From Clostridia bacterium (lineage in GTDB: Bacteria > Bacillota > Clostridia > Oscillospirales > CAG-272): a DNA stretch of 36,231 nt. The translations under genes and the position numbers were made by a program. The DNA is taken from NCBI GenBank assembly GCA_017455185.1, contig JAFTBN010000048.1, positions 1-36,231 of the forward strand. Reading direction: 5' to 3'. Numbering within the stretch: the stretch's first letter is position 1; each line of letters begins with the position of its first letter. Below, piece after piece: positions 1 through 36,231 of this stretch. Below the pieces are notes generated by a model. It was not told the origin of the DNA. It saw only the letters and a program-made list of their open reading frames with translations, and did no database searches.

Positions 1-242
1 AGAGTGGAGATTTTTTGCGCAGCAAAAAATACGACTCGGTCCTTGATTGACTCAGCCGGATATGCTTCTAATTCAACCGAGTTATCTCAAGGTATACCTT
101 GGAGAAAAAAGCCATTTACATACAGTATCTTGACACCAACTGGTCCTTTCGAAAACTTGACTTTTTCTGCTCGAAATGTTAATATGGAATGACTTATCTA
201 TTAATCTTATCTTTAAAATTTTGAAAGACAAACGGAGTTTTC
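1..242. other. AT-rich left-edge region upstream of the ABC exporter, no convincing gene
   Basis: This stretch is visibly more AT-rich than the genes that follow. It contains one inverted repeat at 10-30 (9-base arms, 3-base loop) and a good promoter at 157-185. A 62-codon open frame at 4-192 has no ribosome site, no recognisable motif and composition unlike the neighbours, so I do not call it a gene. It may be the end of a spacer or a remnant continuing to the left of the window. Confidence 0.5.
157..185 (+). promoter_or_regulatory. Sigma-A promoter for the ABC exporter operon
   Basis: A -35 box TTGACT (157-162) and a -10 box TAATAT (180-185) are separated by 17 bases. The inferred start of transcription lies about 50 bases before the first ABC gene at 243. 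Box match and spacing are good for the housekeeping sigma factor. Confidence 0.7.
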
Positions 243-1991
243 ATGCGCCATCTGTTTCAATACCTGAAAGCGTATAAAAAAGAATCGATCATCAGCCCAC
301 TTTTCAAATTGCTGGAAGCGGGCTTTGATCTGTTTGTCCCGATTGTCATCGCGGCCATTATCGACCGGGGGATTGCACAGGAAGACAAGGGATTTGTCTG
401 GGGCATGACCGCCCTTTTGGTTCTGCTTGCACTAATCGGACTGAGCTGCTCCCTGATTGCCCAGTATTTTGCAGCCAAGGCATCGGTCGGCATGGCTTCG
501 GACCTGAGGCACGACCTGTTTGCCAAACTGCAGTCCTTCAGTTACGCCGATACGGACAAGATCGGCGTTGCCACCATGATTACCCGTCTGACCAGCGACA
601 TCAACCAGTTGCAGGCAGGCGTCAACTGGACGCTGCGCCTGTTTCTGCGCTCCCCTGTCATCGTGCTGGGAGCCGTCATTTGCGCCTTCTTTATTGATCC
701 GAAAATCGCAATTGTCTTTGCTGTCCTCGTTCCGATTCTGGCGCTGGTCGTTTTCTTTATCCTTCTGTTCACGGCTCCGCTTTATACAAAAGCCCAGGGC
801 AAGCTGGACAGCGTGACCCAGCTGACCCGTGAAAATCTCAACGGGGCCAGAGTTGTACGGGCATTCTGTCGCGAGCAGCCTGAAATCGATGCGTTCGAGC
901 AGGCCAACCGGACCCACGTCCGGTCCCAGTTCTTTGTGGGACGGATTTCCGCCCTGCTCAATCCCCTGACCTATCTGCTCATCAATCTGGGCATCATCGT
1001 CCTTCTTCAGGTCGGAGCGATCCGGGTGAACGTCGGCTCGCTGACCCAGGGACAGGTCGTTGCCCTGTTCAATTACATGTCCCAGATTCTGATTGAACTG
1101 ATCAAGCTGGCCAATACGACGATTACCGTCACCAAATCCATTGCCTGCGGCAACCGGATTTTTACGGTCCTGGACCTGAAAACGGGTCTGGACGATTCCG
1201 CACAGCAGGACAACCCGGTCCAGACCGCGGAAACCGGGGACGAGGCGGTTTCCTTCCGCCATGTTTCCCTGACATACGACGGGGCCGCCGCACCTTCGCT
1301 GAATGAAATCAACTTCACCGCCATGCAGGGCGACACCGTCGGCATCATCGGCGGAACAGGCTGCGGAAAAAGTTCCCTTGTGTCGCTGATTGCCAGATTC
1401 TACGACGTCACGCAGGGGCAGGTCCTGGTCAACGGCCGGGACGTGAGAACCATGGACCCCGAAACACTCCGACGCAAAATCGGATTCGTCCCCCAGAAGG
1501 CGGTCCTGTTCAAAGGAACCGTAAGATCCAATCTGCTTTGGGGCAAAGAGGACGCGACCGATGAAGAATTGTGGGAAGCCCTGACTCTGGCACAGGCGGC
1601 CGACTTTATCCGGGAACGCCCCCTGGGACTGGACTCGGAGGTGGAGGCCGGAGGCAAAAACTTCTCGGGCGGACAGAGACAGCGTCTGACCATCGCCCGG
1701 GCGCTTGTTCGCAAGCCGGGGATCCTGATTCTGGACGACTCCTCAAGCGCCCTGGATTTTGCAACCGACGCAAGACTGCGCCGCGCCCTTTCTTCCCTGC
1801 CGTATCACCCGACCCTGTTTCTGATTTCCCAACGGACTTCCTCCATCCGGTCGGCGGACCGGATTCTGGTTCTGGAACACGGCAATCTTGTGGCCAGCGG
1901 CACGCACAGCGAATTGCTCAAGACCTCCGATGTGTACCGGGAGATTCATTCCTCCCAGACCAAAGCGGAAGCGGAAGGAGGTCTGGAATGA
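243..1991 (+). CDS. ABC exporter half-transporter, degenerate-site subunit
   Basis: This is a 582-residue ABC half-transporter: an N-terminal six-helix membrane domain (about 15-310) followed by a nucleotide-binding domain (about 335-575). Walker A is GGTGCGKSS (370-378) and the signature is FSGGQ (474-478). The Walker B segment ends in DD, so Asp499 replaces the catalytic glutamate, and the switch histidine is Gln530 (ISQR). These two substitutions mark the non-catalytic site of heterodimeric exporters such as TM287/288, BmrCD and LmrCD. The next gene, overlapping by 4 bases, has intact Glu and His, so the two very likely form one heterodimer. The ATG at 243 follows a CGGAG ribosome site. 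Substrate is unknown; a drug, lipid or peptide exporter is the usual role of this family. Confidence 0.93.
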   Translation: MRHLFQYLKAYKKESIISPLFKLLEAGFDLFVPIVIAAIIDRGIAQEDKGFVWGMTALLVLLALIGLSCSLIAQYFAAKASVGMASDLRHDLFAKLQSFSYADTDKIGVATMITRLTSDINQLQAGVNWTLRLFLRSPVIVLGAVICAFFIDPKIAIVFAVLVPILALVVFFILLFTAPLYTKAQGKLDSVTQLTRENLNGARVVRAFCREQPEIDAFEQANRTHVRSQFFVGRISALLNPLTYLLINLGIIVLLQVGAIRVNVGSLTQGQVVALFNYMSQILIELIKLANTTITVTKSIACGNRIFTVLDLKTGLDDSAQQDNPVQTAETGDEAVSFRHVSLTYDGAAAPSLNEINFTAMQGDTVGIIGGTGCGKSSLVSLIARFYDVTQGQVLVNGRDVRTMDPETLRRKIGFVPQKAVLFKGTVRSNLLWGKEDATDEELWEALTLAQAADFIRERPLGLDSEVEAGGKNFSGGQRQRLTIARALVRKPGILILDDSSSALDFATDARLRRALSSLPYHPTLFLISQRTSSIRSADRILVLEHGNLVASGTHSELLKTSDVYREIHSSQTKAEAEGGLE

Positions 1992-3769
1992 AGAACCCCT
2001 CCACCTTCCGTCGTCTTTTGCGCTACCTGCGTCACTCCAGGATTCTGCTGTTCCTTTCGTTGATGTTCACCCTGGCAACCGTTTTCTCGGCTCTCTATCT
2101 GCCCGTTCTGTTCGGAGACGTCATCGACGTCATCGTCGGAAAGGATCAGGTGGATTTCGATGCCATCCGCACTTTGTCGGTCCGGATTCTGATTCTCATC
2201 GGCTGCACGGCCCTTCTCCAGTGGCTGATCAACATCTGCAACAACCGCATGGCCTTCTCCATCATCTACGAGATGCGCCGGGATGCTTTTTCCAAATTGC
2301 AGAAACTGCCCCTGTCCTATCTGGACAACCACCCGACCGGGGAAACCGTCAGCCGTATCGTCTCGGACACCGAGCAGCTGACCGACGGGCTGCTTCTCGG
2401 ATTCACACAGTTTTTCTCCGGCATCCTGACCATTCTGGGAACGCTCGCATTCATGTTCCGTATCCGCTGGCAGATTGCCCTTCTGGTTGTGCTGATCACT
2501 CCGCTTTCCCTGTTTGTCGCCTCCTTCATCGCCCGCCATTCCTACCATCTGTTCCATGCCCAGGCCAAAATCCGGGCCGAGCAGACCGCTCTGGTGGACG
2601 AACTAATCGGGCAGCACAAAGTGGTGACGGCCTTCAGTCATGAACAGACCTCTCTTGCCGACTTTGACCATGTAAACGAAGAGCTGCGCACCACTTCCCG
2701 CCGCGCCTTGTTCTTTTCTTCCCTGACCAACCCGTCCACCCGGTTTGTCAACAACCTGGTCTATGCGGGCGTTGCGCTGACCGGCGCCCTGATCTGCATC
2801 GCAGCCGAAGGGACCGGGTCGGGAATGAGCGTGGGATCTTTGTTTTCCCTTCTGACCTACGCCACCCAATACACCAAGCCGTTCAATGAGATTTCGGGCG
2901 TCATCGCCGAAATGCAGAACGCCCTGGCCTGCGCCCGGCGGGTCTTTGACCTGCTCGACGCCGAAGAAGAGCCCGAAGACCCGGCAGACGCACACACGCT
3001 GACCAAGGAAGAGATCGACGGCAGAATCGATATCGACGACGTCTCCTTCTCCTATACGCCCGACCGGCCTTTGATTGAGCATTTCCGTCTCTCACTGCAA
3101 AACGGACAGCGGGTGGCGATTGTCGGCCCGACCGGCTGCGGCAAAACCACCATGATCAACCTGATTATGCGGTTTTACGACTGCGACGAGGGAGAGATCC
3201 GCATCAGCGGCTACCCAACAAAATCCCTGACCCGCGCTTCCCTGCGCCGGAACGTCGGCATGGTGCTGCAGGACACCTGGCTCAAACAGGCCAGCGTCTA
3301 CGACAACATCGCCATGTCCAAGCCGGGCGCCACAAAAGAGGAAGTCGAGCAGGCCGCCATGGCGGCGCATGCCCACAATTTCATCCGGCGCCTTCCCCAA
3401 GGATACGATACCATTCTGGGAGAGGGGGGCGGTTCGCTTTCCCAGGGACAGAAACAGCTGCTTTGCATCGCGAGAGTCATGCTGGCCCTGCCCCCCGTCC
3501 TGATTCTGGATGAAGCCACTTCCTCCATCGATACGCGGACCGAACTCAAGATCCAGAACGCGTTCTCCAACATGATGCGCGGACGGACTTCGATCGTCAT
3601 CGCCCACCGGCTTTCCACCATCCGTGAAGCGGACATCATCCTGGTCATGAAAGACGGAAAAGTCGTGGAAAGAGGCAACCACAAAACCCTGCTGGAAAAA
3701 GGAGGATACTACGCCGAACTGTACAACAGTCAGTTCGACGCCACCGAATCCTCTTCCGAGCAGCCCTGA
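1988..3769 (+). CDS. ABC exporter half-transporter, catalytic-site subunit
   Basis: This 593-residue half-transporter has a membrane domain (about 15-315) and a nucleotide-binding domain (about 345-585). Walker A is GPTGCGKTT (from 380), the signature is LSQGQ (484-488), the catalytic Glu509 sits in ILDEATSS and the switch His540 in IAHRLS, all intact. The start ATG at 1988 overlaps the stop of the upstream gene (ATGA), which implies translational coupling. A longer in-frame reading back to 1571 lies entirely inside the first gene and is rejected. Together with the preceding subunit it should form a heterodimeric exporter in the cytoplasmic membrane with one hydrolysing and one degenerate ATP site. 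Substrate cannot be inferred. Confidence 0.93.
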   Translation: MKNPSTFRRLLRYLRHSRILLFLSLMFTLATVFSALYLPVLFGDVIDVIVGKDQVDFDAIRTLSVRILILIGCTALLQWLINICNNRMAFSIIYEMRRDAFSKLQKLPLSYLDNHPTGETVSRIVSDTEQLTDGLLLGFTQFFSGILTILGTLAFMFRIRWQIALLVVLITPLSLFVASFIARHSYHLFHAQAKIRAEQTALVDELIGQHKVVTAFSHEQTSLADFDHVNEELRTTSRRALFFSSLTNPSTRFVNNLVYAGVALTGALICIAAEGTGSGMSVGSLFSLLTYATQYTKPFNEISGVIAEMQNALACARRVFDLLDAEEEPEDPADAHTLTKEEIDGRIDIDDVSFSYTPDRPLIEHFRLSLQNGQRVAIVGPTGCGKTTMINLIMRFYDCDEGEIRISGYPTKSLTRASLRRNVGMVLQDTWLKQASVYDNIAMSKPGATKEEVEQAAMAAHAHNFIRRLPQGYDTILGEGGGSLSQGQKQLLCIARVMLALPPVLILDEATSSIDTRTELKIQNAFSNMMRGRTSIVIAHRLSTIREADIILVMKDGKVVERGNHKTLLEKGGYYAELYNSQFDATESSSEQP

Positions 3770-3772
3770 AGC

Positions 3773-3804
3773 GTTAACACTCCGTTAACATATATCTTTA
3801 TAAT
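3773..3804 (+). promoter_or_regulatory. Possible promoter with GTTAACA direct repeats
   Basis: Two copies of GTTAACA (3773-3779 and 3784-3790) are spaced 11 bases start to start, about one helical turn. They are followed by a TATAAT box at 3799-3804. TTAACA of the first repeat would give a long 19-base spacer to this box, so the promoter is weak or needs an activator. The repeats could be operator half-sites for the ABC protein gene at 3903. Function is inferred only. Confidence 0.4.
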
Positions 3805-3902
3805 TATGATTTGTTTTATTTGTCGGATCGCGATTACTCTGCCTGTCTGTTCCTTCTTTGCGGTCTGTCATTCCAATCAATCGTCAAGTGAGGATACAGT
3901 CT

Positions 3903-6900
3903 ATGCTTTCCATGCATGAAATTGTCAAGACCTATGAGGCGGGAGACACGAAAGTTCCCGCGCTCAAAGGCATCAGTCTGCACTTCCGGAGAAATGAATT
4001 CGTTTCGATTCTCGGGCCATCCGGCTGCGGGAAGACAACGCTTCTGAACATCATCGGAGGACTGGACCAATACACATCCGGCGACCTTGTCATCAACGGC
4101 ATTTCCACCAAGAATTATTCGGATTCGGACTGGGACAGCTACCGGAATCACTCCATCGGCTTCGTTTTCCAGAACTACAATCTGATTCCCCATCAGACCG
4201 TTCTGAGCAACGTTGAACTCGCCCTGACTCTTTCGGGCGTCAGCAAGGAGGAACGCCGGCGCCGCGCGGCCGAGGCACTTGACCGGGTGGGACTCGGCGA
4301 TCAGCTGGAGAAAAAGCCGAATCAGATGTCCGGCGGACAGATGCAGCGCGTCGCCATCGCGCGGGCTCTGGTCAACAATCCGGATATTTTGCTGGCGGAC
4401 GAACCGACCGGCGCGCTGGACACCTCTACCAGCGTCCAGATCATGGACCTGCTCAAAGAGATTGCCAAGGACAAGTTGGTCGTCATGGTCACCCACAACC
4501 CTGAACTGGCCAACCAATACTCCACCCGGATCATCAACATCCGCGACGGTCTTATCACCGGTGACTCCAATCCTTTTGACGGGCAGGAGGAAGTTCTCCC
4601 CCAGGGCGCCCCTGCAGAGAACGGCGCCGGGGAGAAAAAGGCAAAGACGGGCAAAAAGGCAAAGAAGCCTTCGATGTCCATGCTCACCGCCCTGAATCTT
4701 TCCCTGAAGAACCTGCTGACCAAAAAGGCCCGGACCATTCTGGTTGCCATCGCGGGATCCATCGGCATCATCGGCATCGCCCTGATTCTTTCCATTTCCT
4801 ACGGCATCAACAATTACATCGATAAGCTGCAGGAAGATACCCTTTCCTCGTATCCGATTACGCTGAACAGCGAGGAACAGGACTATTCCTCCCTGAGCAC
4901 GGTCATGCAGCGCAGCTCGGAAAAGAATCCCGACCAGGACCCCAACCGCATCTACGTGGACAACTCGCTGGCCGGAATGCTAAATGCTCTCGGTTCGACC
5001 AAGACCAACGACCTGAAAAGTTTCTATGCCTACTACCGGGCGCATCAGGATGAGTTGGCGGACGCTCTGACCGACGTCCGCGTCACCTATGATTTTACCA
5101 TGTACGCCTATTCGCAGGACGGCAAGACGCAAATCAATCCGACGACCATCTTCGACCATCTGGGCGCGGACTTCTCTTCGGTTCTCGGACTGATGAGTTC
5201 CACGGCCATGTCCCGTTTTTCGGTCTTTTCCGAAATGCTGGACAGCCGGTCCCTTCTTTCCAGCCAATACGACGTGCTGGCCGGCGCATGGCCCGAAAAA
5301 TTTGATGAAGTGGTGCTGGTCGTAGACGAGAACAACAAGATCTCCAATATGAGCCTTTACATCCTGGGTCTGCGGGATCAGGATGACATCGCAACCTATT
5401 TCGAACAGCTGACCAAAGGCGAGTACAGCCAGAGCGGAGACGTGGAATTCACCGACCAGATTTCCTATTCGTATGAGGATTTCATCGGCATGACCTTCTA
5501 CATCGTCCCGAACTCGGACTTCTTCGCTCCTGCCGGAAAAACCTATGACACGAAGAGCGGAACCGCTCCTCTTTACGAGGATATCCGCAATCAGCCCGGG
5601 TACGACCAGAGCGCATTTGTCAAGGCAAACGGCATCCCGATTCACATCAGCGGAATCGTGCGTCCCAACCCGAACGCCACCTCCACGTCCATTACGGGAA
5701 CCATCGGTTACACACGAGACCTGTCCAACTACCTGTACACCTTCTATTTGACAAGACCGACGCTTTTGGCGCAGACGGCTTCCCCGGATTACGACATCAC
5801 CACAGGACTTGAGTTCGACAAAGGACAGTACGACAATCTGAGCAACGAAGAAAAGATCGAATACCTGGAATGGTATCTGGCCCAGGAGGAAAACCAGGAC
5901 GACAAAGCGGACATCGCCCGCGCCGTACTCCTTCGGAACATGGACAGTCTGCTGGACGACGAAGTCAAAGCCCAGATGGCCGGCATGTCGCTGCAGGAAA
6001 AAGCAAATGCCGTCGTGACCGATCTCGAGACGTTGCTTCAGACCAATCCGGAAGCCTTCAAAACGATCCTTTTGCAAATCATCCAGGCCATGGCCCCGGA
6101 TCAGTACGAACAGATTGCCGCTTACGCCTCGCAGTTCAGCGCGCAGGCTCTGTACGAAGCGCTCAAGGAACAGGGCTATGCGTTCGAATCCCTTGACGAC
6201 GCCACCCAAAGCCAGCTGGCCGGACTGATCCTGTCCAAATATTCCGAAGAAGAAATCAACGACATTCTGGCTCTCATCCTCAAATACAAACTCAGGCAGG
6301 AGTATCAGCAAACCTATGCGGCCATGTCGCAGGATTCTTTGTGCGTGCTTTTCGACACGACCCTCTACCCCGCCATGACCGACGAACAGAAGGCAGCCCT
6401 GTACGACACCTACCTTCCCTCTCGCGTTTCCCCCAACTCCTACGACGACGTCATGAAACAGTTCGGACGGGTGGATACGGACAATCCGAAGAGCATCAGT
6501 TTCTTCCCGAAGGATTTCAATTCCAAGGATATCGTGTCCGATTTCATCACCCGGTACAACGACCAGACCGAAGAATCCAAAAAAGTCACCTATACCGACT
6601 TTATCGGCCTGCTTCTCTCCTCGATTACCACGATCATCAACATCATCAGCTACGTGCTCATCGCGTTCGTCTCGATTTCGCTTGTGGTGTCTTCCATCAT
6701 GATCGGCGTCATCACCTACATCTCCGTGCTGGAACGGACCAAGGAAATCGGCATTCTCCGCGCCATCGGCGCGTCCAAGCGCGACGTCAGCCGCGTGTTC
6801 AACGCCGAAACCCTGATCATCGGATTTGCGGCAGGACTGATCGGCATTCTGGCCACCATTCTGCTCTGTCTGCCGGTGAACCTGATCATCCGCCTGCTCT

Positions 6901-7049
6901 CGGGCGTCTCGGCCGTACAGGCCGCGCTTCCCTTTGCGGGTGCGATCATCCTGGTGCTCATCAGCATGTTCCTGACCTTCATCGCAGGCCTGATTCCGGC
7001 CCGCCTTGCAGCCAAGAAAGATCCCGTGGTCGCCTTGCGGACCGAATAA
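3903..7049 (+). CDS. Fused ABC ATPase-FtsX/MacB-type permease with giant extracytoplasmic domain
   Basis: About 1048 residues. The N-terminal ATPase belongs to the MacB/LolD type, with Walker A at 38-46, signature MSGGQ near 142-146 and Walker B LLADEPTG near 163-170. A Lys/Ala-rich linker (about 235-258) leads to a first membrane helix (278-298). An extracytoplasmic region of about 600 residues follows, then three C-terminal helices (about 908-935, 970-990, 1008-1030) and the FtsX-like signature ERTKEIGILRAIGAS (944-958). Known family roles are mechanotransmission, lipoprotein or antimicrobial-peptide export and envelope remodelling rather than classical import. I chose ATG 3903 because GAGG lies 9 bases upstream; an upstream TTG at 3858 would add 15 poorly supported residues. 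It may be transcribed separately from the exporter pair, since 133 bases with promoter-like sequence precede it. Confidence 0.88.
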   Translation: MLSMHEIVKTYEAGDTKVPALKGISLHFRRNEFVSILGPSGCGKTTLLNIIGGLDQYTSGDLVINGISTKNYSDSDWDSYRNHSIGFVFQNYNLIPHQTVLSNVELALTLSGVSKEERRRRAAEALDRVGLGDQLEKKPNQMSGGQMQRVAIARALVNNPDILLADEPTGALDTSTSVQIMDLLKEIAKDKLVVMVTHNPELANQYSTRIINIRDGLITGDSNPFDGQEEVLPQGAPAENGAGEKKAKTGKKAKKPSMSMLTALNLSLKNLLTKKARTILVAIAGSIGIIGIALILSISYGINNYIDKLQEDTLSSYPITLNSEEQDYSSLSTVMQRSSEKNPDQDPNRIYVDNSLAGMLNALGSTKTNDLKSFYAYYRAHQDELADALTDVRVTYDFTMYAYSQDGKTQINPTTIFDHLGADFSSVLGLMSSTAMSRFSVFSEMLDSRSLLSSQYDVLAGAWPEKFDEVVLVVDENNKISNMSLYILGLRDQDDIATYFEQLTKGEYSQSGDVEFTDQISYSYEDFIGMTFYIVPNSDFFAPAGKTYDTKSGTAPLYEDIRNQPGYDQSAFVKANGIPIHISGIVRPNPNATSTSITGTIGYTRDLSNYLYTFYLTRPTLLAQTASPDYDITTGLEFDKGQYDNLSNEEKIEYLEWYLAQEENQDDKADIARAVLLRNMDSLLDDEVKAQMAGMSLQEKANAVVTDLETLLQTNPEAFKTILLQIIQAMAPDQYEQIAAYASQFSAQALYEALKEQGYAFESLDDATQSQLAGLILSKYSEEEINDILALILKYKLRQEYQQTYAAMSQDSLCVLFDTTLYPAMTDEQKAALYDTYLPSRVSPNSYDDVMKQFGRVDTDNPKSISFFPKDFNSKDIVSDFITRYNDQTEESKKVTYTDFIGLLLSSITTIINIISYVLIAFVSISLVVSSIMIGVITYISVLERTKEIGILRAIGASKRDVSRVFNAETLIIGFAAGLIGILATILLCLPVNLIIRLLSGVSAVQAALPFAGAIILVLISMFLTFIAGLIPARLAAKKDPVVALRTE

Positions 7050-7072
7050 AGCAGCACCGATGCATACAAAAA

Positions 7073-7107
7073 AGTCCGGAACGGTTCAATCCGCTCCGGA
7101 TTCTTTT
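7073..7107. terminator. Bidirectional intrinsic terminator
   Basis: Arms at 7073-7084 and 7091-7102 form a 12-bp stem with one G-T pair and one mismatch around a 6-base loop. CTTTTT follows on the plus strand, and a run of T lies on the other side when read on the minus strand. It sits between the convergent ABC gene (ends 7049) and aminotransferase gene (ends 7120) and can serve both. Confidence 0.85.
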
Positions 7108-7119
7108 TGTTATTTGACA

Positions 7120-8400
7120 TTATCCGTTCAGTTTTTCCAGCGCCGCCAGCTTCACCGCAACGGCGAGCACCTGCATCGCTTTTTCGAGATCCGTGTTGGA
7201 CGGATAGGTAGGAGCTATGCGGATGTTGGAATCGTCCGGATCCTTGCCGTACGGATAGGTGGCTCCGACATTGGTCAGTTTGACCCCGGCTTCGGCACAG
7301 AGCTGACCGACCCTGGAAGCCGTTCCGGGCATAACGTACAGGCTGATGAAATATCCTCCGTTCGGATCGGTCCAGGAGGCAACGCCCGTAGAACCAAGCT
7401 GCTCCGAAAGGATCCGTTTGACCATTTCGAATTTCGGGCGAATGATTTGCGCCTGCTTCTCCATGTGCGCCCGGATGTGTTCTGCATCCCCGAAATAGCG
7501 GACGTGGCGCAGCTGATTGATTTTATCGTATCCGATGGTCTGAACGCCCATCTGCCGTTTGGCCGCGGCAAGATTCTCCGCGGACATAGCCACCATGGAC
7601 ACGCCGGCGCCCGGGAAGGAAATCTTGGAAGTCGAGAAGAAATAATAGACCCTGTTCTCGTTCCCTGCTTTCCTGCAGGCTGCGAAGATATCCGCGAGCC
7701 GGTCTTCCCTGCCTTCGTACAGATGATGGACCGCATAGGCGTTGTCCCACATGATGCGGAAATCGGGAGCCGCGCATTTCATACGGGCCAGACGTTCCAC
7801 CGTCCGGTCCGAATACGTGATGCCGTCGGGATTGGAATACTTCGGGCAGCACCAGATGCCCTTGACGGACGCATCCGAGGCGGCAATGGCCTCGATCGCG
7901 TCCATATCCAGGTCGCCGTCCCTGAACCGGACCGGAATCATCCGAATGCCCAGGGTCTGCGTCACAAGGAAATGCCGGTCGTAACCCGGAACCGGGCAGA
8001 TAAAAGAGAGTTCCTTTTCCTTTGCCCAGGGGCCGTTTCCTCCCGGAACGCCGTACAGCATCGCGCGCGAAAGCATATCGTACATCAGGTTCAAAGACGA
8101 ATTGCCCCCGACCAGAATCGAATCCTGCGGCAGGGACAGCAGATCCGCAAACAGCGCCTTCATCTCGGGCAGACCGTCCGGAACGCCGTAGTTCCGGCAG
8201 TCGAAACCGCCTTCGGACAGACAGTCCTCCGGCTTCTCCACCGCGCGCAGAATATCCGAAACCAGATCCAGCTGTTCCTTGCAGGGCTTACCGCGAGACA
8301 GATCCAGGTTTAAATGCTGCGCCAGCGCTTCTTTGTATTGCGCCTGCGTCTTCTTCAATTCCGCCTGCAGGGCCGCAGGCGACAGTTCCGCGTATCTCAT
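7120..8400 (-). CDS. PLP-dependent aspartate aminotransferase, subgroup 1c (AspT/MocR-like fold)
   Basis: About 426 residues. The sequence follows the corynebacterial AspT type of fold-I aminotransferase: LDLSRGKP near 32-39, the phrase CPVPGYDRHF near 135-144, WDNAYAVH with Asp219 for the pyridine nitrogen, the Schiff-base Lys259 in STSKISFPGAG, and GGYFISL near the C-terminus. The predicted reaction is transamination between aspartate and 2-oxoglutarate in the cytoplasm. Related enzymes may also use aromatic amino acids, which would fit the aro cluster elsewhere in the window, but that is inference. I prefer ATG at 8400, which opens directly into the family N-terminus; a longer frame to 8478 overlaps the promoter boxes and is rejected. 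The gene appears monocistronic. Confidence 0.9.
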   Translation of the reverse strand: MRYAELSPAALQAELKKTQAQYKEALAQHLNLDLSRGKPCKEQLDLVSDILRAVEKPEDCLSEGGFDCRNYGVPDGLPEMKALFADLLSLPQDSILVGGNSSLNLMYDMLSRAMLYGVPGGNGPWAKEKELSFICPVPGYDRHFLVTQTLGIRMIPVRFRDGDLDMDAIEAIAASDASVKGIWCCPKYSNPDGITYSDRTVERLARMKCAAPDFRIMWDNAYAVHHLYEGREDRLADIFAACRKAGNENRVYYFFSTSKISFPGAGVSMVAMSAENLAAAKRQMGVQTIGYDKINQLRHVRYFGDAEHIRAHMEKQAQIIRPKFEMVKRILSEQLGSTGVASWTDPNGGYFISLYVMPGTASRVGQLCAEAGVKLTNVGATYPYGKDPDDSNIRIAPTYPSNTDLEKAMQVLAVAVKLAALEKLNG

Positions 8401-8449
8401 CTTCAGCTCATCTTTCTTGTCGCATTTGAGGGGGAGTCCCCGAAGATGC

Positions 8450-8478
8450 ATTATAGCATAGGAGGGTTCGAAATGCAA
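8450..8478 (-). promoter_or_regulatory. Sigma-A promoter for the aspartate aminotransferase
   Basis: Read on the minus strand: -35 TTGCAT (8473-8478) and -10 TATAAT (8450-8455) with a 17-base spacer. The roughly 45-base leader contains a small GGGG/CCCC hairpin. Confidence 0.75.
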
Positions 8479-8547
8479 GACATAAAATCTCTTTTTTCAA
8501 AAATTGCGCCGTTTTTTCTTTAAAAAAGCCAATTACGGGCAAAAAAT

Positions 8548-8563
8548 GATTTTTATAAAAATC
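8548..8563. repeat. Perfect 16-bp AT-rich palindrome
   Basis: GATTTTTATAAAAATC reads the same on both strands. Symmetry continues imperfectly into A-run and T-run flanks. It lies between the helicase terminator and the aminotransferase promoter. It may be an operator, a bent-DNA site or just spacer sequence. Confidence 0.45.
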
Positions 8564-8589
8564 GTTTTTGCATTTTTCTGCGTTTTTGT

Positions 8590-8619
8590 AAAAAAGCACC
8601 GGGCTTTCAAGGCCCGGTG
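8590..8619 (-). terminator. Intrinsic terminator of the helicase gene
   Basis: An 8-bp stem CACCGGGC/GCCCGGTG (8597-8604 with 8612-8619) and a 7-base loop are followed on the minus strand by a T-run (8590-8596). The helicase stop codon (8607-8609) lies in the hairpin loop, so translation ends inside the terminator. Confidence 0.88.
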
Positions 8620-11060
8620 TCAACCGGCTGATCCGGATTCTTCTGCTGCCAGAACCGCTCGAGAATCTCCTTTAAGGAATACGGGTCACCGGTAAAATAA
8701 GGCGTCTTCCAGTATTCAGGGAACAACGCCCGCAAATCCGGGCGGCTGTACCGGTCGTCGAGCAGAACCACCACCCCCCGGTCGGTTTCGGTCCGGATGA
8801 CCCGCCCCGCCGCCTGAAGAACCGCGTTCATGCCGGGATACACGTAAGCATAAGGATATCCCATGCCGTTGTGCTCGTCGTAATAGGAACGGAGTATGTT
8901 TCGCTCGGTGGAAAGACCGGGCAGTCCGGTTCCGACCACCACCACTCCGATCAGGCGGTTGCCCGGCAGATCCATCCCCTCGGAAAACGCTCCGCCCAGA
9001 ACGCAGAATCCGACCCGGAGCACCCCCGAGTCCTCTTTGAAAAAGTCCCGGAAGGCGGCTTGCGCGTCCCGTTTCATGCCGGGTTCCTGGCACATCGTCC
9101 GGACCTTGGGATAGCGGGCCGTGAAAGCTCCGTAAGCTTCCTTAAGATAGGCATAGGAAGGAAAATAGACCAGATAATTTCCGGCTTTGGAGGAAAACGT
9201 CGCCCCGAGATACCGCAAAAGAGCCGGAACGGATGCCCGGCGGTCCTCCTGTCTTGTACTCAGGGAATCCACAACCGCCACGCACAGTCTCTCTTTTTCG
9301 AACGGAGAGGAAACCGATGCGGTCAGGCAGCGTTCCATCCGGCACAGCTGGTCCGCAAAATACGAAGGCGGCGTCAGGGTCGCCGAGAAAAAGACGGCGG
9401 ACCGGATGAGCCGAAGCCGGGGCAAAAGAGGCACCGAAGGGTCCAGACACCGGACTTCAAAGGTCAGCTCCTCCCCATACAGGGCCGTATAAAAGACGAA
9501 CGCGCCCCTGCTCTCCTCCGTTCCGGCCCGGGCCGGTTCGTAAATGCGCATAAAATCGGAGACCGGCTCACCCAGCGTCTCGAGTTTCCGGGTCTGCTCG
9601 GGGTCTGAGGCAAAACGGCGCAAGGCCTTCCGGAATTCGGCGTGCAAAGGGGCAAGGACCTCCCCGGGCCACTCCGGAATCCCGGTCTGCAAATCCTGGG
9701 CCACCGGTTTCCCCTGCGGGTCGGGCATCGCGTCCTTTCTCATCCCCGCCCCGATTCTTTCCAGCTTTTCCACCGCCGCGCGGCAGGACCTTACAATCGG
9801 CTCGGGCAGCGAATGCTCCGGGGACATCAGGGCCTTCAGTCCGGAGAGCGAAAGACCCCGGGAATACGTATCCCTGATCCGGTCCGGAAGATTGTGCGCC
9901 TCGTCCACCAGAAGAACATACGGCAGTTCCTTTCCCTGATTCTGTCTGAAAAAGCGGCGCAGATAGACCGCCGGGTCAAAGAAATGGTTGTAATCCCCGA
10001 TGACGACCTCACAAAAGACGGCCGTCTCCTGGGCCAGAGCGTACGGGCAGACCGTATGCTTTTCGGCGTATTTCCGGATGACCCCTGCCGAAAGGATCCG
10101 GTTTTCTTCCATCATCTCGCAGAGTGCTTCGGGAAGCCGCAGCCCAAATCCGCGGGCAAACCGGCAGCGGTTGCGGCGGCATTCGAACGAATCATATCCG
10201 CCTTCCCGGATGCAGCATTCGTGCAGGGCGGAAAGCGTGACCGCATGAAGCGAAGCCCCGGCCCGTACAAGGCCCGAGAGCGCCTTTTCGGCCTCGGCCC
10301 TCGTGGCGGATTTTGCCGTCAGATAAAAGACCTGCTCGGCCCGTCCCTGCCCGATTTTGGTCAGGGAGGCATACAGGGTTGAAATGGTTTTCCCGCTTCC
10401 GGTCGGAGCCTGGGCAAACAGATGACGGTGCCCCTCGATCGCGTCGCGGACCTCCAGGATCAGTTCCCTCTGCCCCTGCCTCACTTCCCGGAACGGGAAG
10501 ATTGCATGCGCCAGGGTCGGAATCTCCTCCAGGGCGCGCTTTCTGCTCAGGCGTGCGTCCGGAAGCAGCGATTCCAGAAGAAGGCGTACAAAGGAAACCA
10601 GTTTATCAGACGAAAAAGCCGTACGGACGGCAGTAATTTCCCCTTCGCGCCTGGTTTCATAACAAAGAACTTCCGCCATATCCGTCTGAAACGTTTCGGC
10701 CGCCAGATACGCCAGGATCTTGGCGTGGCACAGTTCGGCCTTGCGCATGCGCGAAGATTCCCCCGGAGTCAGGAAATAGGCCAGCTTCAGGGGGGATCCT
10801 GCCGCGGCGGCCTCTTCGAGATACGGAATGGTTCCTTCAATCCGGAAATCGTAGCCCTCCAGGGAAATACAGACGCAGGCCGGGACCTCCATCTGTCCCG
10901 GCCCGCCCGGAATCCCCTGCGGGAAATCCCGGCTCCTCTGTCCGACGCCGACCGGGAGCGAGGCCGTGTGCAAATCGGGTTCTTTGAGAATCTGCAGACA
11001 CAGCTCTTCCGCCCGCAGCACAAAACAGGACGAATCCTGTTGCCATTTAAGACATTTCAC
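8607..11060 (-). CDS. XPD/DinG-like superfamily 2 ATP-dependent DNA helicase
   Basis: 817 residues. Walker A is APTGSGKT (218-225) and the helicase box II is VDEAHN (385-390). Cysteines around 282-283, 294, 299 and 338 between these motifs match the iron-sulfur cluster insertion of XPD/DinG enzymes. The C-terminal helicase half contains SATLTPP, GAFSEGMDLPG and a QAAGRVIR arginine-finger motif. The N-terminal 180 residues occupy the place of the PD-(D/E)xK-like nuclease domain in related Bacillota proteins, but I do not see its acidic/lysine core, so that part is probably inactive. The expected role is 5'-3' DNA unwinding in repair or recombination. The start is GTG at 11060, preceded by AGGAGG. 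It lies 58 bases downstream of the GH3 gene and shows no clear promoter, so it is probably co-transcribed with it. Confidence 0.88.
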   Translation of the reverse strand: MKCLKWQQDSSCFVLRAEELCLQILKEPDLHTASLPVGVGQRSRDFPQGIPGGPGQMEVPACVCISLEGYDFRIEGTIPYLEEAAAAGSPLKLAYFLTPGESSRMRKAELCHAKILAYLAAETFQTDMAEVLCYETRREGEITAVRTAFSSDKLVSFVRLLLESLLPDARLSRKRALEEIPTLAHAIFPFREVRQGQRELILEVRDAIEGHRHLFAQAPTGSGKTISTLYASLTKIGQGRAEQVFYLTAKSATRAEAEKALSGLVRAGASLHAVTLSALHECCIREGGYDSFECRRNRCRFARGFGLRLPEALCEMMEENRILSAGVIRKYAEKHTVCPYALAQETAVFCEVVIGDYNHFFDPAVYLRRFFRQNQGKELPYVLLVDEAHNLPDRIRDTYSRGLSLSGLKALMSPEHSLPEPIVRSCRAAVEKLERIGAGMRKDAMPDPQGKPVAQDLQTGIPEWPGEVLAPLHAEFRKALRRFASDPEQTRKLETLGEPVSDFMRIYEPARAGTEESRGAFVFYTALYGEELTFEVRCLDPSVPLLPRLRLIRSAVFFSATLTPPSYFADQLCRMERCLTASVSSPFEKERLCVAVVDSLSTRQEDRRASVPALLRYLGATFSSKAGNYLVYFPSYAYLKEAYGAFTARYPKVRTMCQEPGMKRDAQAAFRDFFKEDSGVLRVGFCVLGGAFSEGMDLPGNRLIGVVVVGTGLPGLSTERNILRSYYDEHNGMGYPYAYVYPGMNAVLQAAGRVIRTETDRGVVVLLDDRYSRPDLRALFPEYWKTPYFTGDPYSLKEILERFWQQKNPDQPVDTGP

Positions 11061-11118
11061 CTCGGCCTCCTTTCTCCGGCCCCTGTGCCGGTCCTTTTTG
11101 TTTTCGGTCTGTATCTTT

Positions 11119-13383
11119 TTACAGAATCATCGACGGGAGCCGGATCTGCCCCTGCAGGGCGAAATCCCGGCTGCTTGAGCCGACCCGGACGGTAAACGTC
11201 CCCTCTTCGATGACGAAACGGCCTGACGCGTCCAGAATCCGGAAGGACTCGGGCGGAAGAACCATCTGCACGTTCCGGGACTGCCCGGATCTGAGGAACA
11301 CTTTTTCAAATCCCTTGAGCAGCGCAAACGGTCTTGCCACACTGGCCACGTCGTCGCTGACGTAGCATTGGGCAACCTCGGCTCCGTCCCTTGGTCCGTC
11401 GTTGCAAAGTGTGAACGAAACCAGAACGGACAGATCGGGTCTGAGGTCCAGATGCAGATCCGAATAAGTAAAATGCGTATAGCTCAACCCGTATCCGAAA
11501 GGATACAGCGCCTTGCGGGATCCTTCCAGATACTCTTCGGCCACGCCGGCCATCTGACTGCTGTAATACACGGGCAGCATCCTGGAATCCCGCGGATAGG
11601 ACAGATTCAGTCTTCCGCTCGGGTTTTCCAGGCCCAGAAGCAGGTCCACAATGGCGCCCGCGCCGTATTCTCCGCCGAATCCGGCCATAAGAATGGCCGA
11701 GCAGAGTTCGCTTTCCCTGGTCAGGACAGCCGGCTTGCCGTTCTCCAGGACCAGGATCAGGGGCTTGCCCAGTTTGGAAAGCGCCTCAATCAGTTCGGTC
11801 TGCCGGCCGTACAGCTCCAGTCCGCACCGGTCCCTTCCCTCACCGCTGGTTACGGTGTTGTCGCCTCCGACCATTACGATGACGTCGCAGGCGGAAGCGA
11901 TGGAAACGGCCTGTTCAATCTCGTCCTCAATCCTCCCTTCGCCCGCGCTCTCCAGATGCGGCTGCCCGTCCACGATGCGGGCGCCGTCGTCCTGAGTGAT
12001 GGCGCACCCGTTGCATTGGCGGACCGTATGATCAGGTCCCAGCGCCAGTTTCATTTCATCGTACACCGAGCGCACCGTGTACCCGTTGACCCGGCAGGTA
12101 TATCCGCCGAGTTTCTGGGCGGCCGAGGACGGACCGACAATTGCGATGCTCGAAAAGGCGTCGGGATTGAGCGGAAGAGTTCCATCGTTCCGGAGCAATA
12201 CCGCCGACTCGACCGCCGCCCTGCGCGACAGGGCCGCGTGTTCGGGGCATCGGATGATATCCCGGAAGGCCTGCTCGTCGGTATACGGGTGCTCGAACAG
12301 TCCCAGTTCAAATTTGACCCTGAGAATCCGGCTGACCGCCTCATCCAGGCGATCCATGGAGATTTTCCCTTCGCGCACGAACCGGACGATGCAATCCCTC
12401 CAGACTCCGGCGGGATAGTCGCAGGCGCCCGAGGCGTCAAGCCCCCCGTTGAAGGCGATGCGGATGGCATCCTCCTCGTCCTGGGCCAGATGAAACGCAT
12501 GGTACAGGCGGTGTACCCCGCCCCAGTCCGCACGGGAAAAGCCGCGCAGTCCGAGCCGTTCCTTCAATACATCTTTCAGATATTTTTTATGACACATCAT
12601 GGGAATGCCGTCGATGGCATGATAGGCCACCATGACGTTGTAGGCACCCTCGTCGATGGCGGAAGCAAATACGGGCAGATATTCGGTCTCGATCTCCCTC
12701 TCCCCGACACGGGCCGCATTGCAGTTGATTCCCCCTTCCGCGATGCCGTGCACGACGTAATGCTTGCATTCCGAAATCACCGCGTCGGGACGGCTGACAT
12801 CCCCTTTCTGCTCCCCTTTGACAATGGCGCGCGCCATCCGGCTTGAAAGATAGGTGTCCTCTCCGAAGGTTTCCTCCACCCGTCCCCAGCGCAGTTCCCG
12901 GGCCACGTCCAGATTGGGCGCCAGAATCTCATGAATTCCCAGGCTTCTCGCCTCCCGGCCGATGGCCTGTCCGACCCGGCAAACCAGGTCCGGATTGAAC
13001 GTCGCGCCCAGATTGACGGGCGACGGGAAAATCTGCCCGCGCGTCCCCTCGATTCCGTGGAGCGCTTCCCCGGTGAAGATAACCGGAATCGGAAGTCTGG
13101 AATGAGTCAGGAAATAGTGCTGCAGCCGGTTGAGCACCGCCGGCGTCGTATAGGTGTCGTGCACGCAGCCGACCCCTGCATCCGAAAGGTCCGATGTAAG
13201 GCGGTCGTAATCAAAATCCGAGTCTTCGTCCACGCTGCAATGCTGAATGGCCGAAGGACGGGTTGCGTATTCCACGCCACGGATGATGGTGGTCTGGGCC
13301 GCTTTTTCCTCCAGCGTCATCCGGCTCAGAAGGTCCCGGACTCTGTCTTCCACTTTCGCGTTTGCATCCCGATACAGTTCCAT
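11119..13383 (-). CDS. Glycoside hydrolase family 3 enzyme, cytosolic beta-glucosidase-like
   Basis: 754 residues from ATG 13383, which is preceded by a purine-rich ribosome site with GGGGAG. The N-terminal GH3 barrel contains the conserved APNLDVAR region (155-162), FGEDTYL (173-179), Lys207-His208 and the nucleophile Asp286 in RADWGG. The C-terminal alpha/beta sandwich and a terminal fibronectin-III-like domain follow, as in full-length beta-glucosidases. No signal peptide is visible, so it should act on imported oligosaccharides. Exact sugar specificity (glucoside, xyloside or other) cannot be told. A 34-residue upstream extension in the same frame runs through a tRNA terminator and is rejected. 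Only about 40 bases separate it from that terminator, so its transcription may depend on read-through. Confidence 0.9.
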   Translation of the reverse strand: MELYRDANAKVEDRVRDLLSRMTLEEKAAQTTIIRGVEYATRPSAIQHCSVDEDSDFDYDRLTSDLSDAGVGCVHDTYTTPAVLNRLQHYFLTHSRLPIPVIFTGEALHGIEGTRGQIFPSPVNLGATFNPDLVCRVGQAIGREARSLGIHEILAPNLDVARELRWGRVEETFGEDTYLSSRMARAIVKGEQKGDVSRPDAVISECKHYVVHGIAEGGINCNAARVGEREIETEYLPVFASAIDEGAYNVMVAYHAIDGIPMMCHKKYLKDVLKERLGLRGFSRADWGGVHRLYHAFHLAQDEEDAIRIAFNGGLDASGACDYPAGVWRDCIVRFVREGKISMDRLDEAVSRILRVKFELGLFEHPYTDEQAFRDIIRCPEHAALSRRAAVESAVLLRNDGTLPLNPDAFSSIAIVGPSSAAQKLGGYTCRVNGYTVRSVYDEMKLALGPDHTVRQCNGCAITQDDGARIVDGQPHLESAGEGRIEDEIEQAVSIASACDVIVMVGGDNTVTSGEGRDRCGLELYGRQTELIEALSKLGKPLILVLENGKPAVLTRESELCSAILMAGFGGEYGAGAIVDLLLGLENPSGRLNLSYPRDSRMLPVYYSSQMAGVAEEYLEGSRKALYPFGYGLSYTHFTYSDLHLDLRPDLSVLVSFTLCNDGPRDGAEVAQCYVSDDVASVARPFALLKGFEKVFLRSGQSRNVQMVLPPESFRILDASGRFVIEEGTFTVRVGSSSRDFALQGQIRLPSMIL

Positions 13384-13425
13384 ATCTCTCCCCTTTCCTT
13401 TCCGTTCCGCCGTCCTCAAAAGACG

Positions 13426-13457
13426 AAAAAAGGGTTGTTGCAAAACTGCAACAACCC
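13426..13457 (-). terminator. Strong intrinsic terminator after tRNA-Glu
   Basis: A perfect 11-bp stem (13432-13442 with 13447-13457) and 4-base loop are followed on the minus strand by TTTTTT (13426-13431). It starts 3 bases after the tRNA 3' end. Confidence 0.92.
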
Positions 13458-13460
13458 AAA

Positions 13461-13532
13461 TGACCCCAACGGGAATCGAACCCATGATTACGCCGTGAGA
13501 GGGCGTCGTCTTAGCCGCTTGACCATGGGGCC
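13461..13532 (-). tRNA. tRNA-Glu (anticodon CTC)
   Basis: The 72-base minus-strand gene folds as a cloverleaf. A 7-bp acceptor stem GGCCCCA/TGGGGTC contains one G-T pair. The anticodon stem ACGCC/GGCGT encloses the loop CTCTCAC, with anticodon CTC after U33. The T-arm carries GGTTCGATTCC, and the discriminator base is A. CCA is not encoded and must be added by the CCA enzyme. CTC reads GAG, a minor-set glutamate tRNA that fits a GC-rich genome. Confidence 0.95.
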
Positions 13533-13561
13533 ATCATTCAGAACTGTCTTTCGACTGGAAC

Positions 13562-13590
13562 ATTATAACACGCGCCTTTTCAAAATGCAA
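13562..13590 (-). promoter_or_regulatory. Sigma-A promoter of tRNA-Glu
   Basis: Read on the minus strand: -35 TTGCAT (13585-13590) and -10 TATAAT (13562-13567) with a 17-base spacer, ending about 30 bases before the mature tRNA. Confidence 0.82.
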
Positions 13591-13700
13591 GCCCCTTTTT
13601 TTCTTTTTTGTTTTACCCCTCCAAATTTCAACTTTTCCCCATGAAAAGAATGATGCAGCTAAGAAACCGCCAAAGGCGACTTTGTATCGCTTGAACCGAA

Positions 13701-13726
13701 GTGCGGGCCGCTTTTGCGGCCCGCAC
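13701..13726 (-). terminator. Strong stem-loop after the solute-binding protein gene
   Basis: A perfect 11-bp GC-rich stem (13701-13711 with 13716-13726) with a TTTT loop lies 20 bases past the stop codon. The T-run after it on the minus strand is poor, so it may act as a processing or stability hairpin, or as a weak terminator. Confidence 0.65.
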
Positions 13727-13746
13727 GAAACAAATTGTCTTCCCTG

Positions 13747-15237
13747 TTACGAAAAAGCTTCCATCGTATCCGCGATGGCCTGGTCGAGATTTTCCCGGAT
13801 AGAGGCCACTTCGGAGGCATACGTAAAGCTGTTCGCTTTCATGATTCTCTGGAACATGCCCCCGACGCCGGCCCAGTTGTACAGCAGCGCCGTATCCACG
13901 GTCTTGTTCTTGAAAATCAGGTCGAGCATCTCGGAGGATTCCTCATCCTTGACTCTCTTTCTGGAGAGGACCTTATCGTAAAATGCTTCGGTCACGGTAG
14001 AGGGAGAAGCTGCCGCCATTGCTTCGAGCAGCAAAGCCGTCTTTTCCGTATCTTCCCCGCAGCTCAGGATTGCCACGGCCGTGGCGTTGTTGTACTGCAT
14101 GGTGGTCGTGTACGGGTCTTCCTCGTTGAATTTCGGAAGAGGCAAAATGCCGAAAGGCTGCTCCATTTCCCGCAGATAGTTCAGATTGATGTTTCCGACC
14201 GGGCTGATAAAGAACAGACCAAACCCGCTGGCGAACTGCTCTTTGACCCCGTTCCAGATGTCCGAAAAGCCACTGTCCTCTGCATACAGCTGGACCGATT
14301 TGTCCGACATATAGTCATAGAGCGCTTCCATGGTTTCGTACATATCATTGCTGTCCAGATTGCTGACAAACGTGCCGTCGTCCTTCCGGACAACCGCCCG
14401 CAGTCCGGTGGAAGCCATGAGAGGATTGACCGCCTCGTATTGGGTGTAAATGCCCCAATAGTCCCGCGAATCCATTCCGTCCCCTGCCTCATCGTGCACG
14501 CCCATGGCGGCATAATCATACAGTTTCTCAATGGTCCACTTGCCGTTCTTTGCCAACGAGTACAGTTCCGAGGGATCGATCTGAACGTTGGCGGCCCGCT
14601 CCTTGTTGAAAAGGAGGCACCAGGTCGCGCAGTCATCGATAAAGGTGATCTGGGAAATGGCGGCATACTGACGGCCGAGAATCTCGATGCTCTCGTTCAC
14701 CGAACCGTCCCAGTACTCCTGATCCAGATCGATGATGTCGAAGGACTTCATATCCTCCAGATAGCCTTTCAAGGCAAATCCGCCCAGGGTGGTCATCAAA
14801 TTGACGTCCACCACGTCAAACTCGTGCGAACCGCCCGAGATGGCATTGGCGACCAGCGTCTCATATCCGTTGTCATCCCGCTGCACAATCTGCACCTTGT
14901 ACTTTTCCTCTACCGCGGCATTCCGGAAGAAAATCGCGTCGTTGATCAGGTCTCCGTTTTCCTCAGAAGCATAAATATCCACGGGGTCCCACATGTTGGA
15001 GCCCGTGATCTGCTTGGTCAGAATGACAAAATCCGTGTCACCGTAGTCTGCCGCGGGAAGCTGATCGAACCGGCTGATCCTTTCGGTTTCACTCTCCCCT
15101 GTGGGAGTCCTGTCCGACTCGCTTTCCACCGTGCGGTCCGTTTCGGTGGTCCGGTCGTTTTCCTTTGTTTCCCCGCACGAGACCAAGGCGACAAAAACCA
15201 TGCACAAAATCAAAAGCAAAGCAATCCGTTTTTTCAT
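13747..15237 (-). CDS. Extracellular solute-binding lipoprotein (ABC importer type)
   Basis: 496 residues. The N-terminus is a lipoprotein signal: KKR, a hydrophobic core and lipobox LVSC with Cys21 as the lipid anchor. A low-complexity Thr/Glu/Asp/Arg linker (about 25-55) follows, then a two-lobe substrate-binding domain resembling family 1 (carbohydrate-type) binding proteins. The ATG at 15237 has GGAG 7 bases upstream. No permease or ATPase genes are adjacent, so either it serves a transporter encoded elsewhere or it is a sensory binding protein. It is divergent from the AraC/phosphorelay operon and shares a 260-base intergenic region, which makes regulation by that AraC protein or a sensory link plausible. 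Ligand is unknown. Confidence 0.82.
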   Translation of the reverse strand: MKKRIALLLILCMVFVALVSCGETKENDRTTETDRTVESESDRTPTGESETERISRFDQLPAADYGDTDFVILTKQITGSNMWDPVDIYASEENGDLINDAIFFRNAAVEEKYKVQIVQRDDNGYETLVANAISGGSHEFDVVDVNLMTTLGGFALKGYLEDMKSFDIIDLDQEYWDGSVNESIEILGRQYAAISQITFIDDCATWCLLFNKERAANVQIDPSELYSLAKNGKWTIEKLYDYAAMGVHDEAGDGMDSRDYWGIYTQYEAVNPLMASTGLRAVVRKDDGTFVSNLDSNDMYETMEALYDYMSDKSVQLYAEDSGFSDIWNGVKEQFASGFGLFFISPVGNINLNYLREMEQPFGILPLPKFNEEDPYTTTMQYNNATAVAILSCGEDTEKTALLLEAMAAASPSTVTEAFYDKVLSRKRVKDEESSEMLDLIFKNKTVDTALLYNWAGVGGMFQRIMKANSFTYASEVASIRENLDQAIADTMEAFS

Positions 15238-15304
15238 TTTTCTTCTCCGTTTTTTCTTTCTTTGAAAGGATACAAAAAACTTTGACCGTCACAATTTCTC
15301 TTTT

Positions 15305-15332
15305 ATTATACCAAACAATCTCCGTTTTGCAA
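15305..15332 (-). promoter_or_regulatory. Sigma-A promoter of the solute-binding lipoprotein gene
   Basis: Read on the minus strand: -35 TTGCAA (15327-15332) and -10 TATAAT (15305-15310), 16-base spacer. The leader is about 60 bases. The octamer TTTTGCAA overlaps the -35 region (15325-15332) and recurs at 15357-15364, three helical turns away, as possible regulator half-sites. Confidence 0.75.
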
Positions 15333-15414
15333 TAACCAAATTGAAAAACTTGAATATTTTGCAAATCCATTCCTCAATTCTGTACGCCGGTTTCCAAGGA
15401 TTGTCGTTTTTTCC

Positions 15415-15443
15415 TTGACTTTGCCTGTTCCCTTTGCTACAAT
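15415..15443 (+). promoter_or_regulatory. Sigma-A promoter of the AraC/phosphorelay operon
   Basis: The -35 TTGACT (15415-15420) and -10 TACAAT (15438-15443) have a 17-base spacer. Transcription should start near 15450, just before the palindrome at 15459-15478. Confidence 0.8.
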
Positions 15444-15458
15444 AACATGAGAAACTTT

Positions 15459-15478
15459 TATCTATTCATGAATAGATA
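15459..15478. promoter_or_regulatory. Perfect 20-bp palindrome in the operon leader, candidate operator
   Basis: The 10-base arm TATCTATTCA is followed directly by its exact reverse complement with no spacer. It lies just after the expected transcription start and 4 bases before the AAAGGAGG ribosome site. That position suits a repressor operator; as RNA it could only form a small-loop hairpin. Confidence 0.6.
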
Positions 15479-15498
15479 TATAAAAGGAGGGACCGCAA

Positions 15499-16344
15499 TT
15501 GTTTTACGAAAAAGAGAATGCGGCCGGCAACACGACGCTCAATATCAAAAGCGATGTCAATTACTGTTTTCCCCTCCATCTTCACGAATCTTTCGAATTC
15601 ATCCTGATTACCTCGGGGCAGATGGAAATCCGGATTGAAAACACCGCCTACGAGGTCAGCCAGGGTCAGGGGGTCTTCATTTTCCCCAATCAGGTCCATT
15701 CCCTGTTCACCAAAGACCAGAGCACCCACACGCTCTGGATTTTCTCGCCCAGCCATATCAAGGCCTATGCCTCGCAGTGCCAGAATCTGATTCCGGAATG
15801 CAACCGGCTCGACGTTCCGCCCTATCTGCGCTCGCTCCTTCTGGACCTGCGCCCCGGGGATTCCCACCTGAAAATCAAGGGAACACTCTACCTGCTCTGC
15901 CATGAATTCGACCGGCAGGCCCGCTATCGGAAACGGACCGCCGAGCAGGATTCCCTGCTTTTGCGCATCTTCCATTTTGTCGACGAGCACTTCAACGCGG
16001 ATTGCTCCATCCGGGCCCTGTCCGAGGAAGTGGCCTATCATCCGGTCTATCTGTCCCGGTATTTCAAGGAAAGGGTCGGATTCCCGTTCACCGAGTACGT
16101 CAACCGCATCCGGGTGGACGAAAGCTGCTACCGCCTGGTCAACACCCAGGACAGCATCACCAAAATTGCGCTGGACTGCGGATTTGAATCCGTCCGTTCC
16201 TTCTACCGCAATTTCAAGACCCTGATCGGGCAGACCGCAAACGAATACCGAAAGCAGAACCACCTGCAGGGAGCGCAGGACGGATACAGCGTTGACCCGA
16301 AACCCCAGCCCCCGGAGGCAGAACCGATCCGGCTTGAATTCTGA
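15499..16344 (+). CDS. AraC-family transcriptional regulator with cupin sensor domain
   Basis: 281 residues. The N-terminal part (about 12-90) looks like an AraC cupin ligand-binding fold, with the HLHESFEF segment and a PNQVHSL strand. The C-terminal third (about 165-265) has the double helix-turn-helix of AraC proteins, including LSRYFKERVG and the second helix pair ending GFESVRSFYRNFK. The start is a TTG at 15499, chosen because AAAGGAGG sits 8 bases upstream. It is the first gene of the operon and likely controls it or the divergent binding-protein gene. Sugar-related effectors are common for this architecture but the ligand here is unknown. A 17-base gap separates it from the kinase gene. 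Confidence 0.9.
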   Translation: MFYEKENAAGNTTLNIKSDVNYCFPLHLHESFEFILITSGQMEIRIENTAYEVSQGQGVFIFPNQVHSLFTKDQSTHTLWIFSPSHIKAYASQCQNLIPECNRLDVPPYLRSLLLDLRPGDSHLKIKGTLYLLCHEFDRQARYRKRTAEQDSLLLRIFHFVDEHFNADCSIRALSEEVAYHPVYLSRYFKERVGFPFTEYVNRIRVDESCYRLVNTQDSITKIALDCGFESVRSFYRNFKTLIGQTANEYRKQNHLQGAQDGYSVDPKPQPPEAEPIRLEF

Positions 16345-16361
16345 CCCTGAAAGGAGTCCCT

Positions 16362-17849
16362 ATGTTCTTCATCTACGCACTCATCTACACCGGAGCCGCC
16401 CTGATGGTTTTCAACATCAGCGCTTTCATCCTTTTTGCCCGAAGTTCGCAAAAAAGCGGAAACTGGGGAAAAGACCGGTTCATTCTGTACATTCCCATTG
16501 TTCTTCTGACCTTTTTCCTGTTCGGATATCTGGGCATCGCCATCTTCGGCAAGCCGGATGCGACGACCGCGGCGATTCTCTTCGGAGGAAGCGTCTTCGT
16601 CAGCATCGTGTACTACCTTCTGTCCAAGATCACCCGGCACATTCAGGAAGCGGAACAGCTGAAAGCCAAGCTGACCGCGCTGGAAGACAGCAACCAGGTC
16701 AAAACCCGCTTTCTGTCGGGCGTCAGCCATGAAATGCGCACCCCGCTCAACGTCATCATCGGGCTGAACACCCTGTCGCTCCGGGACGAAAGTCTGAGCG
16801 AGGAAACACGCGACCGCATCCGGAAAAACCAGCTCAGTGCCGAGCACATTCTGGGCATCATCAACAACATCCTGGATATATCAAGCATAGAAAACGGAGA
16901 GTTCATCGTCAAGGAAGATACGTTTTCCATGCATGATGCCATTCTGCAGGTCAGCGCCATCGCCGAATCGCAATGTTCCGAAAAGGGTCTGCAATTCAAC
17001 TGTTCCTTCCCTCCCGAAGCCGAGAACATCTATCTCGGGGACGACATGCGGATCAAGCAGATTCTGCTCAGCCTGCTGGACAACGCGGTCAAATTCACCG
17101 AAGCCCCCGGCTCTGTCGGATTCCGCGTGGAAACCGATTCCGCCGCAAAAGAACCGGACACCGAACGCTTCATTTTCAAGATTACGGACACGGGCACTGG
17201 CATCGATTCGTCCTTCCTGCCCCGTCTGTTCGACACCTTTGCCCGGGAGGACATGACCAATACCACCCATCAGGGCGGAAGCGGACTGGGTCTGTCCGTC
17301 ACCAAGCGGATCGTCGACCGTCTGGGCGGAACCATCGAAGTCAACAGCGAAAAAGGCATCGGCAGTGTGTTCACCGTAACCCTGACGCTGAAAAAGCCGG
17401 CCCAGGAGGACCTGGACGCAGAAAATGCCATAAGCCTGGAAGGACGCCGTTTCCTGATTGCCGAAGACATTCCCGAAAACGCTGAAATCGTAGCCGACCT
17501 GCTCGAACTCGAGGGAGCCGAAAGCGACCACGCGGAGAACGGAAAGGTCGCACTGGATATGTTCACGGCTTCCGAACCCGGTTATTACGACGCAATCCTG
17601 ATGGATCTGCGCATGCCCGTCATGGACGGCATCGCCGCCACACGCGCCATACGGGGTTCAGGCAAGGCGGACGCTGACCTGCCCATCATTGCCCTGAGCG
17701 CCAACGCGCTCGAAATTGACGTCAAGGAATCCATCTCTGCCGGCATGAACGACCACCTGTCCAAACCCGCGGATTCGGACAAACTCTATGCCACCATCAA
17801 AAAGCACATCTGGGCGGTACAAAACCGCAAAGGAGCTGCAGCCAAATGA
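16362..17849 (+). CDS. Membrane hybrid sensor histidine kinase (HK-REC)
   Basis: 495 residues. Three predicted membrane helices lie at about 4-26, 40-62 and 68-88, with almost no extracellular sensor loop. A short coiled coil (90-112) leads to the dimerisation domain with phospho-His123 in SHEMRTPLN. The ATPase domain has the N-box (Asn241), DTGTG (276-280) and the GGSGLGL box. A C-terminal receiver domain has the acidic pair Glu368-Asp369, phosphoacceptor Asp415 in LMDLRMP, Ser446 and Lys468. All catalytic residues are present, so both autophosphorylation and transfer to its own receiver are expected. It has a good AAAGGAG ribosome site. It overlaps the next gene by 4 bases. Output probably goes through the Hpt protein encoded two genes downstream. 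Confidence 0.92.
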   Translation: MFFIYALIYTGAALMVFNISAFILFARSSQKSGNWGKDRFILYIPIVLLTFFLFGYLGIAIFGKPDATTAAILFGGSVFVSIVYYLLSKITRHIQEAEQLKAKLTALEDSNQVKTRFLSGVSHEMRTPLNVIIGLNTLSLRDESLSEETRDRIRKNQLSAEHILGIINNILDISSIENGEFIVKEDTFSMHDAILQVSAIAESQCSEKGLQFNCSFPPEAENIYLGDDMRIKQILLSLLDNAVKFTEAPGSVGFRVETDSAAKEPDTERFIFKITDTGTGIDSSFLPRLFDTFAREDMTNTTHQGGSGLGLSVTKRIVDRLGGTIEVNSEKGIGSVFTVTLTLKKPAQEDLDAENAISLEGRRFLIAEDIPENAEIVADLLELEGAESDHAENGKVALDMFTASEPGYYDAILMDLRMPVMDGIAATRAIRGSGKADADLPIIALSANALEIDVKESISAGMNDHLSKPADSDKLYATIKKHIWAVQNRKGAAAK

Positions 17850-19549
17850 TTCATTCCAATTCCATTCTGAAACACCGGCGCGTGCTCATCGTCGACGACC
17901 AGGAAATCAACCGGGATGTCCTGGGGATGATTCTGGAAGACGGATATGAAACCCTCTTTGCAACCAACGGTCAGGAAGCGCTGGACTGCATCCGTCAGAA
18001 CGATTACGACATCTCCCTTCTGCTTCTGGATCTGATGATGCCCGTCATGGACGGATTCGAAGTCATGGAAAGGATGAAAAAGGATCCCCTCATGCAGGCT
18101 ATCCCCGTCATTGTCCTGACCTCGGAAAAGTCCGCGGAGTTGAAAGCGCTGCAGCTCGGAGCGGCCGACTTCATCACCAAACCTTTCGATCTGGCCGAGG
18201 TCATTCTGGCCAGGGCCGAGCGCGTCATCGAACTGTGCGAAGGAAAGGAACTGATTTCCTCTGCCGAGCACGATTCCCTGACCGGCCTTTATACCCGGAA
18301 CTTCTTTTACGAATACGTCAACCGGCTTTACCTTTACCACCCCGAGCAAAAAATGGACGCCCTGTCGCTCAATATGGAAAAATTCCATATGATCAACGAA
18401 CTGTACGGACGCGAATTCGGAGACGAGGTGATCCGTGTCATCGGAAAGGCCATTCTGTCCTTCCTTTCGGAAACTCAGGGGATTGCCGGACGGTTTGAAG
18501 CCGACACGTTCGAAATCTGGTGCATGCACCGGGATGACTATGCGCCCCTTTTGGAAACGGTCCTTGCCTCGCTGCGCGATTCCTTCCCGAAGATCAGCCT
18601 GCACGTACGCATCGGCGTCATGCCTTTCGACGGGGCGACCGAGCCGCTTCTGATGTTCGACCGGGCCCGCACGGCCTGCAACCGGGCACGCGGGGATTAC
18701 CAGAATCCGCTTGTCGTTTACGACGAAAAGCTGAAGAAGAAGGAACACCTTCAGCAGCAGCTGATTCATGACTTGCAGGCCGCAGTGGAAGAAAAGCAGT
18801 TCCAGGTGTACTATCAGCCAAAATACAACATCCAATGCGACCCGCCGAAACTCTGCTCGGCAGAAGCGCTCATCCGCTGGAAGCATCCCGAACTCGGCAT
18901 GATTTCCCCGGGCGAATTCATCCCTCTCTTTGAGGAGAACGGTATGATCCACGTGGTGGACAAGTTCGTCTGGAAAGAGGCTGCCGCCCAGCTTTCGCGC
19001 TGGGACGAAACCTACCCGACCCTTCCCCTTTCGGTTTCGGTCAACCTTTCGCGCTCGGAAATGTTCGACTCCACGCTCGTACAGCAGCTGGTCGACCTTG
19101 TGAAGGAAAACCATCTGGACTTCCCGCGCTTCAAACTCGAAGTCACGGAGAGCGCCTACACGGACGACGAAAAGCAATTGCTGGACGTGGTCAGCCGTCT
19201 GCGGAACGCCGGGTTTGAAGTGGAAATGGATGACTTCGGCTCCGGTTATTCATCGCTCAACATGCTGTCCTCCATGCCGATCGACGTGCTCAAGATGGAT
19301 ATGAAATTTGTCCGGAACATTGAGACCAATCCCACCGACCGCAAACTCATCACCCTGATTCTGGACATCGCCCGCTATCTGAAGACGCCGGTGGTCGCCG
19401 AAGGGGTGGAAAACGAGGCGCAGCTGGCCTTTCTCAAGCAAGAAAAGTGCGACCTGGTCCAGGGCTATTATTTCTCCCGTCCGGTGCCGGCCGAGGAGTT
19501 TGAAAAACTGATTCTGAAAGAACTGCAAATAAAGAGGAACGAACCATGA
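17846..19549 (+). CDS. Response regulator: REC, degenerate GGDEF, EAL (c-di-GMP phosphodiesterase)
   Basis: 567 residues. The receiver (about 11-130) has Asp17-Asp18, phospho-site Asp62, Thr92 and Lys112. The GGDEF-like domain (about 140-295) carries FEADTF (217-222) where the GG(D/E)EF motif belongs, so cyclase activity is almost certainly lost. The EAL domain (about 305-560) is intact in the places I can check: EAL (340-342), Asn400, Glu432 in LEVTES, Asp462-Asp463 in DDFGSG, Lys483, Glu519 in AEGVE and Gln539. The inferred role is phosphorylation-controlled hydrolysis of c-di-GMP, a signal for motility, adhesion and biofilm. It is coupled by ATGA overlaps to the genes on both sides, which supports it being the relay output. 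Confidence 0.92.
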   Translation: MIHSNSILKHRRVLIVDDQEINRDVLGMILEDGYETLFATNGQEALDCIRQNDYDISLLLLDLMMPVMDGFEVMERMKKDPLMQAIPVIVLTSEKSAELKALQLGAADFITKPFDLAEVILARAERVIELCEGKELISSAEHDSLTGLYTRNFFYEYVNRLYLYHPEQKMDALSLNMEKFHMINELYGREFGDEVIRVIGKAILSFLSETQGIAGRFEADTFEIWCMHRDDYAPLLETVLASLRDSFPKISLHVRIGVMPFDGATEPLLMFDRARTACNRARGDYQNPLVVYDEKLKKKEHLQQQLIHDLQAAVEEKQFQVYYQPKYNIQCDPPKLCSAEALIRWKHPELGMISPGEFIPLFEENGMIHVVDKFVWKEAAAQLSRWDETYPTLPLSVSVNLSRSEMFDSTLVQQLVDLVKENHLDFPRFKLEVTESAYTDDEKQLLDVVSRLRNAGFEVEMDDFGSGYSSLNMLSSMPIDVLKMDMKFVRNIETNPTDRKLITLILDIARYLKTPVVAEGVENEAQLAFLKQEKCDLVQGYYFSRPVPAEEFEKLILKELQIKRNEP

Positions 19550-19920
19550 CGCTTCAGGAATTATACGCTTCCATCGAGGGAAATTACGAGCAGGCCTGCC
19601 GGGTTCTGCGCATAGAAAAACTGATTGACAAACACATCCGGAAACTGCCCGACAACCCGATTTTCCAGCGGCTGTTCGACGCGGCCGATGCCATGAATCC
19701 CACCGAACTGTTCGAAAGCGCGCATGCCATCAAAGGTGTGTGCGGCAACCTGGGGCTGACCAAAATGGCCTCCTTTGCTTCGACCCTGTCCGAAGAATTC
19801 CGTCCGGGCAACAGCCGGCGGATGAGCGACGATGAGGTACGCTCCGTCGTCACGGACGCCCGTGCCCTGTACGAAAAAACCAAGAACTGCATTTCGGCCT
19901 ATATAGGCCAGGCTCTGTAA
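19546..19920 (+). CDS. Stand-alone Hpt histidine phosphotransfer protein
   Basis: 124 residues, all helical in appearance, containing the Hpt signature AHAIKGVCGNLGL with phospho-His60, Lys63 and Gly64. It has no kinase domain. Hpt proteins move phosphate between receiver domains, so it can link the receivers of the two hybrid kinases in this operon to the REC domain of the EAL protein. The start overlaps the EAL gene stop by 4 bases. The next gene follows after 22 bases. Confidence 0.9.
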   Translation: MTLQELYASIEGNYEQACRVLRIEKLIDKHIRKLPDNPIFQRLFDAADAMNPTELFESAHAIKGVCGNLGLTKMASFASTLSEEFRPGNSRRMSDDEVRSVVTDARALYEKTKNCISAYIGQAL

Positions 19921-19942
19921 TTGTGAAAGGACCTAAGATTCC

Positions 19943-22855
19943 ATGAATCAGCCAAGTCTTGCGGACCATTCGGCCCGCCACCCTTATCTGACCGCCGTCG
20001 GCGCCTGGGCGCTTGCATTCGGCTGCAGCGTCGGATGGGGTGCATTCGTTATGCCGGGTACAACCTTCCTCCCGATTGCGGGACCCGTCGGGTCTGCCAT
20101 CGGTCTTGCACTCGGGGCGCTTGTCATGTGCCTCATTGCCTTCAATTACCATTACTTGATCAACAAGTATCCGGGCTGCGGCGGCGCCTATACCTATACC
20201 AAGCGCTGCTTCGGTTACGATCACGGGTTCATCAGCGCCTGGTTCCTGATTCTGACCTACGTGGCCATCATCTGGGCCAACGGAACGGCCTTGCCCCTGA
20301 TTTTTCGCACCCTGTTCGGAAGCACCTTCCAGTTCGGGTTCGATTATGTCATCGCCGGGTTCCATGTCTATTTCGGAGAAATCCTGGTGGTCATTCTTTC
20401 CTTCCTGATCGGTGCCCTTGTGTGCCTGCGCCGTTCGCTGGCCATGCATACCCAGATCATCATGGCCATTCTCCTTTTTTCAGGCGTGGTGATCTGCTTC
20501 TTCGGAGCCCTGTTCGGAGCCAAGGAGCCGGTTGCGGTTGAGCCTGCCTTTTCGCCCGGCAATCCTCCTTTCAGCGGGACCTTCCTGATTTTCGCTCTCG
20601 CTCCCTGGGCCTACGTCGGATTCGAATCCATTTCCCACTCGGCCGGAGAAGCGAAATTCAACCGCAAGCGTTCCTTCCTCATCATGGTTCTGGCTCTTGC
20701 GACCGCAGCCGTCACCTATGCCTTTTTGGCCCTGTCCTCTTCCTTCTCGTTCCCGGAGGGCTGCACCTCCTGGCTGGATTACATCACCCACCTGGGCAAC
20801 TATTCGGGCGTTGAAGGACAGCCGGCTTTTCTTGCCGTGCAGAGCGGCATGGGCAGCACCGGCCTGATTTTCCTGGGCATCGCGTCCGTATGCGCCATTT
20901 TCACCGGCATCATCGGCAATTACGTTGCCCTGAGCCGGCTGCTGCGTTCCATGTCCGAGGACAATCTTCTGTCCCCGAAAATCGGGAAGCTGGACCGCAA
21001 CGGGGTTCCCCGGACCGCCATCTGGATCATTTTCGGCGTATCCTTCCTCCTGCCTTTCCTGGGCCGCACGGCCATCAGCTGGATCGTAGACGTCACCACC
21101 GTGGGCGCCACCATTTCCTTTGCCTTCACCTCGGCCTGCGCCTTCAAGACCGGCCATGAGGAAAAGAGCCGCAAGCATATGGTCTTCGGCATCCTGGGTC
21201 TGATTGTCTCGCTGCTTTTCGCCTTGGAATTTCTCATCCCCAACATCACCTCCATCAAAACGCTGTCCACCGAATCCTATCTGATCCTGACGGCCTGGGG
21301 CGTGCTCGGATTCGCCGCTTTGTGGTTCCTTTTACGGAAAGATTCGAAGCGGAGGCTTGGCCGGACCACCATTGCCCTGATCGTTCTTCTGGGTCTGGTC
21401 ATCTTCACCTCCAACATTTGGATGAGGCAATCCTCAAATGCCGCGGTGGAGCGGAGCGTCGAGCCGATTCATTCGGCGTATGAGAAAGTTCTGGAAAAAG
21501 GCGCCACGCCCGACAGCGAAGAATTCCAATCGGTCCGGAATACCGTGGAAGCCGAGCTGAACCGGGTGGACAATTCCCTTTCTGTCTATACGCTGATTCA
21601 CATTGTATCCATCGTTCTGTCGCTGCTGTTTTTGTTCCGCATCTATTCCCTGATGCAGAAACGCGAACGGGAGACCGAAGTGGAAAAGGCCCTGGCCGAA
21701 GAAACAAGCCGGGCCAAAACCAGTTTCCTTTCCAATATGAGCCATGAGATCCGCACCCCGATGAACGCCATCATCGGGCTGGACGCCATCGCACTCCGGG
21801 ATCCCGACCTGACGCCCAAGACCCGGGAACAACTCGAGAAAATCGGTTCGTCCGCCAAACATCTGCTCGGCCTGATCAACGACATCCTGGATATGTCCCG
21901 CATCGAATCCGGCCGGATGGTCCTCAAGCAGGAGGAATTCTCCTTTGCCGAATTCCTGGAACAGGTCAACATCATGATCCAGGGACAGTGCGATTCCAAA
22001 GGACTGACGTACGATTCGCATTCCGGAGAGGTCCTCGACTACTACGTCGGCGACGACATGAAGCTCAAGCAGGTCCTGATCAACATCCTGGGCAACTCGG
22101 TCAAGTTCACCGAATCGCCCGGCACCGTTTCCCTGCGGGCCGAGCAGATTGCGTCGGATCCCGAAACGGGACTTTGCACGCTTCGCTTCATCATTTCGGA
22201 CACCGGCATCGGAATGGACAAATCCTTCCTGCCCAAACTGTTCGATTCCTTCTCCCAGGAGGATATGACCAACACCAACAAGTACGGCGGAAGCGGACTG
22301 GGTATGTCCATCACCAAGAACTTCGTCGAAATGATGCAGGGCAAAATCGAAGTGGAAAGCGAAAAAGGCATCGGTTCCACCTTTACCGTGACCGTCTGCC
22401 TGAAGGGCTCCGACCGTGTATATGAAAAGCCCGTTATCCGGGAGGCAGGCGCGGAGGGACTTCTCGAAGGACGCCGGGTGCTGATGGCCGAAGACGTGGA
22501 TGCCAACGCCGAAATCCTTTCCGACCTGCTCGAACTGGAAGGAATCGAATCCGAGCGGGCCGAGAACGGGCAGAAAGCCGTGGAACTCTTCACCTCCAAG
22601 CCACAGGGTTATTTCGACGCAATCCTGATGGACGTCCGCATGCCCGTGATGGACGGCCTTACCGCCACAGAAACCATCCGTGCCCTGTCCCGTCCGGACG
22701 CGAAAGCCATCCCGATCATCGCCATGACCGCCAACGTCTTCGACGAAGACGTGGAACGCTCCATGCAGGCCGGCATGAACGCGCACCTGTTCAAACCGAT
22801 CGAACCCGACAAGCTCTACGCAAAGCTGTCAGAACTGATTCTGAAAGCAGACTGA
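19943..22855 (+). CDS. APC-superfamily permease fused to hybrid histidine kinase (transporter-sensor)
   Basis: 970 residues. Residues 1-465 resemble an amino acid-polyamine-organocation permease: about 12 helices, the broken first helix [10 protein letters not shown] (30-39) and a helix-6-like segment APWAYVGFE (220-228), which are the substrate-contact motifs of the family. Two further helices (about 474-492 and 548-568) flank a roughly 55-residue extracytoplasmic loop. A coiled coil leads to a histidine kinase with His601 in SHEIRTPMN, Asn718 and the GGSGLG box (782-787), then a receiver with Glu850-Asp851, Asp897, Thr929 and Lys951. All signalling residues are intact. By analogy to CbrA, which joins an SLC5 transporter to a kinase, it probably senses its transported substrate, likely an amino acid or amine. 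The ATG at 19943 has AAAGGA 11 bases upstream. Confidence 0.93.
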
Positions 22856-22866
22856 CGCAAAGAAAC

Positions 22867-22904
22867 AAAGGACAGGAGTTCCAACGTCTCCTGTCCTTTT
22901 TGTT
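22867..22904 (+). terminator. Intrinsic terminator of the phosphorelay operon
   Basis: A 12-bp stem (22867-22878 with 22888-22899) with a 9-base loop ends in a T-run. The other side is moderately T-rich on the minus strand, so it may also serve the convergent fakA gene that ends at 22922. Confidence 0.88.
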
Positions 22905-22921
22905 TTGTCCGGTTCCGGACT

Positions 22922-24637
22922 TTACTCGGCAATCAGAATGAAATTGTACACGTCCTGTTTGCCGTCAATCTCATAATACTCAAGTTCGGGCTGCGTCTGG
23001 GCCAGATGGTCCCTGATCTGCTCGCTCTGCCCGACCGTTGCATCCTTGCCCCTGACGCAGATCAGGACGGAATGATTCTCCAATTGCATCCTGTCCAGCA
23101 AAAGAATCGCAGCCTGCGTCGCATCCTTGGCATCCGAAAGCATTTCTTTGTCGACGTATCCGATGTAATCGCCCTGTCCGATGTCAAGTCCGTTGAGATG
23201 GGCATCGCGGACCGAATAGGTGACATGCCCGGTCTTGACGTCCTTTGACGCTTCACGCATTCCCTCCAGAATATCCTCCATGGAATCCAGGTCCGGATCG
23301 AGCATGGAAAGCGCCGCATACCCTTCCCCTATGGATTTGCTTTCAAACACGAACACCTTTGCGTCTTTGTACAGTTCCCCGGCCTGTTTGGCGGCCAGAA
23401 TGATGTTGGAGTTATTGGGAAAGACCACGATGTTTTCCGCGTTGAGAAGCCGGAAAGCCGAAAGAAAGTCTTCGGTGGACGGATTGTTGGTCTGTCCGCC
23501 GTTGACAATCGCGTCCGCTCCCATATCGACAAACGCCTGCTGGATGCCTTCGCCCGAAGCGCATACCACGGTCGCCAGCCTCTTTTTAGACTCCGCCTTT
23601 TCGACGACAATGGCTCCCGCGTCAAAGGATTCCTCCTCGGAATCCTCCTCCTCGTCGGCCGAACCGACAAAGCGGTTCTGGATGTGAACGTGCGTATTCT
23701 GCAGATTCATGTTCTCGACCTTCAGGGTCAAAAACTCTCCATATTGCTGACAGTAGTTGAACACCGAACCGGGTTCCATGGTGTGGATGTGGAGTTTGAC
23801 CACCGAACCGGCTTTGACGCATACGATGGAGTTGCCCATCTTTTCCAGATCCGCAATCATCCGTTCGGTGTCAAAGGCGTCGATGTCGCACTTGCGGTGC
23901 TGGAGCTGCAGAAGGCACTCCGTGCAATACCCGAAGGTCAGCTCGCTGTTCTCGTCGAACTTCATCGCGCCCTCCTCGTACTTCGGTTTGGCCAAAGTTT
24001 CCTCCTCGCTCCGAAGGACGGGTTTGCCGCCCAGCGCTTTCTGCATGCCTTCGAAGATATAGATGAGCCCTGCTCCCCCCGAATCGATGACTCCGGCCTC
24101 CTTCAGGCAGGCCAGAAGGTCCGGCGTGCGTTTGAGCGATTTTTTCGCCTCGCGCAGAAAATTCGAGAAGAACTTTTCCAGCGGCTCGCCGCTTGCCGTA
24201 TGCTGTGAAGCATAATCCGTCGCCTCGCGTGCCACGGTCAGAATGGTGCCCTCGGTCGGGGTGATTACGGCAGAATAGGCCTGCTTCACTCCGCTGGCAA
24301 ACGCGCTTTTCACCAGATCCAGGTCGGCCGATTCGGCCCCTGCCCATCCTTTGGAGATGCCCCCGAAGAACTGGGACAGGATGACGCCCGAGTTTCCTCT
24401 GGCATTGAGCAGCATACCCGTTGCCATCTTGCCGGAAATTTCCTCCAGCGTCCCTTCCAGGCCGCACACGGCAGTGGCTCCGCCTTCCATGGTCAGGCTC
24501 ATATTTTCCCCCGTATCCCCGTCGGGAATGGGAAAGACATTCAGATCGTTGACAATCTGTGCGTTATTTCTCAGATTCTGTGCTCCGCTTTGCACCATTC
24601 TTGCCAGCAAGTCGCCGGTCAGGGCATACGTCTGCAT
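22922..24637 (-). CDS. fakA: Fatty acid kinase FakA (DhaL-domain/YloV family)
   Basis: 571 residues. The N-terminal DhaL-type ATP-binding domain (about 1-200) shows NVFPIPDGDTGENM with Mg-binding Asp39 and Asp41, and GNSGVILSQFFGG near 80. A middle region and a C-terminal DAK-like/EDD-related domain follow, which is the FakA/YloV layout and length. FakA phosphorylates fatty acids held by a FakB protein, giving acyl-phosphate for phospholipid synthesis. A FakB-type gene lies directly upstream (46-base gap) and a PlsC gene heads the operon, which strongly supports this role over dihydroxyacetone kinase. An acidic stretch (EEEDSEEESFD, mid-protein) is a lineage-specific linker. Confidence 0.9.
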   Translation of the reverse strand: MQTYALTGDLLARMVQSGAQNLRNNAQIVNDLNVFPIPDGDTGENMSLTMEGGATAVCGLEGTLEEISGKMATGMLLNARGNSGVILSQFFGGISKGWAGAESADLDLVKSAFASGVKQAYSAVITPTEGTILTVAREATDYASQHTASGEPLEKFFSNFLREAKKSLKRTPDLLACLKEAGVIDSGGAGLIYIFEGMQKALGGKPVLRSEEETLAKPKYEEGAMKFDENSELTFGYCTECLLQLQHRKCDIDAFDTERMIADLEKMGNSIVCVKAGSVVKLHIHTMEPGSVFNYCQQYGEFLTLKVENMNLQNTHVHIQNRFVGSADEEEDSEEESFDAGAIVVEKAESKKRLATVVCASGEGIQQAFVDMGADAIVNGGQTNNPSTEDFLSAFRLLNAENIVVFPNNSNIILAAKQAGELYKDAKVFVFESKSIGEGYAALSMLDPDLDSMEDILEGMREASKDVKTGHVTYSVRDAHLNGLDIGQGDYIGYVDKEMLSDAKDATQAAILLLDRMQLENHSVLICVRGKDATVGQSEQIRDHLAQTQPELEYYEIDGKQDVYNFILIAE

Positions 24638-24683
24638 ATAGTACTACCTCTCTTCGATGTGATGAAAATACAACAGTGGAGAA

Positions 24684-25568
24684 TCACGCCTGCGTGGTGA
24701 CTTCTTTCCCCATCGCAAAGGCGCCGACCGCACCGGGCCCGATGGAAGAGCCGACAATCGGCCCGATGTAAGAAATGTAATAATCCTTGAAGTGAACCTG
24801 TTCGACCAGCATTCCCGCCAGTTTCTGCGCATCCTCGAGGCAATCCGCATGAACGACGTAAACCGTCTGGGTTTCGGGACTGATCACATTTTCCTTCACC
24901 CGGTCCACAATCTTCTGCAAGGAAGGCATACGGCCTCTGGCCTTGTCCACCGGCACGTTGTTCCCAACCGCATCCGAAATAATCAGCGGGCGGACCCCCA
25001 TCAGGTTGCCGAAGAAGGCCTTGGAAGCTTTGACCCGGCCTGCCCGTTTGAGGAATTCGAGTGAATCCACGGTAACCCATTGCTGAACGAACGGGCGCTC
25101 CGCCCGGATCTTGTCGGCAATGGCACGCGCATCAAGTCCCTCGTCCCTGTATTGAGCGGCATGAAGAGCCAGCAGCGCCTCACCGCCCGAGCAGTTTTTC
25201 GCGTCGATGCAGGCGATGTAGGCATCCGGATATTGGGTCCGGAATTGCTGAGCCACAAGTTCTCCCGTCTCCACCGATTTGGACAGAGGCAGGGCGCATC
25301 CGATGTACACGATGTCCATTCCCTGGTCCAGATAGGTCTTGAATCCCCGTTCGAAATTGACGGCAGGAACCTGATTGGTCAGGACCCGGTTGCCCGCGCG
25401 CATCACGTCGTACAATTCCTTCGGAGAATAATGCTCCCAACGCAGACTTGCGGGAGTTTCGTTTCCTTCATACACGGTATTCATCTGAAAATAGTCAATG
25501 CCGTACTTGTCCAACAGTTCGGCGCTCAAATCCGAACAGGAATCCGTCATAATCTGTACAGGTCTCAT
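24684..25568 (-). CDS. fakB: DegV-family fatty-acid-binding protein (FakB)
   Basis: 294 residues. The N-terminal TDSCSDLSAE (8-17), the GGEALLAL segment, the LKRAGRV motif and the C-terminal GPIVGSSIGPGAVG are typical of the DegV/FakB fold, which buries one fatty acid and presents it to FakA. It overlaps the stop of the DUF308-like gene by 4 bases and is followed by fakA. The ATG is preceded by a GAGG-containing site. Chain-length or saturation preference cannot be inferred. Confidence 0.88.
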   Translation of the reverse strand: MRPVQIMTDSCSDLSAELLDKYGIDYFQMNTVYEGNETPASLRWEHYSPKELYDVMRAGNRVLTNQVPAVNFERGFKTYLDQGMDIVYIGCALPLSKSVETGELVAQQFRTQYPDAYIACIDAKNCSGGEALLALHAAQYRDEGLDARAIADKIRAERPFVQQWVTVDSLEFLKRAGRVKASKAFFGNLMGVRPLIISDAVGNNVPVDKARGRMPSLQKIVDRVKENVISPETQTVYVVHADCLEDAQKLAGMLVEQVHFKDYYISYIGPIVGSSIGPGAVGAFAMGKEVTTQA

Positions 25569-26218
25569 TGTTTTTTACCTCTTCTTTTTCTAATTGTATC
25601 CAAAGGAGACTCGATCCGATCCAGTTCTCCATACAATTCCTCTTTGTTTTCCTTTTTTGCTCTGACGCGAACCGTATACATGGTGTTCCAACTGTTCTCG
25701 GCTCCGTCCAGTGCCATCGCGATGCCCACCAGCCTCAGTTCGTCTACCGGAATCAGGCCGAAAATCAGCGGAACGGTCAGGACGACCACCACCAAAGAAC
25801 TGATAAGCAGAATCCACCATTTGCTCATGCCGAAACGCTGGGCATCGATTGCAATCTGCATCTTGAACAGACCGTCAAGCAGAATGTACATTCCCATCAT
25901 GAGCTGCAAGTGGCTCATGATGTATTCGAAATTGACCATCAGTAAAAGTCCGAGAACAGCCGTGAAGATGCCGAAAGCGAAATCGTACTGAAAGGCCAGC
26001 CGGTACAGATCGTTGCTCCAATAGGCAAAAATACGGGTGGCGGCAATCAGGCAAAGGCCAATGCCGAAAATCCAGCGCAAGATTCCGTCCGGAATCTGCG
26101 GAAAGATGATAAAAAGGATTCCGGCGATAAAGAACAGCGCAGACGCGACCACATAGGCCACCCTCGCCTCCCGAATGGTGTCCGGTCTGTGTTTTTCCAA
26201 TCCATGAACGTTCTTCAT
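25565..26218 (-). CDS. DUF308/HdeD-like integral membrane protein
   Basis: About 217 residues from ATG 26218, starting MKNVHGLEKH. Six hydrophobic helices in three pairs (beginning about residue 20) followed by a basic cytoplasmic tail match the DUF308/HdeD type. Function of this family in Bacillota is unknown; the E. coli member is linked to acid resistance. A longer frame reaching 26383 would overlap plsC and has a Lys/Arg-rich, unconserved-looking start, so it is rejected. It sits between plsC and fakB, which suggests a membrane lipid or envelope role. Confidence 0.78.
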   Translation of the reverse strand: MKNVHGLEKHRPDTIREARVAYVVASALFFIAGILFIIFPQIPDGILRWIFGIGLCLIAATRIFAYWSNDLYRLAFQYDFAFGIFTAVLGLLLMVNFEYIMSHLQLMMGMYILLDGLFKMQIAIDAQRFGMSKWWILLISSLVVVVLTVPLIFGLIPVDELRLVGIAMALDGAENSWNTMYTVRVRAKKENKEELYGELDRIESPLDTIRKRRGKKQ

Positions 26219-26234
26219 GTCAATTTCTCCCGGC

Positions 26235-27011
26235 TCATTCCGCCCTGCGCGCTCCTTTGCCCTTTTTGTCCTTTTCTTCGGCCAGTCGGGCATGAAGCGA
26301 TTCCCTGAGTTCCTCGACCCGCGCCTGATAGCGCAGAGCCTCTTCCTTATAATATTCTCTTTCGGTCCGGTCTCCCTGCTCACTGAGCTTCATAGGTTCG
26401 CCCACCATAATCCGAAAACGGTCCCTGAAAAAATGGCTGTAGTATCCTTCCAGATATACGGGAACAACCTCGGCACCTGCCATGCGCGCCAATTGGATGA
26501 AACCCGGACGAAAGCGGGAAAGATTGCCCCTTTCGATTTCGATAAATCCTTCCGGGAAAATGATGATGGAGTTGCCCTTCTCCATCCGGCGCACACTCTC
26601 CCTGAGCCAGCTGACCCCTCCGTGGTACCGATCGATGGAAATACCGCGGAAAGGTCCGACCACCAGCGCCATCTTGTTCACCCATTCCCGGGCGACCAGC
26701 GCGCAGAACCGGTTTCGGAAAAACTGAATCATCAGCATGCCTCCGTCGCTTCCTGCCAGATGGTTGGATATGACAACAGACGGCCGGTCCACCAGTTTAT
26801 GCTTGGCCTTGTGCGGGTAATCGAAATAGACCTTGGGCCGGTACATCACCACCGTCCATACGCGCAAGGCAAAATGAGTCAAAAGGCGAAGCGGAGTCAA
26901 CAGTATATGCACAAACATGGGCAGTTCCTTTACGTTCTGCCTCTTTTTTCCCGAATGGGCCGCGGTTCCGGATTGCGAACCAGCAGCGGCGTTCTCTGTC
27001 TTTTCTTCCAT
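26235..27011 (-). CDS. plsC: 1-acyl-sn-glycerol-3-phosphate acyltransferase (PlsC family)
   Basis: 258 residues. A hydrophobic segment near 32-56 anchors the protein to the membrane. The catalytic HX4D motif is NHLAGSD (His84, Asp89), and the substrate-binding block is FPEGFIE (from 153). Family members acylate lysophosphatidic acid to phosphatidic acid. The N-terminal 25 residues are polar and probably disordered, and the C-terminus is a charged helix rich in Lys/Glu/Arg. It is the first gene of a four-gene operon with fakB and fakA, so it may use acyl chains supplied by that system. Confidence 0.88.
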   Translation of the reverse strand: MEEKTENAAAGSQSGTAAHSGKKRQNVKELPMFVHILLTPLRLLTHFALRVWTVVMYRPKVYFDYPHKAKHKLVDRPSVVISNHLAGSDGGMLMIQFFRNRFCALVAREWVNKMALVVGPFRGISIDRYHGGVSWLRESVRRMEKGNSIIIFPEGFIEIERGNLSRFRPGFIQLARMAGAEVVPVYLEGYYSHFFRDRFRIMVGEPMKLSEQGDRTEREYYKEEALRYQARVEELRESLHARLAEEKDKKGKGARRAE

Positions 27012-27022
27012 ATAAATCCCCT

Positions 27023-27067
27023 ATTTTAGGATGAAAACATTATAGCGTCAAGCCGTTTTTCATCCAA
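27023..27067 (-). promoter_or_regulatory. Two overlapping promoters for the plsC-fak operon
   Basis: On the minus strand, TTGGAT (27062-27067) and TATAAT (27039-27044) have a 17-base spacer. TTGACG (27046-27051) and TAAAAT (27023-27028) also have a 17-base spacer. Either or both may be used; the second would leave a very short leader before ATG 27011. Confidence 0.65.
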
Positions 27068-27299
27068 CAGACAATTTTCCCTTTTTGCCCATTTTTTAGG
27101 CAAAGTTGCCGAATTGCCCAAAAATCAAGTCAAAAAACGGACGTCAAATCCAAAGGGGGGCGGAGGCCCGCCCGCATTTTGTTCCGCGAACCCGCAGAAT
27201 CGTGCACCGAAAGCCTGATTTCCGTTGTCGCCAGGCAAAGCCTTCCGGTTGCAAAGCGCTGAAAAAAACACGTTTGTATTTTCGGATCTGAACGGAAAA
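27068..27299. other. Intergenic region with TTGCC half-site cluster and small hairpin
   Basis: No gene is supported here. TTGCC or its complement GGCAA occurs four times within 27085-27118 (27085, 27099, 27106, 27114), just upstream of the plsC promoter, as a possible operator. A 6-bp GC hairpin at 27158-27173 lacks a T-run on either side. The rest shows no structure I can support. Confidence 0.45.
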
Positions 27300-27329
27300 G
27301 CGGAGCCCCAAAAAAAGTTGGGTCTCCGC
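27296..27329 (-). terminator. Probable terminator after the TetR gene
   Basis: A 12-bp stem with one mismatch (27300-27311 with 27318-27329) and an A-rich loop. On the minus strand it is followed by a short TTTT stretch. It lies about 30 bases after the tetR-type stop codon and closes the aro cluster. Confidence 0.65.
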
Positions 27330-27360
27330 CGTTTGTCATTTCGTTGTTTTTGATCGAGCC

Positions 27361-27972
27361 TTATTCGGAATCCGCCGAGTTTTCGGCCGACTGGTTTTTC
27401 TGCTCTTTCTCTTTTGACATTTCCAGACTGTTCCGGATGCCGAGTTCGGCCATGCCGGTCATCAGCCGGCTGATGTGCTGCACGATGTAGGAGGGGTTCT
27501 CCTTCATACCCCCTTCCAGCCAGTCCTTCATGGCGCCGCCTATGATGTTCCGGTAAAAGGAGATGAGCATATTCTTGTCCCAGGGATTCATCTTCCGCCC
27601 ATCCAGTTTGCTGTTGACGTAATGCGCGCTGATTTTGGTCAGATTGCCTTTCATATACCGGTCGACCATATCCGGCCCGACGCTGCGGTAAATGTTCTGA
27701 ATCGCCGGTTTGTGCTGAAGCATCTGGATGATGGTCTGATTGGTTACATCCACCAGATAATGCGGGCTGTTTCCATCGGATTCGGTGATGAGTATCTGAT
27801 TGACCAGGACCTCCTCCAGGACTGCATAGATATCCTGGAAATGGTAATAGAAGGTATTCCGGTTGATGCCGCATTCGTCCACGATATCCCGGACGGATAT
27901 TTTTTCCAGCGGCTTCTTTTCCGCGATTTTCAAAAATGCGGCCAAAATGGCTTCCCTTGTAAAATTAGCCAT
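27361..27972 (-). CDS. TetR-family transcriptional regulator
   Basis: About 203 residues. The N-terminal helix-turn-helix (about 25-46) reads SVRDIVDECGINRNTFYYHF, a classic TetR recognition region, and the rest is helical with a C-terminal domain of the DhaS/TetR_C_8 type. The ATG at 27972 follows AGGAG by 7 bases; a GTG two codons earlier is less well placed. It lies 46 bases after pheA with no promoter visible between, so it is probably the last gene of the aro operon. Its target could instead be the plsC-fak operon just downstream. Ligand is unknown. Confidence 0.85.
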   Translation of the reverse strand: MANFTREAILAAFLKIAEKKPLEKISVRDIVDECGINRNTFYYHFQDIYAVLEEVLVNQILITESDGNSPHYLVDVTNQTIIQMLQHKPAIQNIYRSVGPDMVDRYMKGNLTKISAHYVNSKLDGRKMNPWDKNMLISFYRNIIGGAMKDWLEGGMKENPSYIVQHISRLMTGMAELGIRNSLEMSKEKEQKNQSAENSADSE

Positions 27973-28018
27973 AGACACTCTCCTTTCCTTCGGGATGCTC
28001 AGCCCGGCGGGGCCTCAC

Positions 28019-29191
28019 TCAAAGAATTTCCGTATAGGTTCCCAGATACCGGAAGACCTGCTGATCCTGCTCCAGTTCATTGAACAGTTGAGTCAGACGG
28101 GGCGCATACATCGGGCAATCCAGATCGAAATAGAACATGAATTCGAAATCATGGCCCGGCACCGGACGGGATTCCAGTTTGGTCAGGTTGATCTGCAGCG
28201 CCTCAAAACGGGCCAGGACGCGGGACAGACTGCCCGGCCGGTGTTCGGCCACCAGGACGATGCTCGTCTTTCCGGAGCCCGGATAGACTTCGAGCTTGCG
28301 GGAGATGCAAATGAACCGGGTGTAGTTGTTGGCATTGTCCTGTACGTCTGCTTCCAGAATTTTCAGGCCGTATTGCGATGCCGAATCCGAAGAAGCAAGC
28401 GCCAGCACGCCGGGGTCCTTTTCCGCCGCGACAATCCGAGCCGCCTCGGCGGTATTGGTGCAGGCCCGCAGTTCCACGCCCGGGAACTTGTTGCGCAGGT
28501 ATGCTCCGCATTGGGAGAGCGCCTGCTCATGGGACAGAATCAGGCGGACATGGTCCAGCGAAGAGCCGGGAATGCCCATCAGATTGTGGTCCACCTTGAG
28601 CCGGACCGAACGGACAATGTAGAAAGGACCGTTTGTCTGGCGGGTCATCTGTTCAAAGACTGCCTCCACCGAGCCCGAGGTGCTGTTCTCCAAAGGAAGA
28701 ACCCCGTACCGGCAGGTGCCGTTGGCCACCGCGTTAAAGACGTCTGAAAAGTTTGAATAATACGTGATTTGGGGAAGCGCAAACAATTTGTCGGCCGCAT
28801 GCTGGGAAAAAGCCCCTTCCACGCCCTGGCAGGCCACGGTGGCGCGTTCCGGGAACATGGAATCCGTCGAGGCGACTGCCGCCTCAAAGGCTTTTTTGGT
28901 CTGACCGTCCCCGTCGAGAAGCCGATGCTGATTGGCACGGGCCAAAGACATGACCGTTGAATACAGCGTGCGGGCATAGGACCCGTAAATCGGGCCGGCC
29001 ATCTCGTCCACGCTCAGCAGTTTTTCCCTTTCCCTTTGCAGGTCCAGAACCGGCTTGCCCTCCTTCTTCTTCACGGCTGCCACGTCCGCCATGACGTCCA
29101 TCCGCTCACGGAACAGCGAAACCAGTTTGCGGTCGATCTGGTCGATTCTATCTCTGGCCTGCGCCAAACTCATTTCCTTCTTTTCTTCCAT
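28019..29191 (-). CDS. pheA: Bifunctional chorismate mutase / prephenate dehydratase (P-protein)
   Basis: 390 residues. The AroQ-type chorismate mutase helices span about 5-90 (DRIDQIDRKLVSLFRERM). The prephenate dehydratase domain spans about 115-295, with GVEGAFSQ, LPLENSTSGSV and the TRF catalytic motif (291-293). The ACT regulatory domain (about 308-385) has ESRP (340-343) and a modified GALV-type motif GSLS (320-323), so feedback control by phenylalanine is likely but binding may be altered. It converts chorismate to prephenate and then phenylpyruvate. It begins 1 base after the aroC stop. Confidence 0.95.
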   Translation of the reverse strand: MEEKKEMSLAQARDRIDQIDRKLVSLFRERMDVMADVAAVKKKEGKPVLDLQREREKLLSVDEMAGPIYGSYARTLYSTVMSLARANQHRLLDGDGQTKKAFEAAVASTDSMFPERATVACQGVEGAFSQHAADKLFALPQITYYSNFSDVFNAVANGTCRYGVLPLENSTSGSVEAVFEQMTRQTNGPFYIVRSVRLKVDHNLMGIPGSSLDHVRLILSHEQALSQCGAYLRNKFPGVELRACTNTAEAARIVAAEKDPGVLALASSDSASQYGLKILEADVQDNANNYTRFICISRKLEVYPGSGKTSIVLVAEHRPGSLSRVLARFEALQINLTKLESRPVPGHDFEFMFYFDLDCPMYAPRLTQLFNELEQDQQVFRYLGTYTEIL

Positions 29192-29192
29192 T

Positions 29193-30311
29193 TTATTCCG
29201 TCCTTTCTTGTTTCCCGACCGTGCCTTCCCCGTCCAGAAACAGATCGAACAGGGCCAAGGCCAGCACGGATTCCGTCACCGGAACCGCGCGAGGCACTAT
29301 GCACGGGTCATGCCGGCCGGCGCAATTTAATTTCACATTTTCCATCCGACTCAGCGAAACCGAGTCCTGCTCACGGGCAATGGTCGGCGTCGGCTTGATG
29401 GCGACATGCACCACAAGCGGCATCCCGGTGCTCATGCCTCCGAGCACCCCGCCCGCGTGATTCGACGCAAAGAACACCTCTTTGCCGTCGGTATAATATC
29501 CGTCGTTGTTCTCGGACCCGAACAGCGAAGCCGCCCGGAATCCTTCCCCAAACGAAACGCCCTTGACACCCGGGATGGCGAACATGGCCGAACTGACCCG
29601 GCTCTCGAGGCTGTCAAACATATGCGTCCCCAGGCCAAGAGGCAATCCGATGGCCGCGCATTCGATGATGCCTCCCACCGAATCCCTGTTTTCACGCGCC
29701 AGCTCGATTTCTTTTTTCATCCATTCCCCGGCGCTCTCCTCGAGCACGGGGAAAGCCGCGCTTCCCGGGCGTCTCAGTTCCTCTTTGGTCAGTCCGACCG
29801 CCGGAAAAGGCCGGTCGAGCACCGTATGGATCCGTTCGATGTGAGCGCCGATGTAAACGCCTTTCCGCTCCAGATTCTGCCGGCAGATTTCCCCGGCCAC
29901 GCACAAAAGCGAGGTCAGGCGGCCCGAATAATGGCCTCCGCCGCTCAGATCCACTTCCGGACCGTACTTCATCCGGGCCGGATAATCCGCATGTCCCGGA
30001 CGCGGAACGTCCGCAAAATCCTTGTAATCCCCCGGACGCATATCGTAGTTGCGGATCCGGACAACCAGGGTCTTTCCGTCGGTCATCCCATCCTTAAGGC
30101 CGCTGACGAAGACCGGGCGGTCCTCCTCCTGCCGTGCGGTCGACCAGGCGTTTTTCCCGGGTCTGCGGCGCTCCATAATCTCCCGCAGTCTTTCCTTGTC
30201 CAGCGAAAGACCTGCGGGAAGTCCGTCAAAGGTCAGAGTCATCTCGGGGCTGTGGGAACCGCCTTCAATCCGGACCGCTATGTTCTTTCCGTAATAATCG
30301 TGTACCGGCAT
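29193..30311 (-). CDS. aroC: Chorismate synthase
   Basis: 372 residues. It converts EPSP to chorismate using reduced FMN. Catalytic-type histidines are visible as His20 in GGSHS and His127 in SGGGHYSG, and RPGHADYP (104-111) is conserved. Two canonical motifs differ from the enterobacterial type: GESHG is GGSHS and the GGRSSARE block is GGHYSGRL, a variation I associate with clostridial enzymes. It starts 3 bases after the aroA stop. Confidence 0.93.
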   Translation of the reverse strand: MPVHDYYGKNIAVRIEGGSHSPEMTLTFDGLPAGLSLDKERLREIMERRRPGKNAWSTARQEEDRPVFVSGLKDGMTDGKTLVVRIRNYDMRPGDYKDFADVPRPGHADYPARMKYGPEVDLSGGGHYSGRLTSLLCVAGEICRQNLERKGVYIGAHIERIHTVLDRPFPAVGLTKEELRRPGSAAFPVLEESAGEWMKKEIELARENRDSVGGIIECAAIGLPLGLGTHMFDSLESRVSSAMFAIPGVKGVSFGEGFRAASLFGSENNDGYYTDGKEVFFASNHAGGVLGGMSTGMPLVVHVAIKPTPTIAREQDSVSLSRMENVKLNCAGRHDPCIVPRAVPVTESVLALALFDLFLDGEGTVGKQERTE

Positions 30312-30314
30312 ATC

Positions 30315-31616
30315 TCAGTTCCTCAACTTCCCCATGACGCCCAGATCGTCCCAGAAATGCGGCCAGGACTTGTCCACGCATTCGGCGTTCCGGATCCGGA
30401 TGGTTTCTCCGTAAGGAAGCATGGTTGCAATCAGGGCGGCCGCCATCGCAATCCGATGGTCGTTTTTGGAGTCCACAAGGGCTCCGCGCAGACTGCGCTT
30501 GTCCACCCCGTAAATAATCAGTCCGTCTTCGAACTCAATGCAGTTTCCTCCCACGGCGTTGAGCAGTTCGGTGACCGCCGCCAGCCGGTTGGACTCCTTG
30601 AGGCGGAGACGCGAGGCGTTGTCAATGACGGTCTTGCCGCTGGCGCAAAGGGCCAGCACCGCCAGAATCGGAACCAGATCGGGCGTGTGACGGGCGTCGA
30701 TGTAGGTTGCCTTCAGGGAGGAAGGCTCCACCCGTACCGAATTGCCGTCCGGCTTGGACACCGCCGCATGGAAGTTCATCAGAAGAGAAAGAATCGCCCT
30801 GTCTCCCTGCACCGTCCGGGTATCCAGACCGTGAACCGTGACGTCCCTGCGGCTGACCGCTCCGGCTGCCAGAAACACGGCCGAGCCCGACCAGTCCCCT
30901 TCCATCAGCGGACAGCGGGGACGGCGGAGCTGGAACGCGTCGCGTCCCGGCATCTCGATTTCCATGCCCTCCATCCGGACGGGAACCTTGTACATACGGA
31001 TCTTTCCGATGGTCATCTGCAAATAGGGCGCGGATTCGAGTTCACCCGTAATGCTCAGATGGGAAGGATGGCGGAAAATCGCCATCGCAAACAAAAGACC
31101 GGTGATAAACTGGGAGGAAATGTTCCCAGGAATGGAGAAATCCGTCCCGTCGAATATGCCCCGGGAGCAAAGGTTTCCCTTGTCGTCCATGAAGAACCGC
31201 ACTCCGTGTTCGTGCAGCACGTCCTGAAGCGGCCCCAGCGGGCGCTCGGCCAGCCGGCCGGTCCGGATGAAGGTCGCCTCGACCCCCAGTGCGGCCGCAA
31301 CCGGCAAAAGAAAGCGCAGAGTCGAACCCGAATCTCCGCAATTCAATACCGCGTATCTGGGCGGATGCTCCAGATCAATCGGCTTGACTTTGTATATTTC
31401 GGTATCGAATTCCAGTTTCGGCATCAGGGTCACCTCGGCCCCCAGGGCCCTCAGGCAATCCACCGTATGCTGGATGTCGGATCCGGGTCTTCGGATCTTG
31501 AAGGAGGATTCCCGGGAGGAAAGCGCACCCAGGATCAAGAGTCTGTGCGCCACCGACTTGGAGGTCACCGCCTCCACCTCGCGTGGAAAAACAAAATCCT
31601 GTAAATCCAAATACAT
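30315..31616 (-). CDS. aroA: 3-phosphoshikimate 1-carboxyvinyltransferase (EPSP synthase)
   Basis: About 433 residues from ATG 31616, with GGAGG 7 bases upstream and a 2-base gap after the aroB stop. Conserved blocks seen are SKSVAHR near the N-terminus, CGDSGSTLRF, RPLGPL, GDWSGSAVFLA, DLVPILAVLA, KESNRL and DHRIAMA. It joins shikimate-3-phosphate and PEP. A 27-residue upstream extension lies inside aroB, is Arg/Gly-rich and is rejected. Confidence 0.94.
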   Translation of the reverse strand: MYLDLQDFVFPREVEAVTSKSVAHRLLILGALSSRESSFKIRRPGSDIQHTVDCLRALGAEVTLMPKLEFDTEIYKVKPIDLEHPPRYAVLNCGDSGSTLRFLLPVAAALGVEATFIRTGRLAERPLGPLQDVLHEHGVRFFMDDKGNLCSRGIFDGTDFSIPGNISSQFITGLLFAMAIFRHPSHLSITGELESAPYLQMTIGKIRMYKVPVRMEGMEIEMPGRDAFQLRRPRCPLMEGDWSGSAVFLAAGAVSRRDVTVHGLDTRTVQGDRAILSLLMNFHAAVSKPDGNSVRVEPSSLKATYIDARHTPDLVPILAVLALCASGKTVIDNASRLRLKESNRLAAVTELLNAVGGNCIEFEDGLIIYGVDKRSLRGALVDSKNDHRIAMAAALIATMLPYGETIRIRNAECVDKSWPHFWDDLGVMGKLRN

Positions 31617-31618
31617 CG

Positions 31619-32686
31619 TTATTCCTCCGCGTCCCCGCCGGCCGCAATCCAGTCCCGAAGTTCGCCGACCGGAACGGCCATTCTTTCGCTTTTGCACATC
31701 CCGCAGGGCAAGACCAGCGTAATGCTGTCTCCCTGCCGTTTCTTGTCTCCCAAAGCTGCCTGCGTCAGGCTGTCCGCGTCGAATCCGGCGCTCTTCGGCA
31801 GACCGTACCGGTCCAGCAGGGCGTCAAGACAAACGAGCACATTCCTGTCGCACCGTCCCTTCTTTACCGCCGCAGACGTGATGCGGTGCATGCCGATGGC
31901 CACGGCGTCTCCGTGCGGAATCCGGAAGTCCGAGCAGCGTTCCACCGCGTGCCCTATGGTATGCCCCAGATTGAGCAGCTGACGCGCTCCGGTGTCCCGC
32001 TCGTCGGCTTCGACCAGATCCCGCTTGTCGGCCACGCTCCGGGCCACAATCCATTCCAGATGATCCGTCAGGGACTGGCACAAGTGGTCGTACAGTTCCC
32101 TGTCTCCGATAAAGGCGTATTTGATGATTTCGGCCACGCCGCAGCGGAAAGTCTCCCCGGGAAGCGTGTCCAGCAGATCCAGGTCGCAAATCACAAGACT
32201 CGGCTGCCAGAAAGTGCCGGCCATGTTCTTTCCCGCCGGCAGATCCACCGCGGTCTTGCCTCCGACCGAGGCGTCCACCATGGCAAGCAAAGTGGTCGGA
32301 ATCTGGACAAACCGGATGCCCCGGGCATAGACCGACGCGGCAAACCCCGCAAGGTCCCCGACCACGCCACCGCCCAGCGCAACCACAAAGTCCGACCGGG
32401 TCATCGGGACCTCGGCCATACGGTTGAGCAAACCGGCAAGCGTGTTCATGTTCTTGCTGGATTCCCCGGCCTCAAAGACATAGGTAAAAACCGAAAAGCC
32501 GGCCGCGGAAAAACTCTCTGTCGCCCGTTCCAGATACAGGGGCGCCACGCGGTCTTCGCTGACCAGCATCACGCGTCCCCCAGATTTTTTCAGAGCTTCC
32601 CTTGCAAGATCTCCAGCCCGGTTCAACAAATCCCGTCCGACCAGCACATCGTATTCTCTTGAGGCATGTACGGTCAGCCTTTTCAC
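31619..32686 (-). CDS. aroB: 3-dehydroquinate synthase
   Basis: 355 residues. The NAD-binding GGGVVGD (105-111), DASVGGKT (138-145), the VAEIIKYAFI helix and the metal-binding NLGHTIGHAVE are present. It cyclises DAHP to 3-dehydroquinate, the second step of the shikimate pathway. It overlaps the tyrA stop by 4 bases. Confidence 0.95.
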   Translation of the reverse strand: MKRLTVHASREYDVLVGRDLLNRAGDLAREALKKSGGRVMLVSEDRVAPLYLERATESFSAAGFSVFTYVFEAGESSKNMNTLAGLLNRMAEVPMTRSDFVVALGGGVVGDLAGFAASVYARGIRFVQIPTTLLAMVDASVGGKTAVDLPAGKNMAGTFWQPSLVICDLDLLDTLPGETFRCGVAEIIKYAFIGDRELYDHLCQSLTDHLEWIVARSVADKRDLVEADERDTGARQLLNLGHTIGHAVERCSDFRIPHGDAVAIGMHRITSAAVKKGRCDRNVLVCLDALLDRYGLPKSAGFDADSLTQAALGDKKRQGDSITLVLPCGMCKSERMAVPVGELRDWIAAGGDAEE

Positions 32687-33531
32687 TCTTCGTCCTCCGT
32701 TTCACGGTCTACCCGCTCTTTGGCCAGCCGGCCTTCCCGCAGCAGTTCGACCAGACGCTCCCGGTCTCCGACCATCAGCGCGTCCCGGTATTCCATCAGG
32801 GAATGGATGATTCCCTCCACTTCGTCAAACAGATTGTCCCGGTCCTCCATAAAGAGTTCGGCCCACATTTCCTCGTTGAGCCAGGCCACCCGGGTCAGGT
32901 CCTTGTACGAACCCGCGGAAAAACCGCGGTGCACCTGGGCGTTCGGGCTCTTCACGTAAGCGTTGGACACAACGTGAGCCAGCTGAGACGTAAACGCGAT
33001 GATTTTGTCATGGTTCTCTGCCGTCGTGACCGAAAGCGAACCGAACCCGACCGGACCGAGCAGTTCGCGGAGCCGGTCCATCCGTTCCTGGGAGACGTTG
33101 GCGGGCGGTACGATGACCATGGGCGCTCCGTCGAACAGATTCTCCCGGCTGTACGCCAGACCCGAATACTGCGTGCCCGCCATCGGGTGTCCGCCGAAGA
33201 AGGTGAACCCGTACTGCCTTGCTATCGCGAATCCGGCCTTGCAGATCCAGCGTTTTGTGCCGCAGCAGTCCACGACGATGGCTTCGGGATGCAGGTAAGG
33301 GGCAATCCGAAGCAGATATTCGGCAGCGGCGCGCGGATACACGCACAAAAGAACCAGATCGCACGAAGGAACGCTTTCCTCGTCCAATGTTCCCAGAATC
33401 ACCTTCTCCTCCAGGGCTTTCGCCTGTACGGCTTCGGACAGATCGTATCCGTATACTTCGCATCCGCCTCTGCGGTATGCTTTGGCCATGGAACCTCCGA
33501 TCAGGCCCAGGCCGCAAATTCCGATTTTCAT
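32683..33531 (-). CDS. tyrA: Prephenate dehydrogenase
   Basis: About 282 residues from ATG 33531, where the protein opens directly into the dinucleotide-binding GLGLIGGS (7-14). GGHPMAGTQYSGL (from 113) holds the catalytic-type His115. It oxidises prephenate to 4-hydroxyphenylpyruvate for tyrosine. No ACT domain is present, unlike some homologues. A 47-residue upstream extension overlaps the DAHP synthase gene and is rejected. The gap to that gene is 13 bases. Confidence 0.92.
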   Translation of the reverse strand: MKIGICGLGLIGGSMAKAYRRGGCEVYGYDLSEAVQAKALEEKVILGTLDEESVPSCDLVLLCVYPRAAAEYLLRIAPYLHPEAIVVDCCGTKRWICKAGFAIARQYGFTFFGGHPMAGTQYSGLAYSRENLFDGAPMVIVPPANVSQERMDRLRELLGPVGFGSLSVTTAENHDKIIAFTSQLAHVVSNAYVKSPNAQVHRGFSAGSYKDLTRVAWLNEEMWAELFMEDRDNLFDEVEGIIHSLMEYRDALMVGDRERLVELLREGRLAKERVDRETEDEE

Positions 33532-33544
33532 AGGTATGCCTCTC

Positions 33545-34573
33545 TCAAAGCAGGTCCGCGATTTCCAGGACCAGTTTCTCGGTCTTTTCCCATCCGAGAC
33601 AGGGATCCGTAATGGATTTTCCGAATGTGCCTTCCCCGATGGCCTGGCATCCGTCCTCCAGATAACTTTCAATCATGAATCCGCGCACGATTTCCCGGAC
33701 CTGCGCGTTATGCCGGCAGGAATGAATCACTTCTTTGCAGATGCGGGGCTGCTCGAGGAAGTGCTTGCCCGAGTTGGCGTGGTTGGTATCCACGATGACG
33801 CCCAGATTCTCCATGCCGTTTTCGGCGTACAGTTCGTACAGATTCAGCAAATCCTCATAATGGTAGTTGGGGTGGCTGTTCCCCCGTTTGTCCACATACC
33901 CGCGAAGGATTGCGTGCGTTTCGGGATTGCCGTCGGTCTCGACCGCCCACCCGCGGTAAATGAAGGAGTGGGGATGCAGGGCCGCCCGGATGGAATTGAT
34001 CATAACGCTCAGGTCGCCTCCCGTCGGATTCTTCATTCCGACCGGAACCGAAATGCCGCTGGCCACGAGCCGGTGTTCCTGGTCCTCGACCGAGCGGGCC
34101 CCCACGGCGACGTAGGAAAGAACGTCAGACAGATACCGGTAGTTGGCCGGATAGAGCATCTCGTCGGCCGTCCCCATCCCGGTTTCGGTCAGTACGCGGG
34201 AATGCAGATGCCGGATGGCCAGTATGCCGCGGAACAGATCCGGTTTCCCGTTCGGGTCGGGCTGGTGCAGCATCCCCTTGTACCCGTCCCCGGTCGTGCG
34301 GGGCTTGTTGGTATAGACGCGGGGCAGAAGGAGTATTTTGTCCTCCACCTGTTCCTGCAGGCGGCTGAGCCTGTGCACGTATTCCATGACCGCGTCCTCC
34401 CGGTCGGCGGAGCAAGGCCCGATGATCAGGAGCATCCGATTGTTCTTCTTGCGGAACACGTCCCGGATTTTCTCGTCGAAAACCTCTTTGTTCCGCGCCG
34501 CTTCGGCAGACAGCGAATACTGTTGCTTGACTTCCATCGGTATCGGAAGTTTGCGCAGAAAATTCATTCCCAT
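33545..34573 (-). CDS. aroF: 3-deoxy-7-phosphoheptulonate (DAHP) synthase, type I
   Basis: 342 residues. It condenses PEP with erythrose-4-phosphate, the entry step of aromatic biosynthesis. Motifs are GPCSADRED, KPRTTGDGYKG (the usual GWKG block carries a small change), GARSVEDQEHR, KNPTGGD, NHANSGK and MIESYLEDG. The length and N-terminal segment before GPCS resemble feedback-regulated AroF/G/H enzymes. The ATG at 34573 follows GAGGG. First gene of the aro operon; the aroF symbol is one of several equivalent choices. Confidence 0.92.
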   Translation of the reverse strand: MGMNFLRKLPIPMEVKQQYSLSAEAARNKEVFDEKIRDVFRKKNNRMLLIIGPCSADREDAVMEYVHRLSRLQEQVEDKILLLPRVYTNKPRTTGDGYKGMLHQPDPNGKPDLFRGILAIRHLHSRVLTETGMGTADEMLYPANYRYLSDVLSYVAVGARSVEDQEHRLVASGISVPVGMKNPTGGDLSVMINSIRAALHPHSFIYRGWAVETDGNPETHAILRGYVDKRGNSHPNYHYEDLLNLYELYAENGMENLGVIVDTNHANSGKHFLEQPRICKEVIHSCRHNAQVREIVRGFMIESYLEDGCQAIGEGTFGKSITDPCLGWEKTEKLVLEIADLL

Positions 34574-34586
34574 CTTGTCCCTCTTT

Positions 34587-34605
34587 CCGGCCCTTTCGGC
34601 GCCGG
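34587..34605 (-). promoter_or_regulatory. Small leader hairpin before DAHP synthase
   Basis: CCGGC (34587-34591) pairs with GCCGG (34601-34605). The stem abuts the ribosome site of the first aro gene and could modulate initiation. No T-box sequence is seen. Confidence 0.35.
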
Positions 34606-34626
34606 TTTCCTTAAAATCTTTCTTAT

Positions 34627-34654
34627 ATTATAGTTTTATAGGCTTAAAAATCAA
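34627..34654 (-). promoter_or_regulatory. Sigma-A promoter of the aro operon
   Basis: On the minus strand: -35 TTGATT (34649-34654) and -10 TATAAT (34627-34632), 16-base spacer, in an AT-rich region. The inferred leader is about 47 bases. Confidence 0.75.
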
Positions 34655-34729
34655 GTAAATGCAAAAAAAGACGATTTTTGACCGATAAAAGTTTACTTTT
34701 GTTCATACTTTATACAAGATTGAACATAA

Positions 34730-34765
34730 GCAAAAAGAAAAGACCCGTGCTGCAGCACACAGGTC
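34730..34765 (-). terminator. Intrinsic terminator of the decayed gene
   Basis: An 8-bp stem with one G-T pair (34742-34749 with 34758-34765) and 8-base loop, followed on the minus strand by TTTTCTTTTT. It lies just after the reconstructed stop at 34800-34802. Confidence 0.8.
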
Positions 34766-35257
34766 CCTGAACGTCCGGACGTCCGAAGGTTTTCCCGCCT
34801 TATCCAAAACGCATTCCGCCTTTACGACGCCCGTCATGGTCCCGGGTGAATGCATATGGACAGTATAATTCCTCGAACGGAAGCATGAACTGCACGCGCT
34901 GGTGGCGGATGCGTCAGATTCGACGATTATTTCGTGCATAATCACGTGGTCAATCAGGTGATCCGCAATGCGAAGAGCCGGGTTGAATCTCTCGCCTGCC
35001 GGCGCGCTGTTCAGTATCTCAAAGATCTGGTTGATGGCCTGCTTCCTGCTCTTCCCGACGAGCTTAAGCTTGAAGATGTTGCTATCATAATCGTCTTCGT
35101 AATACGAGCGCTCGCCTTCGGTATACTCGATGTTCTCCATAATCCGATTGACGATTTCTTCGGCTTCCTTTTTGGTGTAGCGTTTGAATTCGTAGCCGTC
35201 AGGAAGAGAGTGTCTGTTTTCCTCGGGTGAAGAATATTCAGTTCTTCTTTGGAGGGG

Positions 35258-35285
35258 TTGACTAATCGGGGGATTGTGGTATACT
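35258..35285 (+). promoter_or_regulatory. Sigma-A-like promoter reading into the AT-rich block
   Basis: TTGACT (35258-35263) and TATACT (35280-35285) with a 16-base spacer on the plus strand. It would give a leader of about 140 bases before the lipoprotein gene at 35432. It lies inside the decayed minus-strand gene. Confidence 0.55.
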
Positions 35286-35292
35286 TACTACG

Positions 35293-35388
35293 AAAGAGCC
35301 GTTAGGCAGCTCCACTACTTTTGTTGCGTCTGCCGGTTGTAGGCTCTTTTCTGCTTTTAGAAGCTCAAATTCTTCTCCGCTCGGAGCC
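35293..35388 (+). ncRNA. Possible structured leader with alternative hairpins
   Basis: AAAGAGCC (35293-35300) can pair with GGCTCTTT (35342-35349), enclosing GGCAG/CTGCC (35305-35309 with 35330-35334) and followed by a T-rich stretch, terminator-like. GGCTC (35342-35346) can instead pair with GAGCC at 35384-35388. A further CTCCG/CGGAG hairpin lies at 35375-35386. This resembles an attenuator, but the opposite strand was once coding, so the pairing may be chance. Confidence 0.3.
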
Positions 35389-35431
35389 AACACTTTTACA
35401 TATGATTTAGCAACATTAAGGAGGTGTAATA

Positions 35432-35932
35432 ATGAAAAAACATATGATGATATTCATTACAATCTTTCTCGTGTTTTCTTTATCTTCGTGTTCAAATGAA
35501 AAAACAATTAGATTAACCTCGAACTCACAAAAAGAGAGTCCTTCTACGGTATTATCTATTGAAGCACCGGAGCAATCATCGAAAAAAGATTTGGTTGTAA
35601 TTAAAGTAGGGGTAGGGAAAAGAATCCATTCACAATATAATCTCTATAACCATACAATTCTTAGCATTGATGCTCCTGGTGTTATAGTTGATAGTTCTAA
35701 CGATTTATATTCTAAGACGTTTGATTTAACACAGGAGGAATACTTGTGTGATAAGGATAATAACCCACAATATTTTGTTGATATTCCACTTAATTTTGGT
35801 AATTGTACACAGCTTTCTGGTACAATTACGATAAAACTGATTTCTTATTTTTCGAGTGGAGAAACTAATGGTGCTTCACTATATATTAATTATATGGTAG
35901 AGAACGGTAAGATTATTTTTTCCGCAAGATGA
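35432..35932 (+). CDS. Putative secreted lipoprotein of unknown function
   Basis: 166 residues. A lipoprotein signal with Lys-Lys-His, a hydrophobic core and lipobox LSSC (Cys20) is followed by a Ser/Gln/Lys-rich linker to about 50 and then a beta-strand-rich domain without recognised motifs. AAGGAGG lies 8 bases before the ATG. Codons are strongly AT-rich, unlike every gene between 243 and 34573, which suggests horizontal acquisition. It is followed after 23 bases by a small secreted-protein gene, probably in the same transcript. No function is assigned. Confidence 0.75.
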   Translation: MKKHMMIFITIFLVFSLSSCSNEKTIRLTSNSQKESPSTVLSIEAPEQSSKKDLVVIKVGVGKRIHSQYNLYNHTILSIDAPGVIVDSSNDLYSKTFDLTQEEYLCDKDNNPQYFVDIPLNFGNCTQLSGTITIKLISYFSSGETNGASLYINYMVENGKIIFSAR

Positions 35933-35955
35933 TTTTTTTAAACAGAAGGTACGTT

Positions 35956-36102
35956 ATGAAAAGGATTATTGTTGTACTTTTGGTATTTGTTATGATGTGT
36001 AGCACTGGTGGTTATGCCTATGCATCCGAGTCATACAAAGCTGATGAATCTTTACTCGTTGCAGATAATTTTGATAAAGGTGAATTTAAACACAATCATT
36101 GA
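35956..36102 (+). CDS. 48-residue secreted microprotein
   Basis: The frame encodes 48 residues: KR, a hydrophobic run (about 4-14), and an AYA signal-peptidase site near residue 23, leaving a mature peptide of about 25 residues starting SESYKADES and ending in KHNH. AGAAGG lies 6 bases before the ATG. It shares the AT-rich composition of the lipoprotein upstream. It could be a secreted signalling peptide, an immunity-type peptide or the N-terminal stub of a truncated gene. Its stop overlaps the end of the convergent partial gene. Confidence 0.55.
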   Translation: MKRIIVVLLVFVMMCSTGGYAYASESYKADESLLVADNFDKGEFKHNH

Positions 36103-36231
36103 GCTTTCTGTACATATGAGCTTTTCAAAGGGAGCGTCAGCTCCGGCTTAAAGCCCATCTGTTCAAATATAAGCATATCCTTCGTCCTTTTATTTTGAAT
36201 CTGCCAACAATCATCAGTACACACCATTCTG
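36096..36231 (-). CDS. C-terminus of an unrecognised protein (partial at window edge)
   Basis: A minus-strand frame enters from the right edge and runs 44 residues to a TGA at 36096-36098. Readable segments include MVCTDDCWQIQNKR and IFEQMGFKPELTLPLK. It looks like coding sequence with more neutral composition than the lipoprotein block. It is too short to assign; a transposase or enzyme C-terminus are both possible. Its end overlaps the microprotein stop on the other strand by a few bases. Confidence 0.45.
   Translation of the reverse strand, partial: RMVCTDDCWQIQNKRTKDMLIFEQMGFKPELTLPLKSSYVQKAQ

Follow-up and report, generated by a model that had tools for sequence, protein, structure and literature searches.

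The right end of the window, which is the entire contig C19 (36,231 bases) of a 2.1-Mb draft genome in 83 contigs, very probably carries a gene truncated by a mobile element within a small, foreign-looking AT-rich block. On this explanation, what had been described as a gene for a 48-residue secreted peptide would be the front of a gene cut by the element and not a natural gene. According to the course of events proposed here, an AT-rich block of foreign composition beside a prophage remnant would have carried an orphan lipoprotein gene, followed 23 bases further on by a gene for a secreted protein. This second frame would then have been hit, between codons 45 and 46, by an insertion-sequence-like element that has a terminal inverted repeat of 29 bp. 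The tip of the element would have supplied three codons and an in-frame stop, so that translation would end in His-Asn-His and mimic a secreted peptide of 48 residues. As several near-identical copies of the element would be present, the assembly would have broken off 141 bases inside it. Observed directly were the break in composition, the repeat, the 29-bp end shared between copies and the place in the frame where the boundary falls.

The block with the lipoprotein gene and the small frame is located at the right contig end, where the sequence stops at an assembly break. Its G+C content is 0.315 (31.5%) over positions 35400-36087, as compared to about 0.5-0.6 to the left of it and a contig mean of 0.553; the lowest value for any other 688-base window of contig C19 left of the block, taken in steps of 50 bases, is 0.436. 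The GC3 values of the lipoprotein frame and the small frame are 0.25 and 0.24, against 0.76, 0.73, and 0.70 for three genes to the left. Both measures bear out the break in composition near position 35400 that had been pointed out in the preliminary description. The block (35400-36090, presumed to be acquired) is cut on its right side by the element. Its acquisition from elsewhere, as also proposed earlier, is suggested by the combination of G+C and GC3 values that are out of line with the contig, a lipoprotein for which no relative was found in 58 other related genomes, and the adjoining prophage remnant; these observations support the description as an AT-rich, acquired-looking block that contains an orphan lipoprotein gene. 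Judging from their translations, the genes to the left of the block are of the aroB, tyrA, and DAHP-synthase types. A genome of the same genus (G001) has a different gene after the DAHP-synthase gene (a carboxypeptidase, by reading of the sequence), which is in line with an insertion or rearrangement in either of the two genomes.

On its left side the block borders on positions 34686-35285 (minus strand), the "decayed gene" of the preliminary description. Using blastn, this stretch was found to be a prophage remnant, in which part of a giant phage-type frame on contig C49 of the same genome (G000) is present as a decayed copy with internal deletions. Positions 34905-35285 match C49 at 86%, positions 34867-34903 at 100%, and positions 34791-34866 at 78%, and these three pieces, adjacent in the window, are separated in C49 by about 0.9 and 1.2 kb. 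The remnant also matches contigs C65 (87%) and C63 (81%). The giant frame in C49, of at least 3,500 amino acids, matches phrog_22978 (E 4.3e-64) and shows a match to LPD3 (E 2.7e-4) that is below the Pfam cut-off; a gene in its vicinity matches a phage major head family (E 8.9e-9). As the left-hand remnant is phage-related, the AT-rich block sits against prophage debris. The minus-strand frame at 35262-35420 had no match beyond itself and chance among the stretches compared.

Decayed and deleted pieces of a single giant phage-type gene are thus scattered in this genome, at 34686-35285 of the window and on C49, C65, and C63 (L043, L044, L045). The region around the giant frame (L043, G000:C49:32000-50000) is a prophage that includes a Mu gpT-like head gene. 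The window matches C65 from base 34904 and C49 from the neighbouring base 34905, and the two short copies may share a deletion point.

The first gene of the block (35432-35932, plus strand) specifies a lipoprotein of 166 amino acids. The sequence AAGGAGG (35418-35424, plus strand) is present 7 nt ahead of its ATG. A type II signal peptide (MKKHMM...VFSLSSC, read by eye) is present, with the lipobox L-S-S-C formed by residues 17-20 and the cysteine at position 20. By its signal, lipobox, and ribosome-binding site it is to be regarded as a real gene, and the earlier statement that it carries an export signal and a good ribosome site holds.

No trusted relative of the lipoprotein was obtained from any of the collections searched. 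Among 393 other genomes of the order, 55 gave matches with E values up to 0.05; the best 19 loci concerned other kinds of protein that matched through signal-peptide or chance stretches, histidine kinases being an example. One of these loci, L014, is a lipoprotein-like frame of 160 codons (E 2.2e-5 for one genome), which was no longer matched when the signal peptide was left out. With the mature lipoprotein, the best remaining match among the inspected loci had an E value of 0.003-0.005. The 397 other genomes of the phylum yielded one further match, which was signal-driven as well. Pattern searches gave 18 matches in the contigs of 84,980 species and 13 in viral contigs; none of either set was confirmed. 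The single match in plasmids was to the signal peptide. No relative was found in phages or among PDB sequences, and comparison with Pfam, NCBIfam, and PHROGs resulted in weak matches only, nearly all of them to the signal peptide. The lipoprotein would therefore be classed as an orphan with respect to these collections, the inspected matches being to the signal peptide or due to chance.

A model of residues 50-166, made without an alignment, has a seven-stranded beta structure with a mean pLDDT of 69.9, which is the best of five models, the remaining four being at about 30-35. When this model was compared with solved structures, the best Foldseek E value was 0.041 and the best VIA-align Z score was 7.6, a value within the range called common for that method; the structures matched were mostly immunoglobulin-like. 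It is a tentative guess from this one low-confidence model, and one more doubtful than not, that the protein might be an exported, membrane-anchored beta-sandwich domain of the binding or adhesion type.

Upstream of the lipoprotein gene, a promoter-like site is present at 35258-35285 on the plus strand (TTGACT-16-TATACT, the second hexamer being preceded by TG; 10 of 12 positions agree with the consensus). It is considered weak because shuffled sequences gave 4.7 such sites (sd 2.4), as compared to eight counted in the region. Between this site and the gene a hairpin, AAAGAGCC...GGCTCTTT, with an inner GGCAG/CTGCC stem, can be drawn at 35292-35350. Its folding is not clearly better than that of shuffled sequences (z -0.11 for the whole leader and z -1.47 for the hairpin part alone). 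An Rfam search over the window identified one tRNA and no other family, and a relaxed threshold added matches at chance level only.

The second frame starts at 35956 (plus strand), 23 bases past the lipoprotein gene, with the fair ribosome-binding site AGAAGG (35944-35949, plus strand) 6 nt ahead of its ATG. Its first 45 codons (35956-36090) are native and include the signal peptide MKRIIVVLLVFVMMCSTGGYAYA, which, read by eye, is cleavable after AYA (AYA/SES). Codons 46-48, His-Asn-His, and the TGA stop occupy 36091-36102, where a repeated element begins. Only some 22 native residues are left after signal cleavage, and for that reason the gene was very probably longer before the insertion. With 44 of the 45 native codons as query, no match was found in the 58 other related genomes. 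The preliminary description was right in reporting two starts with export signals and ribosome sites; its second gene is not one of 48 residues, as the end lies in the repeat. The possibility that it had itself raised, namely that the small frame could be the N-terminal part of a longer gene broken by mutation, is in substance what was found, with an insertion as the cause of the break; the remainder of that gene is not in contig C19 and was not found.

The preliminary description had also put forward that the lipoprotein and the tiny peptide could form an immunity/effector or signalling pair. In that case the frame would encode a true small secreted peptide with the lipoprotein as its partner, and the repeat would do no more than provide its natural end. 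The signal peptide, the fair ribosome site, and the spacing of 23 bases would suit such a partnership, which is nevertheless extremely improbable: the last three codons and the stop are inside a repeat that occurs at four unrelated sites, the mature product would have only about 22 native residues, and no family match was found. Beyond signal-peptide similarity, Pfam, NCBIfam, PHROGs, and PADLOC contained no effector/immunity family match. An effector/immunity or toxin-antitoxin pair would have two intact adjacent genes; here, the second is cut after 45 codons.

The evidence for a truncating element comes from a comparison of contig ends within the assembly. When the block was used to search its own genome, the only matches besides itself were contig ends: C62:1-145, C41:1-144, and C64:18737-18770. 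Likewise, the last 145 bases of the window match their own place and the ends of these three contigs only. All four junctions switch from unrelated sequence to CACAATCATTGAG at one exact base, which is position 36091 in the window; the boundary is at CACAATC in each. The distance from this boundary to the contig end is 141 bases in C19, C62, and C64 and 140 bases in C41. Such equal distances are expected of a de Bruijn assembler where unique paths run into a repeat that has been collapsed, and a word length of 141 is a usual last step of one such assembler. C19 and C62 are identical over 141 of 141 bases and C19 and C41 over 139 of 140, with one mismatch. C64 is identical to C19 for exactly the first 29 bases and unrelated thereafter. 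The 1.5-kb flanks of the four junctions have no mutual similarity by blastn, which means that the repeat sits in unrelated sites; several copies are thus present at unrelated places of one genome. Each copy is represented by one flank, and the junctions are as given by the assembly.

Three of the junctions (C19, C62, and C41) display one end of the element, and C64 displays the other. That the two end types share only 29 bases, read inward, is the picture given by a single element flanked by terminal inverted repeats, to which both would then belong. The terminal inverted repeat, CACAATCATTGAGCTTTCTGTACATATGA, occupies 36091-36119 in the window; it is exact in C19 (and C62) and C64, and the sequences further inward differ between the two end types. 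The earlier remark that no terminal repeats are visible applies to the window on its own; its last 141 bases (36091-36231) are, by comparison with C62, C41, and C64, one end of a multicopy, insertion-sequence-like element. The flank bases beside the element are TTTAAA, ACTAAG, AATAGA, and ATTAAT, with TA at -4/-3 in all four; in the 6 bases next to the boundary, any dinucleotide common to the flanks was obtained in 0.5% of shuffles. A TA at a fixed place in the flank is as expected of a target preference, and its placement would suit a target duplication, four or six bases long, with TA at its centre.

In the element, a minus-strand frame enters from the contig end and stays open until a stop at 36098-36096, a few bases short of the element tip. 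Its C-terminal 44 codons (36096-36230) are the same in C19, C62, and C41, apart from one residue in C41, and probably represent the C-terminus of a transposase. Comparison of the 44-residue tail with Pfam, NCBIfam, and PHROGs gave no family match; a relative was not found among 393 other genomes of the order, and plasmids and phages yielded nothing beyond chance. The end sequence of the element was not found in 195 other genomes of the family or in viral contigs. A scan of genome contigs, weak in that it used two 7-residue patterns only, gave no relative either. Seven short matches from one search with the element, covering 23-26% of the query, were taken as chance. The assembly did not yield the interior of the element and hence no transposase, and the element, with ends of 29 bp, would for now be unclassified as to family. 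An invertible segment or one moved by site-specific recombination would also have inverted 29-bp ends and several copies, and would be in keeping with the lack of a visible transposase. This alternative is very unlikely, as the same inner 140-141 bases are found in the same register at three loci with unrelated flanks, that is, as dispersed copies of one element. The repeat is accordingly best read as a transposable element.

The contig that displays the other end of the element, C64, is another AT-rich contig end (L046:18160-18882). Its positions 18160-18737 have a G+C content of 0.33 and contain an orphan frame of 120 codons with a GC3 of 0.28, for which the family libraries, including PADLOC, gave no match and the model had a pLDDT of 50.7. 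As an addition to the main explanation, C19 and C64 could be the two sides of one insertion, with the end of C64 as the rest of the acquired block. Opposite element ends, similarly low G+C, and the sequence TTAA adjoining both junctions, offset by one base, agree with such a joining. The last six flank bases differ (TTTAAA in C19, ATTAAT in C64), which is unexpected if a 6-bp duplication took place and the element starts at CACAATC, and in two genomes of the same genus the genes next to the flanking ones give no link, so that the joining is possible but rather unlikely. A contig of the same genus considered as a synteny link was rejected: the shared gene, by reading, encodes an ATPase of another kind, and the neighbours are unlinked. 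It is a distinctly improbable, further-reaching reading that the lipoprotein gene and an intact second gene, perhaps together with the 120-codon frame of C64, would have made up a small operon for an undescribed exported system, coming from a donor of low G+C and inactivated in this strain by the element.

The truncated gene carries a warning for the annotation of draft genomes: when a mobile element has been collapsed in the assembly, its terminal inverted repeat can, if it contains an in-frame stop, fake a "secreted peptide" at a contig end. Such an artefact can be tested for by comparing contig ends inside the same assembly. The orphan lipoprotein and the unclassified element with 29-bp ends are modest additions, and the site is otherwise mostly ordinary.

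Three known classes invite comparison. Giant 'polyvalent' phage proteins, as treated by Iyer et al. (2017; PMC5512222), would be resembled by the C49 frame in its size of at least 3,500 amino acids, its weak LPD3 and strong phrog_22978 matches, and the phage head gene nearby; unlike in such proteins, the LPD3 match is below the Pfam cut-off and the window has a broken copy with deletions. With orphan bacterial lipoproteins in general, the product of 35432-35932 shares the signal, the lipobox, a Ser/Lys-rich linker, and a predicted beta-sandwich, while it differs in that no sequence relative is available and its fold matches only the common immunoglobulin-like arrangement, with Z scores of at most 7.6. 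The element differs from insertion sequences with a DDE transposase in that neither a transposase nor a target duplication is seen and its end sequence was not found in the 195 other genomes of the family or in the viral contigs. It is like the members of that class in its near-identical copies at unrelated sites, its perfect, short terminal inverted repeat, a frame that stops a few bases short of one end, and a TA at a constant position in the target.
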